64,000 nucleotides of DNA from Echinicola vietnamensis DSM 17526 (GTDB lineage Bacteria > Bacteroidota > Bacteroidia > Cytophagales > Cyclobacteriaceae), in assembly GCF_000325705.1 (NCBI RefSeq), contig NC_019904.1:5067501-5131500 (forward strand), written 5' to 3'. Under the pieces are notes generated by a model that was not told the DNA's origin, did no database searches, and worked only from the letters and a program-made list of their open reading frames with translations. The position numbers were made by a program, and so were the translations under genes. Positions 1 to 64,000 of this stretch are shown here, one piece after another (position 1 is the stretch's first letter; each line of letters begins with the position of its first letter).

Positions 1-646
1 ATAGGGTAGGCCTTCCCGGCTGTGCGGGTTCGGCAGGCAAGGCACGCTCGGCCATCCGCAGATCTTCCAAGATAAACGCGTATACTTGATCCGCATTGGC
101 TTTGGGCACATCCCTTTCCTCCATGTTTTCTTCGGTCCTGAGCGGCACCCCTCCCCAGTTACGGACCAGGTCAAAATAGGTCAATGCCCTTAAAAACCGG
201 GCTTCACCCAAAAAGCGGTCGCGCACTTCCTGTGCCACTTGCTCACTTTGGGGGACATGGAAAATCACCAGGTTGGCATTTCTGATCCCTTCGTAAAACA
301 TGGTCCAGCGACTGGCGGCGGTGTTGATGTTGGTGGCATTCAACCCGTCGAAATCATTGTATTGGGCCCTGCTTCCCCGCCCGTATCCCCAATCGGTATG
401 GGCGCTCAGAACGGCCACTTGTTCGGAACGTACATTGCGCAGCGGATTATAAATGGCATTCGTGGCCGCTTCGATATCTGCTGCGGACTGGTAAAAGTTT
501 TCCGCCACCACGGTCTTGGGCGTTTCTTCCAGCAAATCGCTGCACCCTACCAGTACGGTAAATGCCCACAGGATCATCGGTGCCCTGCCAGCAAATCGGA
601 AAGGCCTTTGGCATAAATTTCGGGAAATGATATGATCGGTATTCAT
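1..646 (-). CDS. SusD/RagB-like outer-membrane glycan-binding lipoprotein, N-terminal part
   Basis: The reading frame starts at the ATG at 646 and stays open to the window edge, giving about 215 residues of a protein whose family is usually 450-600 residues long. It begins with a short basic stretch and a hydrophobic run ending VLVGC, a lipobox, so it should be a surface lipoprotein. The motif GIRNANL and the helix FLGEARFLRALTYFDL are typical of SusD TPR-like cores. It lies 22 bp downstream of the susC gene, as expected for a SusC/SusD pair in which SusD captures glycan and delivers it to the SusC transporter. The C-terminal half and any linked enzymes lie beyond the left edge, so the substrate cannot be inferred. 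Confidence 0.93.
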   Translation of the reverse strand, partial: MNTDHIISRNLCQRPFRFAGRAPMILWAFTVLVGCSDLLEETPKTVVAENFYQSAADIEAATNAIYNPLRNVRSEQVAVLSAHTDWGYGRGSRAQYNDFDGLNATNINTAASRWTMFYEGIRNANLVIFHVPQSEQVAQEVRDRFLGEARFLRALTYFDLVRNWGGVPLRTEENMEERDVPKANADQVYAFILEDLRMAERALPAEPAQPGRPTL

Positions 647-668
647 GGTCTGTATCGCGTTTGGATGG

Positions 669-3600
669 TTAGAAGGTGGCCCTGAGGCCCACGGTATAGG
701 ATTTTGGAATAGGATAGCTGAAGTGGTCGATCCCGAGACTGGCATCGGCACCGTTGCTGTTTACCTCGGGATCCCACCAGGAATAATCGGTAAACGTAAG
801 CAGGTTTTGGCCACTGACATAAAGTTTCAGGTTACCGATCCACTTGGATTCCGGGAAGGCAAAATCATAGGCCAGTTGGATATTTTTCACCCGCAGGTAA
901 GAGCCGTCCTCCACATAGCGGTCGGACACCTTCAGGTCATTGTTTCGGCTGATCCTCGGGTATTTGGCATCGGTATTCTCTGCGGTCCAATGATCCAGCA
1001 GCACTTCTTCCGGCATGTTCAACCCCTGCCCGAAATCCATGGTGCTGGATATGGCACTGACATTAAAGATATCGTTGCCCTTGGTCCCCTGCAGGAACAG
1101 GTCCAACTGAAAGTTCTTGAAGGTCATCGTGGAATTGATGCCATAATAAAAATCGGGATTGGGATCGCCAATGGCGGTCTTGTCCGACTCGTTAATCTCC
1201 CCGTCCCCGTTCAGGTCCCTGTAGCGGATATTACCATCTTCGGTATAGCCGTCCTCTTGATAGCCCCAAAACTGCCCCAGGGGCCTTCCCTCTTCCATGA
1301 TGGAAAAGTTATCCGCCACGGTCACTACATTAATATAGTTGGTCAGAATGGGTTCGCCATCGTTCAGGCTGATGACCCTGTTTCGGTTAAAGGCGATGTT
1401 CCCGCTCAAGTTCCAGTGGAACCCCCTGTTCAGCACTATGGCATCCATGCTGAGCTCAAGGCCCTTGTTCTGAATTTCGCCTACATTGGCCACGGTGGTG
1501 GTATAGCCAAAGGAGCTGGGCAGCCTGACCGTGCTGAGCAGGTCGCGGGTGTTTTTGATGTAATAGTCCGCCCCCAGCATGATGCGGCCACCGATCAGCC
1601 CAAGGTCCAGCCCAACGTCAAACTGCTCGGTGGTTTCCCATTTAAGGTCTCCCGGCAGGACCGACTGTGGCGCAAAGGTGCTGTACAGCTCCTCGCCAAA
1701 AACGGTATAGCCCGGAAAAAGCCTGTTCAAGGTACTGTACGGATCAATGGCCTGACTTCCGGTAAGCCCCCAACTTGTACGTATCTTCAGCTCGGACACC
1801 ACCTGCTGTTGCTGCATAAATCCTTCTTGGGACACCCGCCAAGCCAGTGCTGCGGAGGGAAAATGCCCCCATTTGTTACCTTCGCTGTAGCGCGAGGAAC
1901 CATCGGCACGCCAAGTGGCCGTAAACAGGTACTTGTCAGCATAATTATAGTTCAACCGACCGATATAGGAAAGCAGTACCGACTTGGCATATCCCGAAGT
2001 GGGCACGCCGGGGGTATTGGCCGCGCCCAAGTTATCCGTTCCAAACAGGTCGCTGAGAAATCCAGCTGAACTTCCTGCCAGGTAGCGTGTCTGAAAATCC
2101 TGATAGGTAAAGCCCGCCAGGACATCAAACTTATGCTTTTCATCCAAGGTGTCCGCATAGGAAATGGTGTTTTCATTGAGCCGGCTGATGTACTGCCGGG
2201 TGTTGACGCTGGCATTGCCATCGCTGTTGATAAAATCGGTGGTCCGGTAAACATCCGTTCGGTCATCCCTGTTTTCGATCCCGCCAAGGATTTTGATGGT
2301 CAATTTTGGAATGGGCCGATAACTCACCGAGGCATTGGCCAGGACAATATTGGCATTAACGGTGTTGAACTCCTCATTGATATAGTTAAGCGGATTGATG
2401 ATATCCGGGGAAACGAAGGGGAAGTCTTCGGACAATACCGTCAAGGAGCCGTCGGGAGCATAGGGCGAGGACAAGGGAGAGGCCACCAAGGCTGCCCCGA
2501 TCATGGAGTTTCCCCGAGCCCCGCCATCGCTGTCCCTTCTGGCAGTGGTCAGTTTGGTCAAGTTGGTCGAAAAGTCAATGGTCAGCTTATCGCTCAGGGA
2601 ATGATGGATGGAGGATTGCAGGGCATAACGGTTATAGTCACTTCCGCGAATGATCCCTTCCTGGTCAAAAATACTTCCTCCTACCGAAAATCGGGTACTT
2701 TCATTTCCCCCCGAAACCCTGATGGAGCTGGATTTGATGGGTGCCCTGTCGAACACTTGGTCCTGCCAGTCCGTCCCTGTGTCCATGGCCGAAAGCTCAC
2801 TTTCGCTGAAATAGGGATCCAAACCATCATTTGCGGCCTGGATGTTCATCAGCTGGCCATACTGCCGCCCGTTCATCAGGTCCAGCTTTTTCCGTAAGTG
2901 CTGCACACTGTAATAGCTGTCAAATTCCACTTGGGTGGGAGCCTGCACCCCTCCTTTGGTGGTGATGAGCACCACTCCGTTTGCCCCCCTGGAACCGTAT
3001 ATGGCCGTGGCAGAAGCGTCCTTGAGCACTTCGATGCTGGCAATGTCCGAATTGTTGAGGTTGGTCGGGTTGCCCGAATAGGGAAATCCATCGATCACGT
3101 AAAGGGGGCTGTTGTCCCCTTGGATGGAATTGCTCCCACGGATGCGTATGTCCACTCCTCCTCCCGGAGAACCGTCATTTTGCACCACCTGCACGCCCGG
3201 AGCACGGCCAGCCAACGCCTGCACCACGCTGGTGGTGGGAAAGGCATTTACCTCCTCGGTGCTGACTTGGGAAATGGCTCCAGTAAGATCCGCCTTCCGT
3301 GCCGAACCGTACCCGATCACCACCACTTCCTCCAATTCCTTCTCTTCGGAACCAAGGGTAACGTCTACTTGGCTTTGGTTGCCCACGGCTACTTCCTTTC
3401 CTTGGAAGCCCACAAAAGAAAACACCAGCACCTGTTCACTGCTCCCTCCAGAAAGCCTAATGGTATAATTCCCCTGCTCATCGGTGATCGTTCCCGTATC
3501 GGTTCCTTTTATTTGGACGGTTGCTCCTGGCAAGGAGGCTCCTTCCTGATCGGTCACCTTGCCCTTTACGGTCCTTGTGGAAGGTGGAACAGTGTCTTGC

Positions 3601-3776
3601 ACGTCCAATGTGGGACGGGGTTGCTGTGGTACGGTATCCTGATACGGGGTGAGTTCTTCGGAGGCCGCTCGCCAATCCGGAAAGCTCTCGGTAAGGGCAA
3701 AAGCAGGCAGGCAAGTAAAACCTGCCAAGCTCCATGTCAATACCAGATGGTTGATACGCTTTAACGGTATTTTCAT
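669..3776 (-). CDS. SusC/RagA family TonB-linked outer-membrane transporter
   Basis: This 1035-residue protein begins with a signal peptide (hydrophobic to about residue 27), followed by a carboxypeptidase-regulatory-like domain at about 70-150 (SLPGATVQIKGT, GTITDEQGNYTI). Next come the plug domain at about 165-275 (VVVIGYGSARKADLTGAI; SIEVLKDASATAIYGSRGANG) and a 22-strand barrel to a C-terminal aromatic residue (VGLRATF). These are the standard SusC signatures. It imports oligosaccharides across the outer membrane using TonB energy, working with the lipoprotein encoded 22 bp downstream. The gene is first in its operon as seen here. An inverted repeat and two direct repeats lie in its upstream region. 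No regulator or enzyme of this locus is inside the window. Confidence 0.96.
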   Translation of the reverse strand: MKIPLKRINHLVLTWSLAGFTCLPAFALTESFPDWRAASEELTPYQDTVPQQPRPTLDVQDTVPPSTRTVKGKVTDQEGASLPGATVQIKGTDTGTITDEQGNYTIRLSGGSSEQVLVFSFVGFQGKEVAVGNQSQVDVTLGSEEKELEEVVVIGYGSARKADLTGAISQVSTEEVNAFPTTSVVQALAGRAPGVQVVQNDGSPGGGVDIRIRGSNSIQGDNSPLYVIDGFPYSGNPTNLNNSDIASIEVLKDASATAIYGSRGANGVVLITTKGGVQAPTQVEFDSYYSVQHLRKKLDLMNGRQYGQLMNIQAANDGLDPYFSESELSAMDTGTDWQDQVFDRAPIKSSSIRVSGGNESTRFSVGGSIFDQEGIIRGSDYNRYALQSSIHHSLSDKLTIDFSTNLTKLTTARRDSDGGARGNSMIGAALVASPLSSPYAPDGSLTVLSEDFPFVSPDIINPLNYINEEFNTVNANIVLANASVSYRPIPKLTIKILGGIENRDDRTDVYRTTDFINSDGNASVNTRQYISRLNENTISYADTLDEKHKFDVLAGFTYQDFQTRYLAGSSAGFLSDLFGTDNLGAANTPGVPTSGYAKSVLLSYIGRLNYNYADKYLFTATWRADGSSRYSEGNKWGHFPSAALAWRVSQEGFMQQQQVVSELKIRTSWGLTGSQAIDPYSTLNRLFPGYTVFGEELYSTFAPQSVLPGDLKWETTEQFDVGLDLGLIGGRIMLGADYYIKNTRDLLSTVRLPSSFGYTTTVANVGEIQNKGLELSMDAIVLNRGFHWNLSGNIAFNRNRVISLNDGEPILTNYINVVTVADNFSIMEEGRPLGQFWGYQEDGYTEDGNIRYRDLNGDGEINESDKTAIGDPNPDFYYGINSTMTFKNFQLDLFLQGTKGNDIFNVSAISSTMDFGQGLNMPEEVLLDHWTAENTDAKYPRISRNNDLKVSDRYVEDGSYLRVKNIQLAYDFAFPESKWIGNLKLYVSGQNLLTFTDYSWWDPEVNSNGADASLGIDHFSYPIPKSYTVGLRATF

Positions 3777-4069
3777 CGTTGTTGGTTTTAAGGCTCTAAT
3801 GGTATGACCTTAATTAATCCAAGTCCTATTCCACAACCCTTAAAAAATCACCAAAAAACAATGAATATAGCCAATTAAGAAATCTGAAGTGGTATTTTTA
3901 GAACATCATCAAAAAACTTCAGGTTCTAAAATCTGAAATATTAGACAAATTGTAGAATTATTGTACCATAATGTAGACAAAGTCACGGAGCTTCCATTCG
4001 AAAGACCACCCACAAACCACCTACCAATACTTCCCATCCAAATACCTTCCCGGAGCTTTTGTTGGGAAA
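3777..4069. promoter_or_regulatory. Upstream region of susC with inverted and direct repeats
   Basis: This 293-bp AT-rich gap should hold the promoter of the leftward susC gene. It contains a perfect 9-bp inverted repeat, TTTTAGAAC at 3896-3904 and GTTCTAAAA at 3923-3931, separated by 18 bp. The direct repeat AATCTGAA occurs at 3881-3888 and again at 3930-3937. The arrangement lies about 105-160 bp before the start codon and resembles a regulator-binding site. I could not find a convincing TAnnTTTG -7 element, so the transcription start is not assigned. Confidence 0.35.
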
Positions 4070-5263
4070 TCAAGGTTTTCCGATGACCTCTCCTATCAAG
4101 GCAAAGGCCTTTCGGGCCTGTTCCATTTGGAGCTGTTGTTTTTCGTTATAGGTTTCCTTCGGCAAGGAAACGGCCACCTCAAACTGGGCATGGATCCTAT
4201 CAAAGCCAACCGCAAAATTGTTCCGGGGAAGTCCCCAGGTGGCCAAATAAGCATTCAGCTTTTCTACCTTTAGCCCGACATGGGGCACGGCATAGCTCAT
4301 GGCCGTGATGGCACCGTGCAGGCTGGTGCCGGCATAGCATTTTGCATTGGCAATCAAGTACATGATATCCCAAATATTTTCGGCATCAAAATAAACGTGC
4401 GGACAGTCCATCCGCCTCCGCACCTCCGCCAAGGCCAGGTGGTCGTCATGGTCGAGGGCCTTGCCTATTGGACACAGGCACAGCTCCGTTTCGGATTGCC
4501 GGAACACCTGCTCCAGTTGGCCAGCGATCACCGCTTCCTTTCCCATGGTGTTTTTTCGGTTGATCTGGAAGAAGAGGTACTTTCCCCGATGGGCTTTGAC
4601 ATAATCCCTTACCGGTGGGGTCACACGTGCCTCCAAGTCAGCAACGGGATAAAATGCTGACATCAGGACGGCGGAATCGGGAAAAAGCCGTGCATCCACT
4701 TGGTTTGCCTGCAAGTTTTTAACGGTCTGTCCGTCCCTTACGGCCAAGTAATCCACCTGCTGTAGTTTTTCCTGCATAAACGGATAGCGCTCAAAAACGC
4801 TCCTGTCAATCCCCGATCCCCCGAGAGAATTGAGGATCACCGATCGTACCTTTCCCAGATCATCTTTGGTAAAGACCAGCGGCAATACCGTTTTCCCTTT
4901 TAGAAAACGCTTGGCCATGGCATTCAGGTCGATGTACCTGGAAAGGCGATGGCGGTAGCGATGGATTTTTTGGTAAGTTGGGTTCAAGGCGGCAAAAAGG
5001 GAGTGCCAGGTCACGCCCAGGGCCTCGCCTCCGGCGATAATGACGTGGTTTTGCCCATCGTTGGCGTTGCAGGCCTCGTAAAAAGCTGCCAAATCCTCGG
5101 TGGGCTTCCCTCCTACTTGGGAAAGATCGCTTTTCACCAGTCCAAAAAACCGGAAACGGTATTCCTTCCCCAAGGTTTCGAGCTGTTTTTCAATGATCAG
5201 GGGAAAAAGCAGGTCCCCGTAATTATAGCGGTCAAAAGCACCAATGATCAAAATATTTTCCAT
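4070..5263 (-). CDS. Polysaccharide pyruvyl transferase family protein
   Basis: The 397-residue protein opens with NILIIGAFDRYNYGDLLFPLII, the characteristic start of the polysaccharide pyruvyl transferase family (PF04230), in which the GD element follows the first beta strand. The C-terminal half has the AKCYAGTSLHGAITAMSYAVPHVGL segment typical of these GT-B-like enzymes. Members transfer ketal-pyruvate from phosphoenolpyruvate to sugars of exopolysaccharides or cell-wall glycans. It is transcribed divergently from the exopolysaccharide operon beginning at 5492, with a 228-bp shared gap, which supports a role in decorating that polymer. The acceptor sugar cannot be read from the sequence. 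No signal peptide is present, so it should act in the cytoplasm. Confidence 0.85.
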   Translation of the reverse strand: MENILIIGAFDRYNYGDLLFPLIIEKQLETLGKEYRFRFFGLVKSDLSQVGGKPTEDLAAFYEACNANDGQNHVIIAGGEALGVTWHSLFAALNPTYQKIHRYRHRLSRYIDLNAMAKRFLKGKTVLPLVFTKDDLGKVRSVILNSLGGSGIDRSVFERYPFMQEKLQQVDYLAVRDGQTVKNLQANQVDARLFPDSAVLMSAFYPVADLEARVTPPVRDYVKAHRGKYLFFQINRKNTMGKEAVIAGQLEQVFRQSETELCLCPIGKALDHDDHLALAEVRRRMDCPHVYFDAENIWDIMYLIANAKCYAGTSLHGAITAMSYAVPHVGLKVEKLNAYLATWGLPRNNFAVGFDRIHAQFEVAVSLPKETYNEKQQLQMEQARKAFALIGEVIGKP

Positions 5264-5491
5264 GGTTTACCTTCTATCAAAAAACCTACCTGTTTTGGTA
5301 CTACTGAAAAAATTATCCCACAAATAACGCAAGGCCTACCCCATCTCGCCGCTCCATGATTTCTAGCACTAAGATTGCTATCACCTTTCCAGCAGTTTTT
5401 TTCGGGCAAAATCTCTTTTTCCGAGGGAGCCCAAAACCCTTAATTATCCTTAAAATTGGTTTAATTTACGCATTGATCTATTGACTTACCT

Positions 5492-7018
5492 ATGGCAGGA
5501 CAATCTCCGGTAAAGAAAATCTTCTCTGGCTCTGTTTGGGGCATCGCTGCCAAGGTGCTCGATGCCTTGGCGAAGTTTGTGACCATTCCCTTGCTGGTAA
5601 GCTTTTATGGCAAAACCGACTATGGACTCATTGCCTTGGCCTTCTCGCTAAATGCTTACCTTCGCCTGATGGACTTGGGCATGAACATCGGATCGGTGCG
5701 GTATTTTGCCATGTGGGAATCCAAAGGCGAGTATGATAAAATTGCCACGGCCTCACGGTCCAGTATGGTGTTCTACGGGCTCATCGGCCTGGTCAACGCC
5801 CTGATCTTCGTTTGGATGGCCGATCATGGTCCCGACTTTTTCAATATCAGCCAGGACCAAGCCCCTACCTATCGGATCATGATGTATATCCTCGCTGCCA
5901 GCACGGTGTTCAACTGGCTGTCAAACGTGGTCATCCAGTTGCTGAGCGCCAAGGATGAGCTGGGGTTTGTCCACCGCATCACCGTCATCAGCAGTGTCCT
6001 CAACTTCCTGATTGCCCTGGCCGCCATCCATTTCCAATGGTCCTTGGAGGTCTACTTCCTGTTTTACACCCTATCGCTAATGGTGGTCATCCCCTTGAAT
6101 GTCCTCCGGCTGAAGCGCTATCCTCTTCCGCTGCGCAAGCTCCTGCTTCCCAAGTGGGACGGAAAAGTTTTCAAGCAGATCTTGGGCTATAGCATGGCCA
6201 TCTTTGCCATGGGGCTGTTCCAATTTTCGGCAAAAGAACTGCGCCCTATCCTGCTGGCCAAATTTGCCACGGGCATCGATGTGCTGACCGATTACCGGGT
6301 CATCCAAACCATTGCCAACCTGGTCATGTCCTTCGGCAGCATCTTTCTTCAAGTGCTGCTGCCCTCTGCTTCAAAGGCCCATGCTGAAAACGACCAACAC
6401 AAAATGGAAAAGATGGTCTTCGAGGCCACCCGCTATATCGCTATTTTCTTGACCTTAGTGGTATTCGCCCTGATCCTGAACGCAGAAAACCTGCTGGTGC
6501 TCTATATGGGAGAAAGTTACGCCGACCTCAGCAAATGGCTGATCATCTGGTTGCTCACCGTGTTGCTGTCCATGCACAACACTCCCGTGGCCAGCTTGGT
6601 CCTGAGCTCCGGGAAGACCAAGGCCCTGGTCTATTCGGCGGCCATTGGCTGCATCCTTTCCCTGCCGATTACCGTGGTCTTCGCCCCAGAGATGGGCGTG
6701 GGTGCGGCCGTTATGGGGTATTTGGTCTACATGCTCATCCAGATGGGCTTCTTCTACTTTTACTATATTCCCAAGGTCCTGCACATGAGCAGCGCCCGGA
6801 TCTTCTTCAAGGCCTTTTCACCTTCCCTGCTGGGGGCGGTCTTGGCATGGTTTCTGGCTTATCTGACCGGAACCTTGGTCGATTTGGCGCAGCCTTACTT
6901 GGCAATGGCCCTGCAGACCACGGTATTTCTGTTGGTTTTTGCAGGCTTTCACGGGGCATTTGTCATCAAGCGTTCCGATATCGACTACCTAAAAAGCAAA
7001 CTTTCACCCCAACCCTGA
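5492..7018 (+). CDS. Wzx-like polysaccharide flippase (MOP superfamily)
   Basis: This 508-residue protein is almost entirely hydrophobic, with about twelve to fourteen membrane helices. It opens with SPVKKIFSGSVWGIAAKVLDALAKFVTIPLLV, the usual start of lipid-linked oligosaccharide flippases of the MATE/MOP class. It should flip undecaprenyl-diphosphate-linked repeat units across the inner membrane. It is the first gene of the plus-strand cluster and is followed 4 bp later by a glycosyltransferase gene. The start at the ATG at 5492 precedes the conserved N-terminus by only a few residues. The O-antigen polymerase-like gene at 10447 provides the matching Wzy function. Confidence 0.9.
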   Translation: MAGQSPVKKIFSGSVWGIAAKVLDALAKFVTIPLLVSFYGKTDYGLIALAFSLNAYLRLMDLGMNIGSVRYFAMWESKGEYDKIATASRSSMVFYGLIGLVNALIFVWMADHGPDFFNISQDQAPTYRIMMYILAASTVFNWLSNVVIQLLSAKDELGFVHRITVISSVLNFLIALAAIHFQWSLEVYFLFYTLSLMVVIPLNVLRLKRYPLPLRKLLLPKWDGKVFKQILGYSMAIFAMGLFQFSAKELRPILLAKFATGIDVLTDYRVIQTIANLVMSFGSIFLQVLLPSASKAHAENDQHKMEKMVFEATRYIAIFLTLVVFALILNAENLLVLYMGESYADLSKWLIIWLLTVLLSMHNTPVASLVLSSGKTKALVYSAAIGCILSLPITVVFAPEMGVGAAVMGYLVYMLIQMGFFYFYYIPKVLHMSSARIFFKAFSPSLLGAVLAWFLAYLTGTLVDLAQPYLAMALQTTVFLLVFAGFHGAFVIKRSDIDYLKSKLSPQP

Positions 7019-7022
7019 ACCC

Positions 7023-7988
7023 ATGAATCCGAATAACGGCACCACCTTTTCCATATGTATCCCCGCCTATAAGAGCAAGCATCTCCACGCATGCATTGCC
7101 AGTATCCTGGGCCAGACCATAGGAGACTTTGAGCTCATCATCCTGAACGACTGCTCTCCCCAACCTGTTGAAGAAGTGGTTTCCCAGTTTGATGACAAAA
7201 GGATACAGTACCATAAAAACGAAACGAACGTCGGGGCCGTCGACCTGGTCCAGAACTGGAACAAATGCCTTTCCCTGGCCACGGGAAAGTTTATCGTGAT
7301 CATGGGCGATGACGACCTTTTGGAACCCGATTATTTGGAGACCTTCACCGGGCTGATCGCCGCCCATCCGGACCTGGATGTCTACCACTGCAGGAGCAAG
7401 ATCATCGACGAAAACGGAAATACGATACTGCTGACCCCGGCCTGTCCCGCCACCGAGGATGTTTATGACAGCATTTGGCACCGCCTAAACCAGTACCGCT
7501 CCAACTATATTTCCGACTACCTTTACCGTACCGAGGCCTTGCGGGACCAAGGAGGTTTCCATCCGCTTCCCCTGGCCTGGGGATCTGATGACATCACCGC
7601 CTTCATCGCCATGGGGCAAAAAGGCATTGCCCACAGCCCAAAGGCGGTCTTCCGCTACAGGAGCCATGGGATGTCCATTACCTCCACGACCACCAATGGC
7701 CTGGCCAAACTGGAAGCGGACATGGGCTATGCGGCCTGGCTGAAAAACTTTCTCCAGGAAAATCCCCTGGGAGCTGTCGAAACGGTCATCTATCGGCACC
7801 TGGTCGAAAACCAAGACCGCTACATGCGCGACCGGAGGATCTTTACCATGACCAAGATCATGGCCTCAGAGGCCATCCCCCGTATCGGCAAATGGCTCCG
7901 GCACCGAAAGAAATTCCAGCTCACGACCAAGGATATCTTAACGGCTGCCGTCAAAAGCAGGAAAATGAGAAAACAGCTCAGGGAATAG
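7023..7988 (+). CDS. Family 2 glycosyltransferase
   Basis: A 321-residue GT-A enzyme. The N-terminus TFSICIPAYKSKHLHACIASILGQT, then ELIILNDCS and the metal-binding motif MGDDD near residue 95, identify glycosyltransferase family 2. A later SDD (in PLAWGSDDITAFIAMGQ) fits the catalytic base region. It lacks membrane helices and should add one sugar to the lipid-linked repeat unit at the cytoplasmic face. It follows the flippase gene after 4 bp, so the two are very probably cotranscribed. Donor and acceptor cannot be assigned from sequence alone. Confidence 0.9.
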   Translation: MNPNNGTTFSICIPAYKSKHLHACIASILGQTIGDFELIILNDCSPQPVEEVVSQFDDKRIQYHKNETNVGAVDLVQNWNKCLSLATGKFIVIMGDDDLLEPDYLETFTGLIAAHPDLDVYHCRSKIIDENGNTILLTPACPATEDVYDSIWHRLNQYRSNYISDYLYRTEALRDQGGFHPLPLAWGSDDITAFIAMGQKGIAHSPKAVFRYRSHGMSITSTTTNGLAKLEADMGYAAWLKNFLQENPLGAVETVIYRHLVENQDRYMRDRRIFTMTKIMASEAIPRIGKWLRHRKKFQLTTKDILTAAVKSRKMRKQLRE

Positions 7989-8082
7989 CTGTTTGGGCAT
8001 AAGGCAAAAAAGTGAGGGGATGCCATCCTAATGGACGCCAAAAAGGAAATAGCGAAAAGAACTCATAAACACCGTTTTATAC

Positions 8083-9141
8083 ATGGATATTATTTTCAAC
8101 CCACCGGACAATACCGAGAACAAATACATCCAAATCATGGTGGAGCCACTGCGCCAGGATGGCTTCCGCATCCATGAACTGGACGGCTTGTTTTCCGGGT
8201 GGAAACATTTTTGGAGTATCCGTCTGGTCCACCTCAATTGGTTTGAGAACATCGATGACACAAGCTTTTTCAAGGGGTTGAGAAGCTTTTTCCGGAAGAT
8301 GGTGGTGCTGACGGTCATCCACCTGAGCGGGAAAAAGTTGGTGTGGACCATGCACAACCGTATGACCCACGAACAAAAAACCGGCAAGATGAGCAGCATC
8401 CTGACCGATCGACTGCTGGCATGGTCGGACGCCATTATCATTCACAGCCAACTTTCCCGAGCGCTCATTTTGGCACAGTCCCCATCCCTTTCCCAGAAGA
8501 TCCATTATATCCCCCATCCGGATTTTGTGGACTGCTACGGGCCGGTACCTTCCTCCAGTCCAAGCGATGACTCCGCGCTGAGGCTCCTGTTTGTGGGCGC
8601 TGTCAAACCGTACAAAAACATTGAGCTGCTGATCGAAACGGTGGGCGATATGAAAGATGTTTCCCTTATGATTGCCGGCAAGGCCAAGGACGAAGCTTAT
8701 AAAGACAGCCTCACCCAGTTAGCGAAAAGGTTCCCCAACATCCACCTGAACCTCGCTTTTGTTCCGGACAGTCTCCTTCCCGAACTGCTCGCCAAATCCG
8801 ATGTGGTGATATTGCCCTATGACCTGGCCAGCAGCCTGAATTCCGGCACGGTCATGCTGGCCTTCAGCTATCAAAAAACCGTGATTTGTCCGGAAATTGG
8901 CACGTTGGTTGATATGGAGGAGGCGCGGGAAAATTTCTTTGGCTACCGCTATGAGGACCCTGCCGGGCACCGGAAGGTGATCCGACAGGCCATCGATCAG
9001 GCCATGGCCTTGAAAAAAAGGGACCCGAAAGCCCTTGAGGCCATGGGCAAGGCCATGCAGGCCCATGTGCTCAGCCGGCAGCCCAAGGCCCGTGTAGGGA
9101 ATAAACTCAAACAACTTTACCATAAACTGGTTTCATCGTAA
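8083..9141 (+). CDS. GT-B fold glycosyltransferase (family 4-like)
   Basis: A 352-residue protein whose N-terminal half carries the LVHLNWFENI and KLVWTMHNRMTHE segments seen in a group of exopolysaccharide glycosyltransferases. The C-terminal half has the GT-B donor-binding fold: LRLLFVGAVKPYKNIELLIETV, then the LLAKSDVVILPYDLASSLNSGTVMLAFSY segment that takes the place of the EX7E region. It should transfer one sugar during repeat-unit assembly in the cytoplasm. It is separated by 94 bp from the previous gene and 90 bp from the next, and keeps the operon's direction. Family assignment is good; specificity is unknown. Confidence 0.85.
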   Translation: MDIIFNPPDNTENKYIQIMVEPLRQDGFRIHELDGLFSGWKHFWSIRLVHLNWFENIDDTSFFKGLRSFFRKMVVLTVIHLSGKKLVWTMHNRMTHEQKTGKMSSILTDRLLAWSDAIIIHSQLSRALILAQSPSLSQKIHYIPHPDFVDCYGPVPSSSPSDDSALRLLFVGAVKPYKNIELLIETVGDMKDVSLMIAGKAKDEAYKDSLTQLAKRFPNIHLNLAFVPDSLLPELLAKSDVVILPYDLASSLNSGTVMLAFSYQKTVICPEIGTLVDMEEARENFFGYRYEDPAGHRKVIRQAIDQAMALKKRDPKALEAMGKAMQAHVLSRQPKARVGNKLKQLYHKLVSS

Positions 9142-9231
9142 GGAAAACCTGCTTTTATCCGATTATTTTGGTAAATTCTCACGTAAACGCAGCCCTTCCC
9201 CGGCGGGCAATGACATGCAAGACCAACGACC

Positions 9232-10443
9232 ATGAAAATACTCTATATCAATTCACTTTATGCCCCTGACATCCGTGGTGGAGCCGAACTTTCGCTCAAG
9301 CTCATGGTGGAAGGCATGCAATCCAGAGGGTTTGATGTGGCGGTATTGGCCCTGATGCCCGAGGGGGAGCTTCATTCCTCCACGGTGGATGGTGTGAAGG
9401 TCTACCGTGCAGGCCTCAAAAACCGGTATTGGCCCTATGACACCGGCCAGCCCCCTGCGTACCAACGGTTGCTTTGGCATGTAAAGGACCGTGAAAACCG
9501 GGACATGATGCCCTACTTGCGTGAGGTGGTGGCGCGGGAACGGCCCGATGTGGTTTCCTGCCACAATTTGGCCGGTTGGTCCGTCGCGGTCTGGGACGAG
9601 CTCCGTACCCTGGGGATTCCCATGGTCCAGGTGCTGCATGACCTTTACCTTTTATGTCCCAACAGCAATATGTACAAGAACGACACGGCCTGCAAAGGCA
9701 TCTGTATGGAATGCAAGCTGCTGCGGCTCCATCACCAAGGCAAGTCCGCGCAGGTCAACGCGGTCGTGGGCATCAGCCAAAGCATATTGCAGCGCTTTGA
9801 GGCAGAAGGCTACTTTCCTCATGCCCACAAACAGGTCATCCATAACACCCGGCAAATCCCCGACCCTGGCCCTCCGCGGACCAGAACGGCACAGGCTCCT
9901 TTGCGTGTCGGGTATTTGGGCACCCTCTCCAGGATCAAAGGCATCGAATGGCTGATCGAAACGGTCAAGCAGGTGGACTTCCCGATACACCTTCACATTG
10001 CCGGAAAGGGCAAGGAAAGCTATGAAACACACCTTCGCTCCATCAGCGAGGAACATGCTAATATTGAGTTTATGGGCTATGCACAACCTGCTGAGCTCTT
10101 CTCCAACATTGATGTATTGGCGGTCCCCTCCTTGTGGGAAGAGCCGCTGGGCATGGTGGCCATCGAGGCCCTTGCCCACCATATCCCGGTGGTGGCCAAT
10201 GCCGCCGGAGGGCTCAAGGAAACGGTCCAAGAGGGCATAAACGGATTCTTTTGCCATGGTGATGAGCCGGCTTCCCTTGCGGCAGCGCTAAAGACCCTGT
10301 ACGAAAACCCTGAGGACTATCAACGGCTCAGCGCACAGGCCCGCGGTTCGGTCGCGGCGATTTTGGACCGGGACAGGATGCTGGATGCCTACCAGGATAT
10401 TCTGGAAACAACGTTAAACGACCTTACGACAAACCCCATCTGA
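9232..10443 (+). CDS. Family 4 glycosyltransferase
   Basis: A 403-residue GT-B enzyme. It starts MKILYINSLYAPDIRGGAELS, the nucleotide-sugar glycosyltransferase opening with a glycine-rich acceptor loop. It continues through a Cys-containing insert (NDTACKGICMECKLLRLHH) seen in several relatives to VGYLGTLSRIKGIEWLIETV and the EX7E motif region EEPLGMVAIEALAHHIPVV. It should extend the lipid-linked oligosaccharide on the cytoplasmic side. It is only 3 bp from the next gene (polymerase), implying translational coupling. The four-cysteine insert near residues 144-160 might bind a metal, but this is not certain. Confidence 0.9.
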   Translation: MKILYINSLYAPDIRGGAELSLKLMVEGMQSRGFDVAVLALMPEGELHSSTVDGVKVYRAGLKNRYWPYDTGQPPAYQRLLWHVKDRENRDMMPYLREVVARERPDVVSCHNLAGWSVAVWDELRTLGIPMVQVLHDLYLLCPNSNMYKNDTACKGICMECKLLRLHHQGKSAQVNAVVGISQSILQRFEAEGYFPHAHKQVIHNTRQIPDPGPPRTRTAQAPLRVGYLGTLSRIKGIEWLIETVKQVDFPIHLHIAGKGKESYETHLRSISEEHANIEFMGYAQPAELFSNIDVLAVPSLWEEPLGMVAIEALAHHIPVVANAAGGLKETVQEGINGFFCHGDEPASLAAALKTLYENPEDYQRLSAQARGSVAAILDRDRMLDAYQDILETTLNDLTTNPI

Positions 10444-10446
10444 TCC

Positions 10447-11685
10447 ATGGCCACCGCCCTGCAGCAACAAAACAGTACTTTGCCCCTTCCCGTGCTGGAG
10501 TGGAAGGATATCCAACTCTCCGAGTTGGTGTTCTGCATCGCCTTGGCATCCACATGCCTGCCGGTAAAGATCTATCCGGCCCTCTTTTTGGTCTCTGCTG
10601 GATTTTCCTTTATTGAATCCGACAAAAAATATCTTGCCCCTTGGGTCATCGCCCTCGGAATATTTTCCCTTTATGCTGTGGGCAGTTTCTTTTTGGTTTA
10701 CGAAGGCCAGGCCGCTTTGGTGACGGCCATCATCAAACTGGTGGTCAATTTCGCCTTTCTTTACTGCTCCTTCAACTGGCTTGCCCAGCGCAACAACCAA
10801 AACCTGCTCTATTTGGTGGACATCACCCTGCACGTGATCTTCGCATTGGTCCTGTTGCAGCTGTTGGTTTACCATGAGGCCCTTCATTTCCGGCTGGTCA
10901 CGGGCAGCAGTTCTTCGGGGCAGGCCAGCATGCTTTATGATCCCCAACTCTTCTTCTGGGGGCTGGCCGATAAGAACATGCTGGGAGGCCGGATAGCCCT
11001 ACTGGGTTTTCTGTATATCCTGATACCGGTGGTGCGTTACCGGAAGGTGGCCTTTTGGCGGATCGCCTTTATTTTCCTGGTTGCCTACCTGTCCCTTTCC
11101 AGGACCCCCGTGGTGGCCCTTTTGATCGGCTGTGGCTACCTGTTGTGGACGGTCCTTTCCAAGAAATACCGGATCGTCATGGTCGTGGCTTTGGCAGCAC
11201 TTGTCCCCATCATCCTCCAAAAGGTGGTCCGCGTGGATCAGCTGACCGCCTCCAACGACGGCATGGGCGTACGCCTGGTCTATTGGCAGGCCTTTTTTGC
11301 CCATATCACCGACATTCCCCTTTGGGGCAAGGGCTTTATGACCGCTCCGGCCTTCCTGAACGAATACGCCCAATTTTACCATGGGGAGCCGCACATCCAC
11401 AACACCTTCATGTCCTGTTATTTGGAGCTGGGCATCATCGGACTGGCATCCTTTGTGGTGTTTTTGGTCGGCTATTCGCGGTCTTGTTTTATCATAAACC
11501 CGCACCTTCACTTCTGGATAGCATGCTTTTTGCCGCTGCTTGCCATCATGTGCATCCTGTATTCGGGATACGATAATGATATCGCCATGTACCTTGTCCT
11601 GCTGGTTCCTCTGGGCACTTGCCGTGACAATGTTCCTTTTGGCGATGTAAAAATTGGGTTATGGAACAAAAAAGAAAAGTATTGA
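10447..11685 (+). CDS. Wzy-like O-antigen/exopolysaccharide polymerase
   Basis: A 412-residue integral membrane protein with about ten to twelve hydrophobic segments. The C-terminal half carries the O-antigen ligase/polymerase (PF04932) hallmarks: AYLSLSRTPVVALLIG, then a periplasmic loop with GVRLVYWQAFFAHI and GKGF, and HIHNTFMSCYLELGIIGL with the conserved His and Asn. It should polymerise flipped repeat units at the periplasmic face, pairing with the Wzx-like protein at 5492. The 3' end overlaps the next glycosyltransferase gene by 25 bp. A WaaL-type ligase is possible, but the position inside a repeat-unit assembly operon favours a polymerase. Confidence 0.87.
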   Translation: MATALQQQNSTLPLPVLEWKDIQLSELVFCIALASTCLPVKIYPALFLVSAGFSFIESDKKYLAPWVIALGIFSLYAVGSFFLVYEGQAALVTAIIKLVVNFAFLYCSFNWLAQRNNQNLLYLVDITLHVIFALVLLQLLVYHEALHFRLVTGSSSSGQASMLYDPQLFFWGLADKNMLGGRIALLGFLYILIPVVRYRKVAFWRIAFIFLVAYLSLSRTPVVALLIGCGYLLWTVLSKKYRIVMVVALAALVPIILQKVVRVDQLTASNDGMGVRLVYWQAFFAHITDIPLWGKGFMTAPAFLNEYAQFYHGEPHIHNTFMSCYLELGIIGLASFVVFLVGYSRSCFIINPHLHFWIACFLPLLAIMCILYSGYDNDIAMYLVLLVPLGTCRDNVPFGDVKIGLWNKKEKY

Positions 11686-12653
11686 TCGATGGCCGATGGG
11701 CCGGGGATACAGGAATCGGAAGGCTTTACCGGGAGGTCATGCAAGCAGCTCCACAAGGAGTGGATTGCCGCTATGTGCGCACCACTGTCCCGCTGGGAAG
11801 TATGTTTTCCCCGGTTGCCCTTGCCCGTGACATTGGCAGGTCAGATGGGGAAGTTTTCTACAGTCCTTCCTTTATGCCCCCGCTATATTCGAAGATGCCT
11901 TTTGTTTTTACCGTCCATGACCTGATGCACCTTTTTTACTATTCTCCCCTGCACCGGGTCTATTACCGTCAGGTCATTGCCCGGCTCGCCAAACGGGCCA
12001 AAAAGCTCATTACCGTTTCCCACTTCAGCAAAGCGCAATTGGTCACCATACTGGGTCTCCCCGAATCGCTGATTTCGGTGATTTATAACGGCGTGGACGA
12101 CCATTTCCTGGCCAATGAGGAGGGCCATTCACTGGGCAGGCCCTATTTTCTGTACGTTGGCAACCGTCGGGAGAACAAAAACCTTCCCGCCATGCTGACG
12201 GCCTTTGCCCATGCCCGCATTCCCAAGGACTTTGTTTTTGCACTTAGCGGGAACCCCGATTCCCAGCTCCGGGCACTTATCGAAGGGCTGGGCATTGAAA
12301 AAAGGGTGCAGTTTTTGGGGTTCATTCCCGAGGAAGCGCTTCCGAAGGTCTATAGGGGAGCCTATGCCACGCTGTTTGTTTCCAAAATGGAAGGCTTCGG
12401 ACTGCCCGTTCTGGAATCCATGGCCTCGGGCACCCCGGTCCTAACCTCCACGGAAAGCTCCCTTCCGGAGATCGCTGGTGGCGCGGCCCTGTTGGCACGG
12501 CCAGAGGATCACGCGGACATCCAGCACGGCATTGAGCGGCTGGTCAGCGACCATGGACTTTATGAGGATTTGGTCGAAAAGGGCCTCCGCCGGGCAAGGC
12601 AATTCCCGTGGGCCCGCACCGCCTCCCAGACCTGGGAACAGATCCTTTCCTGA
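11661..12653 (+). CDS. Family 4 glycosyltransferase (mannosyltransferase-like)
   Basis: A 330-residue GT-B protein beginning KVLIDGRWAGDTGIGRLYREV, where GDTGIGR is the acceptor-loop motif of the mannosyl/rhamnosyl branch of family 4. The donor half shows YFLYVGNRRENKNLPAMLTAF and the EX7E motif within KMEGFGLPVLESMASGTPVLTS, followed by SSLPEIAGGAALL. It should act on the lipid-linked repeat unit. The ATG at 11661 lies inside the 3' end of the polymerase gene. The overlap of 25 bp suggests coupled translation, and the conserved N-terminus supports this start. Confidence 0.9.
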   Translation: MEQKRKVLIDGRWAGDTGIGRLYREVMQAAPQGVDCRYVRTTVPLGSMFSPVALARDIGRSDGEVFYSPSFMPPLYSKMPFVFTVHDLMHLFYYSPLHRVYYRQVIARLAKRAKKLITVSHFSKAQLVTILGLPESLISVIYNGVDDHFLANEEGHSLGRPYFLYVGNRRENKNLPAMLTAFAHARIPKDFVFALSGNPDSQLRALIEGLGIEKRVQFLGFIPEEALPKVYRGAYATLFVSKMEGFGLPVLESMASGTPVLTSTESSLPEIAGGAALLARPEDHADIQHGIERLVSDHGLYEDLVEKGLRRARQFPWARTASQTWEQILS

Positions 12654-12703
12654 AGTTTCGGACAAATCAAACCTATTGAAAAAAACACGAATACCGGAAG
12701 AAG

Positions 12704-14422
12704 ATGGCAAAAGCAATAATGACCTATTACCTGTTGATCGGATGGCTCTTGGCCGTGGGAAGTCCTGCTGCACTTGCTTTGGACATGGACACACGGGACC
12801 TGGTGAAAACCTGGAACGTACGGGACCACCATGCCAAGGGCGATGGCCAGACCGATGATACCGAGGCCATTCAGGCGACCATCCGCATGGCCCATCCCGG
12901 GGACACCGTATGGATTCCGAAGGGCACCTACAAGGTAAGCACCTTGGGCTTACGCTCCGGGGTGCACATCAAGGCCGACGGCACCTTGAAGCAGCATTTG
13001 GACCGCACGGAGGAATTCACCAAAGAGCGCCAGAATTCCTCGGCGCCACTGTTTCGGGGCAAGGACATCTCGGACCTTTCCCTCTCGCTGAATGCCCAAG
13101 CGCTGCATGAGGCCATTTACCTGAGCGGCAGCCAACGGGTGACCATCTACCGTTCCCAGTTGCACGGGGACAGCACCAAGCTGCGCTCCTTTGCCGGAAT
13201 ATTGCTCTACAAATGCTCCGATATCACCATTGAAGGCACCACGGTGGCCGGATTCGGCACCGACCGCCGCCACACGGACCGTTACCAGCCCGGCACCGGC
13301 ATCCGGATCCTGGAAAGCAAGGAGGTCACCATTCAAGCGGCCACCATCTCCCACAACGGGGAAAACGGCGTATTCATTCATGCCAGCCCCGATGTAAGGG
13401 TGCTGGGCTCTACCATCAGCCATAACGGCATGAGCGGCATCCAAGTGGCCTTTGGTACGAGCGGAGTGGAAAAAAACTACCGCTTTGAGAACAACATCCT
13501 GCATGGCAACGCCAGTGATGCCGTGGACATCAACAACCGGGGATCCCGCGAACCGTTGGCCATCCATGCGTCCATTCTCCACAACGACAGCAAGGACAAT
13601 GGCTTTGTGAAAGGAAAACCGACCCCCGATGGCTCCGGGATTGCCACGCTGGTGAACGTTTCGCAAGTGACGGTCATTGCCAATAAGGCCATGGGAAACA
13701 ACCGCCCTGCCGTGTACATGGAAGATTGTGGGGAGATTTTGGTCAAGGACAATGAGGCCGACAACCAAGTGGAATTGGTCGGGGCCCTGAATAGCCTGAG
13801 CCTGCTGTCCAATACCTTTTCCAACATCACCTTTATCAACAATGTACATGCCCGCTACATCTGCATGGAAAACAACCAGCTGACCACCCTTCACATGCCC
13901 AATGGCATCCGGATAGACTCCCTTTTGGTCAATGAGAACGAGCTGGGCAATGCCTCGCTCAACGTCAACCTGAAAGGAAGCGTCCAGCTGGTGGGCAACC
14001 GAATCGTCAACGAAGGCAAAAATCCTGCTTTGCTGCTGGTCCGGGCAGATGCGGTCCACCTTGCCAACAACCGTATCGTCAGCAACCGCGCACCTGCCCT
14101 GATCGTCCATGCCACGGCAGCTGATGTCCTTGTCGAAGAAAACACCATTCGCGCGGTAAACACCTGCATCATCGACCAAGGTGCGCAACACCTCCGGATC
14201 AAGGGCAACAAGCTCACGGCCATGGACGCCGGCAACCATTCCCTTACCTTCAGGAGCAAAAATCCTCAGGGCCTGTTGCTTGCCGGCAACGAACATACCG
14301 GCAGGGATGACCGTCCGGTGATCTACATGGAAGGCAAGGGCACCGCCCAAATGGATGCAGAAAAGATCATTCGGGGAACCGTTGAACTCGACGGGGTAAA
14401 CGTCGCCACCAGTAACCTTTAA
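12704..14422 (+). CDS. Secreted right-handed parallel beta-helix protein (pectate-lyase-like fold)
   Basis: A 572-residue protein with a signal peptide (hydrophobic core MTYYLLIGWLLAVGSPAALA). It continues with RDHHAKGDGQTDDTEAIQATI, the pectate lyase superfamily N-terminal motif that caps a parallel beta-helix. Repeated coils follow (ITIEGTTVAGFG, VTIQAATISHNGENGVFI, VRVLGSTISHNGMSGIQV, and later N-x-L/I ladders), consistent with about fifteen turns. Proteins of this fold in exopolysaccharide operons act as periplasmic lyases, epimerases or hydrolases that edit the polymer. It sits between glycosyltransferase genes, 50 bp and 11 bp from its neighbours. No catalytic triad could be assigned, so the enzymatic activity is inferred only from fold and context. 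Confidence 0.85.
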   Translation: MAKAIMTYYLLIGWLLAVGSPAALALDMDTRDLVKTWNVRDHHAKGDGQTDDTEAIQATIRMAHPGDTVWIPKGTYKVSTLGLRSGVHIKADGTLKQHLDRTEEFTKERQNSSAPLFRGKDISDLSLSLNAQALHEAIYLSGSQRVTIYRSQLHGDSTKLRSFAGILLYKCSDITIEGTTVAGFGTDRRHTDRYQPGTGIRILESKEVTIQAATISHNGENGVFIHASPDVRVLGSTISHNGMSGIQVAFGTSGVEKNYRFENNILHGNASDAVDINNRGSREPLAIHASILHNDSKDNGFVKGKPTPDGSGIATLVNVSQVTVIANKAMGNNRPAVYMEDCGEILVKDNEADNQVELVGALNSLSLLSNTFSNITFINNVHARYICMENNQLTTLHMPNGIRIDSLLVNENELGNASLNVNLKGSVQLVGNRIVNEGKNPALLLVRADAVHLANNRIVSNRAPALIVHATAADVLVEENTIRAVNTCIIDQGAQHLRIKGNKLTAMDAGNHSLTFRSKNPQGLLLAGNEHTGRDDRPVIYMEGKGTAQMDAEKIIRGTVELDGVNVATSNL

Positions 14423-14433
14423 CACTACCGTAC

Positions 14434-15354
14434 ATGAAGACCAACCTTTTTATTCCCACCTTGAATGCAGGCAAAAAATGGCATGAGACCCTGGAGCAGC
14501 TGGCCGAGCAGTCCCTTACTTTGCACCGCAAGGTGATCATCGACTCGGGATCTACTGACGGCACCTTGGATGACCCTTTGCTGGATGGTTTTGATGTAAT
14601 ATCGATTGACAAAAGGGACTTTGACCATGGGGGAACCCGCCAGATGGCAGTGGAAAAGTTTGGCGATGCGGACATTTTCATTTTCCTTACCCAAGATGCC
14701 ATTCCTGCGGGGCCATATGCCCTTTCCGTGTTGGTGGCCGCCCTGGAAAACAACCCCAAACTTGGCATGGCCTATGGCCGTCAGCTGCCGCACCATGGGG
14801 CCACCACCCTTGAAGCCCACGCCAGGCTTTTTAATTACCCTAAAAAAAGTGAGGTCCGCAGCCTTGAAGACCGGCACCGCCACGGCATCAAGACGATATC
14901 CTGTTCCAACTCTTTTGCAGCTTACCGCAAAGAGGCTTTTTGTGAAGCGGGAGGATTTCCCACGGGCCTTATCTTGGGCGAGGATGCCTATTTGGCGGGC
15001 AAAATGCTGCTGAAGGGCTGGGAAATGGCCTATGTTGCCAATGCCCAGGTCCACCATTCCCATGACTACACGGTCAAAGAGGAATTCAAGCGCTATTTTG
15101 ACATCGGGGTGTTCCATGCGGACAGCGCCTGGATCTTTGACCATTTTGGCCGCGCTGAAGGCCGGGGGATGCAATACCTGCGATCGGAAATCGCCCATGT
15201 TCTGGAGCATGATCCCAAGGCCCTTCCCAAATCCATTGCTTCCCTTTTCGCCAAATGGACCGGTTATAAAATAGGTCTGATGCACAAACGGTTGCCAACA
15301 TCTTTTAACAAATTTTTATCCATGCACAAGCATTTTTGGCATTCCACACAGTGA
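14434..15354 (+). CDS. Family 2 glycosyltransferase, rhamnosyltransferase-like
   Basis: A 306-residue GT-A enzyme. The order TNLFIPTLNAGKKWHETLEQL, KVIIDSGSTDGT, FDHGGTRQMAVEKF and FLTQDAIP matches the dTDP-rhamnosyltransferase group of family 2. In this group the DHGGTRN/Q segment and the QDA metal site (in place of DXD) are diagnostic. The C-terminal part has the GEDAYLAGKMLLKGWEMAYVANAQVHHSHDYT block with the catalytic Asp and a terminal His-rich loop. It should add a rhamnose or similar deoxysugar to the repeat unit. It follows the beta-helix gene by 11 bp. The rhamnose assignment is by family resemblance. Confidence 0.88.
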   Translation: MKTNLFIPTLNAGKKWHETLEQLAEQSLTLHRKVIIDSGSTDGTLDDPLLDGFDVISIDKRDFDHGGTRQMAVEKFGDADIFIFLTQDAIPAGPYALSVLVAALENNPKLGMAYGRQLPHHGATTLEAHARLFNYPKKSEVRSLEDRHRHGIKTISCSNSFAAYRKEAFCEAGGFPTGLILGEDAYLAGKMLLKGWEMAYVANAQVHHSHDYTVKEEFKRYFDIGVFHADSAWIFDHFGRAEGRGMQYLRSEIAHVLEHDPKALPKSIASLFAKWTGYKIGLMHKRLPTSFNKFLSMHKHFWHSTQ

Positions 15355-15499
15355 GTAAGCCTTCCCCAGCAAACCCGCACAAAATCAGCTCTTAACACCA
15401 TTTTAAGGCCCTTTCAGAGGTGATTTCCCCCTTGGCATATAAGTTGGCTTAAGTGAATCAGGTTTATTTTACTGATTTACTGACTAAACAACCAACAAG

Positions 15500-16219
15500 A
15501 TGACTAACCATAATCAAGAAATACATTTTAACAGGGCGGTAACCACCACGGCTGCCATTCCTGATTTGTTTACCCTTTCGGACATGATCACGCGGGACCG
15601 CTTACAGAGCGGTATCCTGAACCTGCAGATGGACACCACTACCAAGGTCATCAAGCGGGTCTTTGACATCTTTTTTGCGGTCACGGTCCTGCTCCTTGGC
15701 GCTCCGGTATATTTGGCGCTCATGGCCATGACCAAGCTGACGTCCAAGGGACCTATCTTCTACAAACAGGAGCGGATCGGCGAAAATGGAAGGCCCTTTG
15801 AAATCTATAAATTCAGGAGCATGTATACGGATGCAGAAAAAAACGGCCCACAGCTCACGCGCGGCAATGATCCCCGTGTGACCCGATGGGGCAGTTTTAT
15901 GCGCAAGACCCATTTGGATGAAATCCCCCAATTTTACAATGTGCTGAAAGGAGATATGTCCATTGTGGGCCCTCGTCCGGAAAGGGAGCATTTTATCAAC
16001 CAGATCGTGAGCGTATCGCCGAGCTATAAAAAACTGCAGGGCATCAAGCCGGGCATTACCTCCATCGGGCAGGTTTACTATGGCTATGCCGAAACGGTAC
16101 AGGAGATGGTCGAGCGGATGAAATACGACCTGCTTTACCTCACTGGTCCCAGTCTGAAGACCGATATGTTCATCATCTATCAAACCGTCAAGGTGATGGT
16201 CAACGGCAAGGGGCAATAA
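15500..16219 (+). CDS. Priming phosphoglycosyl transferase (undecaprenyl-phosphate sugar transferase)
   Basis: A 239-residue protein with one hydrophobic segment (VFDIFFAVTVLLLGAPVYLALMAMT). It then has the bacterial sugar transferase domain (PF02397): GPIFYKQERIGENGRPFEIYKFRSM, the catalytic HLDEIPQ with the Asp-Glu pair, and GDMSIVGPRPER. This monotopic type transfers a sugar-1-phosphate to undecaprenyl phosphate, the first step of repeat-unit synthesis. An N-terminal extension of about 45 residues precedes the membrane segment and has no clear domain. The gene is separated by 145 bp from the operon before it and may have its own promoter. A large inverted repeat follows it. Confidence 0.92.
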   Translation: MTNHNQEIHFNRAVTTTAAIPDLFTLSDMITRDRLQSGILNLQMDTTTKVIKRVFDIFFAVTVLLLGAPVYLALMAMTKLTSKGPIFYKQERIGENGRPFEIYKFRSMYTDAEKNGPQLTRGNDPRVTRWGSFMRKTHLDEIPQFYNVLKGDMSIVGPRPEREHFINQIVSVSPSYKKLQGIKPGITSIGQVYYGYAETVQEMVERMKYDLLYLTGPSLKTDMFIIYQTVKVMVNGKGQ

Positions 16220-16260
16220 CTGCAAAACCAACTAACCACTATACATAAACCACAGCCTGG

Positions 16261-16360
16261 CCGGGCCACCTTTCCCTAAAACGTCCCGTTTCTGCTACAA
16301 TCCAACAATCGCTAATAACTGTTTGAAAAGGGATGAGGGAAAGGTGACCCGGTTTTATTT
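16261..16360 (+). terminator. Long inverted repeat downstream of the sugar transferase gene
   Basis: The 17-bp arms CCGGGCCACCTTTCCCT (16261-16277) and AGGGAAAGGTGACCCGG (16336-16352) are complementary except for one position. They are separated by 58 bp, within which TCCC and GGGA can extend pairing. A run rich in T follows at 16353-16363. This is consistent with an elongated terminator hairpin for the exopolysaccharide operon, 41 bp after its last stop codon. Its long loop is unusual for an intrinsic terminator. Confidence 0.5.
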
Positions 16361-16363
16361 TTT

Positions 16364-16855
16364 CTGATAATAGAGAGTGGAATAAACGTTGGCCCATCCC
16401 ATATTTCTGATCAATCGGAAAAGTTTGGGACTGGCAGTTGGCTCAAAGGTAAAGCCACGGATTAATAAAAATGCCACAACCTCCCAAAGGCCCCAAATGA
16501 ATGCTATAATTTGGACTAAAAGGAATTTATCGCCCCCAGAAATATGGCTTGATCCGCTTTCAACCTGAAAGGAAGAAATTATGGCGTCTACACCCCAAGG
16601 CCATGCCTTGGGCTAAGTTGGATAAATGACTTTCAGCCTTCGGTTCCAGTATAGGTCTTTTTTTTGGGGGGAGGGCAAATATCTGCTTAAAGCCCCCTGT
16701 GGGACTGAAAAAATCCAAGGAGAACGCCTTTTGGAAGGCTCCTTCAATAGAGACCAACGAAAATCTCTATAAAATTCGGAATTTCCGTGCCATCAGCACC
16801 ACCCCACACATTATCCTCGATTTTTCGGATTGATTAAAGGTTTTATGGGTATCGG
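16364..16855. other. Gene-free gap with two hairpin-forming repeats
   Basis: I see no convincing gene here; the only short frame (16560-16757, minus) has no family features. Two compact inverted repeats are present. CCCAAGGC at 16594-16601 pairs with GCCTTGGG at 16605-16612 around a 3-base loop. A nested structure is made by AAGGA (16717-16721), GCCTT (16726-16730), AAGGC (16735-16739) and TCCTT (16740-16744). They may be relics of a small mobile or REP-like element, or terminators for the leftward gene pair that ends at 16856. Confidence 0.4.
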
Positions 16856-17176
16856 TTAAGCGGTCCTTTTATAAAACCTGATGCCTACCCGGTCTATGTG
16901 TTCAATTAAGTCTTTTTCATCTATCCTATCATAAGCTACTATATCGAATTTGTACGGGAACATCAGATCTTCCAAGTCGATCGAGATATCCAGTATATCC
17001 ATTAAGAGCAGTCCTTTTCCTTTTAGGGCAATGTCAATATCAGAACCGTTTTTATAGTTACCTTTTGCTCTTGAGCCAAATAAAACAGCACTACCTATTT
17101 TAGGGTGTCTTTTGAACACCGTATTTATGGCATTAACCTCAGCATCCGTCAAGCCGGTATCTTTATTCACCTTCAA
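16856..17176 (-). CDS. MNT-type minimal nucleotidyltransferase antitoxin
   Basis: A small nucleotidyltransferase with VLFGSRAKGNYKNGSDIDIALKG, the GSX10DXD signature of the Pol-beta-like MNT family. In HEPN/MNT pairs this protein neutralises the HEPN toxin, in known cases by transferring AMP groups to it. No ATG lies at the start. I place the start at the TTG at 17176 because AAGGAG sits six bases before it; a longer form from another TTG at 17212 is possible but has no such site. The chosen start overlaps the end of the upstream HEPN gene by 14 bp, a typical toxin-antitoxin coupling. Base composition is visibly AT-richer than the neighbouring exopolysaccharide genes, suggesting transfer. Confidence 0.85.
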   Translation of the reverse strand: MKVNKDTGLTDAEVNAINTVFKRHPKIGSAVLFGSRAKGNYKNGSDIDIALKGKGLLLMDILDISIDLEDLMFPYKFDIVAYDRIDEKDLIEHIDRVGIRFYKRTA

Positions 17177-17603
17177 ATATTGCTCCTTGATTTCCAGACC
17201 TTTCTGCCTCAAGTTTTAAGTTAAGATCTTGAAGAAGTTTAACATATTCCGATTTTATCCCTATCACTATTTCTCGGGCCGTCTTATCATTATAGGTATG
17301 GCTAGTTAGGTTCCTGCTTTTTTGTATTCTGGCCCACCCTTTTCCATCGGCAATATAGCCATCCGAGAAGCACTGTTCAATTACAGGCTTTGGCCCAGTT
17401 ATCCCCTGATAACCTTTATGCGCCAATAGGTCCTGTAGTGTTTTCCATCCCAATTCATAAGTGTATTCAAAAGCCTTGATCAACCCTTGTTCTTCCATTT
17501 CATTCAATGAACCATGGTTTACAAACTTTTCTAATTGCCCAAATGCTTTCTTAAAATTAGCAAAACCCTGACCCCACCTTGTGTCCTTGTGATCATTTTC
17601 CAT
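17163..17603 (-). CDS. HEPN-domain toxin (HI0074-like nucleotidyltransferase partner)
   Basis: A 146-residue all-helical protein of the family annotated as nucleotidyltransferase substrate-binding (HI0074). It contains SRNLTSHTYND, where R-x4-H fits the RX4-6H active-site motif of HEPN ribonucleases, and the conserved FEYTYELGWKTLQDLL and FSDGYIADGKGWARI blocks. With the overlapping MNT gene it should form a two-gene toxin-antitoxin module. Upstream on the minus strand, TATTTTAG precedes the start closely and a TTTA lies about 21 bp further, a possible autoregulated promoter. An alternative view is a housekeeping nucleotidyltransferase complex with no toxicity. Confidence 0.85.
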   Translation of the reverse strand: MENDHKDTRWGQGFANFKKAFGQLEKFVNHGSLNEMEEQGLIKAFEYTYELGWKTLQDLLAHKGYQGITGPKPVIEQCFSDGYIADGKGWARIQKSRNLTSHTYNDKTAREIVIGIKSEYVKLLQDLNLKLEAERSGNQGAIFEGE

Positions 17604-17689
17604 AATGCTAAAATAGCGGGATTGTACGTTTAATGCTAAAGATACACCAGGAATATAACCTCCGTCATCAAATAACCATCAGACAACAA

Positions 17690-19249
17690 TCACCATCCGT
17701 CATACTCCAACTCAAACCGGCTGAAGGTGCCTTTACCATCTCCTTCCACGAAAAGCCCCGGTTTTACGCCCCATTGCCAGAATTCCAGAAAGGCGCCGTT
17801 GAGCGGACTGTTTTCTGTTTTGGCAGGGGAAAGTGCCTTCCACTCCCCGCCTTTGGTTCGGTAGGCAAAACGCACCAAGTGCCCCTGTTCTACTTGCCCA
17901 CGGAGGCTTACCGATTCGGTCTCCACGGCTACCGCCTCTCCCAGCGGGCTGTATTCTCCATTTCTTAATTCAAACACCTGCAAACGCCCCTCCTTCAGAC
18001 CTATGCCCAGCATATTGGCATGGGTACCGTACAGCATCAGCCCTTTGAGGTGATCGCCCTCGTTGGGCAATTCCGCCACCACTTGATAGGCCGGCTTTTC
18101 AGGCACCACACAAAGTGCCGTGGCCCAGGCCTCTTGCTTCAGGCTGCCCGACAACTGCATCTGTCCATCGTCCACTCTTGTGGAGGGTTGGTTGCTGGCC
18201 AGGTCCCAGCGCCACCAACCCTCGAGCTGGTCCCCATCAAAGTTATCGTCAATGGAAAGTGGGGCCACACCACCGGTACTGTCCGCCATCAGGTCCACGG
18301 TCTTAAAGTAGGGCCAACCGGACTTTTCGTCCCAATAAAAAGGGCTGAGCAGTGCTGACCTGCCCATATAGGGAAATCCTTCGGTGGCATAGGCATGGTA
18401 GAGGTAATACCATTCGTCCTGTCCCGTGGATACTGGCGTACCATGTCCGGGGCATTTCCAATCGCCAAAATCGGTCAGGATGGGATTTCCGGTGTATTTT
18501 TCCCAAGGCCCTTCCATCTGCTTGGCCCTGGCCACGCCGACCTTGTAGTCACAGCCGCCCCCACAGCAGGCCGCTCCGGAATACAGCAGGTACAGGTACT
18601 CCCCCTGCTGCACGATGGATTGCCCTTCTATTCCGCCACGCTCCCAAGTGTCCGTCTCTGCGGTCACGACCGTAAAGGCATCCCCTTCCAGCTGGAGGCC
18701 ATCGGCAGAAAGCTTTGCCCCCAGCAACTGGATAGGCCGCTCAGGATCAAGGCCATAAGCCTTCCAGGTAATGTACAACTGCCCATTTTGGTCAAAGACA
18801 TAGGCATCGATGCTTTCCGAGCCCCATTCGATCAGCTCTCCATGGTCGGTAAAGCCCTTACCGATATCAGTGGTACTGGCCACGCCGATACAGGAAACGC
18901 CATCCTTCCGCCGCGCGGTATAATAGCAAAAGAACTTACCGTCCCGGTAAAACAGCTCGGGAGCCCAGAAGCTGCCCATGGTCCAATCCGGTGCCTCCAT
19001 GAACACGTAGCTTTCAAATTGCCAGTTTTCCAGGTCGGTAGAGGAATAAATGGGATAGATCGGTGCCCAATCGTTGGAGGTACCACAGGCGTAATAGGTG
19101 CCGTCCACCCGAATTACCGAAGGGTCGGGAAATTCTCCCCGTATGATGGGATTTTGGATGGACACGGGTGGCTCAATGACTTCTTCAGTTGTTTTCCCTC
19201 CGCAGGCACACAGCCATACCAGGCATAAAAAGAGGACAGGTTTATTCAT
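17690..19249 (-). CDS. Glycoside hydrolase family 43 lipoprotein
   Basis: A 519-residue protein with a lipoprotein signal (CLVWLCACGGK) followed by a five-bladed propeller of GH43 type. The three expected acidic residues are visible: Asp42 in FPDPSVIRVDGTYY, Asp148 in SESIDAYVFDQNGQLY, and Glu208 in RGGIEGQSIV. The C-terminal 170 residues form a beta-sandwich-like accessory module (from about 345). Family members remove arabinose or xylose from plant or algal glycans. It stands alone, not next to a susC/susD pair. A Cys-rich turn (GAACCGGGCDYKVG) follows the catalytic Glu. The catalytic set looks intact, so activity is likely, but the sugar specificity is unknown. Confidence 0.9.
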   Translation of the reverse strand: MNKPVLFLCLVWLCACGGKTTEEVIEPPVSIQNPIIRGEFPDPSVIRVDGTYYACGTSNDWAPIYPIYSSTDLENWQFESYVFMEAPDWTMGSFWAPELFYRDGKFFCYYTARRKDGVSCIGVASTTDIGKGFTDHGELIEWGSESIDAYVFDQNGQLYITWKAYGLDPERPIQLLGAKLSADGLQLEGDAFTVVTAETDTWERGGIEGQSIVQQGEYLYLLYSGAACCGGGCDYKVGVARAKQMEGPWEKYTGNPILTDFGDWKCPGHGTPVSTGQDEWYYLYHAYATEGFPYMGRSALLSPFYWDEKSGWPYFKTVDLMADSTGGVAPLSIDDNFDGDQLEGWWRWDLASNQPSTRVDDGQMQLSGSLKQEAWATALCVVPEKPAYQVVAELPNEGDHLKGLMLYGTHANMLGIGLKEGRLQVFELRNGEYSPLGEAVAVETESVSLRGQVEQGHLVRFAYRTKGGEWKALSPAKTENSPLNGAFLEFWQWGVKPGLFVEGDGKGTFSRFELEYDGW

Positions 19250-19607
19250 AGGTTTATCGATTTAGTAGGTAAATATAAAGATATCCTGCCAAACTGCAAC
19301 ATCGCCTGGGGTACCAACTAAAAAATCCTGAAATGAAAAGGTTCCCGTTGGTGGCCACCTGTTATCGGTTCTCCCGCTTAGGAATTTTCCGGCCCATGGA
19401 CTCCTTGCTTTACAAGCAAAGAATATGCTTTGGGTCGAACCGGTAAGCTGGGCAATAAAGGTAAAGTGCTCCCACTGCGGACTGTAGTTGACAACCTTTT
19501 AATTCCTTACTGGCGCAGGGTAAAATTATTGTAACGCAAACAAACCTCATCACCAAAAGTGTACCTGTTTCCCTTGTTCGGCTCTTGGATAGCATAGTGA
19601 AGAGGGC
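19250..19607. other. Gene-free gap between GH43 and JAB-domain genes
   Basis: This 358-bp gap has no frame with recognisable protein features. It should hold the promoter of the leftward GH43 gene in its left part. I see no strong hairpin or repeat in it. Confidence 0.5.
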
Positions 19608-20072
19608 CTAAAGCCCTCCCATGTCGGCAAATGAATAGTAACCCTCTGCGGTCAATATGATATGGTCCATTACCGGCAGATCCAACAGTTTTCCGGCCTT
19701 GGCCATCCTCTCGGTCAGCTGGGTATCCTGTTCGCTGGGCCGGAGGGTACCACTGGGGTGATTGTGGGCAAGGATCATGCATGAAGCAGACGCCTTCATG
19801 GCCGCTGCAAAGATCACTTTCAGGTCCACTACGGTACCGCAGGTTCCACCGGAAGAGGCGTTGACAATGCCCAGTACCCGGTTTGCCCTGTTGAGCAGGA
19901 TTACCTTGAACTCTTCGATGAATTCCAGTTTGGATGCGTCCCAGTTTGCCCTGAGCACTTTGGCGGCACCTTGGGAGGAAACGACCTGTGGCTTGTCTGA
20001 CATCTTGGAGTTGGGGCGGTAGCTTAGGGTAATTTCGGCTACGTGGCTGAGAACGGTGTTGTTGGTATCCAT
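19608..20072 (-). CDS. RadC-like JAB/MPN domain protein
   Basis: A 154-residue protein consisting of the RadC C-terminal metalloprotease-like domain only. The metal-site motif ILAHNHPSGTLRPSEQD (H-x-H-x7-D class) is intact, preceded by EFKVILLNRANRVLGIVNASSGG. The helix-hairpin-helix part of full RadC is absent, as in the short copies common on integrative elements and islands of Bacteroidota. Its biochemical role is unproven even in well-studied relatives. Its placement next to an IS4 copy and a truncated gene supports an accessory-region origin. Confidence 0.88.
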   Translation of the reverse strand: MDTNNTVLSHVAEITLSYRPNSKMSDKPQVVSSQGAAKVLRANWDASKLEFIEEFKVILLNRANRVLGIVNASSGGTCGTVVDLKVIFAAAMKASASCMILAHNHPSGTLRPSEQDTQLTERMAKAGKLLDLPVMDHIILTAEGYYSFADMGGL

Positions 20073-20371
20073 AACATTTCATGTTTAAGGTTGAAAATTA
20101 ATTATGGAAGCCCTTCCGCTTACGGGCAAACAAGGCCAAGTGGCAACGGAATAAAGGAAGGTACGGTGGGAAGAGTGGTGTTTATGCCGTAAGCTCATGG
20201 CCGCCCTGCCGCCCGAAAGCTAACTTTGTGGAATGATTAATGGTCAAACCATACCCTACTTTATGAAGGTAAGAAAAACCAACCCGTGGTGGATGCCATT
20301 GCCTTATTGTACCATCCGGTCAATATACAATATAAACTAAAATGATTCCTTTGTTATAATCAGTACAATGC
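20073..20371. other. Gene-free stretch between JAB gene and IS4 end
   Basis: About 300 bp with no supported gene. It holds the upstream region of the leftward JAB gene. I searched it for the missing 5' part of the LuxR-type regulator whose 3' part flanks the other end of the IS element and did not find receiver-like coding sequence. Confidence 0.5.
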
Positions 20372-20431
20372 TGTCCTAAATAATTTTTGATTTACTCTTT
20401 GGTCTGTATTTGAAATCAAATTGGGGACATA

Positions 20432-21551
20432 TTAAGGAGTTTGAGCAAACAGATCCCCCTGTACTATTTTCAGGGGTGGTTTTTCGGGTTCCGTAAATGG
20501 GCTATCAAGCCATTTTTGCAGTTCGATTTTCAGGAATATATTGAGCCGGATAAAGGCCATCAGATTGGACAGGTGCCAGCCGAATTTAGTTGTTGCCTTC
20601 ATGACTTTGATCAGCAGGATGGTGATCAAAGCCGTCCATATCTGGATCATTACTGCATTTTTAGAGGTTCCGATAAAGGTTTTGATATGCAATAGCTGCT
20701 TGATGTCCCGAAAAAACACCTCAATCTCCCATCTTGATTTGTAGAGGTCCCCAATGGGCTGGGCCGCCCAGGCAAAGTTGTTGGTGATCAGTTCAATGGT
20801 CTGCCGGTTTTCCTCATCCCACACGGCCACTCTTCTGAACCTTCCCTTATACTTGGTTTTGGATTGTGGGTTGGTCAGTTCGATTTCTTCGTCCTTGAGC
20901 ACATGTTGGGCGGTTGTTTCGGGAAGCTCCAGTTCTTCGACGGTACTGATGGCAAGGTTTCCCTTGTGCCTGATCACGAAGAACACCCCTTTGCTGGTCC
21001 CAGACGTTGAGTATGGGGAAGTCATTGTAATACCGGTCGGCGACGATCACCGAGCCCTTTTCCAATGGAATGTCGTAAGCTTCTTTATTATCCCCTAAAC
21101 TCCCCTCGGTAATGTTCACGTAAACAGGGAGTTTCCCGTCATATTCCAGTAGGGTGTGCATCTTTACAGCTCCCTTTTTGGTACGAAAAGTAGCCCAGTC
21201 AAACACCGAAAGACAAAGGCTGATCACCGTGCCATCGAGCAGGTAAACGGAGACCTTGATCCTGAGTTTGGACCTCCTGACAGCTGCCTGCTGTCCCAAA
21301 CTTCCCAGTAGGGAATAGTAAAGGTCCCTGAACAAGTCCGAATCCCTTCGTTTGTTCTGATAGCTGATACTTGATTTGGAGGGGGCTTTGGCAATACCAA
21401 GATGGTTAAGGTTCCCGGTAGCAGACCGGAGTCCGTTGGAAATGTCCCTTACCGAGGTGCTCTTGGCAAAATGGCAGAACAACATCGAGACAAGATGCGT
21501 CCAGCGGTCAAATCCCTTGCAGCCCTTACCGGTTTGCTTTTCCTTGGCCAA
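20432..21551 (-). pseudogene. IS4 family transposase, single frameshift
   Basis: The first part (from 21551) reads KGCKGFDRWTHLVSMLFCHFA and continues through LLDGTVISLCLSVFDWA (first catalytic Asp) and VIVADRYYNDFPILNVWD (second Asp). The second part (to 20432) continues as SKGVFFVIRHKGNL, then ELITNNFAWAAQPIGDLYKSRWEIEVFFRDIKQ, with the YREK-like motif holding the catalytic Glu. The two frames join at about 21000, where GACCAGCAAAGGGG contains one extra base relative to GACAGCAAAGGGG that would restore Asp-Ser-Lys-Gly. Except for this base the protein appears full length. Inactivation, or a sequencing error, is more likely than programmed frameshifting because no slippery site is visible. 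Confidence 0.88.
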
Positions 21552-21612
21552 TTTCTTGAAAATTGATCGGTCTATCTTTTTAATAATCTGTGAAAACTAT
21601 GTAATATTAAAC

Positions 21613-21680
21613 ATGAGAGGTTCGTGTTTTTTGGTGCAAACCCAAAATAACTTTTTTGGGCAAAAAACAGAACCTCTCAT
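21613..21680. repeat. Long inverted repeat at the 5' end of the IS4 element
   Basis: ATGAGAGGTTC (21613-21623) followed by one unpaired G and TGTTTTTTG (21625-21633) is complementary to CAAAAAACA (21661-21669) and GAACCTCTCAT (21670-21680). Inside the loop CCCAAAA can pair with TTTTTTGGG. The structure lies between the terminal inverted repeat and the transposase start. It could block translation from transcripts entering the element, as known for IS10-type elements. Confidence 0.6.
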
Positions 21681-21695
21681 TTTTTATTTAGGACA

Positions 21696-21983
21696 CTATT
21701 GATAAAATGTCTAAAAAATCTTGAAAAGGGTCGATTTTATATTTGCCCGGAAATACAGGAGATCCTTGCTTCCTATGAAAGGATAAAAAAAATACCATTG
21801 GCCCCAAGGGAACTTGAAATATTACAGCTGTTTACCCAGGGTTTTTCAATCGACAGGACAGCAGAGTTGGTTCATCTAAGCCGGCACACCATTGTTTCTC
21901 ACAGAAGGAAAATGATGAAAAAGACAGGGAGCAAGACCATCCTGGAACTGCTCGCATTCTCGCAAAAGCATGGGTTGATCTGA
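21696..21983 (+). pseudogene. 3' remnant of a LuxR/NarL-type response regulator
   Basis: The frame is open from the IS end and encodes LIKCLKNLEKGRFYICPEIQEIL, which matches the linker that follows a receiver domain in NarL-type regulators. A complete LuxR helix-turn-helix follows: LAPRELEILQLFTQGFSIDRTAELVHLSRHTIVSHRRKMMKKTG. The only usable start is a TTG at 21699 inside the linker, with no ribosome-binding site, so the gene has lost its receiver domain. The IS4 end lies exactly at the break. The DNA-binding domain itself is intact and could be expressed if an IS promoter reads outward, but this is not shown. Confidence 0.8.
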
Positions 21984-22021
21984 CCATAAAAACTCGAAAC
22001 CCAACTATACGGTCCCTTAAA

Positions 22022-22354
22022 ATGAATACCAAAGAAGACAGGCTGATGTCTTTCTGGTTGCAATTTCAAAAAGGATCATATCAACTTGTCTTTCTATATC
22101 CCTGCCACACCATGATTACTGATTTCAACAAAAAAGAATTTGTCCATATCCAATATTTAGGAGAAACACCTTCAAGACCTGGTAACATATCCCCAATTAT
22201 CCAGGTAGGGTATTTGGTATTGTACAATCATGTTGATATCGAATCACGATTTGTGATAGAGGATACGCATGAAAGGATTTTCCATCAATTCCAATTAAAT
22301 GATGTCCATCATAAAAGCATCGATGAACTTTTCCGGATTCTAATTGACTCCTGA
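22022..22354 (+). CDS. Hypothetical protein
   Basis: A 110-residue frame beginning MNTKEDRLMSFWLQFQKGSYQLVFLYPC and ending SIDELFRILIDS. The sequence is even in composition, with plausible alternating strand and helix segments, and no membrane helix. I do not recognise the family. It begins 38 bp after the regulator remnant in the same direction and may be part of the same old transcription unit. The surrounding DNA is gene-poor, so it could also be a relic. Confidence 0.4.
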   Translation: MNTKEDRLMSFWLQFQKGSYQLVFLYPCHTMITDFNKKEFVHIQYLGETPSRPGNISPIIQVGYLVLYNHVDIESRFVIEDTHERIFHQFQLNDVHHKSIDELFRILIDS

Positions 22355-23473
22355 CCACTTGATAGATGAATTGATGGGATTATACCGGCCAAACCTATTT
22401 TTCTCAATATTTGGGCACGCCAATCCTATTACCAAACTATTTTTGGGAGCCGCTCGAAATTATTTCAGCCCCCCTTTTTACCATTCTGAATTCGATGTCG
22501 TTTTGCCTACCTTTCACCTTCCATATTGTTCATTGGGTGGACATGCCCATTCAACCTAAAAGTAAGTTGCATGATTACTTGATATTACCTCAAATGATAC
22601 CATTCCAAAAAATCCCCCATTATAAAAGGCTTGTTTCCATTATAACAAAGTATTTATAAGTTAAGATCTGTTGTATGGACGGGTTTATTTTTAAACTTCT
22701 CCCCTGGGGGCATCATGGAGGTATGCTGCATGGAAAAATATTGACCGTTAAGGAATTGAAATAGGTACTGGCTAGTTTTTTATAAGCCTGGATAAATCTA
22801 ATCATGAAAGGCCGGTAGCTCAAACAGCTTCAAAGTATTGAAAGATGTGCACGGTCCTGTATCGGGACATAATGGCCAAGACCTATCCTGCCGAAAATAG
22901 AGTTCGCCATAAGTTAATTATTATTAAGCAATGAAAGGAAAGAAGTGGACGTGAAAAGTTACCTTAATGGTAGCCTCTCCCCTAATTGCTTCATGCTTTG
23001 GTCTACCTCGGTGCTCCAGCAGGGCAGAAGACCGGTGGAGCAAATCCTGAAAACCTACCGTAACCCCACTCCCTTTCAACGGCCATCAATTGAACCATTC
23101 CGCTAATATCACGGAATGGAAAAACCTTTGGGCCTTTCGCTGGAAATAAGATTTTCCAGGAAGGCACTGGTCAAAGAAGGCAAGGAATTTCCGTCCTTAG
23201 AAGAATCGGTCCTCCATTTCAATTGCTCCGCACCAAAGGTCTGACATATCTGCACGAGGCCGTACATACACAGTAATAACCGTACCGTTTACGTTTTATG
23301 TCATTTTATCGTCAACAAAGCCTTTTTGTCGGGCAAACGTAGGAATCGCTTCCTTAACATCTATCAGCCATTTACTATGGATGGCCCTTTGGTGGGCCAT
23401 TGAACCTTTGCGGCTTGGCACGAATGCAAAAAAATCACCACTATACGGGATTCATGGCACCTCCCATACTTTC
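22355..23473. other. Gene-poor stretch
   Basis: About 1.1 kb without a frame showing protein-family features. Short frames at 22344-22659 overlap each other in different phases and look like chance or decay. A perfect hairpin, ATGGCCC (23381-23387) with GGGCCAT (23394-23400), lies 74 bp beyond the stop codon of the leftward PAS protein and could end its transcript, although no T-run follows. Confidence 0.4.
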
Positions 23474-26400
23474 CTAATTCTTGTAAAATGTTTCGGACAG
23501 GTATTTTTCTACGGCCTGGACTTCTTGGTTGATCTGGTGTACAATAGCATCGAGATTGCCTGCGGCAATGGATAAATTCGACAGTATTTCCCTGTCCACT
23601 GGACACCCAGCCTGCAACAGACTGGTCAACAGCATTATATTGCTGAGTGGGGCCCTTACAAGATGGGATTGTTTCCAGGCTATTTCCCGGAGTTTCCTGT
23701 TCTGTTCAGCAATGATGTCCATATGTTTTCTGGTTTCCGAAACATCTTCTATGGCACCCACCGCGCGTGTAGGCCTTCCTTCTTTGTCACGGATGATATA
23801 ACACCTGTCCTTCACGTAAAGGAGCTCGCCTTTCTTGTTCCTGACTCTGTACTCCATTTGCCAATAATGCTTATCCCTGTTTCCACATACCAACATATAA
23901 CTTTTCCAGACTGCATCGCCTGCAACGACATTCGTCAGCCAAGAATTGTTTATTGAAAACCTTTCCTTTTCCCTGTACGCTACCAAATGGGTCAAGGCCC
24001 CGCTCCGGAGGATTGATCCTGATTCATGGTCAATGTCCCATATCATTTCCCGGGTAGCTTTCATGGCCAGGCTAAAACGCTCATTGTTAAGCTTTATCTT
24101 ATCCTCCGATTCCCTTTGTTCGGTAATGTCCTGCACCACTCCCTCTATCATCGTCGGGTTTCCCTCATCGTCCAACACCAGGTTTACTGTCTGGGCAACC
24201 CAGCGGGTAGTTCCGCATCCCTTAAGGATACGGTGGACAAATTTAACCGGACCTGAATTTTTCAACCTATCCAACGGAACGTTTTCCATCAAATGTCGGT
24301 CGTGTGGATGGAACCTCTCCAAGACCTTTTCATAGGTGGGCTCAAACTCCCTGGGGTCCACTCCAAAAATCCGATAGGTCTGTTCCGACCATTCCGAATT
24401 CGTTTCATCCCAATTCCTGCTCCAATACCCCAGTTTTGCAATGCGCTGGGCACTATCCAACCTGCGATAGGCATTTTTGAGTTTGTATTGGGCCTTTTTG
24501 CTTTCGGATATATCTTGGCCCATGCAATAGAAAACCTGCTCTCCTTTGCTGAAGTTTTTTTTCCACGCCACCCATTTTTGATCCCCGGCACGGTTTTTCA
24601 TGGCCACTACCAAAAAGTCGGACCTGTCCAAGGGATCAAGGAAGGAAAGTAACCTTTCCGAATCTTCCCCCACTGCAAAACTGTCAAGTCCCTTTCCCAC
24701 GACATCCCTCCTTTCCTTTCCCAGGACCCTAGCGAAGGCCGCGTTGCAACGAATGACTTTACCGTCTGGATCAACTATGGCCAAAAGGTTGCTGGAAATC
24801 CCCATAAACTGGAGCAACTCTGCTTCCATGAGCTTGTTCTTGACCGTTGCCCCAACTTGCAGGCCAATCTCCTGTAAGTACTTTTCGTGATGATGGAAAG
24901 CGTGGGCCGTGCCAGAGGTAAACACGAGGAAAACCCCTATTACCTCCGTGCCATGAACAATGGGAATGCCCATTCCGGAATCGAGCCCAGCTTCACGTGC
25001 ATCTCCGGATCTCAAAAACAACGGGTTGTTGGCCAGTCCTTCCCAAATCTGGACCGAAGAGAATTTCCAAACGTGCCCTGGAAGGCCTTCTCCCTTTCTA
25101 ACCTGGTTCAAGGTACCTTTCTTTGCATTGAAAGGTTGTGTCCTAGATTTCCTACGGGCGGTTGTATTAAGGTACAACCTACTGCCGTCCTTGGACCTGA
25201 GCCATACCTCCCCCAATTCGCCCCCGGTATGGATCAACAGTTCCACAAGCCCCCTTTTCATGGAGGCATCCAACTTCCCCGGTTGTCCCATGGCATAGGA
25301 TACCCTGAACATTAGGTCTTTCATTTCTTCATGATGTATGGCCCTGGAGATATCCCGAAGGCTTCCCACGATCCTCAAAACCTTTCCTTTTTGATCCCGG
25401 ATTGCACTGCAAAAATCCAGCACGTGGGCATAACTTCCATCGGCCCGACGGAAACGATAGGATAACGAGAGGTTCTCCTTGTATGGAGAACTGATAAATC
25501 CATCCACCAACCATAGGACCTTCTCCCTGTCTGCGGGATGGATCCTGTCCTTCCAAAACCCGTATGGGTATTGGGTACGGTAGGGATCATCATCACCAAA
25601 AAGACTCTCAAGGGCGCGGCCCATCCTGGTAACCATCCCCGTTTTCATGTCCATATCATAAATATGGTCCTTCGAGGCCAATGCTGCCAACCGATAGCGC
25701 TCGTTGATCATTTTTGCATTTTCCTGTTCGACCTTCAGTTCGGTAATTTCCACCATGTTTAGGACGGTGCCTCCAACTCCGGCAACTCCGTGCATATCAG
25801 ACAGGTTCATTTCAAGCCACCGTGGCCTGTCTTCCTGCTCGAATGCCCTGAAAGCCTTCAGTTTCACCCGGCCCTTTTTTCTCACCTTTTTAAGCTTCTC
25901 CGAAACCATTTCCCTATGGGATTTATGGACATGCTCCAGGAAAAAGGTCCCGATGAATTCCCCCGGATTTTGCCCAAGGAGGTTGGCACAGGAAGGACTG
26001 AAATAATCTATTCTTCCTTCACTGTTGAGGATGGCGATCAGTTCGCTGCTTCTTTCCACCAGGGCCTTGAACTTCCTTTCGTGTAAGTGCCATACGCCAA
26101 GGGACCGGAATTTTTCCACCAAACCTGACAGTGAACTACCGATGTTGGAAAGCAACAGGTCTAGTAACTTTCCATATGGGTGCCTTTTCCCCAATAAAAC
26201 CAGATAACCTGAACGGTTTCCTTCGGATAATATGGGAACAACCATCATCAGACCGTCCATGGTAACTTCGGGAAGGACCTGGTCGAGCTCTTTCCTGTAT
26301 GGATGTCCCGGTCCATAAGCGCCTGGTCCGACACAATGCTCCAACTTGAAGGGGGCTGTCCCTAATCCTGGGGACAGGGCCCTGGTAGGAAAATCATAAG

Positions 26401-26965
26401 TCTTTACCGTCCATGTTGGGCCGGTGCCAACCGCCTCATCCGAAACCTCGAGAAAGTATCCTTTTTCTAGCCCCCATGGCTCCCATAACATCGAAAATAC
26501 GGATGTGACCGCCTCATCGGCACATGATGCCTTTATCAATTGCCTGTTAATCCCTTCCAGAAATTCTAGACCTTCCCTTTGCCCGGTCACCCTTTCCCCA
26601 AGGCCTTCATGATGGGTGATATCCACGGCGATCACCAATTCGGCATCCTTTCCCTTGAACCTAATTTTGCTTCCCTTTGCCTTGACCTTCCTCAGTCTCC
26701 CGCCCTTTTCCAGGTGCAGGTCCACACGAACTGTTCTGTCACCGGCTTCGGGGCCTTGTTTTTTTTCCCTGGTGTGCATCATCGCCGCTCCACTGGAGGG
26801 GAAGATCTCGGCTATGGTCATCTCCATGAATTCTTCTTTGGTATAGCCATATTGCACAACGGCTTCCATGTTCACGGCCAAAAAACGAAGGGTGGAAGGG
26901 TCATATACCCACATGGGAATTGGGGACACTTCAAAAATGTCATCATCCATTGTTTTTTGTTCCAT
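23474..26965 (-). CDS. Multi-PAS/GAF sensor protein ending in a DHp-like segment, no ATPase domain
   Basis: A 1163-residue soluble protein. In order I see PAS (about 7-115), GAF (about 130-290), PAS (about 300-415), PAS with a PAC segment (about 425-545), GAF (about 550-700), and three more PAS units (about 705-1080). The end reads NRKLREIAWKQSHLVRAPLSNIMLLTSLL, which resembles a histidine-kinase dimerisation/phosphoacceptor helix with its His. The protein stops about 60 residues later, so no HATPase domain follows. Such PAS proteins with a DHp end and no catalytic domain occur in Bacteroidota, and their output is not established. It lies 50 bp downstream of a degenerate receiver gene, in the same direction. 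It may sense redox or small ligands in the cytoplasm. Confidence 0.85.
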   Translation of the reverse strand: MEQKTMDDDIFEVSPIPMWVYDPSTLRFLAVNMEAVVQYGYTKEEFMEMTIAEIFPSSGAAMMHTREKKQGPEAGDRTVRVDLHLEKGGRLRKVKAKGSKIRFKGKDAELVIAVDITHHEGLGERVTGQREGLEFLEGINRQLIKASCADEAVTSVFSMLWEPWGLEKGYFLEVSDEAVGTGPTWTVKTYDFPTRALSPGLGTAPFKLEHCVGPGAYGPGHPYRKELDQVLPEVTMDGLMMVVPILSEGNRSGYLVLLGKRHPYGKLLDLLLSNIGSSLSGLVEKFRSLGVWHLHERKFKALVERSSELIAILNSEGRIDYFSPSCANLLGQNPGEFIGTFFLEHVHKSHREMVSEKLKKVRKKGRVKLKAFRAFEQEDRPRWLEMNLSDMHGVAGVGGTVLNMVEITELKVEQENAKMINERYRLAALASKDHIYDMDMKTGMVTRMGRALESLFGDDDPYRTQYPYGFWKDRIHPADREKVLWLVDGFISSPYKENLSLSYRFRRADGSYAHVLDFCSAIRDQKGKVLRIVGSLRDISRAIHHEEMKDLMFRVSYAMGQPGKLDASMKRGLVELLIHTGGELGEVWLRSKDGSRLYLNTTARRKSRTQPFNAKKGTLNQVRKGEGLPGHVWKFSSVQIWEGLANNPLFLRSGDAREAGLDSGMGIPIVHGTEVIGVFLVFTSGTAHAFHHHEKYLQEIGLQVGATVKNKLMEAELLQFMGISSNLLAIVDPDGKVIRCNAAFARVLGKERRDVVGKGLDSFAVGEDSERLLSFLDPLDRSDFLVVAMKNRAGDQKWVAWKKNFSKGEQVFYCMGQDISESKKAQYKLKNAYRRLDSAQRIAKLGYWSRNWDETNSEWSEQTYRIFGVDPREFEPTYEKVLERFHPHDRHLMENVPLDRLKNSGPVKFVHRILKGCGTTRWVAQTVNLVLDDEGNPTMIEGVVQDITEQRESEDKIKLNNERFSLAMKATREMIWDIDHESGSILRSGALTHLVAYREKERFSINNSWLTNVVAGDAVWKSYMLVCGNRDKHYWQMEYRVRNKKGELLYVKDRCYIIRDKEGRPTRAVGAIEDVSETRKHMDIIAEQNRKLREIAWKQSHLVRAPLSNIMLLTSLLQAGCPVDREILSNLSIAAGNLDAIVHQINQEVQAVEKYLSETFYKN

Positions 26966-27015
26966 AGTTGTATTGCGGGATTGTGGAACCGGTATTATTC
27001 CGGGTCCGGATTAGC

Positions 27016-27387
27016 TCAGTTAGCGGAAGGAGAACCTACCAGTTGGACCAACCTTTTTTCAAAGGCCATTGCAGAGGACATTTTTTTAAGGTAATGGACT
27101 TTTGGCCAATTGTCAAGGCCATGCATATAGTATCCCAAATCATCGGGATATCCAAGCACGAGAACTGGTATACCAAAGGAACATAAATACCTGATCAAGG
27201 CCATGTCCCCTGAAGTGTGGCATCCGTTGGATACATCAAATACTACCAACTTCACAGAGTCCCAACAGACTTCCTGGACATCAGTTCCCATATCGACCGC
27301 TTCGGCCTGATATCCGAAAAGACCAAGGATCTCGCAAATATTATCTACAAATTTCGGGTTCCTTCCCGTTACCTTAATTTTAACCAT
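27016..27387 (-). CDS. Degenerate receiver-domain protein
   Basis: A protein of 123 residues with the length and strand/helix rhythm of a response-regulator receiver: KIKVTGRNPKFVDNICEILGLFGYQAEAVD, VKLVVFDVS (with the Asp at the end of the third strand), IPVLVLG and VHYLKKM (with the conserved Lys). The acidic pair that normally follows strand one is replaced by TGRNP, and the Thr/Ser after strand four is Gly, so Mg-dependent phosphorylation is doubtful. I place the start at the ATG at 27387 because AAGGAAGGGGAG sits just before it; a longer frame from 27423 lacks such a site. It lies between a Cys-rich small frame and the PAS protein, probably as one operon. Confidence 0.7.
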   Translation of the reverse strand: MVKIKVTGRNPKFVDNICEILGLFGYQAEAVDMGTDVQEVCWDSVKLVVFDVSNGCHTSGDMALIRYLCSFGIPVLVLGYPDDLGYYMHGLDNWPKVHYLKKMSSAMAFEKRLVQLVGSPSAN

Positions 27388-27410
27388 ATCTCCCCTTCCT
27401 TTAATTTTCC

Positions 27411-27599
27411 TCAAACGTGGCACCCATTTTCTTTGTCCTTGTCATCTCCAGTAATTAACCCACAGGGGATGCAATTTCCATTTGGGCACAAAAATCCATT
27501 CGCCCGATGGCTACAGGACTTGGTCGGTTCCATCACCTCACAATTTGTAACGAAAGCAGGAAGGCACTTTTGCTCATGCCAAGCGCCTACATAATCCAT
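27411..27599 (-). CDS. Possible Cys-rich small protein
   Basis: A 62-residue frame with seven cysteines (CLPAFVTNC, SCSHRANGFLCPNGNCIPC, GCHV), ending 23 bp before the receiver gene in the same direction. The spaced pairs resemble a metal-binding or disulfide-rich peptide. No good ribosome-binding site precedes the ATG, and no signal peptide is visible. Two promoter-like sites lie upstream at 27875-27905 and 27929-27960. The cysteine density argues against a chance frame, but I do not recognise a family. Confidence 0.4.
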   Translation of the reverse strand: MDYVGAWHEQKCLPAFVTNCEVMEPTKSCSHRANGFLCPNGNCIPCGLITGDDKDKENGCHV

Positions 27600-29176
27600 T
27601 GTATTGTTGTCTACTTTGCTCCGTAAGGATTGTACCAGAACAATTTTGTGGTCATTTGCTCGTGATCCATAAAATTACATTTGGGGACCTATCCTGTCAA
27701 GCTTGTTATCTCCCCCGTTCTTGGTCCAGGCGGCCAAATACTACGTTATAGAATGGCCGTTGCATAGGGCTTTTATATAATAAAAGATATTTTTAAAATA
27801 ATTTTTCAAACCCATTATTAACAAAATATACTTTTTTTAACCACAATTCAATATATACAAAAAACAAAATAAACCAAACATACAGCGTTATTTATTGTTC
27901 ATAAACACCGTAAAAAACTCAGTTCAAACAAATATAATTTGGCACCCCTCCTGTTAAAACATCCGGCAACTCGTTCCGGATGCAAACGATATGTTTTCCA
28001 TTACCGGAATCCACTAGTGGACCGTGCTTACTAACCAACCATGACCCCTGTTTTTTTTGGTCAATGGCCAGGCGTATGACAGCTTTCAAATCCATGAATA
28101 CAAGTGGGCACCCGGGTAACTCATTATGGCAAGTACAAATGTTATTTAATGGATCCCGGAACTGAGTAATGGGATCGGGTATAGCTGATCGAATATGGAT
28201 CCGGAAAAGGTTTATGACGTTCCCTCAGGACATGGCATTCCACAACCAGTAGGTCTCCGGACGGCTGTTCTAAGGGAATGTAGGTTAGGACCACTTTAGA
28301 AATTCCAGTTCAACCTTAAATCCTTCCTTGGTTTTCCTTACAGCCATTTGCAGGCCTACTGCTCTTTATCTGCGATAGTTTTCCTACCTGACCTTGAACA
28401 ACCGGTATTGGGACCCTTCCCTCCCTCATTTTAGCCCTATACTGTTTTGTGCATTTGGACGGCATCATAGTACTTCAATCCCCTCCTGTCTTTCCCAATC
28501 TATCAGTAGGTCATGTGAAATAATTTGTCTGGTAGGTGAATAGCCCCCTTGCCTCCTCCACACCATCAACCCTGACGATTTCTCGCAATGGGTTCATTAA
28601 ATTGAATGGCTTCCTTCAGCAAAACCATATTAATGGGGGGATAGGTTTTGTAATTTAGCGTTTCGAGCCACCCCTGTTTGCTCAAGTGGTTTCATTATGA
28701 TCTTGCCCATGACCATAAACGGCCAGTATTTTCACAACGGAATAATGGTCCACGCCGGATTTTCTCTGCGATCCGTTGGGCCATGGGATTGGTAGAGACC
28801 GCTCGGTACAGCAATTATATGCTACTTCGCCACCATGGTGTGATGACGCTCCATCCATTAAATTGCACTTACCCAAACCTTCCGGCACCTTTTCTGTCGG
28901 GCCTTTCTGATCAGAACAAACTTCCCTGACCTCCTATTCTGCAGAGGTTGGTGAGGTAAAGAAGGTACCCCCTCAAAGCGGCACAACGGTTATAATATAG
29001 ATTGGTCCATCCAAACATTCCTTAATCACTTTAAGGACCCCGACCATGATTGGCCTGGTAAAACATGGTTCCGGATGGACACTTTTTCACACAGTGATCC
29101 CATGATCAACCCTGTGTACAAACGGTGGAAGGGCTGTCGGGTCCATTGAACCGATTGTACCAAACGCCTCCCTTGC
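27600..29176. other. Gene-free stretch with promoter signals
   Basis: About 1.6 kb with no gene I can support on either strand. The left 300 bp is very AT-rich and acts as leader and promoter for the leftward operon. Within it CGGCCA (27731-27736) pairs with TGGCCG (27754-27759), and CTTTTAT (27770-27776) pairs with ATAAAAG (27780-27786), so the leader may be structured. The rest, at 28000-29176, contains only short overlapping frames that look like decayed coding DNA. Confidence 0.45.
27875..27905 (-). promoter_or_regulatory. Predicted Bacteroidota promoter of the leftward Cys-rich/receiver/PAS operon
   Basis: On the minus strand a -7 element TATGTTTG (27875-27882) matches the TAnnTTTG consensus. 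A TTTA (27902-27905) lies 19 bp upstream of it as the -33 element. A second perfect -7 match, TATATTTG at 27929-27936, lies further up. Transcription from here would give a leader of about 270 bp before the first small frame. Confidence 0.5.
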
Positions 29177-29560
29177 TCAATCCAGGAAAGAGGCCTTTAT
29201 TCCAAGAAGGATTTCTCCAGTCAGGGGTTTGTTAAGAAAGTCGATGACCAGCCTATCTTCCCGAGTGCGGGCAATATCTCCCGGATCCAGGGATGAGGAA
29301 ACAATATATACGCTCAATCCTTCGGTAAGGCCCCTTTGACGCAGATCCTGCAATAGCTCCCAACCGTTCTTTTGCGGCATCCTGATATCGACAAACAGTA
29401 CAAACCGTATTCCTTGTTTATCTGCAATGTAGTGGACACATTGCTCTGCAGATGTGAACACCTCCAACCTTATGGAAGGCCAATACTTTCGGATCATTTT
29501 TTGGTGGACAAGGTTTATAAGATCGTCATCATCTACCAATAAAATCTCATAATTCTGCAT
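29177..29560 (-). CDS. Single-domain response regulator
   Basis: A 127-residue stand-alone receiver. All active-site parts are present: the acidic cluster in LLVDDDDLINLVHQKM, the phospho-acceptor Asp in LFVDIRMPQKNGWELL, the Ser in VYIVSSSLDP and the Lys in DFLNKPLT. With no output domain it should work by protein-protein contact, as in the CheY class. It lies about 1.6 kb from the degenerate receiver and the PAS protein and reads in the same direction, so it is a candidate partner, but they do not share a transcript. Confidence 0.92.
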   Translation of the reverse strand: MQNYEILLVDDDDLINLVHQKMIRKYWPSIRLEVFTSAEQCVHYIADKQGIRFVLFVDIRMPQKNGWELLQDLRQRGLTEGLSVYIVSSSLDPGDIARTREDRLVIDFLNKPLTGEILLGIKASFLD

Positions 29561-30058
29561 TCATCTTTAGTGTAAACTTTAAAAAAGTCATTTAATCGCT
29601 CCATCTTACCCTTCACGAGCTCCAACCACCGCGGTACCTTCCAAAACATTTTCAGAAAAAAGTCGGTGGTTCTCAATATATCCAACATAAACACACTTTT
29701 TGGAAGATAAAATATAAAACGTGTTTCTGAAGGTTGGGCTTCCATTATGGACCAAACAGGACATTACCCTCCACAAATTAACGGTCAATCATGACAAAAG
29801 GTAATTATTATATTTTTATCCACCACCATAGAACATTACATTTTTAACCAAAGGACCTGTTGTTTATACTACAAATATTCAATAAAAACCTTTTAGTGTA
29901 TTTAAAGCACGCTATTTTGATTTTATTAAAAATTTGGCTTGATTTTCGTTAGGACATACATATAGTAGATATTTAAATCATTAAGAAGGCCATGAACCGC
30001 CTTTTCGGCATTCTTATCAGTTCAGCAGGGATTTCACTAATAACCAACTAATTTCAAA
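29561..30058. other. AT-rich divergent intergenic region
   Basis: About 500 bp separating the leftward response regulator from the rightward STAS-like gene. It is strongly AT-rich over 29760-30000 and should hold both promoters. Two small overlapping minus frames here (29533-29788) have no family features. I could not fix a -33/-7 pair with confidence. Confidence 0.45.
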
Positions 30059-30454
30059 ATGTTCGCGCTCATAACCAGGACCCAGGAATTCAGGAAACTG
30101 CCCAGTGGAATAATTTACAGTAGGGTCCTTCCTGACAGTTGTTTTACCGTTGAGGATGCCAAGGAAAACATCAGTACCGTTTCAACCCTGTCAGGGGGCG
30201 GTCCAGCCCTCTTGATGGTCGATATCAGCATGATCAAGGAGGTAACCAGCGAATGCCGCGACCTTTTTTGCCATCCCGACACCGGCAAGTTCCAACAAGC
30301 GGTAGGCATTATTGCCACTACGACAAGGGCCAACCTTATTGCAAGTTTCTTTTTGGGATTCAACAGGCCAAAATTCCCACTGGGTGTATTTCATGAAGAG
30401 TCCAGCGCATTGGCATGGTTGAGGGCCATTAAAAACGAACACCATGGCACTTGA
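30059..30454 (+). CDS. STAS-like small protein (DUF7793-type)
   Basis: A 131-residue protein with the layout of small STAS/SpoIIAA-like proteins of Bacteroidota: an N-terminal strand pair, FTVEDAKENISTVSTLSGGGPALLMVDISMIKEVTSECRDLF, then VGIIATTTRANLIASFFLGFNRPKFPLGVFHEESSALAWL. The last block (NFFLG-N-P-P-x-F-x-EEAL-WL pattern) is the strongest match. Members are thought to act as partners in signalling by protein contact, but function is not established. The gene stands alone, starting with an ATG right after the AT-rich gap. Confidence 0.7.
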   Translation: MFALITRTQEFRKLPSGIIYSRVLPDSCFTVEDAKENISTVSTLSGGGPALLMVDISMIKEVTSECRDLFCHPDTGKFQQAVGIIATTTRANLIASFFLGFNRPKFPLGVFHEESSALAWLRAIKNEHHGT

Positions 30455-31293
30455 CCTCATGTCACCTCGCTCAATGCCCGAACTTATGAAAACGGATACT
30501 GAAGTTGATATAACCGGGGCAAACTTCCCAAATAGCTTGCCCTAACAAAGATCATGAGCGACATTCCCAAGGACCTTGCCACAGGATACCCTAATTGAAA
30601 ACCACAAAGTCCAGGTGCGTCCAAATTGTAGTTTCGGTTCCCGGGAACACCGTATCGAAAACCCTGTGATACCTATGACCATATGGTTTACCATGTCCAT
30701 TGCCCTCCCCCGGTCCCCCAACCTGATCAATAATGACTTCAAGTCCAATGATTCAAGGAACGGCCTGGGTGCAACATGTTGGTCTGAAGCGTAGAACGGA
30801 TTGTCGATTTTTTGGTCCCTTTCCATAAAATCGGCAACTATAATCACAAAAAGATCCTGAACAGTATCTTCAACCATTTCTTCCCTCTGAAACCGGAAAA
30901 CCAGCCGACCGGAAATGGTCAAGGTCCGGCCAAGATTAATAAGTTCATTCAATGAAATACAGGGGGTACACTCCATGTCCTGAACCGATACTTCATATTT
31001 TCACCATAATAAATCCCCTCTCGCCAAAATCTGTCAGCTAATCGGTCATAATACCACCATATTCCACTTTTTCCATTAATAAAACACTGCAGATCCTCAA
31101 TCTTGATCCGTCCACGGGTCCATCATCAGCGTACCCCACAACATGTTATGCAGTTTTATAGGAAATGTCCCTCCATGGTACGCCATGAACCAACATAATG
31201 TAATGGCAAGGGAGCATGTCTCCACGAATTCGAACCAGGCACTTTTTGCAAGGTGGCCCTCTCTTTACCTTTGCCGGAAATATTCCTTTCGGA
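30455..31293. other. Gene-poor stretch
   Basis: About 840 bp without a supported gene. A 144-residue minus frame at 30542-30976 lacks any recognisable domain or ribosome-binding site and is not annotated as a gene. Other frames are short and overlapping. Confidence 0.4.
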
Positions 31294-31993
31294 TCAGCGG
31301 ATATTCTTCACCTTCTTGCAAGTATAATTTCCAATCACCCCTTTTTCTGTCCCAAGCTCGGTGATCTCCATTCCCGACCGTTCCAACATTTCCTCCATGA
31401 TCCAATCGAATGTTGAATATTCCTCTTTAAAATGAATAACGGCATCCTCTTCCAAAAAGTCACCTCCATGTTTGTATTGTGCAGCGATGAAAGCACCTAT
31501 GTTGAAAACCGGGTTGTTGTCCTGGATGACAATATCCCTGATAAACAACGTCCCCCCACTTTTAACATATCGTTCAACCTACCAAGGGCAATTCTTTTCC
31601 AGAAATCGGGCAGGTGGTGCAAAGAATAAATGGATGTGACCACATCTATTGATCCTGGCTTGGACTGGAAGTTCAAAAAACCGGCGTGGACAAATTCGAT
31701 ATTGGCCACCCCTCTTCCCTGGCCCTTTTTCTTGAATATTCCAACATTTCGCAGGAAATATCAACGGCATATACTTGCCTGCACCTTTTTGCCGCCTCAA
31801 TGGCGAGCTTCCCGGTTCCGGATCCAAAATCGACCAAGGTATCCTTGGCCGAGAGCTCCAATGCTTCCAAAATGTCAATGCTCTCTTTCAAGAGGTCCCT
31901 GAACAATGCATGGGTCTGCTCATATTGTTCAACTTCTTCCCTCTTGGAATAATCCCTGCCTATTTGTTTAAATTCATCATATTGCCATTTCAT
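31294..31993 (-). pseudogene. Class I SAM-dependent methyltransferase with two frameshifts
   Basis: Joining three frames gives a complete protein of about 230 residues. The first part, from ATG 31993, has DTLVDFGSGTGKLAIEAAKRC, the SAM-binding motif I, and VYAVDISCEMLEYSRK. The second (31497-31709) continues ANIEFVHAGFLNF and SIYSLHHLPDFWK. The third (31294-31548) continues FIRDIVIQDNNPVFNIGAFI to the end. Both breaks are single missing bases in runs of G: one in GAGGGGTGGCC near 31700 and one in GTGGGGGGACG near 31555. Restoring one G in each makes one continuous frame. This may be real decay, phase variation, or a homopolymer sequencing error. Confidence 0.85.
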
Positions 31994-32904
31994 CGTATTT
32001 CAGCTTTTTTCCTGTTGTTAAGATACGTTGAGCAAAATGCAATATAGTGAATTTTGTAATGAAAGCACCCGCACATCTTCCCAAGGCCAGTTTCAAAGGC
32101 TGCACGGGAAAGGCAACAGTGATCCCCCTACCGCTAACAGGTGGACTTTCCGAAGCCGGCCCCCAACACAGCCCATCAATGTTCAAGGATCAACCTATCT
32201 ACAATGACCCTGGGGTGATTTCACCGGTACAGGGATTGGACCATTTGGACAAGAACGACCAACCGATGCACCACTGGCCAACTCCTGGTATGAAGGCTGT
32301 CATTCCATAAGCTTGCAGGATATTGGCCATGCTTGAAATGTTGAAGCTGTATTCAGGAACAGCGCCGATTTTTAAACCTGATGTGGCCTACCAGAAATAA
32401 GGCTGATAACGTGCCCCGTATTGTTAAGGGTGTTAATTGTGGGGAACTTACCGAAAGTTATCCACTGTTCACGCCCCGACAACCACTTCGACCACCGGAA
32501 GGATATCCTGAAACCCGTACTACCAATGGCCAAAGCGCTGAACCTGTACAGGGATTTCCATAAAAGGGGCATGCCACCTCTAATGGTAAGGACCGGAACC
32601 GGCCCCTTCGGAAATCCGTTCATCTTTTCCTGTCCCCGTTTAGGACCATGGAGGTAACGTAATGCAAAAACAAACAAATTTCATCTTCAAGGACGCATTT
32701 AAAAACAATTTAAATGGTTAATTTTACAAAAAAAACTACACAACACCCATAAATAGGTCAAAAGACCTTAAAAAAACACAATCTACCTTTTGCATGAAAA
32801 CGTATATCGATAACACTTTGCTGCGTTATCCTTACAAATAAAATCAAGAAATAAGAATATCCATTAAATTCATCTAATTTCCGCGTCGCAATACCATCGC
32901 CCAA
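31994..32904. other. Gene-poor stretch
   Basis: About 900 bp. Frames at 32047-32310 (plus) and 32372-32677 (minus) are present but show no conserved features, start signals or composition typical of nearby genes. The right part, 32690-32900, is AT-rich and probably holds the promoter of the membrane protein gene that follows. Confidence 0.4.
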
Positions 32905-33390
32905 ATGCATTACATCAACAATATTTTTCTTGCCCTGTTCACCTATGTGTTTTCCCTCTTTTGTGGGGCCTTTATCCTGCACAGGCTTTCTCCGCCAAAG
33001 TTGTTCGGCCGGTACCGCAGGCGTTTTCTTTTTAACAGGGAAGGGTGTTATCGGAGACTAGGTATTTACCGCTTCGGTTTTTTAATGTCCCTTGGACCGT
33101 TCAGTTACCTGGACCATCATTTGCTCTATTCTCCGAATTACCACCGCCATTCTTTGGAGGATGCCATGTTCCGTCATTTCAAAAGGGAGGCAGAACACCT
33201 GCTGGCCTTTCTTTTGCTTATTGGCGTGGCTATTGGAGCATGTTTTTCTGGAATTACCTGGACGTACATTATCCTGCTCTGTGCCCTTAATTTACTTTTT
33301 AACCTATGTCCATTTCTTTACCACCAGTCCGTTCGCTTGCGGATGGTGGCTTTGATAGACCGTTATGATCCCCCTACCGGGGAAAGTTGA
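32905..33390 (+). CDS. Small membrane protein, CrtO-like acyltransferase fold (tentative)
   Basis: A 161-residue protein with an N-terminal membrane helix (NNIFLALFTYVFSLFCGAFIL), a cytoplasmic segment with GCYRRLGIYRFGFLMSLGP, and a C-terminal half with AEHLLAFLLLIGVAIGACF, then LLFNLCPFLYHQSVRLRMVAL. The order of these blocks recalls the glycosyl-4,4'-diaponeurosporenoate acyltransferase (CrtO) family, where E/H-x-x-H and N-x-x-P-x-x-x-Q-R-x-N-R-x-R elements occur. The match is partial and several family residues are changed. No carotenoid genes are nearby. It could equally be an unrelated two- or three-helix membrane protein. Confidence 0.55.
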   Translation: MHYINNIFLALFTYVFSLFCGAFILHRLSPPKLFGRYRRRFLFNREGCYRRLGIYRFGFLMSLGPFSYLDHHLLYSPNYHRHSLEDAMFRHFKREAEHLLAFLLLIGVAIGACFSGITWTYIILLCALNLLFNLCPFLYHQSVRLRMVALIDRYDPPTGES

Positions 33391-33450
33391 TACCGCTTCC
33401 TTCAACCTTTGCCGGGTGACGTTTATCCAAGGAGGGTATCCCGTTTGCAT

Positions 33451-33476
33451 TCCCTGCGCCCGATCCGGGCAAGGGA
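33451..33476. repeat. GC-rich hairpin between convergent genes
   Basis: TCCCTGCGCCCG pairs with CGGGCAAGGGA around a two-base loop, with a small bulge. It lies 61 bp after the stop of the rightward membrane protein gene and could slow transcription from either side. No T-run follows in either direction. Confidence 0.4.
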
Positions 33477-33618
33477 GGGGAATGGTGTACAATCATTTTC
33501 CTGCGCACACCCATTGGTAAGGTAAGCTTGTGGTATCAAACCACTTCCAGGGAAAATCCAAAAAAACAAGGAGATCTTTCCTGGTCTCCCTGTCCTAAAA
33601 TTTACACCGCTAAACTAA

Positions 33619-33641
33619 GCCGACCCTTGGCTTGGGCCGGT
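33619..33641 (-). terminator. Hairpin directly after the GH16 stop codon
   Basis: On the minus strand CCGGCCC (33640-33634) pairs with GGGTCGG (33626-33620) around a seven-base loop, with one G-T pair. It begins two bases after the stop codon of the last gene of the utilisation locus. The following sequence is only moderately T-rich, so termination efficiency is uncertain. Confidence 0.45.
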
Positions 33642-34523
33642 TTATTTCATTTGGTACACCCTTACATAATCCACCAGGTATTCTTTTGGAAATTCGGACT
33701 TGGCAGGATCGCCACCATTGGAACCAATGGCCAGGTTCAATAGAATATAATGGGGCTGGTGAAAGGGGTTACTGCCATCAGGGTTCAATGTGGTGGCCAA
33801 ATCTATTTCGTTGAGCAACTCCCCGTCCAGGGAAAGACGGATAGTTTCAGGTGTCCACTCCATTTTCCAGATGTGAAACTTTTCCGGCCAACTGGTGTCT
33901 TTTTTCAAAAATTCCGAAAAGGGCACCTTTGCTTCATCCCAAGCCGCTCTTTTTTGTTCGTGTGCCCAGGCGGCATTCGCCAAAATGGTCGGTTGCCCAT
34001 CAACGCGGTAATACTCCATGATATCCACTTCCCCATTGGCTGGCCAGCCCTTTGATTCTCCTAGGGTCCATATGGCTGGCCACATGCCCAGGGCAGTATC
34101 CAGCTTGGCCTTTACTTCTACTATTCCATATTGAAAGGTCTTTTTTCCGGCCGTATTGATGCTGGCGGAAGTGTATTCGGAATGGGGCCTGTTTTTCTTC
34201 CAGTTCCTGCTGTTTTCTTCATAGTCAGGATTGGCCACCTGTTCCCTTTTTCCTTCAATCACCAGGAATCCTCCCTTAACGTTGGCATTGTCCCTTTGGT
34301 ACCATTGCAGTTCCCGGTTCCGGACAAAGCCCTCCTCGTAAGACCAGAACCTGCTGTCAGGCTTTCCATCGATATCGAATTCATCTTGCCATACCAACTC
34401 ATACCCTTGGTAAGGTGAGTCAGGGGTTTCTGTTGCATTGTTCGAGGTATTTCCGCTGCCACACCCGGTAAGGAGCCAGGAAGTACATATTGCTCCCAGC
34501 TGGATAAAAAACATTCTTCTCAT
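33642..34523 (-). CDS. Glycoside hydrolase family 16 lipoprotein (endo-acting beta-glycanase)
   Basis: A 293-residue protein with a lipoprotein signal (ICTSWLLTGCGSG) and a single GH16 jelly-roll domain. The catalytic motif GEVDIMEYYR supplies the nucleophile Glu165, Asp167 and acid/base Glu170. Conserved surrounding elements are YELVWQDEFD, YGIVEVKAKLDTALGMWPAIWTLG and the end EFPKEYLVDYVRVYQ. GH16 enzymes cut internal beta-1,3 or beta-1,4 bonds in laminarin, galactans, agar-type and related glycans; subfamily cannot be fixed by eye. It is the last gene of the locus, 33 bp after a GH43-like gene. As a surface lipoprotein it would make oligosaccharides for the SusC/SusD importers. Confidence 0.92.
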   Translation of the reverse strand: MRRMFFIQLGAICTSWLLTGCGSGNTSNNATETPDSPYQGYELVWQDEFDIDGKPDSRFWSYEEGFVRNRELQWYQRDNANVKGGFLVIEGKREQVANPDYEENSRNWKKNRPHSEYTSASINTAGKKTFQYGIVEVKAKLDTALGMWPAIWTLGESKGWPANGEVDIMEYYRVDGQPTILANAAWAHEQKRAAWDEAKVPFSEFLKKDTSWPEKFHIWKMEWTPETIRLSLDGELLNEIDLATTLNPDGSNPFHQPHYILLNLAIGSNGGDPAKSEFPKEYLVDYVRVYQMK

Positions 34524-34556
34524 TGGTCTAATAGGTTTATGATAGTAATTGTTCGT

Positions 34557-35693
34557 TTATTGATCGAAGAAATCCAAAGACCACTCCTCATGCCATTTCA
34601 GCTCTGGCTTCCCCTCGTTAAATTCAATGGGCAACCAGACATACCTGCCATCAATGGCATTTTGCGGTTCCCAACGATCGGCCATAAAGATAAAGGCATC
34701 TTCCTTGCCCTGGACAGGAAGGACATAGGTACTTTGGGAATCGAAGGTAATGGAGGCCCCTTCCCCTTTTGCGGGGTTCCCCAGGGACTTCCATGGCCCC
34801 ATGATGTGATCTGCCACAAAGGAACGTGCCGCATTGGGATCCCAACCGGTACAGCCTGAGGTGACCATATAGTATTTCCCGTCCTTTTTGAAGAGTGCAG
34901 GTGCTTCGTTGTGGCCGGCCGGTTCCATCACTGCCCATTTCCCGGTAAATCCGAGGTAGTCATCGGTCAGCTCTGAAATGTGCAGGGTAAGGTTTTCTTC
35001 TGCGGAATGGATATGGTAGGCCTTTCCGTCATCATCGACAAAAAGTCCCATGTCCCTCGACATCTGCCCGGTACCGAAATCCCGTCTGATAAACAATCCC
35101 TCGGCCACTTCCTTTCTCCATGCAGGACTCCAAGCTTCCAGGTCCGCTTCGGTCACTTCTTTAGATTTCCAAGGTTCGGGAAAATTTACCGGCCAGGTAC
35201 CGGCATTGGGCCGCAGTGACCTCAAGAAGGTATAGGGACCTTCCGGTCGGTCACTGACGGCCACCCCTGTACGTGCGGCATTATAGCCCTGACCTTTGAG
35301 TTCAAGATGGAACCACATCACAAATTTCCCAGTGGAAGCGTTATAGATGACCTTTGGCCTTTCAATGACGCTCCCTTTTTCAATGTCCGAACCGCTTCCT
35401 TCGGCTGCGACCGGCAGGGCTACCCCCTCATTGGTCCAGTTGTATAGGTCTTGGGATGAATAGCACCTCACCCCCACATTGGCCCTGTTTCCGCCCCTGC
35501 CGGCGGTCTTATGTTCTCCAAACCAATAGTAGGTTCCGTTATGGAAAAGCATTCCGCCACCATGGGCATTGATATGTGTTCCTTCCGTATCCTCCCATAT
35601 CTTTCCAGGAGAAAAGCGCTGCTGTTTTGCGTGTTGACCTAACGCTGTGATACTGATCAAACAGGCCATGGCCAGTATAGTAGTCCTTATCAT
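34557..35693 (-). CDS. Glycoside hydrolase family 43-like enzyme of the exo-beta-1,3-galactanase type
   Basis: A 378-residue protein with a cleavable signal peptide (LAMACLISITALGQ). It opens with WEDTEGTHINAHGGGMLFHNGTYYWFGEHK, then VRCYSSQDLYNWTNEGVAL, IERPKVIYNASTGKFVMWFHLE, SRDMGLFVDDDGKAYHIHSAEE and HNEAPALFKKDGKYYMVTSG. This order matches the GH43 group containing exo-beta-1,3-galactanases (subfamily 24 and relatives). In that group the usual N-terminal catalytic Asp is missing and the AHGGG segment takes its place, as seen here. It should act in the periplasm on oligosaccharides imported by the adjacent SusC/D proteins. The gene lies 28 bp after susD. A related subfamily with arabinofuranosidase or galactofuranosidase activity is an alternative. 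Confidence 0.82.
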   Translation of the reverse strand: MIRTTILAMACLISITALGQHAKQQRFSPGKIWEDTEGTHINAHGGGMLFHNGTYYWFGEHKTAGRGGNRANVGVRCYSSQDLYNWTNEGVALPVAAEGSGSDIEKGSVIERPKVIYNASTGKFVMWFHLELKGQGYNAARTGVAVSDRPEGPYTFLRSLRPNAGTWPVNFPEPWKSKEVTEADLEAWSPAWRKEVAEGLFIRRDFGTGQMSRDMGLFVDDDGKAYHIHSAEENLTLHISELTDDYLGFTGKWAVMEPAGHNEAPALFKKDGKYYMVTSGCTGWDPNAARSFVADHIMGPWKSLGNPAKGEGASITFDSQSTYVLPVQGKEDAFIFMADRWEPQNAIDGRYVWLPIEFNEGKPELKWHEEWSLDFFDQ

Positions 35694-35721
35694 TATCTTT
35701 ATTGTTTCAAGGTTATTTTGG

Positions 35722-37401
35722 TTACCATCCCGGTGTCTGGGATAGGCTTCCTTTCGATTTGTTTATTTCGTCCGCCTGGATGGGATAGAGGTTCATTTGA
35801 GGGGCAAAGAAACGGTCATCCACCTCCACGTATTCCAAAGAGAACTCGTTCTCGGAGATTTTCTCCACCTGTACTCCTCGTACAGCACTGTTGAAGAGGT
35901 CCATTCCGGTCATCCACCTTCTCACGTCCCAATACCGATGCTCCTCAAATGCCAGTTCCACCCGCCGTTCGTTCCTGACCATGGTGCGGAACGCTTCCTT
36001 GCCGTCGGCAGTTACAGGGGGCATCCCTACGCCGGGCCGTGCCCTTAACGCGTTCAGTGCCTCTCTTGCTGACCAGGGCATCATTTCAGAAGTTCCATCA
36101 GGACCATGTACCTCGTTCATGGCTTCGGCATAGTTCAACAATATCTCTCCATACCTGAAATAAATCCAGGCGTGGACACTGGTCCTGTTCTGCAGAAGGT
36201 CGAGGTTTTCATCCACATATTTCTTCTGGTAATATCCCGTTTTGGTAGCCCTGGCCCTTCCCGGACCATCCAATCCCCCTCGCCAAATTTCCAATGGTCG
36301 GCCCTTATAGCTTGCTCCATGTGTCAGGATGGACATCTTCAAGCGGGGATCCCTATTTTGATAAGGGTGTTGGGGGTCGTAACGTTCATCTTCAGTGATG
36401 GAAAGGCCATTAATGGTCTGATAGGCATCCACCAGGTTTTGGGAGGGATTGGTGCCGCCCAAAGCCCCGGTAAACCCTACAGGATACATGCTCCGCTCCA
36501 GGGAATTTGAAGCCGCATATCGGCGGGATAGAATGATCTCTGTATTGTCACTGCTCCTGAACAGGTTGCCATAGTTATCAAACAACCCATACCTGCCACT
36601 GTTGATCACCTCATATGCCGCTCGGGCCGCACTTTGCCATTTGGAAGGATCATTTTCCGGATTGTGGAGCGGACTGGCTGCATAAAGTAGGATCCTTGTC
36701 TTAAGGGCCATGGCTGCCCCAGTGGTCGCCCTGCCCAACATCCTGTTTTCGTCATATCCTTCCCAAGTGTCCCTCATTCCTTCCATGGCCAGTTCCAGTT
36801 CGGACAGCATATGATCCACACACTCCCCATACGGACGGCGCTCATATCCGACCACGTCCTCTAGGTCCAACACCTCTTCAATAATGGGCACTTCACCGTA
36901 CCTTTTGGTCAGCTCAAAATAAAAGAAAGCCTTTAGAAAATGTGCCTCTGCCCTTAACCATCCCAGGTCGTTTACCTGTGTCTGATAGGTCTGCTTGCCC
37001 TGTTCTGTAATGGTATCGCGCAGGATGGTATTTTCAAAGTCCACGGAATTTTCCAGAAACAGGTTGGCCTTTCTGATCCCATCATAGAGATTTCCCCATT
37101 GGTCATCTGGGTTGGAAAAGGCGCCCCAATTGCCATGTGCCAGTTGTTGTACTTGGCCATCCTGTCCGGAATGCAGGGCGTCATCGGTTGCCGAGGCCAA
37201 TGTGCCCCCGCCAAAACGGTCAAAGCCCGCCGGAAGGTGGCTGTAAATGCCTATTCCAAAATTCCTTATAGTGGTATAGGAGGAAAACACCTGTTCCTCG
37301 GTGTAATTGGTATCCATTCTCCTGTCCAGCACATCTTCCACACATGCACAGGCAAGCAACAGTGCCAACAGCGGTATCATTTGTTTTATGTTCATCATCA
37401 T
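35722..37401 (-). CDS. SusD/RagB-like glycan-binding lipoprotein
   Basis: A 559-residue protein with a lipoprotein signal (LLALLLACAC). SusD hallmarks are LYDGIRKANLFLENS, WLRAEAHFLKAFFYFELTKRYGEVPIIEE, ALKTRILLYAASPLHNP, and the C-terminal VRNERRVELAFEEHRYWDVRRWM with AQMNLYPI-type ending (PQMNLYPIQADEINKS). It binds the polysaccharide on the cell surface as the lid of its SusC partner, whose gene ends 15 bp upstream. This is the second of two SusC/SusD pairs in the same operon; the two SusD proteins are clearly related to each other. Confidence 0.95.
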   Translation of the reverse strand: MMMNIKQMIPLLALLLACACVEDVLDRRMDTNYTEEQVFSSYTTIRNFGIGIYSHLPAGFDRFGGGTLASATDDALHSGQDGQVQQLAHGNWGAFSNPDDQWGNLYDGIRKANLFLENSVDFENTILRDTITEQGKQTYQTQVNDLGWLRAEAHFLKAFFYFELTKRYGEVPIIEEVLDLEDVVGYERRPYGECVDHMLSELELAMEGMRDTWEGYDENRMLGRATTGAAMALKTRILLYAASPLHNPENDPSKWQSAARAAYEVINSGRYGLFDNYGNLFRSSDNTEIILSRRYAASNSLERSMYPVGFTGALGGTNPSQNLVDAYQTINGLSITEDERYDPQHPYQNRDPRLKMSILTHGASYKGRPLEIWRGGLDGPGRARATKTGYYQKKYVDENLDLLQNRTSVHAWIYFRYGEILLNYAEAMNEVHGPDGTSEMMPWSAREALNALRARPGVGMPPVTADGKEAFRTMVRNERRVELAFEEHRYWDVRRWMTGMDLFNSAVRGVQVEKISENEFSLEYVEVDDRFFAPQMNLYPIQADEINKSKGSLSQTPGW

Positions 37402-37416
37402 TGCGGGTTTATCGGT

Positions 37417-40290
37417 TTAAAACTGGACACTCAATCCTAAATTAAATGACTTTAACGGTGGATATCCCCCATAACTTTCCGGATCTACCATTTCCATTTT
37501 GTCCCAGGTCAACATGTTTACCGCATTGGCAAACACCCTTACCCTGTCCACGCTGATTTTTTCCGTAAGGCTTTCGGGAAAGGTATAGCCCAGCTCCACA
37601 TTCCTCAGGCGCAGGACATTTCCCGATTCCTGCCAAAAATCCGAAGGCCGGTAATTGTGTGGGTCGGAAAGTGTGGTCAACCTTGGATATGTGGCGGATC
37701 CGGCTGTTTCGGGCGTCCATCTCCCCAAGGCATTCACACCGATATTGGCGTCGTCCTGGAGGGCCCAGAAATAGGTCCCGTTAAGGGCCACATCCCTTCC
37801 TGCCAATCCGTAGAACAGGGCTTCCAGATCAAATCCCTTGTAGTTCATCCCCAGGGTAAAGGAATAGTTTACCTTGGGTTGCCAAGGGTTCCCAATGGAC
37901 GTCTCATCGTTTTGGTCGACGGTTCCGTCACCGTTCAGGTCCCTATATTTTATATCGCCTGGCCTGGCCGGTGCAAAGGCCGACGACACCACCCCGTCCC
38001 GAAGACTGCCATCGGCGTTGAAATCATCCTCTTGGTAAAAGCCATCTGACAGCCAGCCAAAGGGTTGCCCTATGGGATGGCCTGTCCGCTGCATATAGGA
38101 TTCGGGATAGGTCATTTCCTGCATATCCATAATCTTGTTTTTCGCATAGGATACACTACCGCCCAGGTAGTATCCGCCATTGTGGAAATCACCGTTATAA
38201 AGCAGATTGACCTCAAAGCCCCTATTATGCACGGTGCCAAAATTCAGGTAGGGAGCCGTTACGCCCAGGTAACCTGGGAAGATATTGGAACCATCAATGG
38301 GGATATTATTCCGCCTGTTGTAAAACAGGTCTAGGCTGACATCGAGTTTTTGGAACAATTGCCCATCCAGGCCAAAGTTGAACTTAAGGTCCTTTTCCCA
38401 TCCGATATCGGGGTTTGCCAAGGGGCCCTCCACAATGGTGCCGATGGAATTGTTGTCGGCCCCGAGCCTGTAGTCCCCCGAATAGTAGAAATCCTGGGTA
38501 TAGGCAAACCGGCTTCCGCCAAATTGGTCATTGCCGGCAAGGCCTACCGAGGCACGGGCTTTAAGAAATGTAAGCACATTGTTCCCTTTCAGGAAGTCCT
38601 CGTTGCTGGCCAGCCAAGCTGCCGACAGGGCCGGGAAGAACCCAAAGCGGCTCCCTTTTTCAAACCGCTCCGAACCGCTATAGGAAAAGGCCAGTTCGGT
38701 GAAATAGGTATCCTTTACACCATATGACAACCTTCCCATGAGGCGTTGCTGTGCGTAGGGCACATTGTTTCCTCCTACGAAGAGTACGTCCTGGTGGTAC
38801 ATGAGCATGGCCAAAAGGTCACTGCTGTCCCAATTTTTGCGATAGTCCAATCCCAACTGTACACTCAACCTGTTCCATTGGTCATTCCCGCTTTCGTCCA
38901 CGGTAAAACCTGTGTCCAGCCCCCGCTGGATATAGCGGTAATCTTCTGTGCCCTCTCCGGGCAAAAGTTCGTAAAACGCCAGGTTTCTGGTCCGGTTGTA
39001 ATTCCCGCGATGCCAATTGTTGATCCCCAGTGCCTGGGAAAACCGTAGGCCGGGAACAAAATCCCCCAAATCCTCGGAAAGCCTGAGGTTTGCCATGATG
39101 TTCCTGTCATGTGAGGAAGTATATCCCCTGCCCAGTACGGAAGCCACGGGATTGTCCGGGTAAATGGTGGTGCCCCCCCAGGAACCATCGGGATTCCTTA
39201 CCGGAAATGCACCTGCCGGATAGCGGGCCATGTTTTCCCACAGGGCTGCCCCATTATAGTTCGGAAAATACCGGTCTTCTATCCTACCCCCAAAATCCAG
39301 GGATGCGGCCACTTTGGGAGAAAGGGCAACGTCGATATTTGACCGGAAATTCACCCGTTCAAAATGGGCATTGGAATTTTCCTTCCTGTCCCCATCGGTA
39401 TTGGCGTACAGCCCCTGGTTCTGCAGGTAGCCCAACAGGATAAAATATCGGGCATTGTCGCTTCCACCGGAAAAGGTAAGGTTATAATCGCTTATGGGAG
39501 CACTTTGCTGCAGCACCTGATCGTACCAGTTGACATCCGGATAAAGGTAGGGATCCGTCCCGGTCCGGTGGCCTTCCAACTGTTCATCTGAATAACGCAA
39601 TGGAAGGCCATCGTTTGAAAGGGCTTCGTTATAAAGGCTGGCATATTGGTAGGCATTGACAAAATCGGGCAACCTGGTGGGTTTTTGGAACCCGGTCCTA
39701 GCGGTAAAACGGATCTGTGTATCCCCTGCACTTCCTCTCTTGGTCGTCACCAGCAATACGCCGTTGGCTCCCCTCATACCGTACAGAGCTACTGCTGCGG
39801 CATCCTTGAGTACGGATACACTTTCGATTTCATAGGCGGAAAGCTGGTCAAACGAAGCCTCAAAACCATCTACCATGACCAGGGGAGTGGCATCGTTCAT
39901 GGTCCCTAGGCCCCTGACCAATAGATTGGGCTCGTCATAGCCCGGTTCCCCCGAACCGTGCATGACCGTAAGGCCAGGGAGCCGGCCAAAGAGCGTATTG
40001 CTCAGGGTGGGCACAAAGGTTTTCTGCAAGGACTCACCGTTTATGGTTGCCATCGATCCCGTAACCCGGAGTGCCCGTTCGGTACCATAGGCAATATGGG
40101 TGTTCCTTCCATAGGAAGCGGGAATTGCGGTATTTTCCATTTTTACCGAATCCCGCTCCATTGCAATGCTTGGAGCCATGGATTGGGACATGGAAGGAAA
40201 AGAAATGGTAACGGATGCTGCCAACAGGCACCCCACTGCCATCATCCGTGTTCCCGGTTGTTTTATATAGCTGATTAATGAATTTTTCAT
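37417..40290 (-). CDS. SusC/RagA family transporter without the usual N-terminal regulatory-like domain
   Basis: A 957-residue TonB-linked protein. After a signal peptide (MAVGCLLAASVTISF) it goes through a short low-similarity region directly to the plug (about 75-190: SMATINGESLQKTF, SNTLFGRLPGLTVMHGSGEPGYDEPNLLVRG, SVSVLKDAAAVALYGMRGANGVLLVTTKRG) and the barrel, ending LGLSVQF. The carboxypeptidase-regulatory-like domain present in the other two SusC proteins here is absent, which accounts for the shorter length. It should import oligosaccharides together with the SusD protein 15 bp downstream. It is 57 bp after the previous susD, in the same operon. Confidence 0.95.
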   Translation of the reverse strand: MKNSLISYIKQPGTRMMAVGCLLAASVTISFPSMSQSMAPSIAMERDSVKMENTAIPASYGRNTHIAYGTERALRVTGSMATINGESLQKTFVPTLSNTLFGRLPGLTVMHGSGEPGYDEPNLLVRGLGTMNDATPLVMVDGFEASFDQLSAYEIESVSVLKDAAAVALYGMRGANGVLLVTTKRGSAGDTQIRFTARTGFQKPTRLPDFVNAYQYASLYNEALSNDGLPLRYSDEQLEGHRTGTDPYLYPDVNWYDQVLQQSAPISDYNLTFSGGSDNARYFILLGYLQNQGLYANTDGDRKENSNAHFERVNFRSNIDVALSPKVAASLDFGGRIEDRYFPNYNGAALWENMARYPAGAFPVRNPDGSWGGTTIYPDNPVASVLGRGYTSSHDRNIMANLRLSEDLGDFVPGLRFSQALGINNWHRGNYNRTRNLAFYELLPGEGTEDYRYIQRGLDTGFTVDESGNDQWNRLSVQLGLDYRKNWDSSDLLAMLMYHQDVLFVGGNNVPYAQQRLMGRLSYGVKDTYFTELAFSYSGSERFEKGSRFGFFPALSAAWLASNEDFLKGNNVLTFLKARASVGLAGNDQFGGSRFAYTQDFYYSGDYRLGADNNSIGTIVEGPLANPDIGWEKDLKFNFGLDGQLFQKLDVSLDLFYNRRNNIPIDGSNIFPGYLGVTAPYLNFGTVHNRGFEVNLLYNGDFHNGGYYLGGSVSYAKNKIMDMQEMTYPESYMQRTGHPIGQPFGWLSDGFYQEDDFNADGSLRDGVVSSAFAPARPGDIKYRDLNGDGTVDQNDETSIGNPWQPKVNYSFTLGMNYKGFDLEALFYGLAGRDVALNGTYFWALQDDANIGVNALGRWTPETAGSATYPRLTTLSDPHNYRPSDFWQESGNVLRLRNVELGYTFPESLTEKISVDRVRVFANAVNMLTWDKMEMVDPESYGGYPPLKSFNLGLSVQF

Positions 40291-40347
40291 AGATTTTGGT
40301 ATTTCAGATTTAACGATTTCCTGGAAATGCCCTAGGTTGCATTTCCC

Positions 40348-42084
40348 TTACCAACCTGGATTTTGCTGTAGGTAACCTTTATCGATTTCGCTCTGCGGGA
40401 TTGGGTACAGGTACATGCGGTCCTCCCATACCCGAGACTCAAATGGCTCCCTACGGTACACCAGGTTCCCGGCTTCCTGTTCATATAGGTTTAGTCCCCA
40501 CATCTGGCCGCTCATGACTCCCTCCTGTCCTGCAATCCTCCATCTCCTCACGTCAAAAAACCGATGTTCCTCAAAGGCCAGTTCAATGGCCCTTTCCCGT
40601 TTGATTTCTTCCCTGAGCTTATCCTGGGTATTGTATCGTGGGTCTGCGGCATCTATGGCCGGGATACCTGCCCTTTCCTTGATGGCATTCAGCGCTTCGA
40701 TGGCCATCGGATCCAGGGGACTGGCTTCGTTTAGGGCCTCGGCATAATTCAGGTAAAACTCTGCCAGACGGAAGACCATCCAATGGAACTGGCCACCGCC
40801 CCAGTTGCCCCTTCCCAAGTACTTTTTCATGTAGCCTACTCCATTGACCGGGGCACCGTCCGACCAGGTACCGTCCGTACGCTTAAAAAATTCCCTCGTC
40901 CCGATCTCATCGTTCCATTTTGAACCTGAATAGAATACAGAATACTGGAAGCGAGGCTCCATGGCCTGCATTTTGGAGGTAAACTCGGCATAGGTGCCCT
41001 GGTCTTCCCATACCTGGTCCTCCCCTGAAAGGGTATGGTATTGGTTGGCGTGGTTCAGGGTCACTCCGTGTCCATACCATCCCCCGTAGATCCCGCGGGG
41101 CATGACAAATTGCTGAAACATGGGGCTCCATGCACCCCACCATCCATTGGACTGGTTGGCCAGCAACATCTCCGGATTGCCCTGTACCTCTACGGCCGCT
41201 CGATAATTGGCTGCCGGATCTTCTGAAGCCCGTACCAGGTGGGTCCCGTTCTCAGCTGCCCAATCGAGAACGGCCTTGTTGGCCGCTGCCGCTCTTTGCC
41301 ACCGTTGCCCATCATAATCCCCATAGCCGGTCAGGGTTTCCTCCCCCGGCAGATAGGGTGCGTCGGTATTGTGCAATGGACTGGCCGCGTACAACAGTAC
41401 CCGTGCCTTGAGTGCCAGGGCCACCCCTCTGGTAATCCGCCCCATGAATTCCGATGGATAGCTGTCTGGAAGCACCTCGGCGGCAGTTTCACAATTGTGG
41501 ACGATAAATTCGACACATTCCCCATAGGTATTTCTCGGCAGCATGATGTCGCCAGAGGCACTCAGCACTTCGGTCACCAATGGCACTGCCCCATACCGTT
41601 TCATGAGTTCATGGTATTGTAGTCCCATCAGGACCATCGCCTCAGCTTTTAGCTGTTGTTTTTCACTATCGGGAATATCGGGTACCATGTCCACATTTTC
41701 GATAAAAATCCAAGTGTTCCTTATCCCCTTGTAGTGTGTGCCAAAATCATCTTCCCTGTTGTCGGCGGTGCTCCAGACCCCGGTGTTATGGTCATTTGAG
41801 GAAGGCCAGGTATCGTACACGTCCCCTTCGTCACTTGCGGCCATCAACATGGAAGCATACATACCATTGTGCTTTCCCCAATCAATGGGAAATCCAAGTG
41901 GCATACAGCTGTTATAGGTTTCCCAAAGGAAGGATTCGGCCTGCACCCTATTGGAAAAGATGTCCTCTATGGATACATCATTGCTTTCCGGCTTGCCCAA
42001 AAATTCATCATCGCAGGCATACGACAGTAAACAGGCTGTGGCCATTCCCATATATAATATCGTTCTTTTTATGGCTTTCATCAT
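40348..42084 (-). CDS. SusD/RagB-like glycan-binding lipoprotein
   Basis: A 578-residue lipoprotein (signal ending CLLSYACDDEF). Signatures are HYKGIRNTWIFIENV, LKAEAMVLMGLQYHELMKRYGAVPLVTEVL, ALKARVLLYAASPLHNTDAPYL, and IKRERAIELAFEEHRFFDVRRWR followed by a DRMYLYPIPQSEI ending. The pairing with SusC at 42099-45197 is shown by the 14-bp gap. Compared with the second SusD of this operon it shares the AASPLHN loop and the LAFEEHR block, so the two pairs probably arose by duplication and may bind related parts of one glycan. Confidence 0.95.
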   Translation of the reverse strand: MMKAIKRTILYMGMATACLLSYACDDEFLGKPESNDVSIEDIFSNRVQAESFLWETYNSCMPLGFPIDWGKHNGMYASMLMAASDEGDVYDTWPSSNDHNTGVWSTADNREDDFGTHYKGIRNTWIFIENVDMVPDIPDSEKQQLKAEAMVLMGLQYHELMKRYGAVPLVTEVLSASGDIMLPRNTYGECVEFIVHNCETAAEVLPDSYPSEFMGRITRGVALALKARVLLYAASPLHNTDAPYLPGEETLTGYGDYDGQRWQRAAAANKAVLDWAAENGTHLVRASEDPAANYRAAVEVQGNPEMLLANQSNGWWGAWSPMFQQFVMPRGIYGGWYGHGVTLNHANQYHTLSGEDQVWEDQGTYAEFTSKMQAMEPRFQYSVFYSGSKWNDEIGTREFFKRTDGTWSDGAPVNGVGYMKKYLGRGNWGGGQFHWMVFRLAEFYLNYAEALNEASPLDPMAIEALNAIKERAGIPAIDAADPRYNTQDKLREEIKRERAIELAFEEHRFFDVRRWRIAGQEGVMSGQMWGLNLYEQEAGNLVYRREPFESRVWEDRMYLYPIPQSEIDKGYLQQNPGW

Positions 42085-42098
42085 CTTAAGGTTTACGG

Positions 42099-45000
42099 TT
42101 AAAAGCGGACGTTCAGTCCCAAGTTGTACACCCGCATCTGAGGGTAAAAACCACCCCTTCCTGCAGGTGCTTCAGGGTCAAAATTCACCATATCGCTCCA
42201 GGTCAACAGATTGTTGCCATTGGCAAATACCCGAAGGTTGGTCACTCCGAGCCTGTTCAAAAAACGGCTTTGGAAATTATAAGCGATCTCCGCATTTTTC
42301 AAGCGGATATAGCTGGCATCCTCCAGCCAAAAATCAGAAGGTCGGTAATTATGCTTCCCTGAAGTGGGGGACAGTTCCACCCGCGGATAGGAAATGGGAA
42401 GGTTCTGCTCATACCGCTCTTGCGTCCAACGTTCCAAGTGCCGGGAAGTGGCATTCCGCCAATCGGTATCAAATGCCCAGGCACCCATCTGGTCGATGTA
42501 GGTGGACACCCTGTCGGCACCTTGGAACAGCACCGAAAAATCAAAGCCCTTGTACTGTCCTCCAAAGGAAAGCCCATAGATGACCTGTGGAAAATTTGAA
42601 TTCCCGATGGGCACTTCATCGTACTGGTCGATGGTACCGTCATCGTTTTGGTCTACATAGCGGATATCCCCTACTTGGAGTTCGGCCGTAAATGCCGATG
42701 TCGGGGCCGATGCGAGCTCTTCTTCGGTATTGTAAAAACCATCGCTTTGCAATCCCCAGTATTGGCCCACCGGATGCCCGGTACGCTGCAGCCATTCATG
42801 GGCCCTATTGGGCTCGTCCATGTACAGGATCTTGTTTTTGGCCAGGGAATAATTAGACTTTACCCAGTATTTGAATTCCCCGATCTGGTCGTTGAAGTTC
42901 ACTTCCAGTTCAAAACCTTTGTTTTCCACTTTACCTATGTTCACTGGGGGCAGGTCAGCTTGCACCAAATCGGGCACGGTACCCAGGTACCAGAGGATAT
43001 TGTCCCTTTTTTCGGCAAAGATATCGGCATTGATCCGGAGCTTGTCCCCAAAAAAACCGGTCTCTATCCCAAGATTGAACTTCTTGGCCCTCTCCCAGGT
43101 AACATCGGGATTGCCCACTCTGCCTTCCTGGGACCCGGAATACCACTGGTAGTTGTCCCCATATTGGCCAAAATGGTACCCTCCACTGTTGGGGTAGAAG
43201 ACCGATGGCAGGTAAAGGAACCGAGCCCCGCCGATCTTGTCGTTCCCTACTTCACCATACGAACCACGTATCTTGACATAGGACAAGAAATCTCCCGTCG
43301 GTATGAAGGACTCTTCGGTCAGCACCCAGCCCAAGGAAAAGGAGGGAAAAAAACCAAAACGCTTGCCTTCAGGAAAATTTTCCGAACCATTATAGCCCAT
43401 GTTGAATTCGGAAAGGTACTTTTCCTTAAAGTTATAGGTCACCCTTCCGACCAACCCCTGATAGCCCCTGGGCACGTTGTATTCCTGTCCGGGGGCGGTA
43501 TAGCGTTCCTGCATATAAAGCGCCATACCAGTGATATTGTGTTGTCCAAAACTGCGCGAATAGTCCACAGCTCCTTCAAAATAGGTCTTCCTGTTCCTTC
43601 CATAGCTCTCACCGAAGGAAAATGGCGCATCCATCCCCTGGGGCAAAAACACCGGTTGGGTAGGGTCTTCAGGATCCTTTACGATCCGGTATTTCATGCT
43701 TTCCTTGCTCCTGCTAACATTATGCTGGTAGTAGTTGTCATAGGCCACCATCCCCCTTACGCTCAATCCCTCTGTAATAAAGCCCAATTTGTGCTTTAGG
43801 CTTACATTGGTGTTCATGGTACTCCCAAAATTCCGTTGGTAGCCGTTATTGACAATGGCATCCAACGGGCTTCCCGAACTGGAAGGAAGCCCTTCCACAC
43901 CGGAGATCAATTTGCCATCAATGACCCCGGGGTTCATCATGGGATTGGAATTCAGTATCCTGAAAAAGATTTCTCCTGCCCCATAGCCTGGATAATTGGA
44001 ATCGGTAAACTGGCCACTGAGCTTTACCGATGCTGAAAAGTCCTTATTAAAGTCAATATCAAAATTGGAGCGGAAGTTATACCGCTTGAATTTTGGATTG
44101 GCCGAATAGGCTGTCTGCACATCCTGGACATCATATGCTCCGTTCTGGTCAAAATATCCAAGCGATACAAAGTACCGGGTGTTGTCCGTTCCCCCGCTGA
44201 TGTTAAAGTTATGTTGTTGTTGGGCAGAATAGTCTTTTAGCACCAGGTCAAACCAGTCCACATTGGGATGGAAATAGGGATCACCCCCATTCCGGTACAG
44301 TTCCAGTGAAGATTCACTGAAGTAAGGTTCCTGTCCTGAATTGACGCTGGCTTCGTTTCGCAGCATGGCATACTGATAGCTGTCCAGCAAATCTGGCAGT
44401 GAATTTGGACTTTGGAGCCCAAAATTGGCCGTGTAGTTGATCTCGGGCTTCCCCTTGCTACCGGTTTTGGTGGTGATAAGGATCACCCCATTGGCTCCCC
44501 GCACCCCAAATACCGCAGTGGCAGAGGCATCCTTAAGGATACTCAACGTTTCGATTTCATGCGGATCGATCTGGTTCAGGTTGGAACGCTGTACGCCGTC
44601 CACCAAGATCAGCGGATCTGATTCGGCCCCAGTATTGAGGGTAGCAATTCCCCGGATTTTCAAACTGGATTGGTCATAGCCGGGTTCCCCACTGGACTGC
44701 ACGGCAATAAGCCCTGGTAGCCGGCCTACAAGGGAGTTACTGATATTGGCCACTGGGCTCTGTACCAACTCCTTGTCCCCAATGCTGGCCACTGCCCCTG
44801 TCATGGTCGCCTTCTTCTGCTCTCCAAATCCCACTACCACCACTTCGTCCAACGCCTGGAGGTCTGGGCCCATTTCGACATCCAGTACCGTTCGGTTCCC
44901 AATGGCCATTTCCCTGGACTTATAGCCAATAAAGGTAAAGACCAAGGTGCCCGTGGAGGGCACGGTGATGGAATACTTGCCATCGATATCCGAAATGGTA

Positions 45001-45197
45001 CCCTTTCCGGTACCTTTTAACAGGATATTCACACCGGGCAGGGTGGTCCCATCTTCCCCGGAGGTCACTGTTCCGCTTACGGTAATCTGCTGCCCGTAGG
45101 CAGCACCGTGAAACAACAACAGTAGCAGTTGGGCAAACAAGAGAATGCCCATGCCCTGTATATGTCTTCTCATTTCATCTGTATTTTGGGTAAACAA
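42099..45197 (-). CDS. SusC/RagA family TonB-linked outer-membrane transporter
   Basis: A 1032-residue protein. After a signal peptide (GILLFAQLLLLLFHGAAYGQ) comes the carboxypeptidase-regulatory-like domain at about 38-110 (VSGTVTSGEDGTTLPGVNILLKGT, GTISDIDGKYSITV). The plug follows at about 115-240 (EVVVVGFGEQKKATMTGAV, ETLSILKDASATAVFGVRGANG), then the barrel to a terminal LGLNVRF. The annotated ATG at 45197 could be replaced by one at 45173, leaving a more typical signal peptide. It is the first gene of the structural operon, starting 154 bp after the end of the HTCS regulator gene, so it probably has its own induced promoter in that gap. Confidence 0.96.
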   Translation of the reverse strand: MFTQNTDEMRRHIQGMGILLFAQLLLLLFHGAAYGQQITVSGTVTSGEDGTTLPGVNILLKGTGKGTISDIDGKYSITVPSTGTLVFTFIGYKSREMAIGNRTVLDVEMGPDLQALDEVVVVGFGEQKKATMTGAVASIGDKELVQSPVANISNSLVGRLPGLIAVQSSGEPGYDQSSLKIRGIATLNTGAESDPLILVDGVQRSNLNQIDPHEIETLSILKDASATAVFGVRGANGVILITTKTGSKGKPEINYTANFGLQSPNSLPDLLDSYQYAMLRNEASVNSGQEPYFSESSLELYRNGGDPYFHPNVDWFDLVLKDYSAQQQHNFNISGGTDNTRYFVSLGYFDQNGAYDVQDVQTAYSANPKFKRYNFRSNFDIDFNKDFSASVKLSGQFTDSNYPGYGAGEIFFRILNSNPMMNPGVIDGKLISGVEGLPSSSGSPLDAIVNNGYQRNFGSTMNTNVSLKHKLGFITEGLSVRGMVAYDNYYQHNVSRSKESMKYRIVKDPEDPTQPVFLPQGMDAPFSFGESYGRNRKTYFEGAVDYSRSFGQHNITGMALYMQERYTAPGQEYNVPRGYQGLVGRVTYNFKEKYLSEFNMGYNGSENFPEGKRFGFFPSFSLGWVLTEESFIPTGDFLSYVKIRGSYGEVGNDKIGGARFLYLPSVFYPNSGGYHFGQYGDNYQWYSGSQEGRVGNPDVTWERAKKFNLGIETGFFGDKLRINADIFAEKRDNILWYLGTVPDLVQADLPPVNIGKVENKGFELEVNFNDQIGEFKYWVKSNYSLAKNKILYMDEPNRAHEWLQRTGHPVGQYWGLQSDGFYNTEEELASAPTSAFTAELQVGDIRYVDQNDDGTIDQYDEVPIGNSNFPQVIYGLSFGGQYKGFDFSVLFQGADRVSTYIDQMGAWAFDTDWRNATSRHLERWTQERYEQNLPISYPRVELSPTSGKHNYRPSDFWLEDASYIRLKNAEIAYNFQSRFLNRLGVTNLRVFANGNNLLTWSDMVNFDPEAPAGRGGFYPQMRVYNLGLNVRF

Positions 45198-45351
45198 TAA
45201 TTTTCAAGATCCGGGCTACTTCCCAGATCTTTCCAAATTTGGCATGTACAGCTTAAAAATGGGCGGGGTTTTTTCGGCTAATAAGGGGGGTGAAATAACA
45301 TTTGGGAAACATAAGCGCCTGAATGGCAACATACGGGCAATTTTACACCTG

Positions 45352-48300
45352 TCATTTAAAAAAGCCTGCATTCAGGATATACTGTCGTTCGGTAACCGCT
45401 CCCCTGTATTTTTTCTGAAATGCCGAAGGGGTCATACCGTATTGCTGGCTGAACTGTTTCCTGAAATATTTGAGGTCGTGCCAACCGGCACTTGAAACGG
45501 CCTCGTTCACCTGGGCATCGGTGGTGATCAGGGTAGTGGCGATCGCCCTTAACCTCACAAAGCGGATTATCTCGTTGACCGTTTTGCCGGTGGCCAATTT
45601 TACTTTCCTGTACAACATGGAATGGCTCATGCACATGTCGACGGCGAGCACCTGGATGGAAAACCCATCATTGTCCAGGTTTTCTTCGATTACCTTTACC
45701 ATTTTATCGATAAATTCCTTGTCTTCCTTGGACAGTTTCCTATCGGTGGGTTTCTTGGAAACCGATGTCAGCAGATGGCGCTGGACGGATTCCTGCTGCC
45801 TCAGTATCCCTTTTACCCTGGCCATGAGGTAATTTTTATCAAATGGTTTGGTAATGTAATCATCGGCCCCTACTTCAATGCCCTTGAGCTTTATGCTGTC
45901 CGAGGCACTGGCTGTCAAGAGCACCATTGGAATATAGCGATATTCCTCCCTGGATTTCAGCTCTTTGCACAGCTCCACACCGTTCATTCCTTTCATGACC
46001 ACATCTGAAATTATCAGGTCGATCTCTTGTCCTTCCACTATTTCAAGTGCCTGCTCTGCACTCTCTGCCAGCACTACTTGAAACTGTGTTTCGAAAATTC
46101 TCTTGATATATTGGCGGAGCTGGGGATTATCATCAACTGCCAGCACCCTTTTTTTGGCCGTCACGACTCCATCGGTAATCGTGGCCAGCCCGTCCCATGT
46201 TTCCGTTTTTTGGGGCATGTGGTTATTTTCAAAATCAAACAGTTCCTCCAGGAAGACCATTTGTTCCCCGACGTCCTCATGGACCAGACCGTCCGGGACA
46301 TGGGATTTCCCGGTAGGCAGGCCAATGGTAAACTTTGCCCCTCCCCATGTGCTGTCGGTAAGGTCAACGGATCCCTTGTGCTCTTCCACAAGCTTTTTCA
46401 CCAAATAGAGCCCAATTCCAAACCCCTTTGCCCCTGATTGGGAATTCCCCTGGTAGAAAAGGTCAAATATCCTTTCACGGTCCCCTTCTCCGATTCCCTT
46501 TCCGTTGTCTTCCACCGTTACCGTAAACCTATTGGAGGCATGCACGGCACTGACCAGGACCTTTCCCGTATGGGGCGGCACAAATTTCAGGGCGTTGGAT
46601 ACCAGGTTGAACACCGCAATTTCCAATTTCTGCCGGTCTGCAACAACTTCGAAGGAATCAAGCTCTGCGTGGAATTGATAAGAAATGTCCAAATCCTTGG
46701 CATGGTGGATAAAACAGCTAAACACCTCTTTACAAAGGCCAATAACATCCAGTTTTACCATTTTCACATTCCCCACTTCGGTCTGGACCTTCCTGAAGAG
46801 CAGCAGTTGGTCCACTAAGCTCAATAGTCTTTTCGAGTTTCTATAGACCACCTCTACGGCCCCCGCTTCAAGCTGTTTCCGTTCCCCGTACATCACCTCC
46901 TTTAACGGGTTGATGATCATGGTCAAAGGGGACCTGAACTCATGGGAGATATTGGTAAAGAAGTTCAACTTTTTTTCGTTGAGTTCCTTTTCCCGACGGG
47001 CCATTTCCCTTGAAAGGCTTACCTGGTACTTCAGTTTGTCCTGTTTTCTTTGGTAAAGGACCAATATCCCTGCCAATCCCCCAACGATGACACTATAGAG
47101 TCCATAGGCCCACCAGGTCCTGTACCAAGGTGGAAGGATGGAAATGGGGAGCGAAACCACCTGGGGACTCCATTCTCCCTGAGCATTGGTTGCCCTGACG
47201 TGGAAGGTATATTCCCCTTCCCTAAGCTTGGAATAATTGGCCATTCTGGAATTCTTGACAAAGTGCCATTTCTCGTCCCACCCTTCCATGTGGTATGCAT
47301 ATGCTATCTTTTCGGGATGGGCATACTCCAGGGCCAAAAAATCCAGGGAAACCATGGATTGGTCATATGGCAGTTCAAGCTTGTCAAGGGCAAATATGGT
47401 CTTCCCATCGGGATGCCCCGGTTGGTTGTTCACCCTAAGTTGGGTAAGGTGAATGTGGGGGAAGCTCCCTTCGCTTTTTTGGTGCAGGGGATCTATGAGG
47501 TTAAATCCCTTAATGCCACCAAAGGCCAATTTCCCATCATCGAGCCTTATTCCGGCGTTGTAATTGAACTGGTTGCTCTGCAGGCCGTCGGAGGCAAAAA
47601 AACTGGTGAATTTCTCTCCTTCCGGATCAAATTTTGCCAATCCTTTATAGGTGCTCATCCAAATTTTTCCATTTCGGTCCCCTACCATTTTCAGTACCGA
47701 ATTATTGGGCAGTCCCTCTTCCTGAAGGTAGGTCTTGGCTGTTCCCTGTCCACTGTCAAACCTCCAGATCCCACTGCCTTCTGTGGCCACCAGAAGGTCT
47801 TCCGGTCCTAGGGACATGATATCCCTGACAGGATAGCCTATGTCAATCACTTCATGGTCCTGCTCCACGGATAGGTCAAGCTTCACCAAATGGTCAAACG
47901 TCCCCACCCAGTAATCTCCATTATGGTCTTGGGCCATCGAGATGATCCCGTATATGCCCACGTCCACGAAGTCGAAGCGGTCCTTTTGTCCGTTGTACCG
48001 ATAAAGCCCTTCTCCATTTGATGTGGCTGCCCACAAATCACCTGACCGGTCCTTGAACAGGACCCAAATATACCAGTGGGCCATGCCCTCCGGATTGCTC
48101 AGGGTGTAGGGGACAAAGGCATCGGCCCGGCTGTCATACCTGCAAACGCCCCCACCATATGTAGCAAGCCACAGGTTGTTTTCCCTTTCCACGATGGCCG
48201 TTACAAAATCATTGGGAAGGGACCCAGGCTTTCCGCTCCGGTGTCGGTAGTTGGTGTACCTGTCACGTTTCCTGTCCCATATGCTCACCCCACCCCCGTC

Positions 48301-49434
48301 GGTACCGACCCAGAGGCTATCACCACTGGTCTGGCAGAAAGAAAGTATAAAATCGCTCGGCAGGCCATTTACCAAATTATCGGGGTTATGGACGGTAACG
48401 AACCGGTTTTGTTTCTTTTCAAGGATATTGACCCCTCCCCTTAGGGTGCCGACCCATTTCCTTCCCTGTCGGTCAAGGGCCAAGCCATATACGGCATTGC
48501 TGACCAAATCGGATGGAACGGTACCTTCTTTCAGAAAATAGGACTTTTCCGATCCCTTTTCCAGGACGAGCAACCCGTTTCCATCCGTGGCGACCCATAT
48601 CTGTCCGTCATCGGCGACGTTCATGATATCGGTAATCTTGTTTTTGGTGATTTGCGCCGGATACAAATACCAATCCTTCTGTTGAACATGGAAACGGGCC
48701 AGGCCATAGTCCGAACCGATCCAAATATTACCCTCGCTGTCCAACTCGATACAGTTGGCGCTTTTTATGTCCTTTAGCACCACCTTAAAGCAGCTGTCCT
48801 CCTCTTTCCTTACGGCCAGTCCATATCCCTGGATAAAGGCCCAAACGTTATGGTCCTTGTCAACGGCTGCTCCCTGGGCATGATAGTCATAATACCGTTT
48901 CCCTGCGTCCCACAAGGGAACCCTTGACAGGGGACCGCCATCAGCCCGTACCATCACTCCCTGTCCTGCCGTGGCCACTACGATTTTACCGTCCCTGCCG
49001 GTGATGTGGTTGATGTTGGCCGTTAGTTTATGCCTTCTTTTGGTTTTGGGATCCTCGTAATACCTTGCTTGGAACTTCCCCGTATGGTAATCATATACGC
49101 TGAGGCCTCTTTTGGTTCCCACCCATACCTCGTTCCTGTCGCCATAAATACTCACAATCCGGTTATGGACCAAGGATGACGTATCCCTGGGCTGATTCCT
49201 GAACACCAAAAAGTCATATCCGTCGTACCTGTTCAGGCCATCATAGGTACCGATCCATACGAACCCTTTCTTATCCTGGTAAATTGCCGTGACCGCATTA
49301 TTGGACAGGCCGCTCTCTATCCCAATATAATTCCGTTCATATCCTGTCAGCCTTTCCTGAGCATTGTCCTGTCCAAGGACCAATTGGATGGAGAGGCAGA
49401 ATATGAAAAGTAAAGGTATCCGGAAGAGCATCAT
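45352..49434 (-). CDS. Hybrid two-component system regulator (HTCS)
   Basis: A 1360-residue one-protein signalling system. After a signal peptide (LLFIFCLSIQLVLG) come two seven-bladed regulator propellers (about 30-710; repeats such as FVWIGTYDGLNRYD, LWVGTDGGGVSIWD), a Y_Y_Y domain (about 715-785), and one membrane helix (about 795-815). A histidine kinase follows, with the H-box NFFTNISHEFRSPLTMI and ATPase motifs NLVSNALKF, VEDNGKGIG and GFGIGLYLV. Then come a receiver with DLIISDVVMKGMNG, LLTASAS and ITKPFD, and an AraC-type DNA-binding domain to the end. Such proteins sense a specific oligosaccharide in the periplasm and switch on the adjacent operon. A -7-like TATGTTTG lies at 49479-49486 on its strand. 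Confidence 0.96.
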   Translation of the reverse strand: MMLFRIPLLFIFCLSIQLVLGQDNAQERLTGYERNYIGIESGLSNNAVTAIYQDKKGFVWIGTYDGLNRYDGYDFLVFRNQPRDTSSLVHNRIVSIYGDRNEVWVGTKRGLSVYDYHTGKFQARYYEDPKTKRRHKLTANINHITGRDGKIVVATAGQGVMVRADGGPLSRVPLWDAGKRYYDYHAQGAAVDKDHNVWAFIQGYGLAVRKEEDSCFKVVLKDIKSANCIELDSEGNIWIGSDYGLARFHVQQKDWYLYPAQITKNKITDIMNVADDGQIWVATDGNGLLVLEKGSEKSYFLKEGTVPSDLVSNAVYGLALDRQGRKWVGTLRGGVNILEKKQNRFVTVHNPDNLVNGLPSDFILSFCQTSGDSLWVGTDGGGVSIWDRKRDRYTNYRHRSGKPGSLPNDFVTAIVERENNLWLATYGGGVCRYDSRADAFVPYTLSNPEGMAHWYIWVLFKDRSGDLWAATSNGEGLYRYNGQKDRFDFVDVGIYGIISMAQDHNGDYWVGTFDHLVKLDLSVEQDHEVIDIGYPVRDIMSLGPEDLLVATEGSGIWRFDSGQGTAKTYLQEEGLPNNSVLKMVGDRNGKIWMSTYKGLAKFDPEGEKFTSFFASDGLQSNQFNYNAGIRLDDGKLAFGGIKGFNLIDPLHQKSEGSFPHIHLTQLRVNNQPGHPDGKTIFALDKLELPYDQSMVSLDFLALEYAHPEKIAYAYHMEGWDEKWHFVKNSRMANYSKLREGEYTFHVRATNAQGEWSPQVVSLPISILPPWYRTWWAYGLYSVIVGGLAGILVLYQRKQDKLKYQVSLSREMARREKELNEKKLNFFTNISHEFRSPLTMIINPLKEVMYGERKQLEAGAVEVVYRNSKRLLSLVDQLLLFRKVQTEVGNVKMVKLDVIGLCKEVFSCFIHHAKDLDISYQFHAELDSFEVVADRQKLEIAVFNLVSNALKFVPPHTGKVLVSAVHASNRFTVTVEDNGKGIGEGDRERIFDLFYQGNSQSGAKGFGIGLYLVKKLVEEHKGSVDLTDSTWGGAKFTIGLPTGKSHVPDGLVHEDVGEQMVFLEELFDFENNHMPQKTETWDGLATITDGVVTAKKRVLAVDDNPQLRQYIKRIFETQFQVVLAESAEQALEIVEGQEIDLIISDVVMKGMNGVELCKELKSREEYRYIPMVLLTASASDSIKLKGIEVGADDYITKPFDKNYLMARVKGILRQQESVQRHLLTSVSKKPTDRKLSKEDKEFIDKMVKVIEENLDNDGFSIQVLAVDMCMSHSMLYRKVKLATGKTVNEIIRFVRLRAIATTLITTDAQVNEAVSSAGWHDLKYFRKQFSQQYGMTPSAFQKKYRGAVTERQYILNAGFFK

Positions 49435-50089
49435 GTAGCAATTAGTTCTATAGGCAGACTGAAGTTATCAAACATCTACAAACATACAAAAGGAAACCTT
49501 CCAAATACCGGTCACCATTACCCATTTATTGCACAATATCACCCAATACCGGTATTAAAATTCAGAAACTACCTAAAGCACACTACCCATATCCTGCTTA
49601 AGCGGACTATTTGACCTACCCTCCTCCCGGTAGCAGTACAGATTTAGGACCGTTATATGGCCGAACATTAAAATAATCATTAACTTCCCATTGTCTTGAG
49701 GAATATGTCGGATAAATATCGATTCGGGTTGGTCACAAAACACCAATGTCATCGGGGAGTAGTCCCTATGGGCAAAAACGCTTATGTTTTGCCCCTGTAT
49801 TGGACATGGCAGGACCATCTCTTTTTTTTGTAGGGCCGTAAGGGTGTTTTAAGCATGATTCCGAAATCCGTAAAACTTATTTTATTTGAAATATTGCCTC
49901 CTGCCGGAAGGCAGGCAATATTTCTGTATTCCTGTAGCAAGGCCTTTATTCCGTTGCTCTCCCTTAGGGCATAAGGGAGAGCCTGTTTCCGACCGATCAT
50001 TTCTTTTCCCCTATCCATGGGATGGGGCAATTCGACATTGCACGCTTTTGATGTCCTGTAGAAAGCGCTGGAAGCATACATTTCAAATT
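49435..50089. other. Divergent intergenic region with two strong hairpins
   Basis: Two minus frames here (49573-49818 and 49782-50081) lack family features and are not called. The gap lies between the leftward HTCS gene and the rightward Gre-like gene. Two hairpins occur in tandem. AAATATTGCC...TGCC at 49889-49905 pairs with GGCAGGCAATATTT at 49910-49923. A perfect 11-bp stem is made by GCTCTCCCTTA (49956-49966) and TAAGGGAGAGC (49972-49982) with a five-base loop. They could form the structured leader of the Gre-like gene's transcript or a small RNA. Confidence 0.45.
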
Positions 50090-50473
50090 ATGATTTTGAT
50101 GAAACCATTAGTTAAGAAATCAGACTATCACTCCATAAAAAAAATATTGACGGCTACAGTCTCCCTGGGATATCAAAAGGACGCACTCTTATTGGAAAGG
50201 GAGTTGAGGAACTGCGAAATCGTGGCCGATCATTTGGTCAATGACCTTGTCGTAAGACTGGGGTCCACTGTAACGGTATTGGATACCGGACAGGGCAAGA
50301 ACATCCGTGTCACCCTTGTTCCACCTCAGGATTCCAATGTGACCGCCGGTCATATTTCGATAATGGCCCCACTTGCGGTGGCCTTGTTGGGATTCCAAGA
50401 GGGCCATGAATTTTCATGGACCCTGCCCTCAGGCGAAAGGAGGTTAAGGATATTAAAGGTACAACAGCCTTAA
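50090..50473 (+). CDS. GreA/GreB C-terminal-like (Rnk-type) protein
   Basis: A protein of about 127 residues. After a short helical start (MILMKPLVKKSDYHSIKKIL) and an N-terminal helix pair (YQKDALLLERELRNCEIV) it shows the GreA/GreB C-terminal FKBP-like fold: VRLGSTVTVLDTGQGKNIRVTLVPPQDSNVTAGHISIMAPLAVALLGFQEGHEFSWTLPSGERRLRILKV. Such proteins bind RNA polymerase through this domain; the Rnk class lacks the long coiled coil that reaches the active site. A longer frame runs back to 49886, but that region is hairpin DNA and I place the start at 50090 (or at the ATG at 50099). It is not obviously linked to its neighbours. Confidence 0.85.
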   Translation: MILMKPLVKKSDYHSIKKILTATVSLGYQKDALLLERELRNCEIVADHLVNDLVVRLGSTVTVLDTGQGKNIRVTLVPPQDSNVTAGHISIMAPLAVALLGFQEGHEFSWTLPSGERRLRILKVQQP

Positions 50474-50680
50474 ACGATCCATTGGGTTTTACGCCCCTCG
50501 ACACTTAAGCCTGTGCCCAATAACAGGGGATTTCCCTTGCTATTGGGCACAGCACTCCTATCAGCTAATCCACGGCTTTTGGGACCTTTCCGGACCATTG
50601 TCAGAAAGTCGATGGGGGATCCGGTGGGACAAAACCTTTTAGGGCCCTTTTCCGTTTGGAATTCCATTAACCCTTTTGAC

Positions 50681-51106
50681 ATGGCAAATACCGCGGACTT
50701 TACCGATCTTAAAATAAACATGGTGGGCGAACTGATCGGGCTTGTAGGGACCACCGAAGACATTGGCGAAAAGCCCGGGATCATCGCAACACTGGTCAGG
50801 AATTTCAGGGACGATAGGATCTTTCCCTTTTTATGTGAATTGCTCCTGGACAGGGACCATGTGGAAATCCATACCTTCCTGGTCGGAGCCTGTTCGGAAT
50901 ATTCCCTGGAAACCTGCCGTGAAAAAATGTCCTTTTTTCTGGACCTACTGGCAAACGGGTCGTACGAAGCTTCTATGGCAGCTGCCGGTCTTTTACTCCA
51001 TATCATGGAAACCTACAAACTGGACCGGGAGACCTTGGACCGGCTAAACGATGAAATATCGCGGCACGTGGGTCCACATCACGATGGACAGGTTCCTACG
51101 GCATGA
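50681..51106 (+). CDS. Hypothetical helical protein
   Basis: About 141 residues from the ATG at 50681 (ANTADFTDLKINMVGELIGLVG to the end HHDGQVPTA). The composition is helical, with amphipathic stretches such as IFPFLCELLLDRDHVEIHTFLVG and ASMAAAGLLLHIMETY, consistent with a HEAT-like helical bundle. I do not recognise the family. The longer frame from 50513 begins with a stretch unlike protein, so the internal start is preferred; MNxV starts further in are possible. It follows the Gre-like gene by about 200 bp in the same direction. Confidence 0.5.
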   Translation: MANTADFTDLKINMVGELIGLVGTTEDIGEKPGIIATLVRNFRDDRIFPFLCELLLDRDHVEIHTFLVGACSEYSLETCREKMSFFLDLLANGSYEASMAAAGLLLHIMETYKLDRETLDRLNDEISRHVGPHHDGQVPTA

Positions 51107-52724
51107 CCTGAAGCCCCTGTGGTCAAGGGTGATCAGGCAGGCATATGCGCCATGTCCGATGCCACATTCGGGCTTCATTCCGGCGACCTGACAAACCGTA
51201 CACATCCCGATTCGGCATAGGGCCAATTGAACCTTCTAGGCGGTTTCATCCACGCCATGGCCCCCAGTATCCCCACACCCGGAAAACATGGAAATGACCT
51301 GAACACAAATGGCGGACTGAAGCTGGACTTCCCTTGGCAAAGGCAGCTCAACCTTCCCCTCAACGACCCTGCGGGATTCGAGGAAACGGTCTACTTACCG
51401 ACAATTCAATGCCAGGATCGCATCGCTCAATTCTCAGGAAATAGTCCTGGACGAGCACTCTCAAGGTACTAAAGGAATAGCTGCAAATGGTCCTGAAGGA
51501 AACTCCCCAGGATTGGACGACCATCACCTTCCGACCTTTGTTCGAACCTCACGGTATGGATTTGGTCCTACAGGAGCATGACCATGCCTATGGACGTGGA
51601 GGACAACAATTCCTTTTCAGATAAGGCGGCATTGGCCATTGAGGTTGGTTGTACACTTGGGCACCAAGCAGTGGACCGGGAGGAAGATTTCTTGGAACAA
51701 TGGCAAGTGTCATGGTTCATTTTGATCCCACAAGGGCATTGAATTCCATCATTTCCAGAAAAAGGAAAGCAAATAATTGGCTTCAACCGTTACCGGTTTC
51801 CTTTACCGTGGATCTTGCGGGTTCAGGGACCTGTCTTTCATAAATACAGAACAACGACCTGGAATCAAAACGGAAAACCTCCCCCCTAAACGGCAACGGG
51901 CAATCTTCAGGGGCATGCGGCGCTATTTCGGTCAACAAACCGGGTGTTGGGAAAGGAAGTGTGACGGAAAGAACTTCGGGCAACCTGAAACAACCGATAT
52001 CATTTCCCACATGATCGCCCCCCTTCTGCAATTGGCGGTTGCCATATACCCGTTCGAGCAAATAAATATACTCCCCTGCCCTGTCCAGCCAGTCCTTCAG
52101 GACAGGCCTATAATGGCGCGACCCGTCCACATAAAGACAGATCAGGAACCGGCCATTGGATCGAAATAGTTTTTTCCGTATGATCCCAACGGCCAAATGA
52201 TCAGTTTTCCTGTCCGGAAAGCATCTGACCAGCTCCCGTAAGGACCCGTCCCATAAAATAAGGTGAAGTTTGGTATTGTTTTCCGTTTCGGCAATAAACA
52301 TCAGTGGCTCAACATTGGTTATGTGTGCATTTAATTGACAGGGGATGATTATAGAACTGGCAAACACAAAATCAGGCCAATACTTTGTAAAAAAATTGAT
52401 CGATACTCCATCGAAAACTCCCAATGGATATGACAACAAATTCCACGACAGCCCTGCCCGGGCGTACCAGGTCATTTTATCCATACCAGATAAAATAGCT
52501 GATGTACGCGTCCAACCCTTGAAGAGAAGAACTGCTCATCCTTGAAGCGCCGGAGAACCATTCCCGTTTCCATCCTGGCCACACTTCCTTCAACCCCATT
52601 CATTATACCTCAATAAATTACGGACCTATAATAGCATTAACAAGGAATAATTTTCTCCTTTATTTTTAGGATTACCACTACTTCTTCCAATCTTTCCGGG
52701 GTAAATTACAAACTATTATTCATT
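51107..52724. other. Gene-poor stretch
   Basis: About 1.6 kb with no gene I can support well. A 233-residue minus frame at 51783-52484 (starting MDKMTWYARAGLSWNLLSYP) is the longest, but it has no recognised domain and overlaps plus-strand frames of similar quality. It could be an orphan gene or chance. The composition changes to AT-rich from about 52600 towards the small-gene block. Confidence 0.35.
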
Positions 52725-53061
52725 TCAATTTCTAAACCTTTCAAACCAATCAAACACCGTAATAGTCTCCACTTTTGATTTTTCATTCAAATCGAAAAAA
52801 TCATGTCCCACTTCGTTCTTGGCATAGTTGGATTTACTTTTTCAACTCAAAATCCATCCAATGATCGTAATAAACAAATCGTTTAATTTCGGTAAAACCT
52901 GCTCTCCCCAGAATCCGATTCAGCCTGGCCCTACTTTAGCTTATTGTCAATGGCCACCTTCATCAAGATCCATATTTTATATGACTTGACCACCAATGGT
53001 TTGGCACAAACCGTTTTTCCAGCAATTCAGCTTTTTCCCAGCCATCCCCTACGGGTTTCAT
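52725..53061 (-). pseudogene. Decayed gene of unknown family
   Basis: On the minus strand an ATG at 53061 follows a strong ribosome-binding site (AAGGGAGG). It begins MKPVGDGWEKAELLEKRF, then runs into a stop after 32 codons. Further along, different frames give ARLNRILGRAGFTEIKRFVYY, then AKNEVGHDFFDLNEKSKVET and VFDWFERFRN followed by a stop. The protein-like quality of each piece and the need for at least two frameshifts suggest an inactivated gene. I do not recognise the family. Its codon use and AT content are like those of the small-gene block to its right. Confidence 0.4.
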
Positions 53062-53112
53062 TGTTGTCCTCCCTTCTTTGAGAAAGTCAAATTACGACCA
53101 TTCCATGGCCGG

Positions 53113-53616
53113 CTATTCAGTATTTGACAAAAGTCCATCCAAGTTTGACAATGCCATTTCATAGCCTTCTTTAAAACCCATTTCGATCATATTGTCAAGA
53201 TCAGTAATGCTCCCGTGCCGAAGCGTGGTAGCCACTGTGGTGGTTCCGTTATCTTCTGTAAAAACGATTGTCCAAAAAGAATTTGGTTTTCCGGAAGTAT
53301 CATTGCCCTCTTCATCACAAAAGGCGTCCAGCCAGGAAATGGATTTTAACGGTTTAATAATCTTGTAATCCGCCTTACACCAGTCCTTTTTATTTTCAGG
53401 ACTTACCATCGCATAAAGCCACCGTCCACCTTCTTTAAAATCCAGCGATTTGGTCTCAATATGATAGGGTTTGGGTGCCCACCATTTGTCGAGCAGTTCC
53501 GGATCGCTCCAGGCCTGCCATACTTTTTTAAGATCGGCATCGAACTTACGTTTGATATGAATACTATTGTTTGCCCTGTTAACCGAAAGGTCCAATGAAG
53601 CATGGTTATTCATCAT
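53113..53616 (-). CDS. SRPBCC (AHSA1-like) protein, cassette 1
   Basis: A 167-residue START-like helix-grip protein of the activator-of-Hsp90-ATPase-1-like family. It shows [58 protein letters not shown], then [14 protein letters not shown] and a C-terminal helix [21 protein letters not shown]. The fold binds hydrophobic ligands in a deep cavity; the natural ligand is unknown. The start overlaps the end of the ArsR gene by 11 bp, so translation is coupled. Its closest relative in the window is the N-terminal half of the fusion protein at 59087-60049. Confidence 0.92.
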
Positions 53617-53929
53617 TATTCTTTTTTATGGTTGCTAATACATCGTCCAATTGATTGAACCTGGTTTCCCAAATTTTTCGAAATTGTTCTAACCACTGGT
53701 CGATCTCTTTCATTTTTTCTACCTCAAGTTCATAGAAGACCTCCCGTCCTGAATGTTCTTTTTTCACCACTTCACACTCCTGCAAAATCCGTAAATGTTT
53801 CGATACGGCCTGCCTGGAGACATCAAAATGCTCGGCAATGGCGTTGGGCGTAAGTGCCTGAATGGCTATCAGGACTATTATTGCCCTTCGGGTAGGATCG
53901 GCTATGGCCTGAAATATATCTCTTCTCAT
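53606..53929 (-). CDS. ArsR-type winged-helix repressor, cassette 1
   Basis: A 107-residue protein starting [21 protein letters not shown]. The recognition helix is in [21 protein letters not shown], and the wing [20 protein letters not shown] follows, the usual ArsR layout. No metal-site cysteines are present, so it should sense something other than a metal, possibly the ligand of the SRPBCC partner. It lies first in the cassette, directly downstream of a predicted promoter with two 16-bp repeats, and probably represses its own operon. Related repressors head cassettes 2 and 3. Confidence 0.93.
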
Positions 53930-53942
53930 CCCACTACTTTAA

Positions 53943-53989
53943 GAAACCTTTTGGTTGCAAATACATACGCAACCTTTCGGTTTCACAAA
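53943..53989 (-). promoter_or_regulatory. Promoter and operator of ArsR cassette 1
   Basis: Two 16-bp sites, GAAACCTTTTGGTTGC (53943-53958) and GCAACCTTTCGGTTTC (53969-53984), are separated by 10 bp and are complementary to each other at their ends. On the minus strand TTTG (53986-53989), a 20-bp spacer and TGTATTTG (53958-53965) fit the Bacteroidota -33/-7 promoter with one change. The sites overlap both elements, as expected for repression. Confidence 0.72.
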
Positions 53990-54111
53990 TATTCGCCGAT
54001 AATTTTCCGACCGATCCATACCATAGGATTTAAAAATTGGATGGTAAAAGCTGGCCAGGAATTTGAAACGGGAATCGGTCCCCTTATGTACGGTAGGGCA
54101 ATCAATACCTT

Positions 54112-54339
54112 TTAATCATCAATTAGCTCAATTTGGACTTCTTTCTCATTTCCAAAAGCGATAACCCCTGATACATCAATTTCCCCACGGCTTTCCACGC
54201 GCAACACCTTATCACCATCTTCCAAGTCAATATTGATAAGGTAATCTGAATACATCAGATTTAGCTCAGATACTATTGTACGGGCTAAGTGTTCATCGCA
54301 AATGTTTGTTTTAAAAATTTCGACCATCGATGGTGTCAC
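54112..54339 (-). CDS. Small HMA-like protein without cysteines
   Basis: A 75-residue protein, more likely starting at the Met before VEIFKTNICDEHLARTIVSELNLM. The order strand-helix-strand-strand-helix-strand with NIDLEDGDKVLRVESRGEIDVSGVIAFG resembles the ferredoxin-like heavy-metal-associated fold, but no CxxC is present. It is the last gene of cassette 2 and a clear paralogue of the protein at 57426, which closes cassette 3. Its role is unknown; the shared LEDxDxxLRVExR block is the best diagnostic. Confidence 0.75.
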   Translation of the reverse strand: MTPSMVEIFKTNICDEHLARTIVSELNLMYSDYLINIDLEDGDKVLRVESRGEIDVSGVIAFGNEKEVQIELIDD

Positions 54340-54363
54340 AATTAAAATAAATTTGAAATTGGG

Positions 54364-54963
54364 TTATCGCTCGTTATATCCTTTTCCTTCTAATATTTTA
54401 GAAAAGGTCTTTTCAATTCTTGAAAACCGGGTTTTCGATTGTTTGGCCTGAGAGAGGTAGAATAAATAACCTCTTTGTCTCCCAGGTGTTAGGTTGTAAA
54501 AAGCAGTTTCTAATTCAGGATAATTTTTAAAAGCCTCTTCAAGTTCAGTAGGCACTTCATATTCCGAAGTCTTTTTCCACTCCACCTTTAAGCCTGACTT
54601 TTCGGCTTCTATGGTTTCAAAAACATAAGTCTTGACAACGGATTTTAAATCGATGATTTCCTTGGCGCTCGTAAACCGTATTTGACGTGCCGATTGTACA
54701 TTTTCAGTTTGTTGGACCAAAATATTTTCGGTATCATCCAGCAAAACCCCTTTATGGAAAAGCAAGGCACAATAGTCTTTGAAGCCGTGTATGAGCACGA
54801 TATTTTTACCGTTGTGGGTGTAACAGGGATGCATCCATTTAAAATCTTCTTCAAGCCCACATTCCAAACAGACCTCTCGCAACAAGAGGGTCTCTTCTTT
54901 CCAGTTTTTTATCTTTTCTATGTATTGGTCAACTTTTTCCATCCAAGAATTATTTAATTTCAC
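54364..54963 (-). CDS. YdeI/OmpD-associated family protein
   Basis: A 199-residue protein. The first half is a DUF1801-like fold (MEKVDQYIEKIKNWKEETLLLREVCLECGLEEDFKWMHPCYTHNGKNIVLIHGFKDYCALLFHKGVLLDD). The C-terminal segment ELEEAFKNYPELETAFYNLTPGRQRGYLFYLSQAKQSKTRFSRIEK is the OmdA/YdeI signature. Relatives are linked to bacteriocin or peptide tolerance by annotation, without a known reaction. It overlaps the next gene upstream by 4 bp, in cassette 2. Confidence 0.9.
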   Translation of the reverse strand: MKLNNSWMEKVDQYIEKIKNWKEETLLLREVCLECGLEEDFKWMHPCYTHNGKNIVLIHGFKDYCALLFHKGVLLDDTENILVQQTENVQSARQIRFTSAKEIIDLKSVVKTYVFETIEAEKSGLKVEWKKTSEYEVPTELEEAFKNYPELETAFYNLTPGRQRGYLFYLSQAKQSKTRFSRIEKTFSKILEGKGYNER

Positions 54964-55313
54964 AATACGTTTAACGCTTCATTTAGTGAGCTTTGAAAAC
55001 GCACCTGCCTTCCTTGGTTACTTTCATAAATAAAATCATTTAGGCTCTTGCTAGAATATATTGAAAAATCCCCTATGATAATTAATGGCAGTTGATACTG
55101 GGCAAATTTTTGAAGAATATCGCCTGCTAGTTTGGTCTTTAAATCAAAAAAGTCTGCAGTAATATTTTTTTGGTATAAGATCAGTTTATCAAAACCTTGG
55201 TAATAGATGTTCCCCATTAAGTCTATAGCATCTTCAAGGTTTTGAATTATAATTTCATTGGAAATGACCTCTGCTACTTTAATACCCTTAAGTGAATGTT
55301 CTATTATTTCCAT
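54960..55313 (-). CDS. DUF4180 family protein
   Basis: A 117-residue protein of the DUF4180 family: IKVAEVISNEIIIQNLEDAIDLMGNIYYQGFDKLILYQKNITADFFDLKTKLAGDILQKFAQYQLPLIIIGDF, then SNQGRQVRFQSSLNEAL. The layout is STAS-like, alternating strands and helices. Function is unknown. It overlaps the YdeI-like gene by 4 bp and follows the DUF1801 gene by 9 bp, inside cassette 2. Confidence 0.88.
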   Translation of the reverse strand: MEIIEHSLKGIKVAEVISNEIIIQNLEDAIDLMGNIYYQGFDKLILYQKNITADFFDLKTKLAGDILQKFAQYQLPLIIIGDFSIYSSKSLNDFIYESNQGRQVRFQSSLNEALNVL

Positions 55314-55322
55314 TCGATGCTG

Positions 55323-55679
55323 TTATAATTCGTTAAGCTTTGATTGATCTTTTATCAGTTGTTTAATCTCGGAAGAAGGAACCTCTTGGCCAAACTTAAT
55401 TTGAATGGTTTTCTTCCCTGTTTTGTATCCCTTTGCTTCCAGGGTTTTCCGCACTTCATCCGACAGGGAATCAATACCAAAACTCACGTGATTCTTTGCC
55501 AAAGAAAATCCGGCAAGAATGCCATTATAATTGTAGATAGGCACGTTCCATTTGATACCCCCCGCTGCCTTTGGTTCTGTAGTTTCGATCAGTTCCCTGA
55601 GCTTAAGCATTATTTCCTTGGCAACTGCTGGTGATCTATCGATAAACTCATCTACTGTCCTGGGCTTGATTTCTTTCAT
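55323..55679 (-). CDS. DUF1801 (YdhG-like) protein
   Basis: A 118-residue protein with TVDEFIDRSPAVAKEIMLKLRELIETTEPKAAGGIKWNVPIYNYNGILAGFSLAKNHVSFGI, the DUF1801 core, and a helical end with a basic segment (KTIQIKFGQEVPSSEIKQLIKDQ). The fold is a small alpha/beta sandwich of unknown activity, often beside ArsR and SRPBCC genes. It overlaps the DoxX gene by 4 bp and is cotranscribed. Confidence 0.9.
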   Translation of the reverse strand: MKEIKPRTVDEFIDRSPAVAKEIMLKLRELIETTEPKAAGGIKWNVPIYNYNGILAGFSLAKNHVSFGIDSLSDEVRKTLEAKGYKTGKKTIQIKFGQEVPSSEIKQLIKDQSKLNEL

Positions 55680-56059
55680 TTTTTGGGCATTGTTAATTTT
55701 CTAGGCTCTGGCCTGAAACACCAGGAAACAACTGTCAATACAATAAGCAAACCAGGGCCAAAGAGTGTAGTGGTATCATCTCCAATTATCAAGTGTGAGG
55801 CCATAGCTCCAGTCATCACAAAGAAAAAACCTGCATACGCCCATTCTTTTAACAATGGATATTTTGGAATAAGAATGGCGGTTACGCCTAAAATTTTCCA
55901 AACGCCCAGAATGGTCAATAAATAACCCGGATAACCTAAGTGCTGCATACTCGCAACTTCTTCCTCCATTTTTATCAATTGGACAATTCCCGTGGACAAC
56001 ATCCCCAAGGACAGCCAGACCGTAGCTATCCAGTAAATAATTTTGTCTCGTTTTTTCAT
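55676..56059 (-). CDS. DoxX-like four-helix membrane protein, cassette 2
   Basis: A 127-residue protein with four membrane helices and the DoxX-like motif pattern: GIVQLIKMEEEVASMQHLGYPGYLLTILGVWKILGVTAILIPKYPLLKEWAYAGFFFVMTGAMASHLI. It is related to the DoxX protein of cassette 3 (58701). DoxX-like proteins sit in the inner membrane and are linked to oxidative or thiol stress in some bacteria. It lies 6 bp after the SRPBCC gene of the cassette. Confidence 0.92.
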   Translation of the reverse strand: MKKRDKIIYWIATVWLSLGMLSTGIVQLIKMEEEVASMQHLGYPGYLLTILGVWKILGVTAILIPKYPLLKEWAYAGFFFVMTGAMASHLIIGDDTTTLFGPGLLIVLTVVSWCFRPEPRKLTMPKK

Positions 56060-56065
56060 AACAAG

Positions 56066-56530
56066 TTATTTTACGTCCGTTAGAATTTCCTCCAGTTTAT
56101 CGTGAGCCCTATTCAAGCCATAAGCAAATGGGAGTTTTAGTTGCTCGGCTCGGTGTTTTTCGGATTTGTAGACAATCTGAATCGTTAATTTGCTTTTATC
56201 ATGGGAAACCTTTTCAAAATGTAGAAACTCCAATTGTACGCCCATCGCCATACCTTCCATTTCAAAGGTTCGAACGATTTCCTGGTCAGGAATCACCTTA
56301 TGAATAGTGCCATTGGCCTTAAACATTACCTGCCCTTCGTGCGAGGTTTCAAAGGCATAACTTCCATGATTTCTGTTTTCCAGCTTTAAAACTGTTGTAC
56401 CCATCCACTGAGCAACAAATTCCGCCTCCGTGTAAGCTTTGTATACCAGCACTACCGGAAGGTCAAAGTCCCTTATAATGGTTAGCTCTTGTTTGCCTTC
56501 AGGGGCATTCACTTTTGTTTTTTGTACCAT
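56066..56530 (-). CDS. SRPBCC (AHSA1-like) protein, cassette 2
   Basis: A 154-residue helix-grip protein beginning MVQKTKVNAPEGKQELTIIRDFDLPVVLVYKAYTEAEFVAQWMGTTVLKLENRNHGSYAFETSHEGQVMFKANGTIHKVIPDQEIVRTFEMEG. The AQWM...HGSY/F pattern differs from cassette 1, so the two are distant paralogues and may bind different ligands. It follows the ArsR gene by 9 bp. Confidence 0.9.
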   Translation of the reverse strand: MVQKTKVNAPEGKQELTIIRDFDLPVVLVYKAYTEAEFVAQWMGTTVLKLENRNHGSYAFETSHEGQVMFKANGTIHKVIPDQEIVRTFEMEGMAMGVQLEFLHFEKVSHDKSKLTIQIVYKSEKHRAEQLKLPFAYGLNRAHDKLEEILTDVK

Positions 56531-56539
56531 AGTTTGTTT

Positions 56540-56860
56540 TTATTTAGACAGGTGTTTTTGCATTACGGCTTCCAGGGCATTAAAGCGATCATCCCACATT
56601 TTTCTAAAAGGCTCGATAAAATCAGCTATTTGCTTCATCCCCACCGGGTTAAGTTTGTAGTAAATCTCCCTTCCTTTTTGCTCCTGTTCCAATATTTCAC
56701 ACTCTGTCAGGATTTGAATGTGCTTTGAAATGGTTTGCCTGGAATAATCGAAATGCCCTGCAATGGCTCCCGGTGTCATTGTGCTTGCCGCCACCATGGT
56801 AATTATGGCCCTCCTCGTGGGATCTGCAATGGCTTGAAATACGTCTCTTCTTAACTTCAT
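56540..56860 (-). CDS. ArsR-type winged-helix repressor, cassette 2
   Basis: A 106-residue repressor: [86 protein letters not shown] take the start at 56860 because the predicted -7 element (56879-56886) would otherwise fall inside the gene and because the paralogues start MKLRRD/MRRD. The divergent DUF1330 gene begins 112 bp away, so it may be under the same control. Confidence 0.92.
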
Positions 56861-56863
56861 TAC

Positions 56864-56910
56864 GCAGTTATTTGACTGCAAATATAAATGCAGTTATTTA
56901 GTTGCGCAAA
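56864..56910 (-). promoter_or_regulatory. Promoter and operator of ArsR cassette 2
   Basis: Two 16-bp sites, GCAGTTATTTGACTGC (56864-56879) and GCAGTTATTTAGTTGC (56890-56905), are separated by 10 bp. The first has perfect 5-bp palindromic ends. On the minus strand TTTG (56907-56910), a 20-bp spacer and TATATTTG (56879-56886) make a full-consensus promoter. Confidence 0.8.
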
Positions 56911-56972
56911 TTTTCTTAATATGATATTTTAGAACGATCGATTAAATTAGCTCTATAAAAACCAACAGGGTC

Positions 56973-57401
56973 ATGAAAAAGTATATTGACGCTACACCGG
57001 ATTCAGGCAAGCAGTTTTATCAAAGCTTTAACGGAAAGGGAGAAATCACAATGCTTAACTTGTTGAAGTTCAAGGAAAAAGCTGATTATTCAGACATGGC
57101 GCACTTGAGACCAGAACAAGAAATAAGTGGTGAAGAAGCTTATCAATTATATCTTGACAGTACTTTGCCACCACTACAAGAAGCAGGGAGCGAGATTCTC
57201 TATTTCGGTAAAGGAAGAGATTTTTTAATTGGTCCGGAAACCGAAAAGTGGGATGCCATTTTGTTGGTGAAGCATCAATCTGTAAAGAAGTTTATGGAAT
57301 TTGCCCAAAACGAAGATTATTTAAAGCATGCTGGCCATCGAACGGCTGCACTTGAAGATTCCCGACTTTTGCCAACTACTGAAGTGAAAAACGAACTCTA
57401 G
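56973..57401 (+). CDS. DUF1330-like protein
   Basis: A 142-residue protein on the plus strand, opposite to its neighbours: ITMLNLLKFKEKADYSD, EISGEEAYQLYLDSTLPPLQEAGSEILYFGKGRDFLIGPETEKWDAILLVKHQSVKKFMEFAQNEDYLKHAGHRTAALEDSRLLPT. This is the ferredoxin-like DUF1330 pattern. It starts 112 bp from the ArsR gene of cassette 2 and could be controlled by the same repressor. Enzymatic function unknown. Confidence 0.87.
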   Translation: MKKYIDATPDSGKQFYQSFNGKGEITMLNLLKFKEKADYSDMAHLRPEQEISGEEAYQLYLDSTLPPLQEAGSEILYFGKGRDFLIGPETEKWDAILLVKHQSVKKFMEFAQNEDYLKHAGHRTAALEDSRLLPTTEVKNEL

Positions 57402-57425
57402 CCAGGTAGCTCCATGCCAGCTTTA

Positions 57426-57683
57426 TTAAGGTATCAAGCTTACTTCTATTCCATTGCATTTACCAAAATTAAGAATACCTGATATGTCAATAGCATGGCG
57501 ACCCTCAACTCTTAAAATCCTATCACAATCTTCCAAATCTAAATTGATACGATAGTTTGGATGCAGCTGTTTGAGGTCGCTAACTATTTTGTTGGCCAAC
57601 TGTTGATTACCGACATTCGTTTTGAATATCTCAATGCAGTTAGGAGGATCATTTAATTGCTCATTCATTCTCGTTTTCTTCAA
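57426..57683 (-). CDS. Small HMA-like protein without CxxC (paralogue of 54112)
   Basis: An 85-residue protein: CIEIFKTNVGNQQLANKIVSDLKQLHPNYRINLDLEDCDRILRVEGRHAIDISGILNFG. It shares with the protein at 54112 the IFKTN start, INxDLEDxDxxLRVExR centre and DxSGxxxFG end. The ferredoxin-like topology without the CxxC makes a copper chaperone role unlikely. It overlaps the cupin gene by 23 bp at its start. A shorter form may start at the internal Met before NEQLNDPPN. Confidence 0.75.
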   Translation of the reverse strand: MKKTRMNEQLNDPPNCIEIFKTNVGNQQLANKIVSDLKQLHPNYRINLDLEDCDRILRVEGRHAIDISGILNFGKCNGIEVSLIP

Positions 57684-58065
57684 ACCATTTTACTATGGAT
57701 GGCATGTTTCGCTCAAACCCTCCAGGAATAAAGAAATTAAGCACTCCACATTTTTCATCTGTGCGGTTAGCAAAGTCGTGAATGGTTTTGGCAGGAATCC
57801 TTAGAAAGGCACCTTTTTCAATATCAATCCATTTTACGCCTACCAGTATAGACGTAGTACCTTCAATACCATAAAATATTTCATCATTTTCTTCGTGCTG
57901 ATGCGCTCCTGGTCCTTCTGAATTTGGTTCGAGCCACCACTCAGAAATGCTATACTTATTAGAAGTTTCATCTTCATCTGCCTTGAAAACAGCGGTCATT
58001 GTACCCATTTTGTAGGTTCTACCTTCATTGGTTTTTAGGACAATTGGTTCGTCTTTTTCTTTCAT
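57661..58065 (-). CDS. Cupin-domain protein
   Basis: A 134-residue cupin: SISEWWLEPNSEGPGAHQHEENDEIFYGIEGTTSILVGVKWIDIEKGAFLRIPAKTIHDFANRTDEKCGVLNFFIPGGFE. The H-x-H-x-x-x-x-E motif (HQHEENDE) and the later His (IPAKTIHDF) form a metal site, so it may be a dioxygenase-like or ligand-binding cupin. It belongs to cassette 3, 21 bp after the NTF2-like gene. Confidence 0.92.
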   Translation of the reverse strand: MKEKDEPIVLKTNEGRTYKMGTMTAVFKADEDETSNKYSISEWWLEPNSEGPGAHQHEENDEIFYGIEGTTSILVGVKWIDIEKGAFLRIPAKTIHDFANRTDEKCGVLNFFIPGGFERNMPSIVKWFEENENE

Positions 58066-58086
58066 TCTAGATTTTCAATTATGACA

Positions 58087-58464
58087 TTATACTTCTATGC
58101 AATAGGATGTGATGGCCTTGACCTTTTCACCTTTCGTACTCTGGAAAACATAAAAATCTGAGAAGGCATATTGATTCCCGTTTTCCATTGTCATTAGTCC
58201 GTTTACGGCACCTTCTTTACCGTGAGATAGGATTTGGTTCAATATCAATTCGGTAACTTTTGTAGACTGCATTTTTTCTAGCTCCTCCTTAAAAGCTTCA
58301 TTTCCTTCGATTTTCTTATCGCCAATGATGTCCCACACAATGTCTTGGGCTACATTATCCGTTAGAAAGCCGACATTGCCTTCAGCAAAGGCTATGTTAA
58401 ATTGTCTTAAGAATTCCATTTTGGGCGAATTGCCACAATTAGGACTGGATATTATTTTGGTCAT
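58087..58464 (-). CDS. NTF2/SnoaL-like protein
   Basis: A 125-residue protein with the cone-shaped NTF2-like fold: MEFLRQFNIAFAEGNVGFLTDNVAQDIVWDIIGDKKIEGNEAFKEELEKMQ and VNGLMTMENGNQYAFSDFYVFQSTKGEKVKAITSYCIEV. Such proteins bind or isomerise small hydrophobic molecules. It lies 18 bp after the DUF4287 gene in cassette 3. Catalytic residues cannot be assigned. Confidence 0.88.
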   Translation of the reverse strand: MTKIISSPNCGNSPKMEFLRQFNIAFAEGNVGFLTDNVAQDIVWDIIGDKKIEGNEAFKEELEKMQSTKVTELILNQILSHGKEGAVNGLMTMENGNQYAFSDFYVFQSTKGEKVKAITSYCIEV

Positions 58465-58482
58465 CTGAAAAGGATTAAAGTG

Positions 58483-58695
58483 CTATTCCCGTTTTCCTTT
58501 AAGGTAGGCATACATGGCCATGGCGTGTCCATGACCCAATTCAAATTCTTCTTTCAACCAAGTGGTTACTTCGGTAGCTTTTACAACTAACTCCCCGTTT
58601 TTTGTGAAGGCTTTTTCTTCTGCAAGGTTCTGGAAGTCTTGGGCTTTTTTGCCTGTTTTTTCTTCTATGTTCGTAATGTACGTTTGGAATGACAT
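58483..58695 (-). CDS. DUF4287 protein
   Basis: A 70-residue protein matching DUF4287: MSFQTYITNIEEKTGKKAQDFQNLAEEKAFTKNGELVVKATEVTTWLKEEFELGHGHAMAMYAYLKGK. The conserved block is the WLKEEFxLGHGHAMA segment with its two His. Function unknown. It lies 5 bp after the DoxX-like gene, in cassette 3. Confidence 0.92.
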   Translation of the reverse strand: MSFQTYITNIEEKTGKKAQDFQNLAEEKAFTKNGELVVKATEVTTWLKEEFELGHGHAMAMYAYLKGKRE

Positions 58696-58700
58696 ATTTA

Positions 58701-59081
58701 TTAGTTTATAGATTGAAGTTTGATTTTTTGTGAGTAGCTATACGATATCCCCAACACAATGCCTACCACAATGGGCATTGCAATATTTGCCATTACTTGG
58801 TCAACCGCCATATGACTTATGGTTGCAAAAATTAAATTGAAGGATAAGCCCGCATAAGCCCACTCTCTTAGTTTAACAGGAAGCTTTGGAAGCATTATTG
58901 CGCTTGCTCCTAATATCTTGCAAACAATTAAAGTATAGGCAAAGTAGTCAGGATAGCCCAGGGGTTTGGTTCCCGCGTTGAAATATTCATGTGCAAATAG
59001 GAGCGTTGCCAATGGCATTAACGCTTCCATGACGAAAATGACTGAAGTCGCTATCCAGAATATGGTTTTATACTTCTTCAT
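58701..59081 (-). CDS. DoxX-like four-helix membrane protein, cassette 3
   Basis: A 126-residue protein with four membrane helices, related to the DoxX protein at 55676: MKKYKTIFWIATSVIFVMEALMPLATLLFAHEYFNAGTKPLGYPDYFAYTLIVCKILGASAIMLPKLPVKLREWAYAGLSFNLIFATISH. The REWAYAG-F block is shared with cassette 2. It follows the SRPBCC-VOC gene by 5 bp. Confidence 0.92.
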   Translation of the reverse strand: MKKYKTIFWIATSVIFVMEALMPLATLLFAHEYFNAGTKPLGYPDYFAYTLIVCKILGASAIMLPKLPVKLREWAYAGLSFNLIFATISHMAVDQVMANIAMPIVVGIVLGISYSYSQKIKLQSIN

Positions 59082-59086
59082 AGCAG

Positions 59087-60049
59087 CTATTTGTTTTGAT
59101 AATTAATCATCCAGTTGATTCCGAATTTATCTGTACAACTCCCATAATATGCACCCCAAAACGTATCTTCGATAGGCATTTCTATTTGTCCACCTTCAGA
59201 AAGAGCATCAAAAAGACGCTTTGCCTCCACTCTCGATTCTGGTTCTAGATTAAGGTGCATGTTGTTACCTGGCTTTACAGTCATCCCAAATTCTTTAGGA
59301 GCATCAGTACCCATTAAAATATGACCACCAAGTATGGGAAGTTCTACGTGCAACACCATTTTTTTGACCGATTCGTCCATTGGAGGATGACTATGGTCAG
59401 CCGGTACTTCGTCAAAGCGTTTAATGCCATTGATGAAATCAGATTTAAAAACTTGTTTGTAATAGCGAAAGGCTTCTTCTGTATTGCCTGGAAAGTTTAA
59501 ATAGCTAGATACACGTGCCTTATTATTCGGTTTGTTTTGTTTACGTAATTTGAATTGTGATTCAATGTATTGATCTAAGTTTTCAAGCCCTGCAGTAAAG
59601 CCTTCTTTGAAGCCCATTTCTATGATGGTCTCCAGATCTTCCAATTGATCAAACTGAATGTTGATTTCCACCAAAGCGGTATCGCCTTTGTCAATAAACT
59701 CGTTGTGCCATTTCACTCTCGGTTTGGTGCCACTTATCACGGCATTTTCATCACAGAAAGCATCCAGACCAGAAAAGCTCGTTAAAGGCACTATTTTTTC
59801 AAAATCAAACAAGCACCAATGTTGCTCACCTTGAGGCCCCGCCATGTAGTAATGCCATTGTCCTCCCTCGGTAAAGTTCATCGACTTGGTTACCGTTTTA
59901 TAAGGTTTTGGAGCCCACCATTGATCTAATATTTCAGGAGTAGTCCAGGCTTTCCAAACCATATCTTTTGGAGCGTTGAATGATCGTTCTACGTTAATTT
60001 GCTTGTTGTCTTTGTCAACGGTAAAGTTGAATAGAATTGCTTTGTTCAT
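59087..60049 (-). CDS. SRPBCC-VOC fusion protein, cassette 3
   Basis: A 320-residue protein made of two domains. The first, about residues 10-160, is AHSA1-like (INVERSFNAPKDMVWKAWTTPEILDQWWAPKPYKTVTKSMNFTEGGQWHYYMAGPQGEQ), closest to cassette 1. A short linker with NKPNNKARV follows. The second, about 178-318, is a PhnB/3-demethylubiquinone-methyltransferase-like VOC domain (SYLNFPGNTEEAFRYYKQVFKSDF, HVELPILGGHILMGTDAPKEFG, NLEPESRVEAKRLFDALSEGGQIEMPIEDTFWGAYYGSCTDKFGINWMINY). Its start overlaps the ArsR gene by 1 bp. In other genomes these domains are usually separate proteins, so the fusion indicates a joint role on one ligand. Confidence 0.92.
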   Translation of the reverse strand: MNKAILFNFTVDKDNKQINVERSFNAPKDMVWKAWTTPEILDQWWAPKPYKTVTKSMNFTEGGQWHYYMAGPQGEQHWCLFDFEKIVPLTSFSGLDAFCDENAVISGTKPRVKWHNEFIDKGDTALVEINIQFDQLEDLETIIEMGFKEGFTAGLENLDQYIESQFKLRKQNKPNNKARVSSYLNFPGNTEEAFRYYKQVFKSDFINGIKRFDEVPADHSHPPMDESVKKMVLHVELPILGGHILMGTDAPKEFGMTVKPGNNMHLNLEPESRVEAKRLFDALSEGGQIEMPIEDTFWGAYYGSCTDKFGINWMINYQNK

Positions 60050-60372
60050 TATTGTTTGTTTTTGAGTTTTTCTAATACGTTATCTAATTGGTTAAATCGA
60101 TCTTCCCAAATGGCTCTAAACTGCTCTAACCATTTATCGATTTCCTTCATTTTATCAACTTTTAACACGTAGTATATTTCTCTTCCTTGTTGATTTGCTT
60201 CCACCAAATCACATTCATTTAATATTTGAATATGCTTAGAAATGGTAGGTCTTGCTGCATCAAAATTTTCTGCAATGGCACCAGCTGTCATAGCTTGTGT
60301 GGTAAGCAATACCAGTATTCCACGTCTTGTTGGGTCGGAAATGGCTTGAAAAATATCACGTCTTAATTTCAT
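60049..60372 (-). CDS. ArsR-type winged-helix repressor, cassette 3
   Basis: A 107-residue repressor: [103 protein letters not shown]. It is closer to the cassette 1 and 2 repressors than to metal-sensing ArsR proteins and lacks Cys in the sensing positions. Its gene overlaps the fusion gene by 1 bp. The promoter just upstream has two 16-bp sites. Confidence 0.93.
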
Positions 60373-60377
60373 TATAT

Positions 60378-60424
60378 GAAGTTATTTGGCTACAAATATA
60401 TATGAAGCCATTTGACTACATAAA
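60378..60424 (-). promoter_or_regulatory. Promoter and operator of ArsR cassette 3
   Basis: Two 16-bp sites, GAAGTTATTTGGCTAC (60378-60393) and GAAGCCATTTGACTAC (60404-60419), are separated by 10 bp. On the minus strand TTTA (60421-60424), a 20-bp spacer and TATATTTG (60393-60400) form the promoter. Spacing is the same as in cassettes 1 and 2, although the base sequence differs. Confidence 0.78.
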
Positions 60425-60601
60425 TAAAAATCAACAGAAGTTTATCAAGATTACTTTCTTGAATACCTCAACAGATGAAGACCTGTTTAAAATGTTTTAG
60501 TGGTTAAAAATTCAAACAGTTTTGCTTTTGACTCGTTTATTTTATATCCATCTGTTTTATAACATAGTCTAATTGACTATCAACTCCACTAATTAAGTCT
60601 T

Positions 60602-61558
60602 TAGAGGTGACCGTTTAATTTCATATATTTATGCTTTTAAACAAGCAGATAATGGATGTTTTCAAAGGACAAGAGCTTATAGAGTTCAGTAGAAGGTTCC
60701 AGACCGAGTTGGATTGTAAGAAATATTTGTCCGAACTTAAGTGGAAAGATGGATTTACGTGTCGCAAGTGTGGTCATCAGGGTAGCCAGATCAGAAAGGA
60801 TTACGCACGTACCTGCAATAAATGTAGCGATACAGAAAGTGCTGGCGCAGGCACCCTTTTCCATAAAGTCAAATTTGGTCTTGTAAAGGCATTTTATATC
60901 TGTTTTGAGATGAGCACAAGTACCAAAAGTCTCTCTGCGATGTATATGGCCAAACGGTATGGCATTAACCGTAAAACAGCCATGAGCTTCATGCATAAAG
61001 TACGTGAGGCCATGAAATCGAGCGGAAATCATCCGATGAAGGGAGAAGTTCATGTGGACGAATTCGTAGTAGGGGGCCAAGAAGCCGGACATACCGGAAG
61101 GAGCTATGGAGGTAAGAAAAAGAAGGTAGTATGCGCGGTAGAACTTACTGATGCAGGAAAAGTCAAACGGTTTTATGCTTTACAGATCAAGGATTTTTCA
61201 GCCAAATCACTACGTCCCATCTTTGAGAGCCACATCGACAGGGGTGCCCAAGTTCAGACAGACGAATGGAAAGGGTATCGTCCTATCAAAAATGACTTTA
61301 CCATCAAACAGACTCCCAGTGAATTAGGCTTAAATTTTAAAGCAATTCACACCATGATCCATCAGGTAAAATCGTGGTTAAGGACGACGTTTTCCTGGGT
61401 AAGCAAAAGGCATATAGACCGCTACCTAAGTGAGTTTTCCTACAGAATCAACCGCTCACAGAGCAAGGACACGATCTTCCACAATTTGATCACCAGAATG
61501 GTCAGTAAGAAAAAAATCCATATTGCTGACTTAATATGATATTAACTGGTCACCTCTA
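60602..61558 (+). mobile_element. IS1595 family insertion sequence with 8-bp target duplication
   Basis: The element is 957 bp, bounded by the inverted repeat TAGAGGTGACC at 60602-60612 and its complement GGTCACCTCTA at 61548-61558. The direct repeat TAAGTCTT occurs at 60594-60601 and 61559-61566, an 8-bp target duplication as known for IS1595. It carries one intact transposase gene. It landed in the 3' end of the leftward S41 peptidase gene. Confidence 0.95.
60631..61539 (+). CDS. IS1595 family transposase
   Basis: A 302-residue transposase. A zinc ribbon occupies about residues 46-73 (TCRKCGHQG ... RTCNKCSDTES). The DDE-like core follows: GEVHVDEFVVGGQEAGHTGRSYGGKKKKVVCAVEL (first Asp), RGAQVQTDEWKGYRPI (second Asp), then IHTMIHQVKSWLRTTFSWVSKRHIDRYLSEFSYRINR. 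It may start at the Met at residue 8 (60652). No frameshift is seen, so it should be active. Confidence 0.95.
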   Translation: MLLNKQIMDVFKGQELIEFSRRFQTELDCKKYLSELKWKDGFTCRKCGHQGSQIRKDYARTCNKCSDTESAGAGTLFHKVKFGLVKAFYICFEMSTSTKSLSAMYMAKRYGINRKTAMSFMHKVREAMKSSGNHPMKGEVHVDEFVVGGQEAGHTGRSYGGKKKKVVCAVELTDAGKVKRFYALQIKDFSAKSLRPIFESHIDRGAQVQTDEWKGYRPIKNDFTIKQTPSELGLNFKAIHTMIHQVKSWLRTTFSWVSKRHIDRYLSEFSYRINRSQSKDTIFHNLITRMVSKKKIHIADLI

Positions 61559-62968
61559 TAAGTCTTTTACTGTTAAGATCAATTCAATATCGGGCAATAT
61601 CCCACTACCTTTTGGAACAGAATGGTCAAGCACATACTTATCTATTTTTACAAAAGGCATACGAACCATTATTTTTGAATGTGGTAGTTCATACAAAGCA
61701 GAATATTGTGCAGTATGAAAATAATACCCACCTCCTGTTTCTTCTCCAGCAAGCGTTATGTTTTGGTCGTTTTTTGCACTTAAAGCAAAAGCACTTGCAG
61801 CAGAAAATGTATTTCCTCCAATTAGAACATACACTTTCCCTTTGAATGGTTTTTTATAAGGAATCATTTCTGCTTGAGCGTGGTCTTCTGTAAGTATCCA
61901 CTTGCCGCTTTCTTTTTTGGCAGAAGCAAAATACATTTCAAAAAATTCGCTATAGTCGGATAAGGTATGAATTACATTCTCTTCGTGGGGAAGAACGTTC
62001 GTGATAGCACTTTCTGATATTCTTTGTTTAAAAGGCTCATCCGTTAAAAAGGAATACAAGTTAATTGCGTTGATTCTGTACCCTCCAATGTTTTGCCTAA
62101 TGTCTATTATTAGGTTTACGGCTTTCTTCTTCTTAATTTCTTTAAATATCTCAATTAGTCTGGATTTAAATCCCTTTGGGTCCAAACCAAATGAGTTAAC
62201 GGTTAATACTGTTGTTTTTATGGAGTCTAGGTAATAAACAAATGGCCACTTTTCAGCTATCCTTTTTTTAAAGTAATCAAGTTGATTTGTGTCTTGGTGA
62301 TATAATGCAAAATGGGAATTTCTTTTAGGGTATCGGTTACCGATGTTTTCAAATGATTTTGAAGCAATTTCAACGGTTTTAGTTCCTCCGTTTGGGGTCG
62401 TCAATTTTACTGAATAATTTGCTTTGGTTCCGTATTCGTAAAAGTAAAGTATGCCAAATTCCTTTTCTATTTGGCGGTATTTTTTCGTTAGGTTGAAACC
62501 ATCGGATGGGGCGTACTTCAATAAGTCTTTCAAAATAGTTTGAGAAGACATACCATTAATAGACGTTATTTCTGAACCAATGGGAATTTTAAAATCATCT
62601 GTGTCGGTATATAGTTTCCCATCTATGATTTTCAAAAGTAATGGGAATAATGGAGGTATCGTATCCATTTTTCTTTGGTGTATTATTAAATGGCCATCCT
62701 TAGCCTTGTCAGCAATAGAGGTAATAGATTTAAATAAGTCATTTGAAGTTCTTACTTCTTGAATTCCTTTTTGTTCAAACGTGCCAAAAATACTGTCCCA
62801 TTCAGGTTTTGATGTATATTCATACAAACTTGGATGTCCTGTGGTTATAATTTCTTTGAAAACGGTATAGTCCTCTAAAACTTGGTCTTGTGATAGTTGA
62901 TTTTGCCCTAAAGCGTACAAGGGAAATAAAATTGAGATGAACATTGTTATACAATATTTAGTACTCAT
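61556..62968 (-). CDS. S41 family peptidase, 3' end replaced by IS1595
   Basis: A 470-residue protein with a signal peptide (YCITMFISILFPLYALGQ) and a C-terminal protease-related S41 domain. NLIIDIRQNIGGYRINAINLYSFLTDE, GKVYVLIGGNTFSAASAFALSA (with the Ser nucleophile) and LAGEETGGGYYFHTAQYSALYELPHSKI are visible. A PDZ-like segment (SEITSINGMSSQTILKDLLKYA) precedes it. The stop codon TAG comes from the inverted repeat of the IS1595 element. Across the element the frame continues as ISGVDSQLDYVIKQMDIK to a stop at 60537-60539, the usual S41 C-terminus, so the present protein lacks its last 18 residues. It may still be active. The start overlaps the upstream DUF4386 gene by 11 bp. Confidence 0.92.
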   Translation of the reverse strand: MSTKYCITMFISILFPLYALGQNQLSQDQVLEDYTVFKEIITTGHPSLYEYTSKPEWDSIFGTFEQKGIQEVRTSNDLFKSITSIADKAKDGHLIIHQRKMDTIPPLFPLLLKIIDGKLYTDTDDFKIPIGSEITSINGMSSQTILKDLLKYAPSDGFNLTKKYRQIEKEFGILYFYEYGTKANYSVKLTTPNGGTKTVEIASKSFENIGNRYPKRNSHFALYHQDTNQLDYFKKRIAEKWPFVYYLDSIKTTVLTVNSFGLDPKGFKSRLIEIFKEIKKKKAVNLIIDIRQNIGGYRINAINLYSFLTDEPFKQRISESAITNVLPHEENVIHTLSDYSEFFEMYFASAKKESGKWILTEDHAQAEMIPYKKPFKGKVYVLIGGNTFSAASAFALSAKNDQNITLAGEETGGGYYFHTAQYSALYELPHSKIMVRMPFVKIDKYVLDHSVPKGSGILPDIELILTVKDL

Positions 62969-63413
62969 TTCTCTCAGTAATAAAAATTACAACATTTGAA
63001 TCAAACCCTTTAACAATCAACCAAACTGCTACAGTTATCTCCAACAAAGCCGTTGGAATGGCCAATGAGATATAGGTAGGAGTAATAATTCCTATAACAC
63101 CAAACATAAGCAGAAGGCTTGCTAAAATCCCGCTTAACACAGTAGCAATAAGTCCCCAAACAGATAGCCACCTCGGGATGAGTTTTGATTGATACAAAAT
63201 GGAATAGAACATGAGGTTACCCACGCTTAGGATTAAGGGCATTGCCACATGGTTTATTAGATCTCTACCGGAGCGTAATAAATTATCTAATGTTTGAAAA
63301 TGTGAAGATACCGGGCTTCCTGCTATTACAAATTCGTGACTTAAAGTCAATAACAACAGTATGCTCGTAACCACCTTATAAAGTACATGTTTCATGGCGT
63401 GTTTTGACCGCAT
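62958..63413 (-). CDS. DUF4386-like membrane protein, N-terminally truncated
   Basis: A 151-residue hydrophobic protein with about four to five membrane helices: SGRDLINHVAMPLILSVGNLMFYSILYQSKLIPRWLSVWGLIATVLSGILASLLLMF, then AIPTALLEITVAVWLIVKGFDSN. This is the C-terminal two-thirds of the DUF4386 family, whose members are about 220-230 residues. The N-terminal helices are missing, and the frame starts where the IS66 sequence begins (Met at 63413, or the next Met before KHVLYK). Probably inactivated by the insertion. Confidence 0.75.
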   Translation of the reverse strand: MRSKHAMKHVLYKVVTSILLLLTLSHEFVIAGSPVSSHFQTLDNLLRSGRDLINHVAMPLILSVGNLMFYSILYQSKLIPRWLSVWGLIATVLSGILASLLLMFGVIGIITPTYISLAIPTALLEITVAVWLIVKGFDSNVVIFITERNEY

Positions 63414-63437
63414 AGCTTTGTGGAAAAAGCAAAAGTG

Positions 63438-63725
63438 ATGAACCTACAAGAAGAAATGGCCGCCCTTGTCAAAGAGTACAAGAGCAGCGGTCTGACGCAG
63501 AAATCCTTCAGTGCGCGAAAGGGGATCGGTTATCCCAAGTTCAATTATTGGTACCGAAAGCTGGCGGGGGAACAGGTCCGGGAACCCACTGGTTTTCTAC
63601 CGGTCCGTACCCAGGGCAGCAGTGTTCCTGCAGAGGCGGTGGAAGTGGTGTACCCGAACGGGGTAAAGCTGCGGGTGCCGTCCGAGGACCTATCGCTGTT
63701 GTCCAACCTGATCAGGCTGTACTGA
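63438..63725 (+). CDS. IS66 accessory protein TnpA-like
   Basis: A protein of about 95 residues from the ATG at 63438 (a GTG at 63420 gives six more). It has an N-terminal helix-turn-helix, LVKEYKSSGLTQKSFSARKGIGYPKFNYWYRKLAGE, followed by a C-terminal segment GFLPVRTQGSSVPAEAVEVVYPNGVKLRVPSEDLSLLSNLIRLY, as in the first gene of IS66 elements. The stop TGA overlaps the ATG of the next gene. Confidence 0.88.
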   Translation: MNLQEEMAALVKEYKSSGLTQKSFSARKGIGYPKFNYWYRKLAGEQVREPTGFLPVRTQGSSVPAEAVEVVYPNGVKLRVPSEDLSLLSNLIRLY

Positions 63726-64000
63726 TGTTTTCGCTGGGCTCCCACCACCAATATTTCCTGTACCGCAGCCCGGTTGACATGCGCAAAGGGTTCAACGGGC
63801 TTTCCGGGATCGTCACCAATGAACTGGACCGTGACCCGGTCTCCGGGGAAGTGTTCGTCTTTGTCAACCGCCACCGCAACCTGATCAAACTCCTGCACTG
63901 GGAGAAGGGCGGTTTCGTGGTCTATTACAAACGATTGGAAAAAGGCACTTTCCTGCTCCCGGAGGACAGGGGTGACGGCGTGCTGGATTGGCCCGAACTG
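63725..64000 (+). CDS. IS66 TnpB (Orf2), partial
   Basis: The first 92 residues of TnpB: YFLYRSPVDMRKGFNGLSGIVTNELDRDPVSGEVFVFVNRHRNLIKLLHWEKGGFVVYYKRLEKGTF. These match the IS66 Orf2 family start to end; only a short tail is missing beyond the window. It is translationally coupled to TnpA. TnpB is needed for IS66 movement in studied elements, but its biochemical role is unclear. Confidence 0.93.
   Translation, partial: MFSLGSHHQYFLYRSPVDMRKGFNGLSGIVTNELDRDPVSGEVFVFVNRHRNLIKLLHWEKGGFVVYYKRLEKGTFLLPEDRGDGVLDWPEL

What the first reader, a model, noticed from the sequence alone, without database searches (positions are those of the whole stretch)
53943..60424. Identical promoter/operator geometry in front of all three ArsR genes
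Each ArsR gene is preceded by two 16-bp sites spaced exactly 10 bp apart (53943-53984, 56864-56905, 60378-60419). The sites overlap a -33 element (TTTG, TTTG, TTTA), a 20-bp spacer and a -7 element (TGTATTTG, TATATTTG, TATATTTG). The geometry is kept while bases in the sites changed between cassettes (GGTTGC, ACTGC, GCTAC ends), as expected if each repressor and its operator coevolved after duplication to avoid cross-talk.
Basis: partly seen in the sequence, partly recalled or inferred. Interest (0 to 1): 0.8.

Follow-up and report, generated by a model that had tools for sequence, protein, structure and literature searches.

The report
Repressor helix spells its operator
Each of these three small bacterial repressors sits behind its own pair of DNA docking sites, and across hundreds of relatives three amino acids in the protein predict three letters of those sites, which suggests a simple address code for telling sister repressors apart.

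Summary
Each arsR gene is preceded by two 16-bp inverted repeats 10 bp apart at the stated coordinates, around a Bacteroidota TTTG-20-TAnnTTTG promoter. 0 of 117 control windows beat all their shuffles. A fourth copy lies elsewhere in the genome.

The geometry belongs to a family: 282 of 344 scored rows have such a pair, 225 with a 10-bp gap. The main new result is a recognition code. Half-sites read G-b2-A-b4-b5, and three helix-4 residues track three bases: Q/P with C/T at b2, A/T with A/G at b4, K/Q with pyrimidine/G at b5. The rule, noted, held in a set fetched afterwards, in named genomes (no b5 = G class there), and for an unseen combination P-T-Q. Leu reading G at b5 was added later. 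A blind scan of 106 protein columns ranked these three residues first.

Cross-talk avoidance is only suggestive; ArsR3 and the fourth copy share one address. Binding is untested.

The parts
53943..53958 (-). P1 downstream operator site, GCAACCAAAAGGTTTC on the - strand; predicted to span -5 to +11
   Evidence: class QAK, code expects GCAAC (GAAAC common at outer halves)
53969..53984 (-). P1 upstream operator site, GAAACCGAAAGGTTGC
53958..53965 (-). P1 -7 element TGTATTTG (5 of 6 TAnnTTTG positions)
   Evidence: -7 position in the family; consensus PMC6847099 (passages read)
53986..53989 (-). P1 -33 element TTTG, 20 bp upstream of the -7
   Evidence: family spacing
53606..53929 (-). arsR1, ArsR/SmtB-type repressor, helix S-R-Q-A-V-S-K-H
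53795..53815 (-). arsR1 codons for R39-H45, with code residues Q40, A41, K44
   Evidence: alignment; code
53113..53616 (-). AHSA1/SRPBCC protein, first gene after arsR1
   Evidence: PF08327
56864..56879 (-). P2 downstream operator site, GCAGTCAAATAACTGC
   Evidence: class QTK
56890..56905 (-). P2 upstream operator site, GCAACTAAATAACTGC; its left half has the ArsR1-type address GCAAC
56879..56886 (-). P2 -7 element TATATTTG
56907..56910 (-). P2 -33 element TTTG
56540..56860 (-). arsR2, helix S-R-Q-T-I-S-K-H; the ATG at 56860 is preferred to the TTG at 56881 listed by the ORF listing because it aligns with relatives
56720..56740 (-). arsR2 codons for R41-H47, with code residues Q42, T43, K46
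   Evidence: alignment; code
56066..56530 (-). AHSA1/SRPBCC protein after arsR2
   Evidence: PF08327
55676..56059 (-). DoxX_2 membrane protein downstream in cassette 2
   Evidence: PF13564
60378..60393 (-). P3 downstream operator site, GTAGCCAAATAACTTC
   Evidence: class PTK
60404..60419 (-). P3 upstream operator site, GTAGTCAAATGGCTTC
60393..60400 (-). P3 -7 element TATATTTG
60421..60424 (-). P3 -33 element TTTA
60049..60372 (-). arsR3, helix A-R-P-T-I-S-K-H
   Evidence: helix 4 = residues 41-53 in the model
60232..60252 (-). arsR3 codons for R41-H47, with code residues P42, T43, K46
59087..60049 (-). AHSA1 domain fused to a 3-demethylubiquinone/PhnB-like domain, after arsR3
   Evidence: PF08327 and PF06983
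58701..59081 (-). DoxX_2 membrane protein downstream in cassette 3
   Evidence: PF13564

Best explanation
Each ArsR protein most likely represses its own operon (arsR, AHSA1/SRPBCC gene, in two cassettes a DoxX gene) by binding two 16-bp palindromes, one dimer each. With the -7 element at -12 to -5, the upstream site spans about -31 to -16, inside the -33/-7 spacer, and the downstream site spans about -5 to +11, over the start of transcription; bound repressor would exclude RNA polymerase. Specificity is carried by helix 4: an invariant Arg goes with an invariant G1, and the residues 1, 2 and 5 places after it specify half-site bases 2, 4 and 5. Q with C (A tolerated), P with T (A tolerated), A with A, T with G, K with pyrimidine, Q or L with G. 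The three cassettes carry three different pre-existing addresses (QAK, QTK, PTK). Shown here: the site geometry, the covariation, its prediction of later data, and operon linkage. Inferred: binding, repression, start sites, individual contacts, and release by an unknown ligand. The 26-bp centre spacing is about 2.5 turns, so the two dimers probably sit on opposite faces of the DNA (inference).
For: Geometry: 282 of 344 scored rows (own four included) have a pair beating all 60 shuffles, gap 10 bp in 225; control 0 of 117. Promoter lock: -7 starts 19 bp into the pair in 143 of 150 pairs with a 10-bp gap. Code, held-out set (half-sites): Q: C137 A27 T0; P: T136 A8 C0; A: A189 of 192; T: G110 of 112; K: C/T 277 of 280; Q: G14 of 16; L (not in the written rule): G8 of 8. 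Third set: Q: C115 A41 T0; P: T91 A24 G1 C0; A: A120 of 120; T: G120 of 120; K: C/T 270 of 272; no X3 = Q or L there. Blind scan of 106 columns over 203 operators, discovery rows included: top column for b2, b4, b5 was X1, X2, X3 (0.84, 0.82, 0.71; runners-up 0.27, 0.69, 0.34). Tree without helix columns: concordant rows 277 of 279, 280 of 282, 280 of 280; changes protein/operator 9/10, 4/6, 7/7. Unseen combination P-T-Q in 2 rows reads GTAGG in 5 of 8 halves and GTAGT in 3. In 3 divergent gene pairs with different addresses each gene has its own address beside it. AHSA1 gene downstream in 255 of 280 rows with room. Model: code residues are 2nd, 3rd and 6th of helix 4.
Against: Nothing shows binding, repression or start sites. 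62 of 344 scored rows lack a pair above the threshold; some show one good palindrome (L195, L196, L199, L201-L203), others none. b2 = A occurs with both Q (104 of 608) and P (58 of 508) half-sites, so the code is not fully discriminating at b2. All four rows with P-A-V-A-K-H that have a pair read mainly A and never T at b2, so a fourth residue matters. X2 = S reads mostly A but also G and C. On well-supported branches alone only 4, 2 and 3 independent changes exist, too few for significance trait by trait. For b4 another column (31) correlates nearly as well (0.69). In one search a row counted as b4 = G with 3 of 4 half-sites; the bar was 2 of 4 (179 of 180 concordant there). The picker misassigned 3 of 5 X1 = Q rows.
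Confidence: 0.85

Rival explanations
1. Shared ancestry only: the operator and the helix are simply inherited together in a few clades, and the residue-base correlation carries no specificity meaning.
For: Few changes on starred branches (4, 2, 3); for b4 only 4 protein changes in the whole tree.
Against: The best-correlated column out of 106 is a helix residue for each of three bases, each time a different one. Helix-free tree: operator changes accompany 9, 4 and 7 protein changes. Combinations are factorial (Q/P by A/T by K/R or Q/L: seven of eight seen, QT with Q/L not), and P-T-Q gave GTAGG in 5 of 8 half-sites as predicted.
Confidence: 0.08
2. Recent local duplication followed by divergence of repressor and operator to avoid cross-talk.
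For: Three similar cassettes lie within about 7.3 kb with three different addresses; same-address pairs are fewer than expected in 23 genomes.
Against: Tree distances 0.86-1.35 among the three against 0.11-0.25 to nearest relatives in other genomes; ArsR3 is 91% identical to a Tamlana protein. With divergence matched the deficit shrinks to 11 against 16.9 +/- 3.6. ArsR3 and the fourth copy share an address.
Confidence: 0.07
3. Deliberate cross-regulation: mixed half-sites let one repressor act on another's promoter (for example ArsR1 on P2).
For: ArsR2's upstream site has one GCAAC half, and one relative (L009) has a whole GCAAC palindrome beside a GCAGT one. Among rows with a pair, 5 of 16 half-sites have b4 = A in the Y-S-R-Q-T group against 3 of 92 in the S group.
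Against: Only 4 genes with a pair (5 with L010, which is below the bar); a Tyr-dependent relaxation at b4 explains it as well; whether the genome of L009 has a QAK repressor was not checked.
Confidence: 0.1
4. The repeats serve another factor or an RNA structure, not ArsR.
For: No binding data.
Against: Sites co-vary with ArsR helix residues and lie immediately upstream of arsR in distant genomes; in divergent pairs each gene keeps its own address.
Confidence: 0.03

Closest known systems
ArsR/SmtB repressors with solved DNA complexes or DNA studies (NolR 4OMY/4ON0, RexT)
   Same: Winged helix dimer, base contacts from helix 4. NolR residues 16-102 align to model residues 1-87 with 87 aligned, so without gaps, which puts the invariant Arg41 on NolR Gln56, described as making base-specific contacts (PMC8960804, passages read).
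   Different: NolR's motif is (A/T)TTAG-N9-A(T/A) and RexT's ATTCG-N15-CGAAT (same passages); here two GnAnn palindromes flank the -7 element, and specificity varies by class.
SdpR-type autorepressors (NCBIfam NF033789)
   Same: Best or second-best NCBIfam match of all three proteins.
   Different: Scores 72-89 are below the family cut-off of 100; the partner gene here is AHSA1, not SdpI (SdpI recalled).
Residue-base correlation studies of IclR, GntR, MerR and LacI families
   Same: Same kind of inference. In IclR, tandem sites and correlated helix residues are reported (PMC8222616: abstract and one section read). The others (PMC4494728, PMC5045206, PMC4052901) were seen in search listings only.
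   Different: Not ArsR; IclR tandem centres are 18-22 nt apart, here mostly 26; here one residue tracks one base, and a later-found combination was predicted.
Paralogous ArsR1/ArsR2 of Pseudomonas putida (PMC7994332)
   Same: Paralogous ArsR repressors and their promoters in one genome (title and start of abstract seen).
   Different: Arsenic-sensing ars operons whose title describes a joint 'bifan motif'; not this AHSA1-linked group.

Membership tests
ArsR/SmtB superfamily | Family profile above curated cut-off | tested here: met
   PF01022 40.4/28.2/39.7 bits (cut-off 22) and NF033788 76.4/71.4/74.4 (cut-off 55)
ArsR/SmtB superfamily | Winged helix fold | tested here: met
ArsR metal sensors | Cys-x-Cys type metal motif in helix 3 | tested here: not met
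   Each of the three proteins has one Cys, just after helix 4 (sequences); motif definition recalled. Filed as ArsR-fold, not as metal sensor.
SdpR subfamily (NF033789) | Score above cut-off 100 | tested here: not met
   72.4, 74.4, 89.4 bits
Bacteroidota primary sigma promoter | TAnnTTTG -7 with TTTG about 20 bp upstream | tested here: met
   Window sequence: -7 5/6, 6/6, 6/6; -33 4/4, 4/4, 3/4. Family. Consensus PMC6847099 passages, which also say that a -33 motif is much less evident than the -7 in F. johnsoniae
ArsR autorepressor | Protein binds its own promoter | not testable with these tools
   needs gel shift or footprint

The most novel reading that the evidence does not exclude
A phylum-wide, composable address code: one recognition residue per operator base in an ArsR autorepressor family, with unseen combinations predictable, and genomes tending to hold one repressor per address (in G102 eight operator-bearing copies of which only one pair shares an address), so that sister repressors work as naturally orthogonal switches.
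Probability: 0.55. Interest if true: 0.75.

Novelty: new variant of a known kind. Interest (0 to 1): 0.62.

Why it matters
Hundreds of Bacteroidota ArsR-AHSA1 operons would become readable: the operator can be predicted from the protein. It offers a clean natural system for how repressor specificity evolves, and ready-made candidates for orthogonal repressor-promoter pairs in a phylum with its own promoter type. The test is direct: a few purified proteins and short DNA probes.

Tried and rejected
Recent duplication of the cluster: rejected on tree distances. A wider regulon: in 464 kb of the own genome (20 evenly spaced 20-kb stretches plus the window, part of one stretch masked) the only pairs with a 26-bp centre spacing scoring 35 or more in the visible, unmasked output were the three window promoters; about a dozen other pairs reached 35-37, all at other spacings. 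The middle of that output was cut because masked letters filled it, so a hit of score 40 in that one stretch could be hidden; the rest of the genome was not scanned. Members outside Bacteroidota: of 579 plasmid records with a match (40 listed) I fetched 8 loci; 2 have tandem 16-mers (Metabacillus, gap 10, with TATAAT in the gap; Phaeobacter, gap 9; 0 of 300 shuffles reach either) and 6 do not; in those two, b4 = A and b5 = C fit the code but b2/b3 differ. The combination QT with Q/L (predicted GCAGG) was looked for and not found among the 30 new rows. Literature: no ArsR recognition code and no ArsR-SRPBCC operator study appeared in the listings (held library only, subscription papers mostly missing; the lists were capped, 10 of 14, 10 of 21, 12 of 30 and 10 of 46 papers shown). 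The NolR structure paper is not held, so its contacts were read only through PMC8960804. Rows dropped: proteins without a pair above all 60 shuffles are left out of the code tables (62 of 344 scored; 3 of 30); duplicate loci were removed; and 75 rows with other residues at a code position were left out of that position's count. The 23 genomes were picked for having several copies.
Full report
WHAT IS THERE. The window is G000:C1:5067501-5131500 of a 5.6-Mb single contig. Its genus is most likely Echinicola, because contigs of same-genus genomes G001 and G008 have the lengths of E. salinicaeni and E. marina contigs (inference). On the minus strand lie three cassettes, each arsR followed by an AHSA1/SRPBCC gene; two of them also hold a DoxX gene. 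Each 16-mer is an inverted repeat, for example GCAGTCAAATAACTGC. The -33 element ends 1 bp outside the upstream site; the -7 element lies in the gap and ends on the first G of the downstream site. A fourth close paralog, 0.7 Mb away, has the same layout: GTAGCCAAATAGCTAC-10-GTAGTCAAATGGCTAC.

IS IT MORE THAN CHANCE. The pair-finder rewards palindromy, likeness of the two sites, G at position 1 and A at position 3, and leaves bases 2, 4 and 5 free apart from symmetry and likeness. The three pairs score 41, 39 and 35 against shuffle means of 26.9-28.8; 0, 0 and 13 of 1500 shuffles reach them; 0 of 117 control windows beat all 60 of their shuffles. Across the family 282 of 344 scored upstream regions do (own four included); the gap is 10 bp in 225, 8 in 18, 12 in 12, 9 in 9, 11 in 8, 14 in 7, other in 3. 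So '10 bp' is the rule, not a law.

PROMOTER LOCK. In 143 of 150 pairs with a 10-bp gap the -7 element begins 19 bp after the start of site 1; TTTG 20 bp upstream matches 4 of 4 in 88 and 3 of 4 in 36 of them. In nine pairs with a 12-bp gap the -7 stays 19 bp from site 1; in fifteen pairs with 8- or 9-bp gaps it stays fixed to site 2. In Flavobacterium johnsoniae the -7 element runs from -12 to -5 (PMC6847099, passages read). On that scale site 1 covers -31 to -16 and site 2 covers -5 to +11, and the predicted starts are 53953, 56874 and 60388, giving leaders of 24, 14 and 16 nt (inference).

THE CODE. From the first 116 rows (113 of the family, own four included) I wrote down a rule: in helix x-R-X1-X2-(I/V)-S-X3-H, X1 Q/P goes with half-site base 2 C/T, X2 T or A/S with base 4 G or A, X3 K or Q with base 5 pyrimidine or G. 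I then fetched 106 further rows, almost all from the wider class and phylum; 79 had a pair. Half-site counts there: Q: C137 A27 T0; P: T136 A8 C0; A: A189 C2 G1; T: G110 A2; S: A9 G3; K: C192 T85 A3; Q: G14 T2. Residues outside the written rule: X3 = L: G8; R: T5 C6 G1; X1 = A: A6 C2. A third set from named GTDB genomes (80 new rows, 68 with a pair): Q: C115 A41; P: T91 A24 G1; A: A120; S: A27 G5; T: G120; K: C173 T97 A2; it holds no X3 = Q or L, so base 5 = G was not tested there. Over 282 rows Q never reads T (0 of 608 half-sites) and P reads C once (1 of 508). The four half-sites of a pair are not independent; by rows the agreement is 277 of 279, 280 of 282 and 280 of 280.

CONTROLS. A blind scan of all 106 alignment columns against each base over 203 operators (discovery rows included), weighted for relatedness, put X1 first for base 2, X2 for base 4 and X3 for base 5. 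For base 4 the runner-up column 31 is close (0.69 against 0.82). On a quick tree built without the helix columns, the protein trait changes 9, 4 and 7 times and the operator 10, 6 and 7 times. Independent pairs on starred branches number 4, 2 and 3, with the operator going the same way in 3.9, 2.0 and 3.0 of them on average; each trait alone is too few for a significant sign test. For base 4 a row needed 3 of 4 half-sites and 2 of 4 in the earlier (179 of 180 concordant). Residue combinations are close to factorial, and P-T with Q, absent when the rule was written, appeared later with GTAGG in 5 of 8 half-sites and GTAGT in the other 3.

TESTS THAT LOOKED BAD FIRST. In a fourth set (30 new rows, 27 with a pair) 12 of 20 half-sites of X1 = Q proteins read T and 10 of 56 of X3 = K proteins read G. 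All of these come from three rows (L440, L441, L444) where a Q-A-K gene stands back to back with a P-A-Q gene and the picker took the neighbour's operator. Read in full, the shared region holds both addresses, GTAAG (in L441 partly GTAAC) beside the P-A-Q gene and GCAAC beside the Q-A-K gene; in L441 the latter has one site only. Without those three rows the set reads Q: C8; P: T72 A12; K: C43 T1; X3 = Q: G45 A1 C2; L: G4. Real exceptions remain: the four rows with P-A-V-A-K-H (S45 to Ala) that have a pair read A at base 2 in 14 of 16 halves and G in 2, never T, and X2 = S is loose. Some relatives have a single palindrome or none.

STRUCTURE. The ArsR3 model (pLDDT 90.8) puts helix 4 at residues 41-53, so the code residues are its 2nd, 3rd and 6th. 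NolR aligns with an offset of 15 (87 aligned, 1..87 on 16..102), placing Arg41 on NolR Gln56, a residue described as making base-specific contacts at the start of helix 4 (PMC8960804, passages read). Invariant Arg with invariant G1 is a natural match (inference). Centres 26 bp apart are about 2.5 turns, so dimers on opposite faces are likely (inference).

PROMOTER ASYMMETRY. In Q-A-K promoters with a 10-bp gap, base 2 is A at the outer halves in 45 and 42 of 88, but at the inner halves in 3 and 0 of 88. The halves facing the -7 element are thus under tighter constraint.

CROSS-TALK. In 23 genomes picked for several copies (87 paralogs with an operator) same-address pairs are 11 of 151 against 22.5 expected by shuffling, P 0.001. 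Orthology alone can cause this, so I matched for divergence: 11 against 16.9 (sd 3.6) by protein address and 6 against 14.9 by operator address; the pairs are not independent, and the operator measure counts A and C at base 2 as different. Avoidance is suggestive, not shown. In the own genome ArsR3 and the fourth copy are the most alike of the 151 same-genome pairs (0.71) and share GTAGY. ArsR2's upstream site carries one GCAAC half; among rows with a pair, 5 of 16 half-sites in the Y-S-R-Q-T group have base 4 = A against 3 of 92 in the S group.

ORIGIN OF THE CLUSTER. Nearest relatives: ArsR2 a gene in another genome of the same genus (L009, 84% identical), ArsR1 a gene of another genus in the family (L075), ArsR3 genes of Tamlana and Zobellia (91 and 89% identical). 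The three are far from each other (0.86-1.35). The cluster looks assembled from old lineages, perhaps partly by transfer; transposase-like genes lie just beyond it (60631-61539 and 63420 onward, by the look of the sequences).

VERDICT. A true, well-spotted observation, with a stronger result behind it: a three-residue, three-base recognition code in ArsR-AHSA1 autorepressor operons. It is a new variant of a known kind, as similar correlation work exists for other families (PMC8222616 abstract and one section read; others seen in listings). The biochemistry is untested.

Noticed in passing
60631-61539: ORF that looks like an IS1595-type transposase (zinc-ribbon start, DDE-like middle; recalled, no family search run), beside the promoter of cassette 3.
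   Followed up: no
63420-64000: Two ORFs that look like IS66 accessory genes (recalled), at the window's end.
   Followed up: no
54112-54339 and 57426-57683: Two similar small ORFs (75 and 85 aa), one near cassette 1 and one near cassette 2; the first has no Pfam match, the second was not searched. They suggest shared cargo between cassettes.
   Followed up: no
arsR1 C52, arsR3 C54: A single Cys just after helix 4 is invariant in all 20 aligned relatives; a possible sensing residue.
   Followed up: no
59087-60049: AHSA1 domain fused to a PhnB/3-demethylubiquinone-like domain in cassette 3 only.
   Followed up: no
L412 upstream of the arsR-type gene: Metabacillus plasmid relative with two identical 16-mers (GACACCAATTAGTGTC), again 10 bp apart, with TATAAT in the gap: the same geometry on a different promoter type.
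   Followed up: partly
L440, L441, L444: Back-to-back arsR genes with two different addresses sharing one intergenic region, each address beside its own gene.
   Followed up: yes
L009: Relative of ArsR2 whose upstream site is wholly of the GCAAC type and downstream site wholly GCAGT: possible dual control.
   Followed up: no
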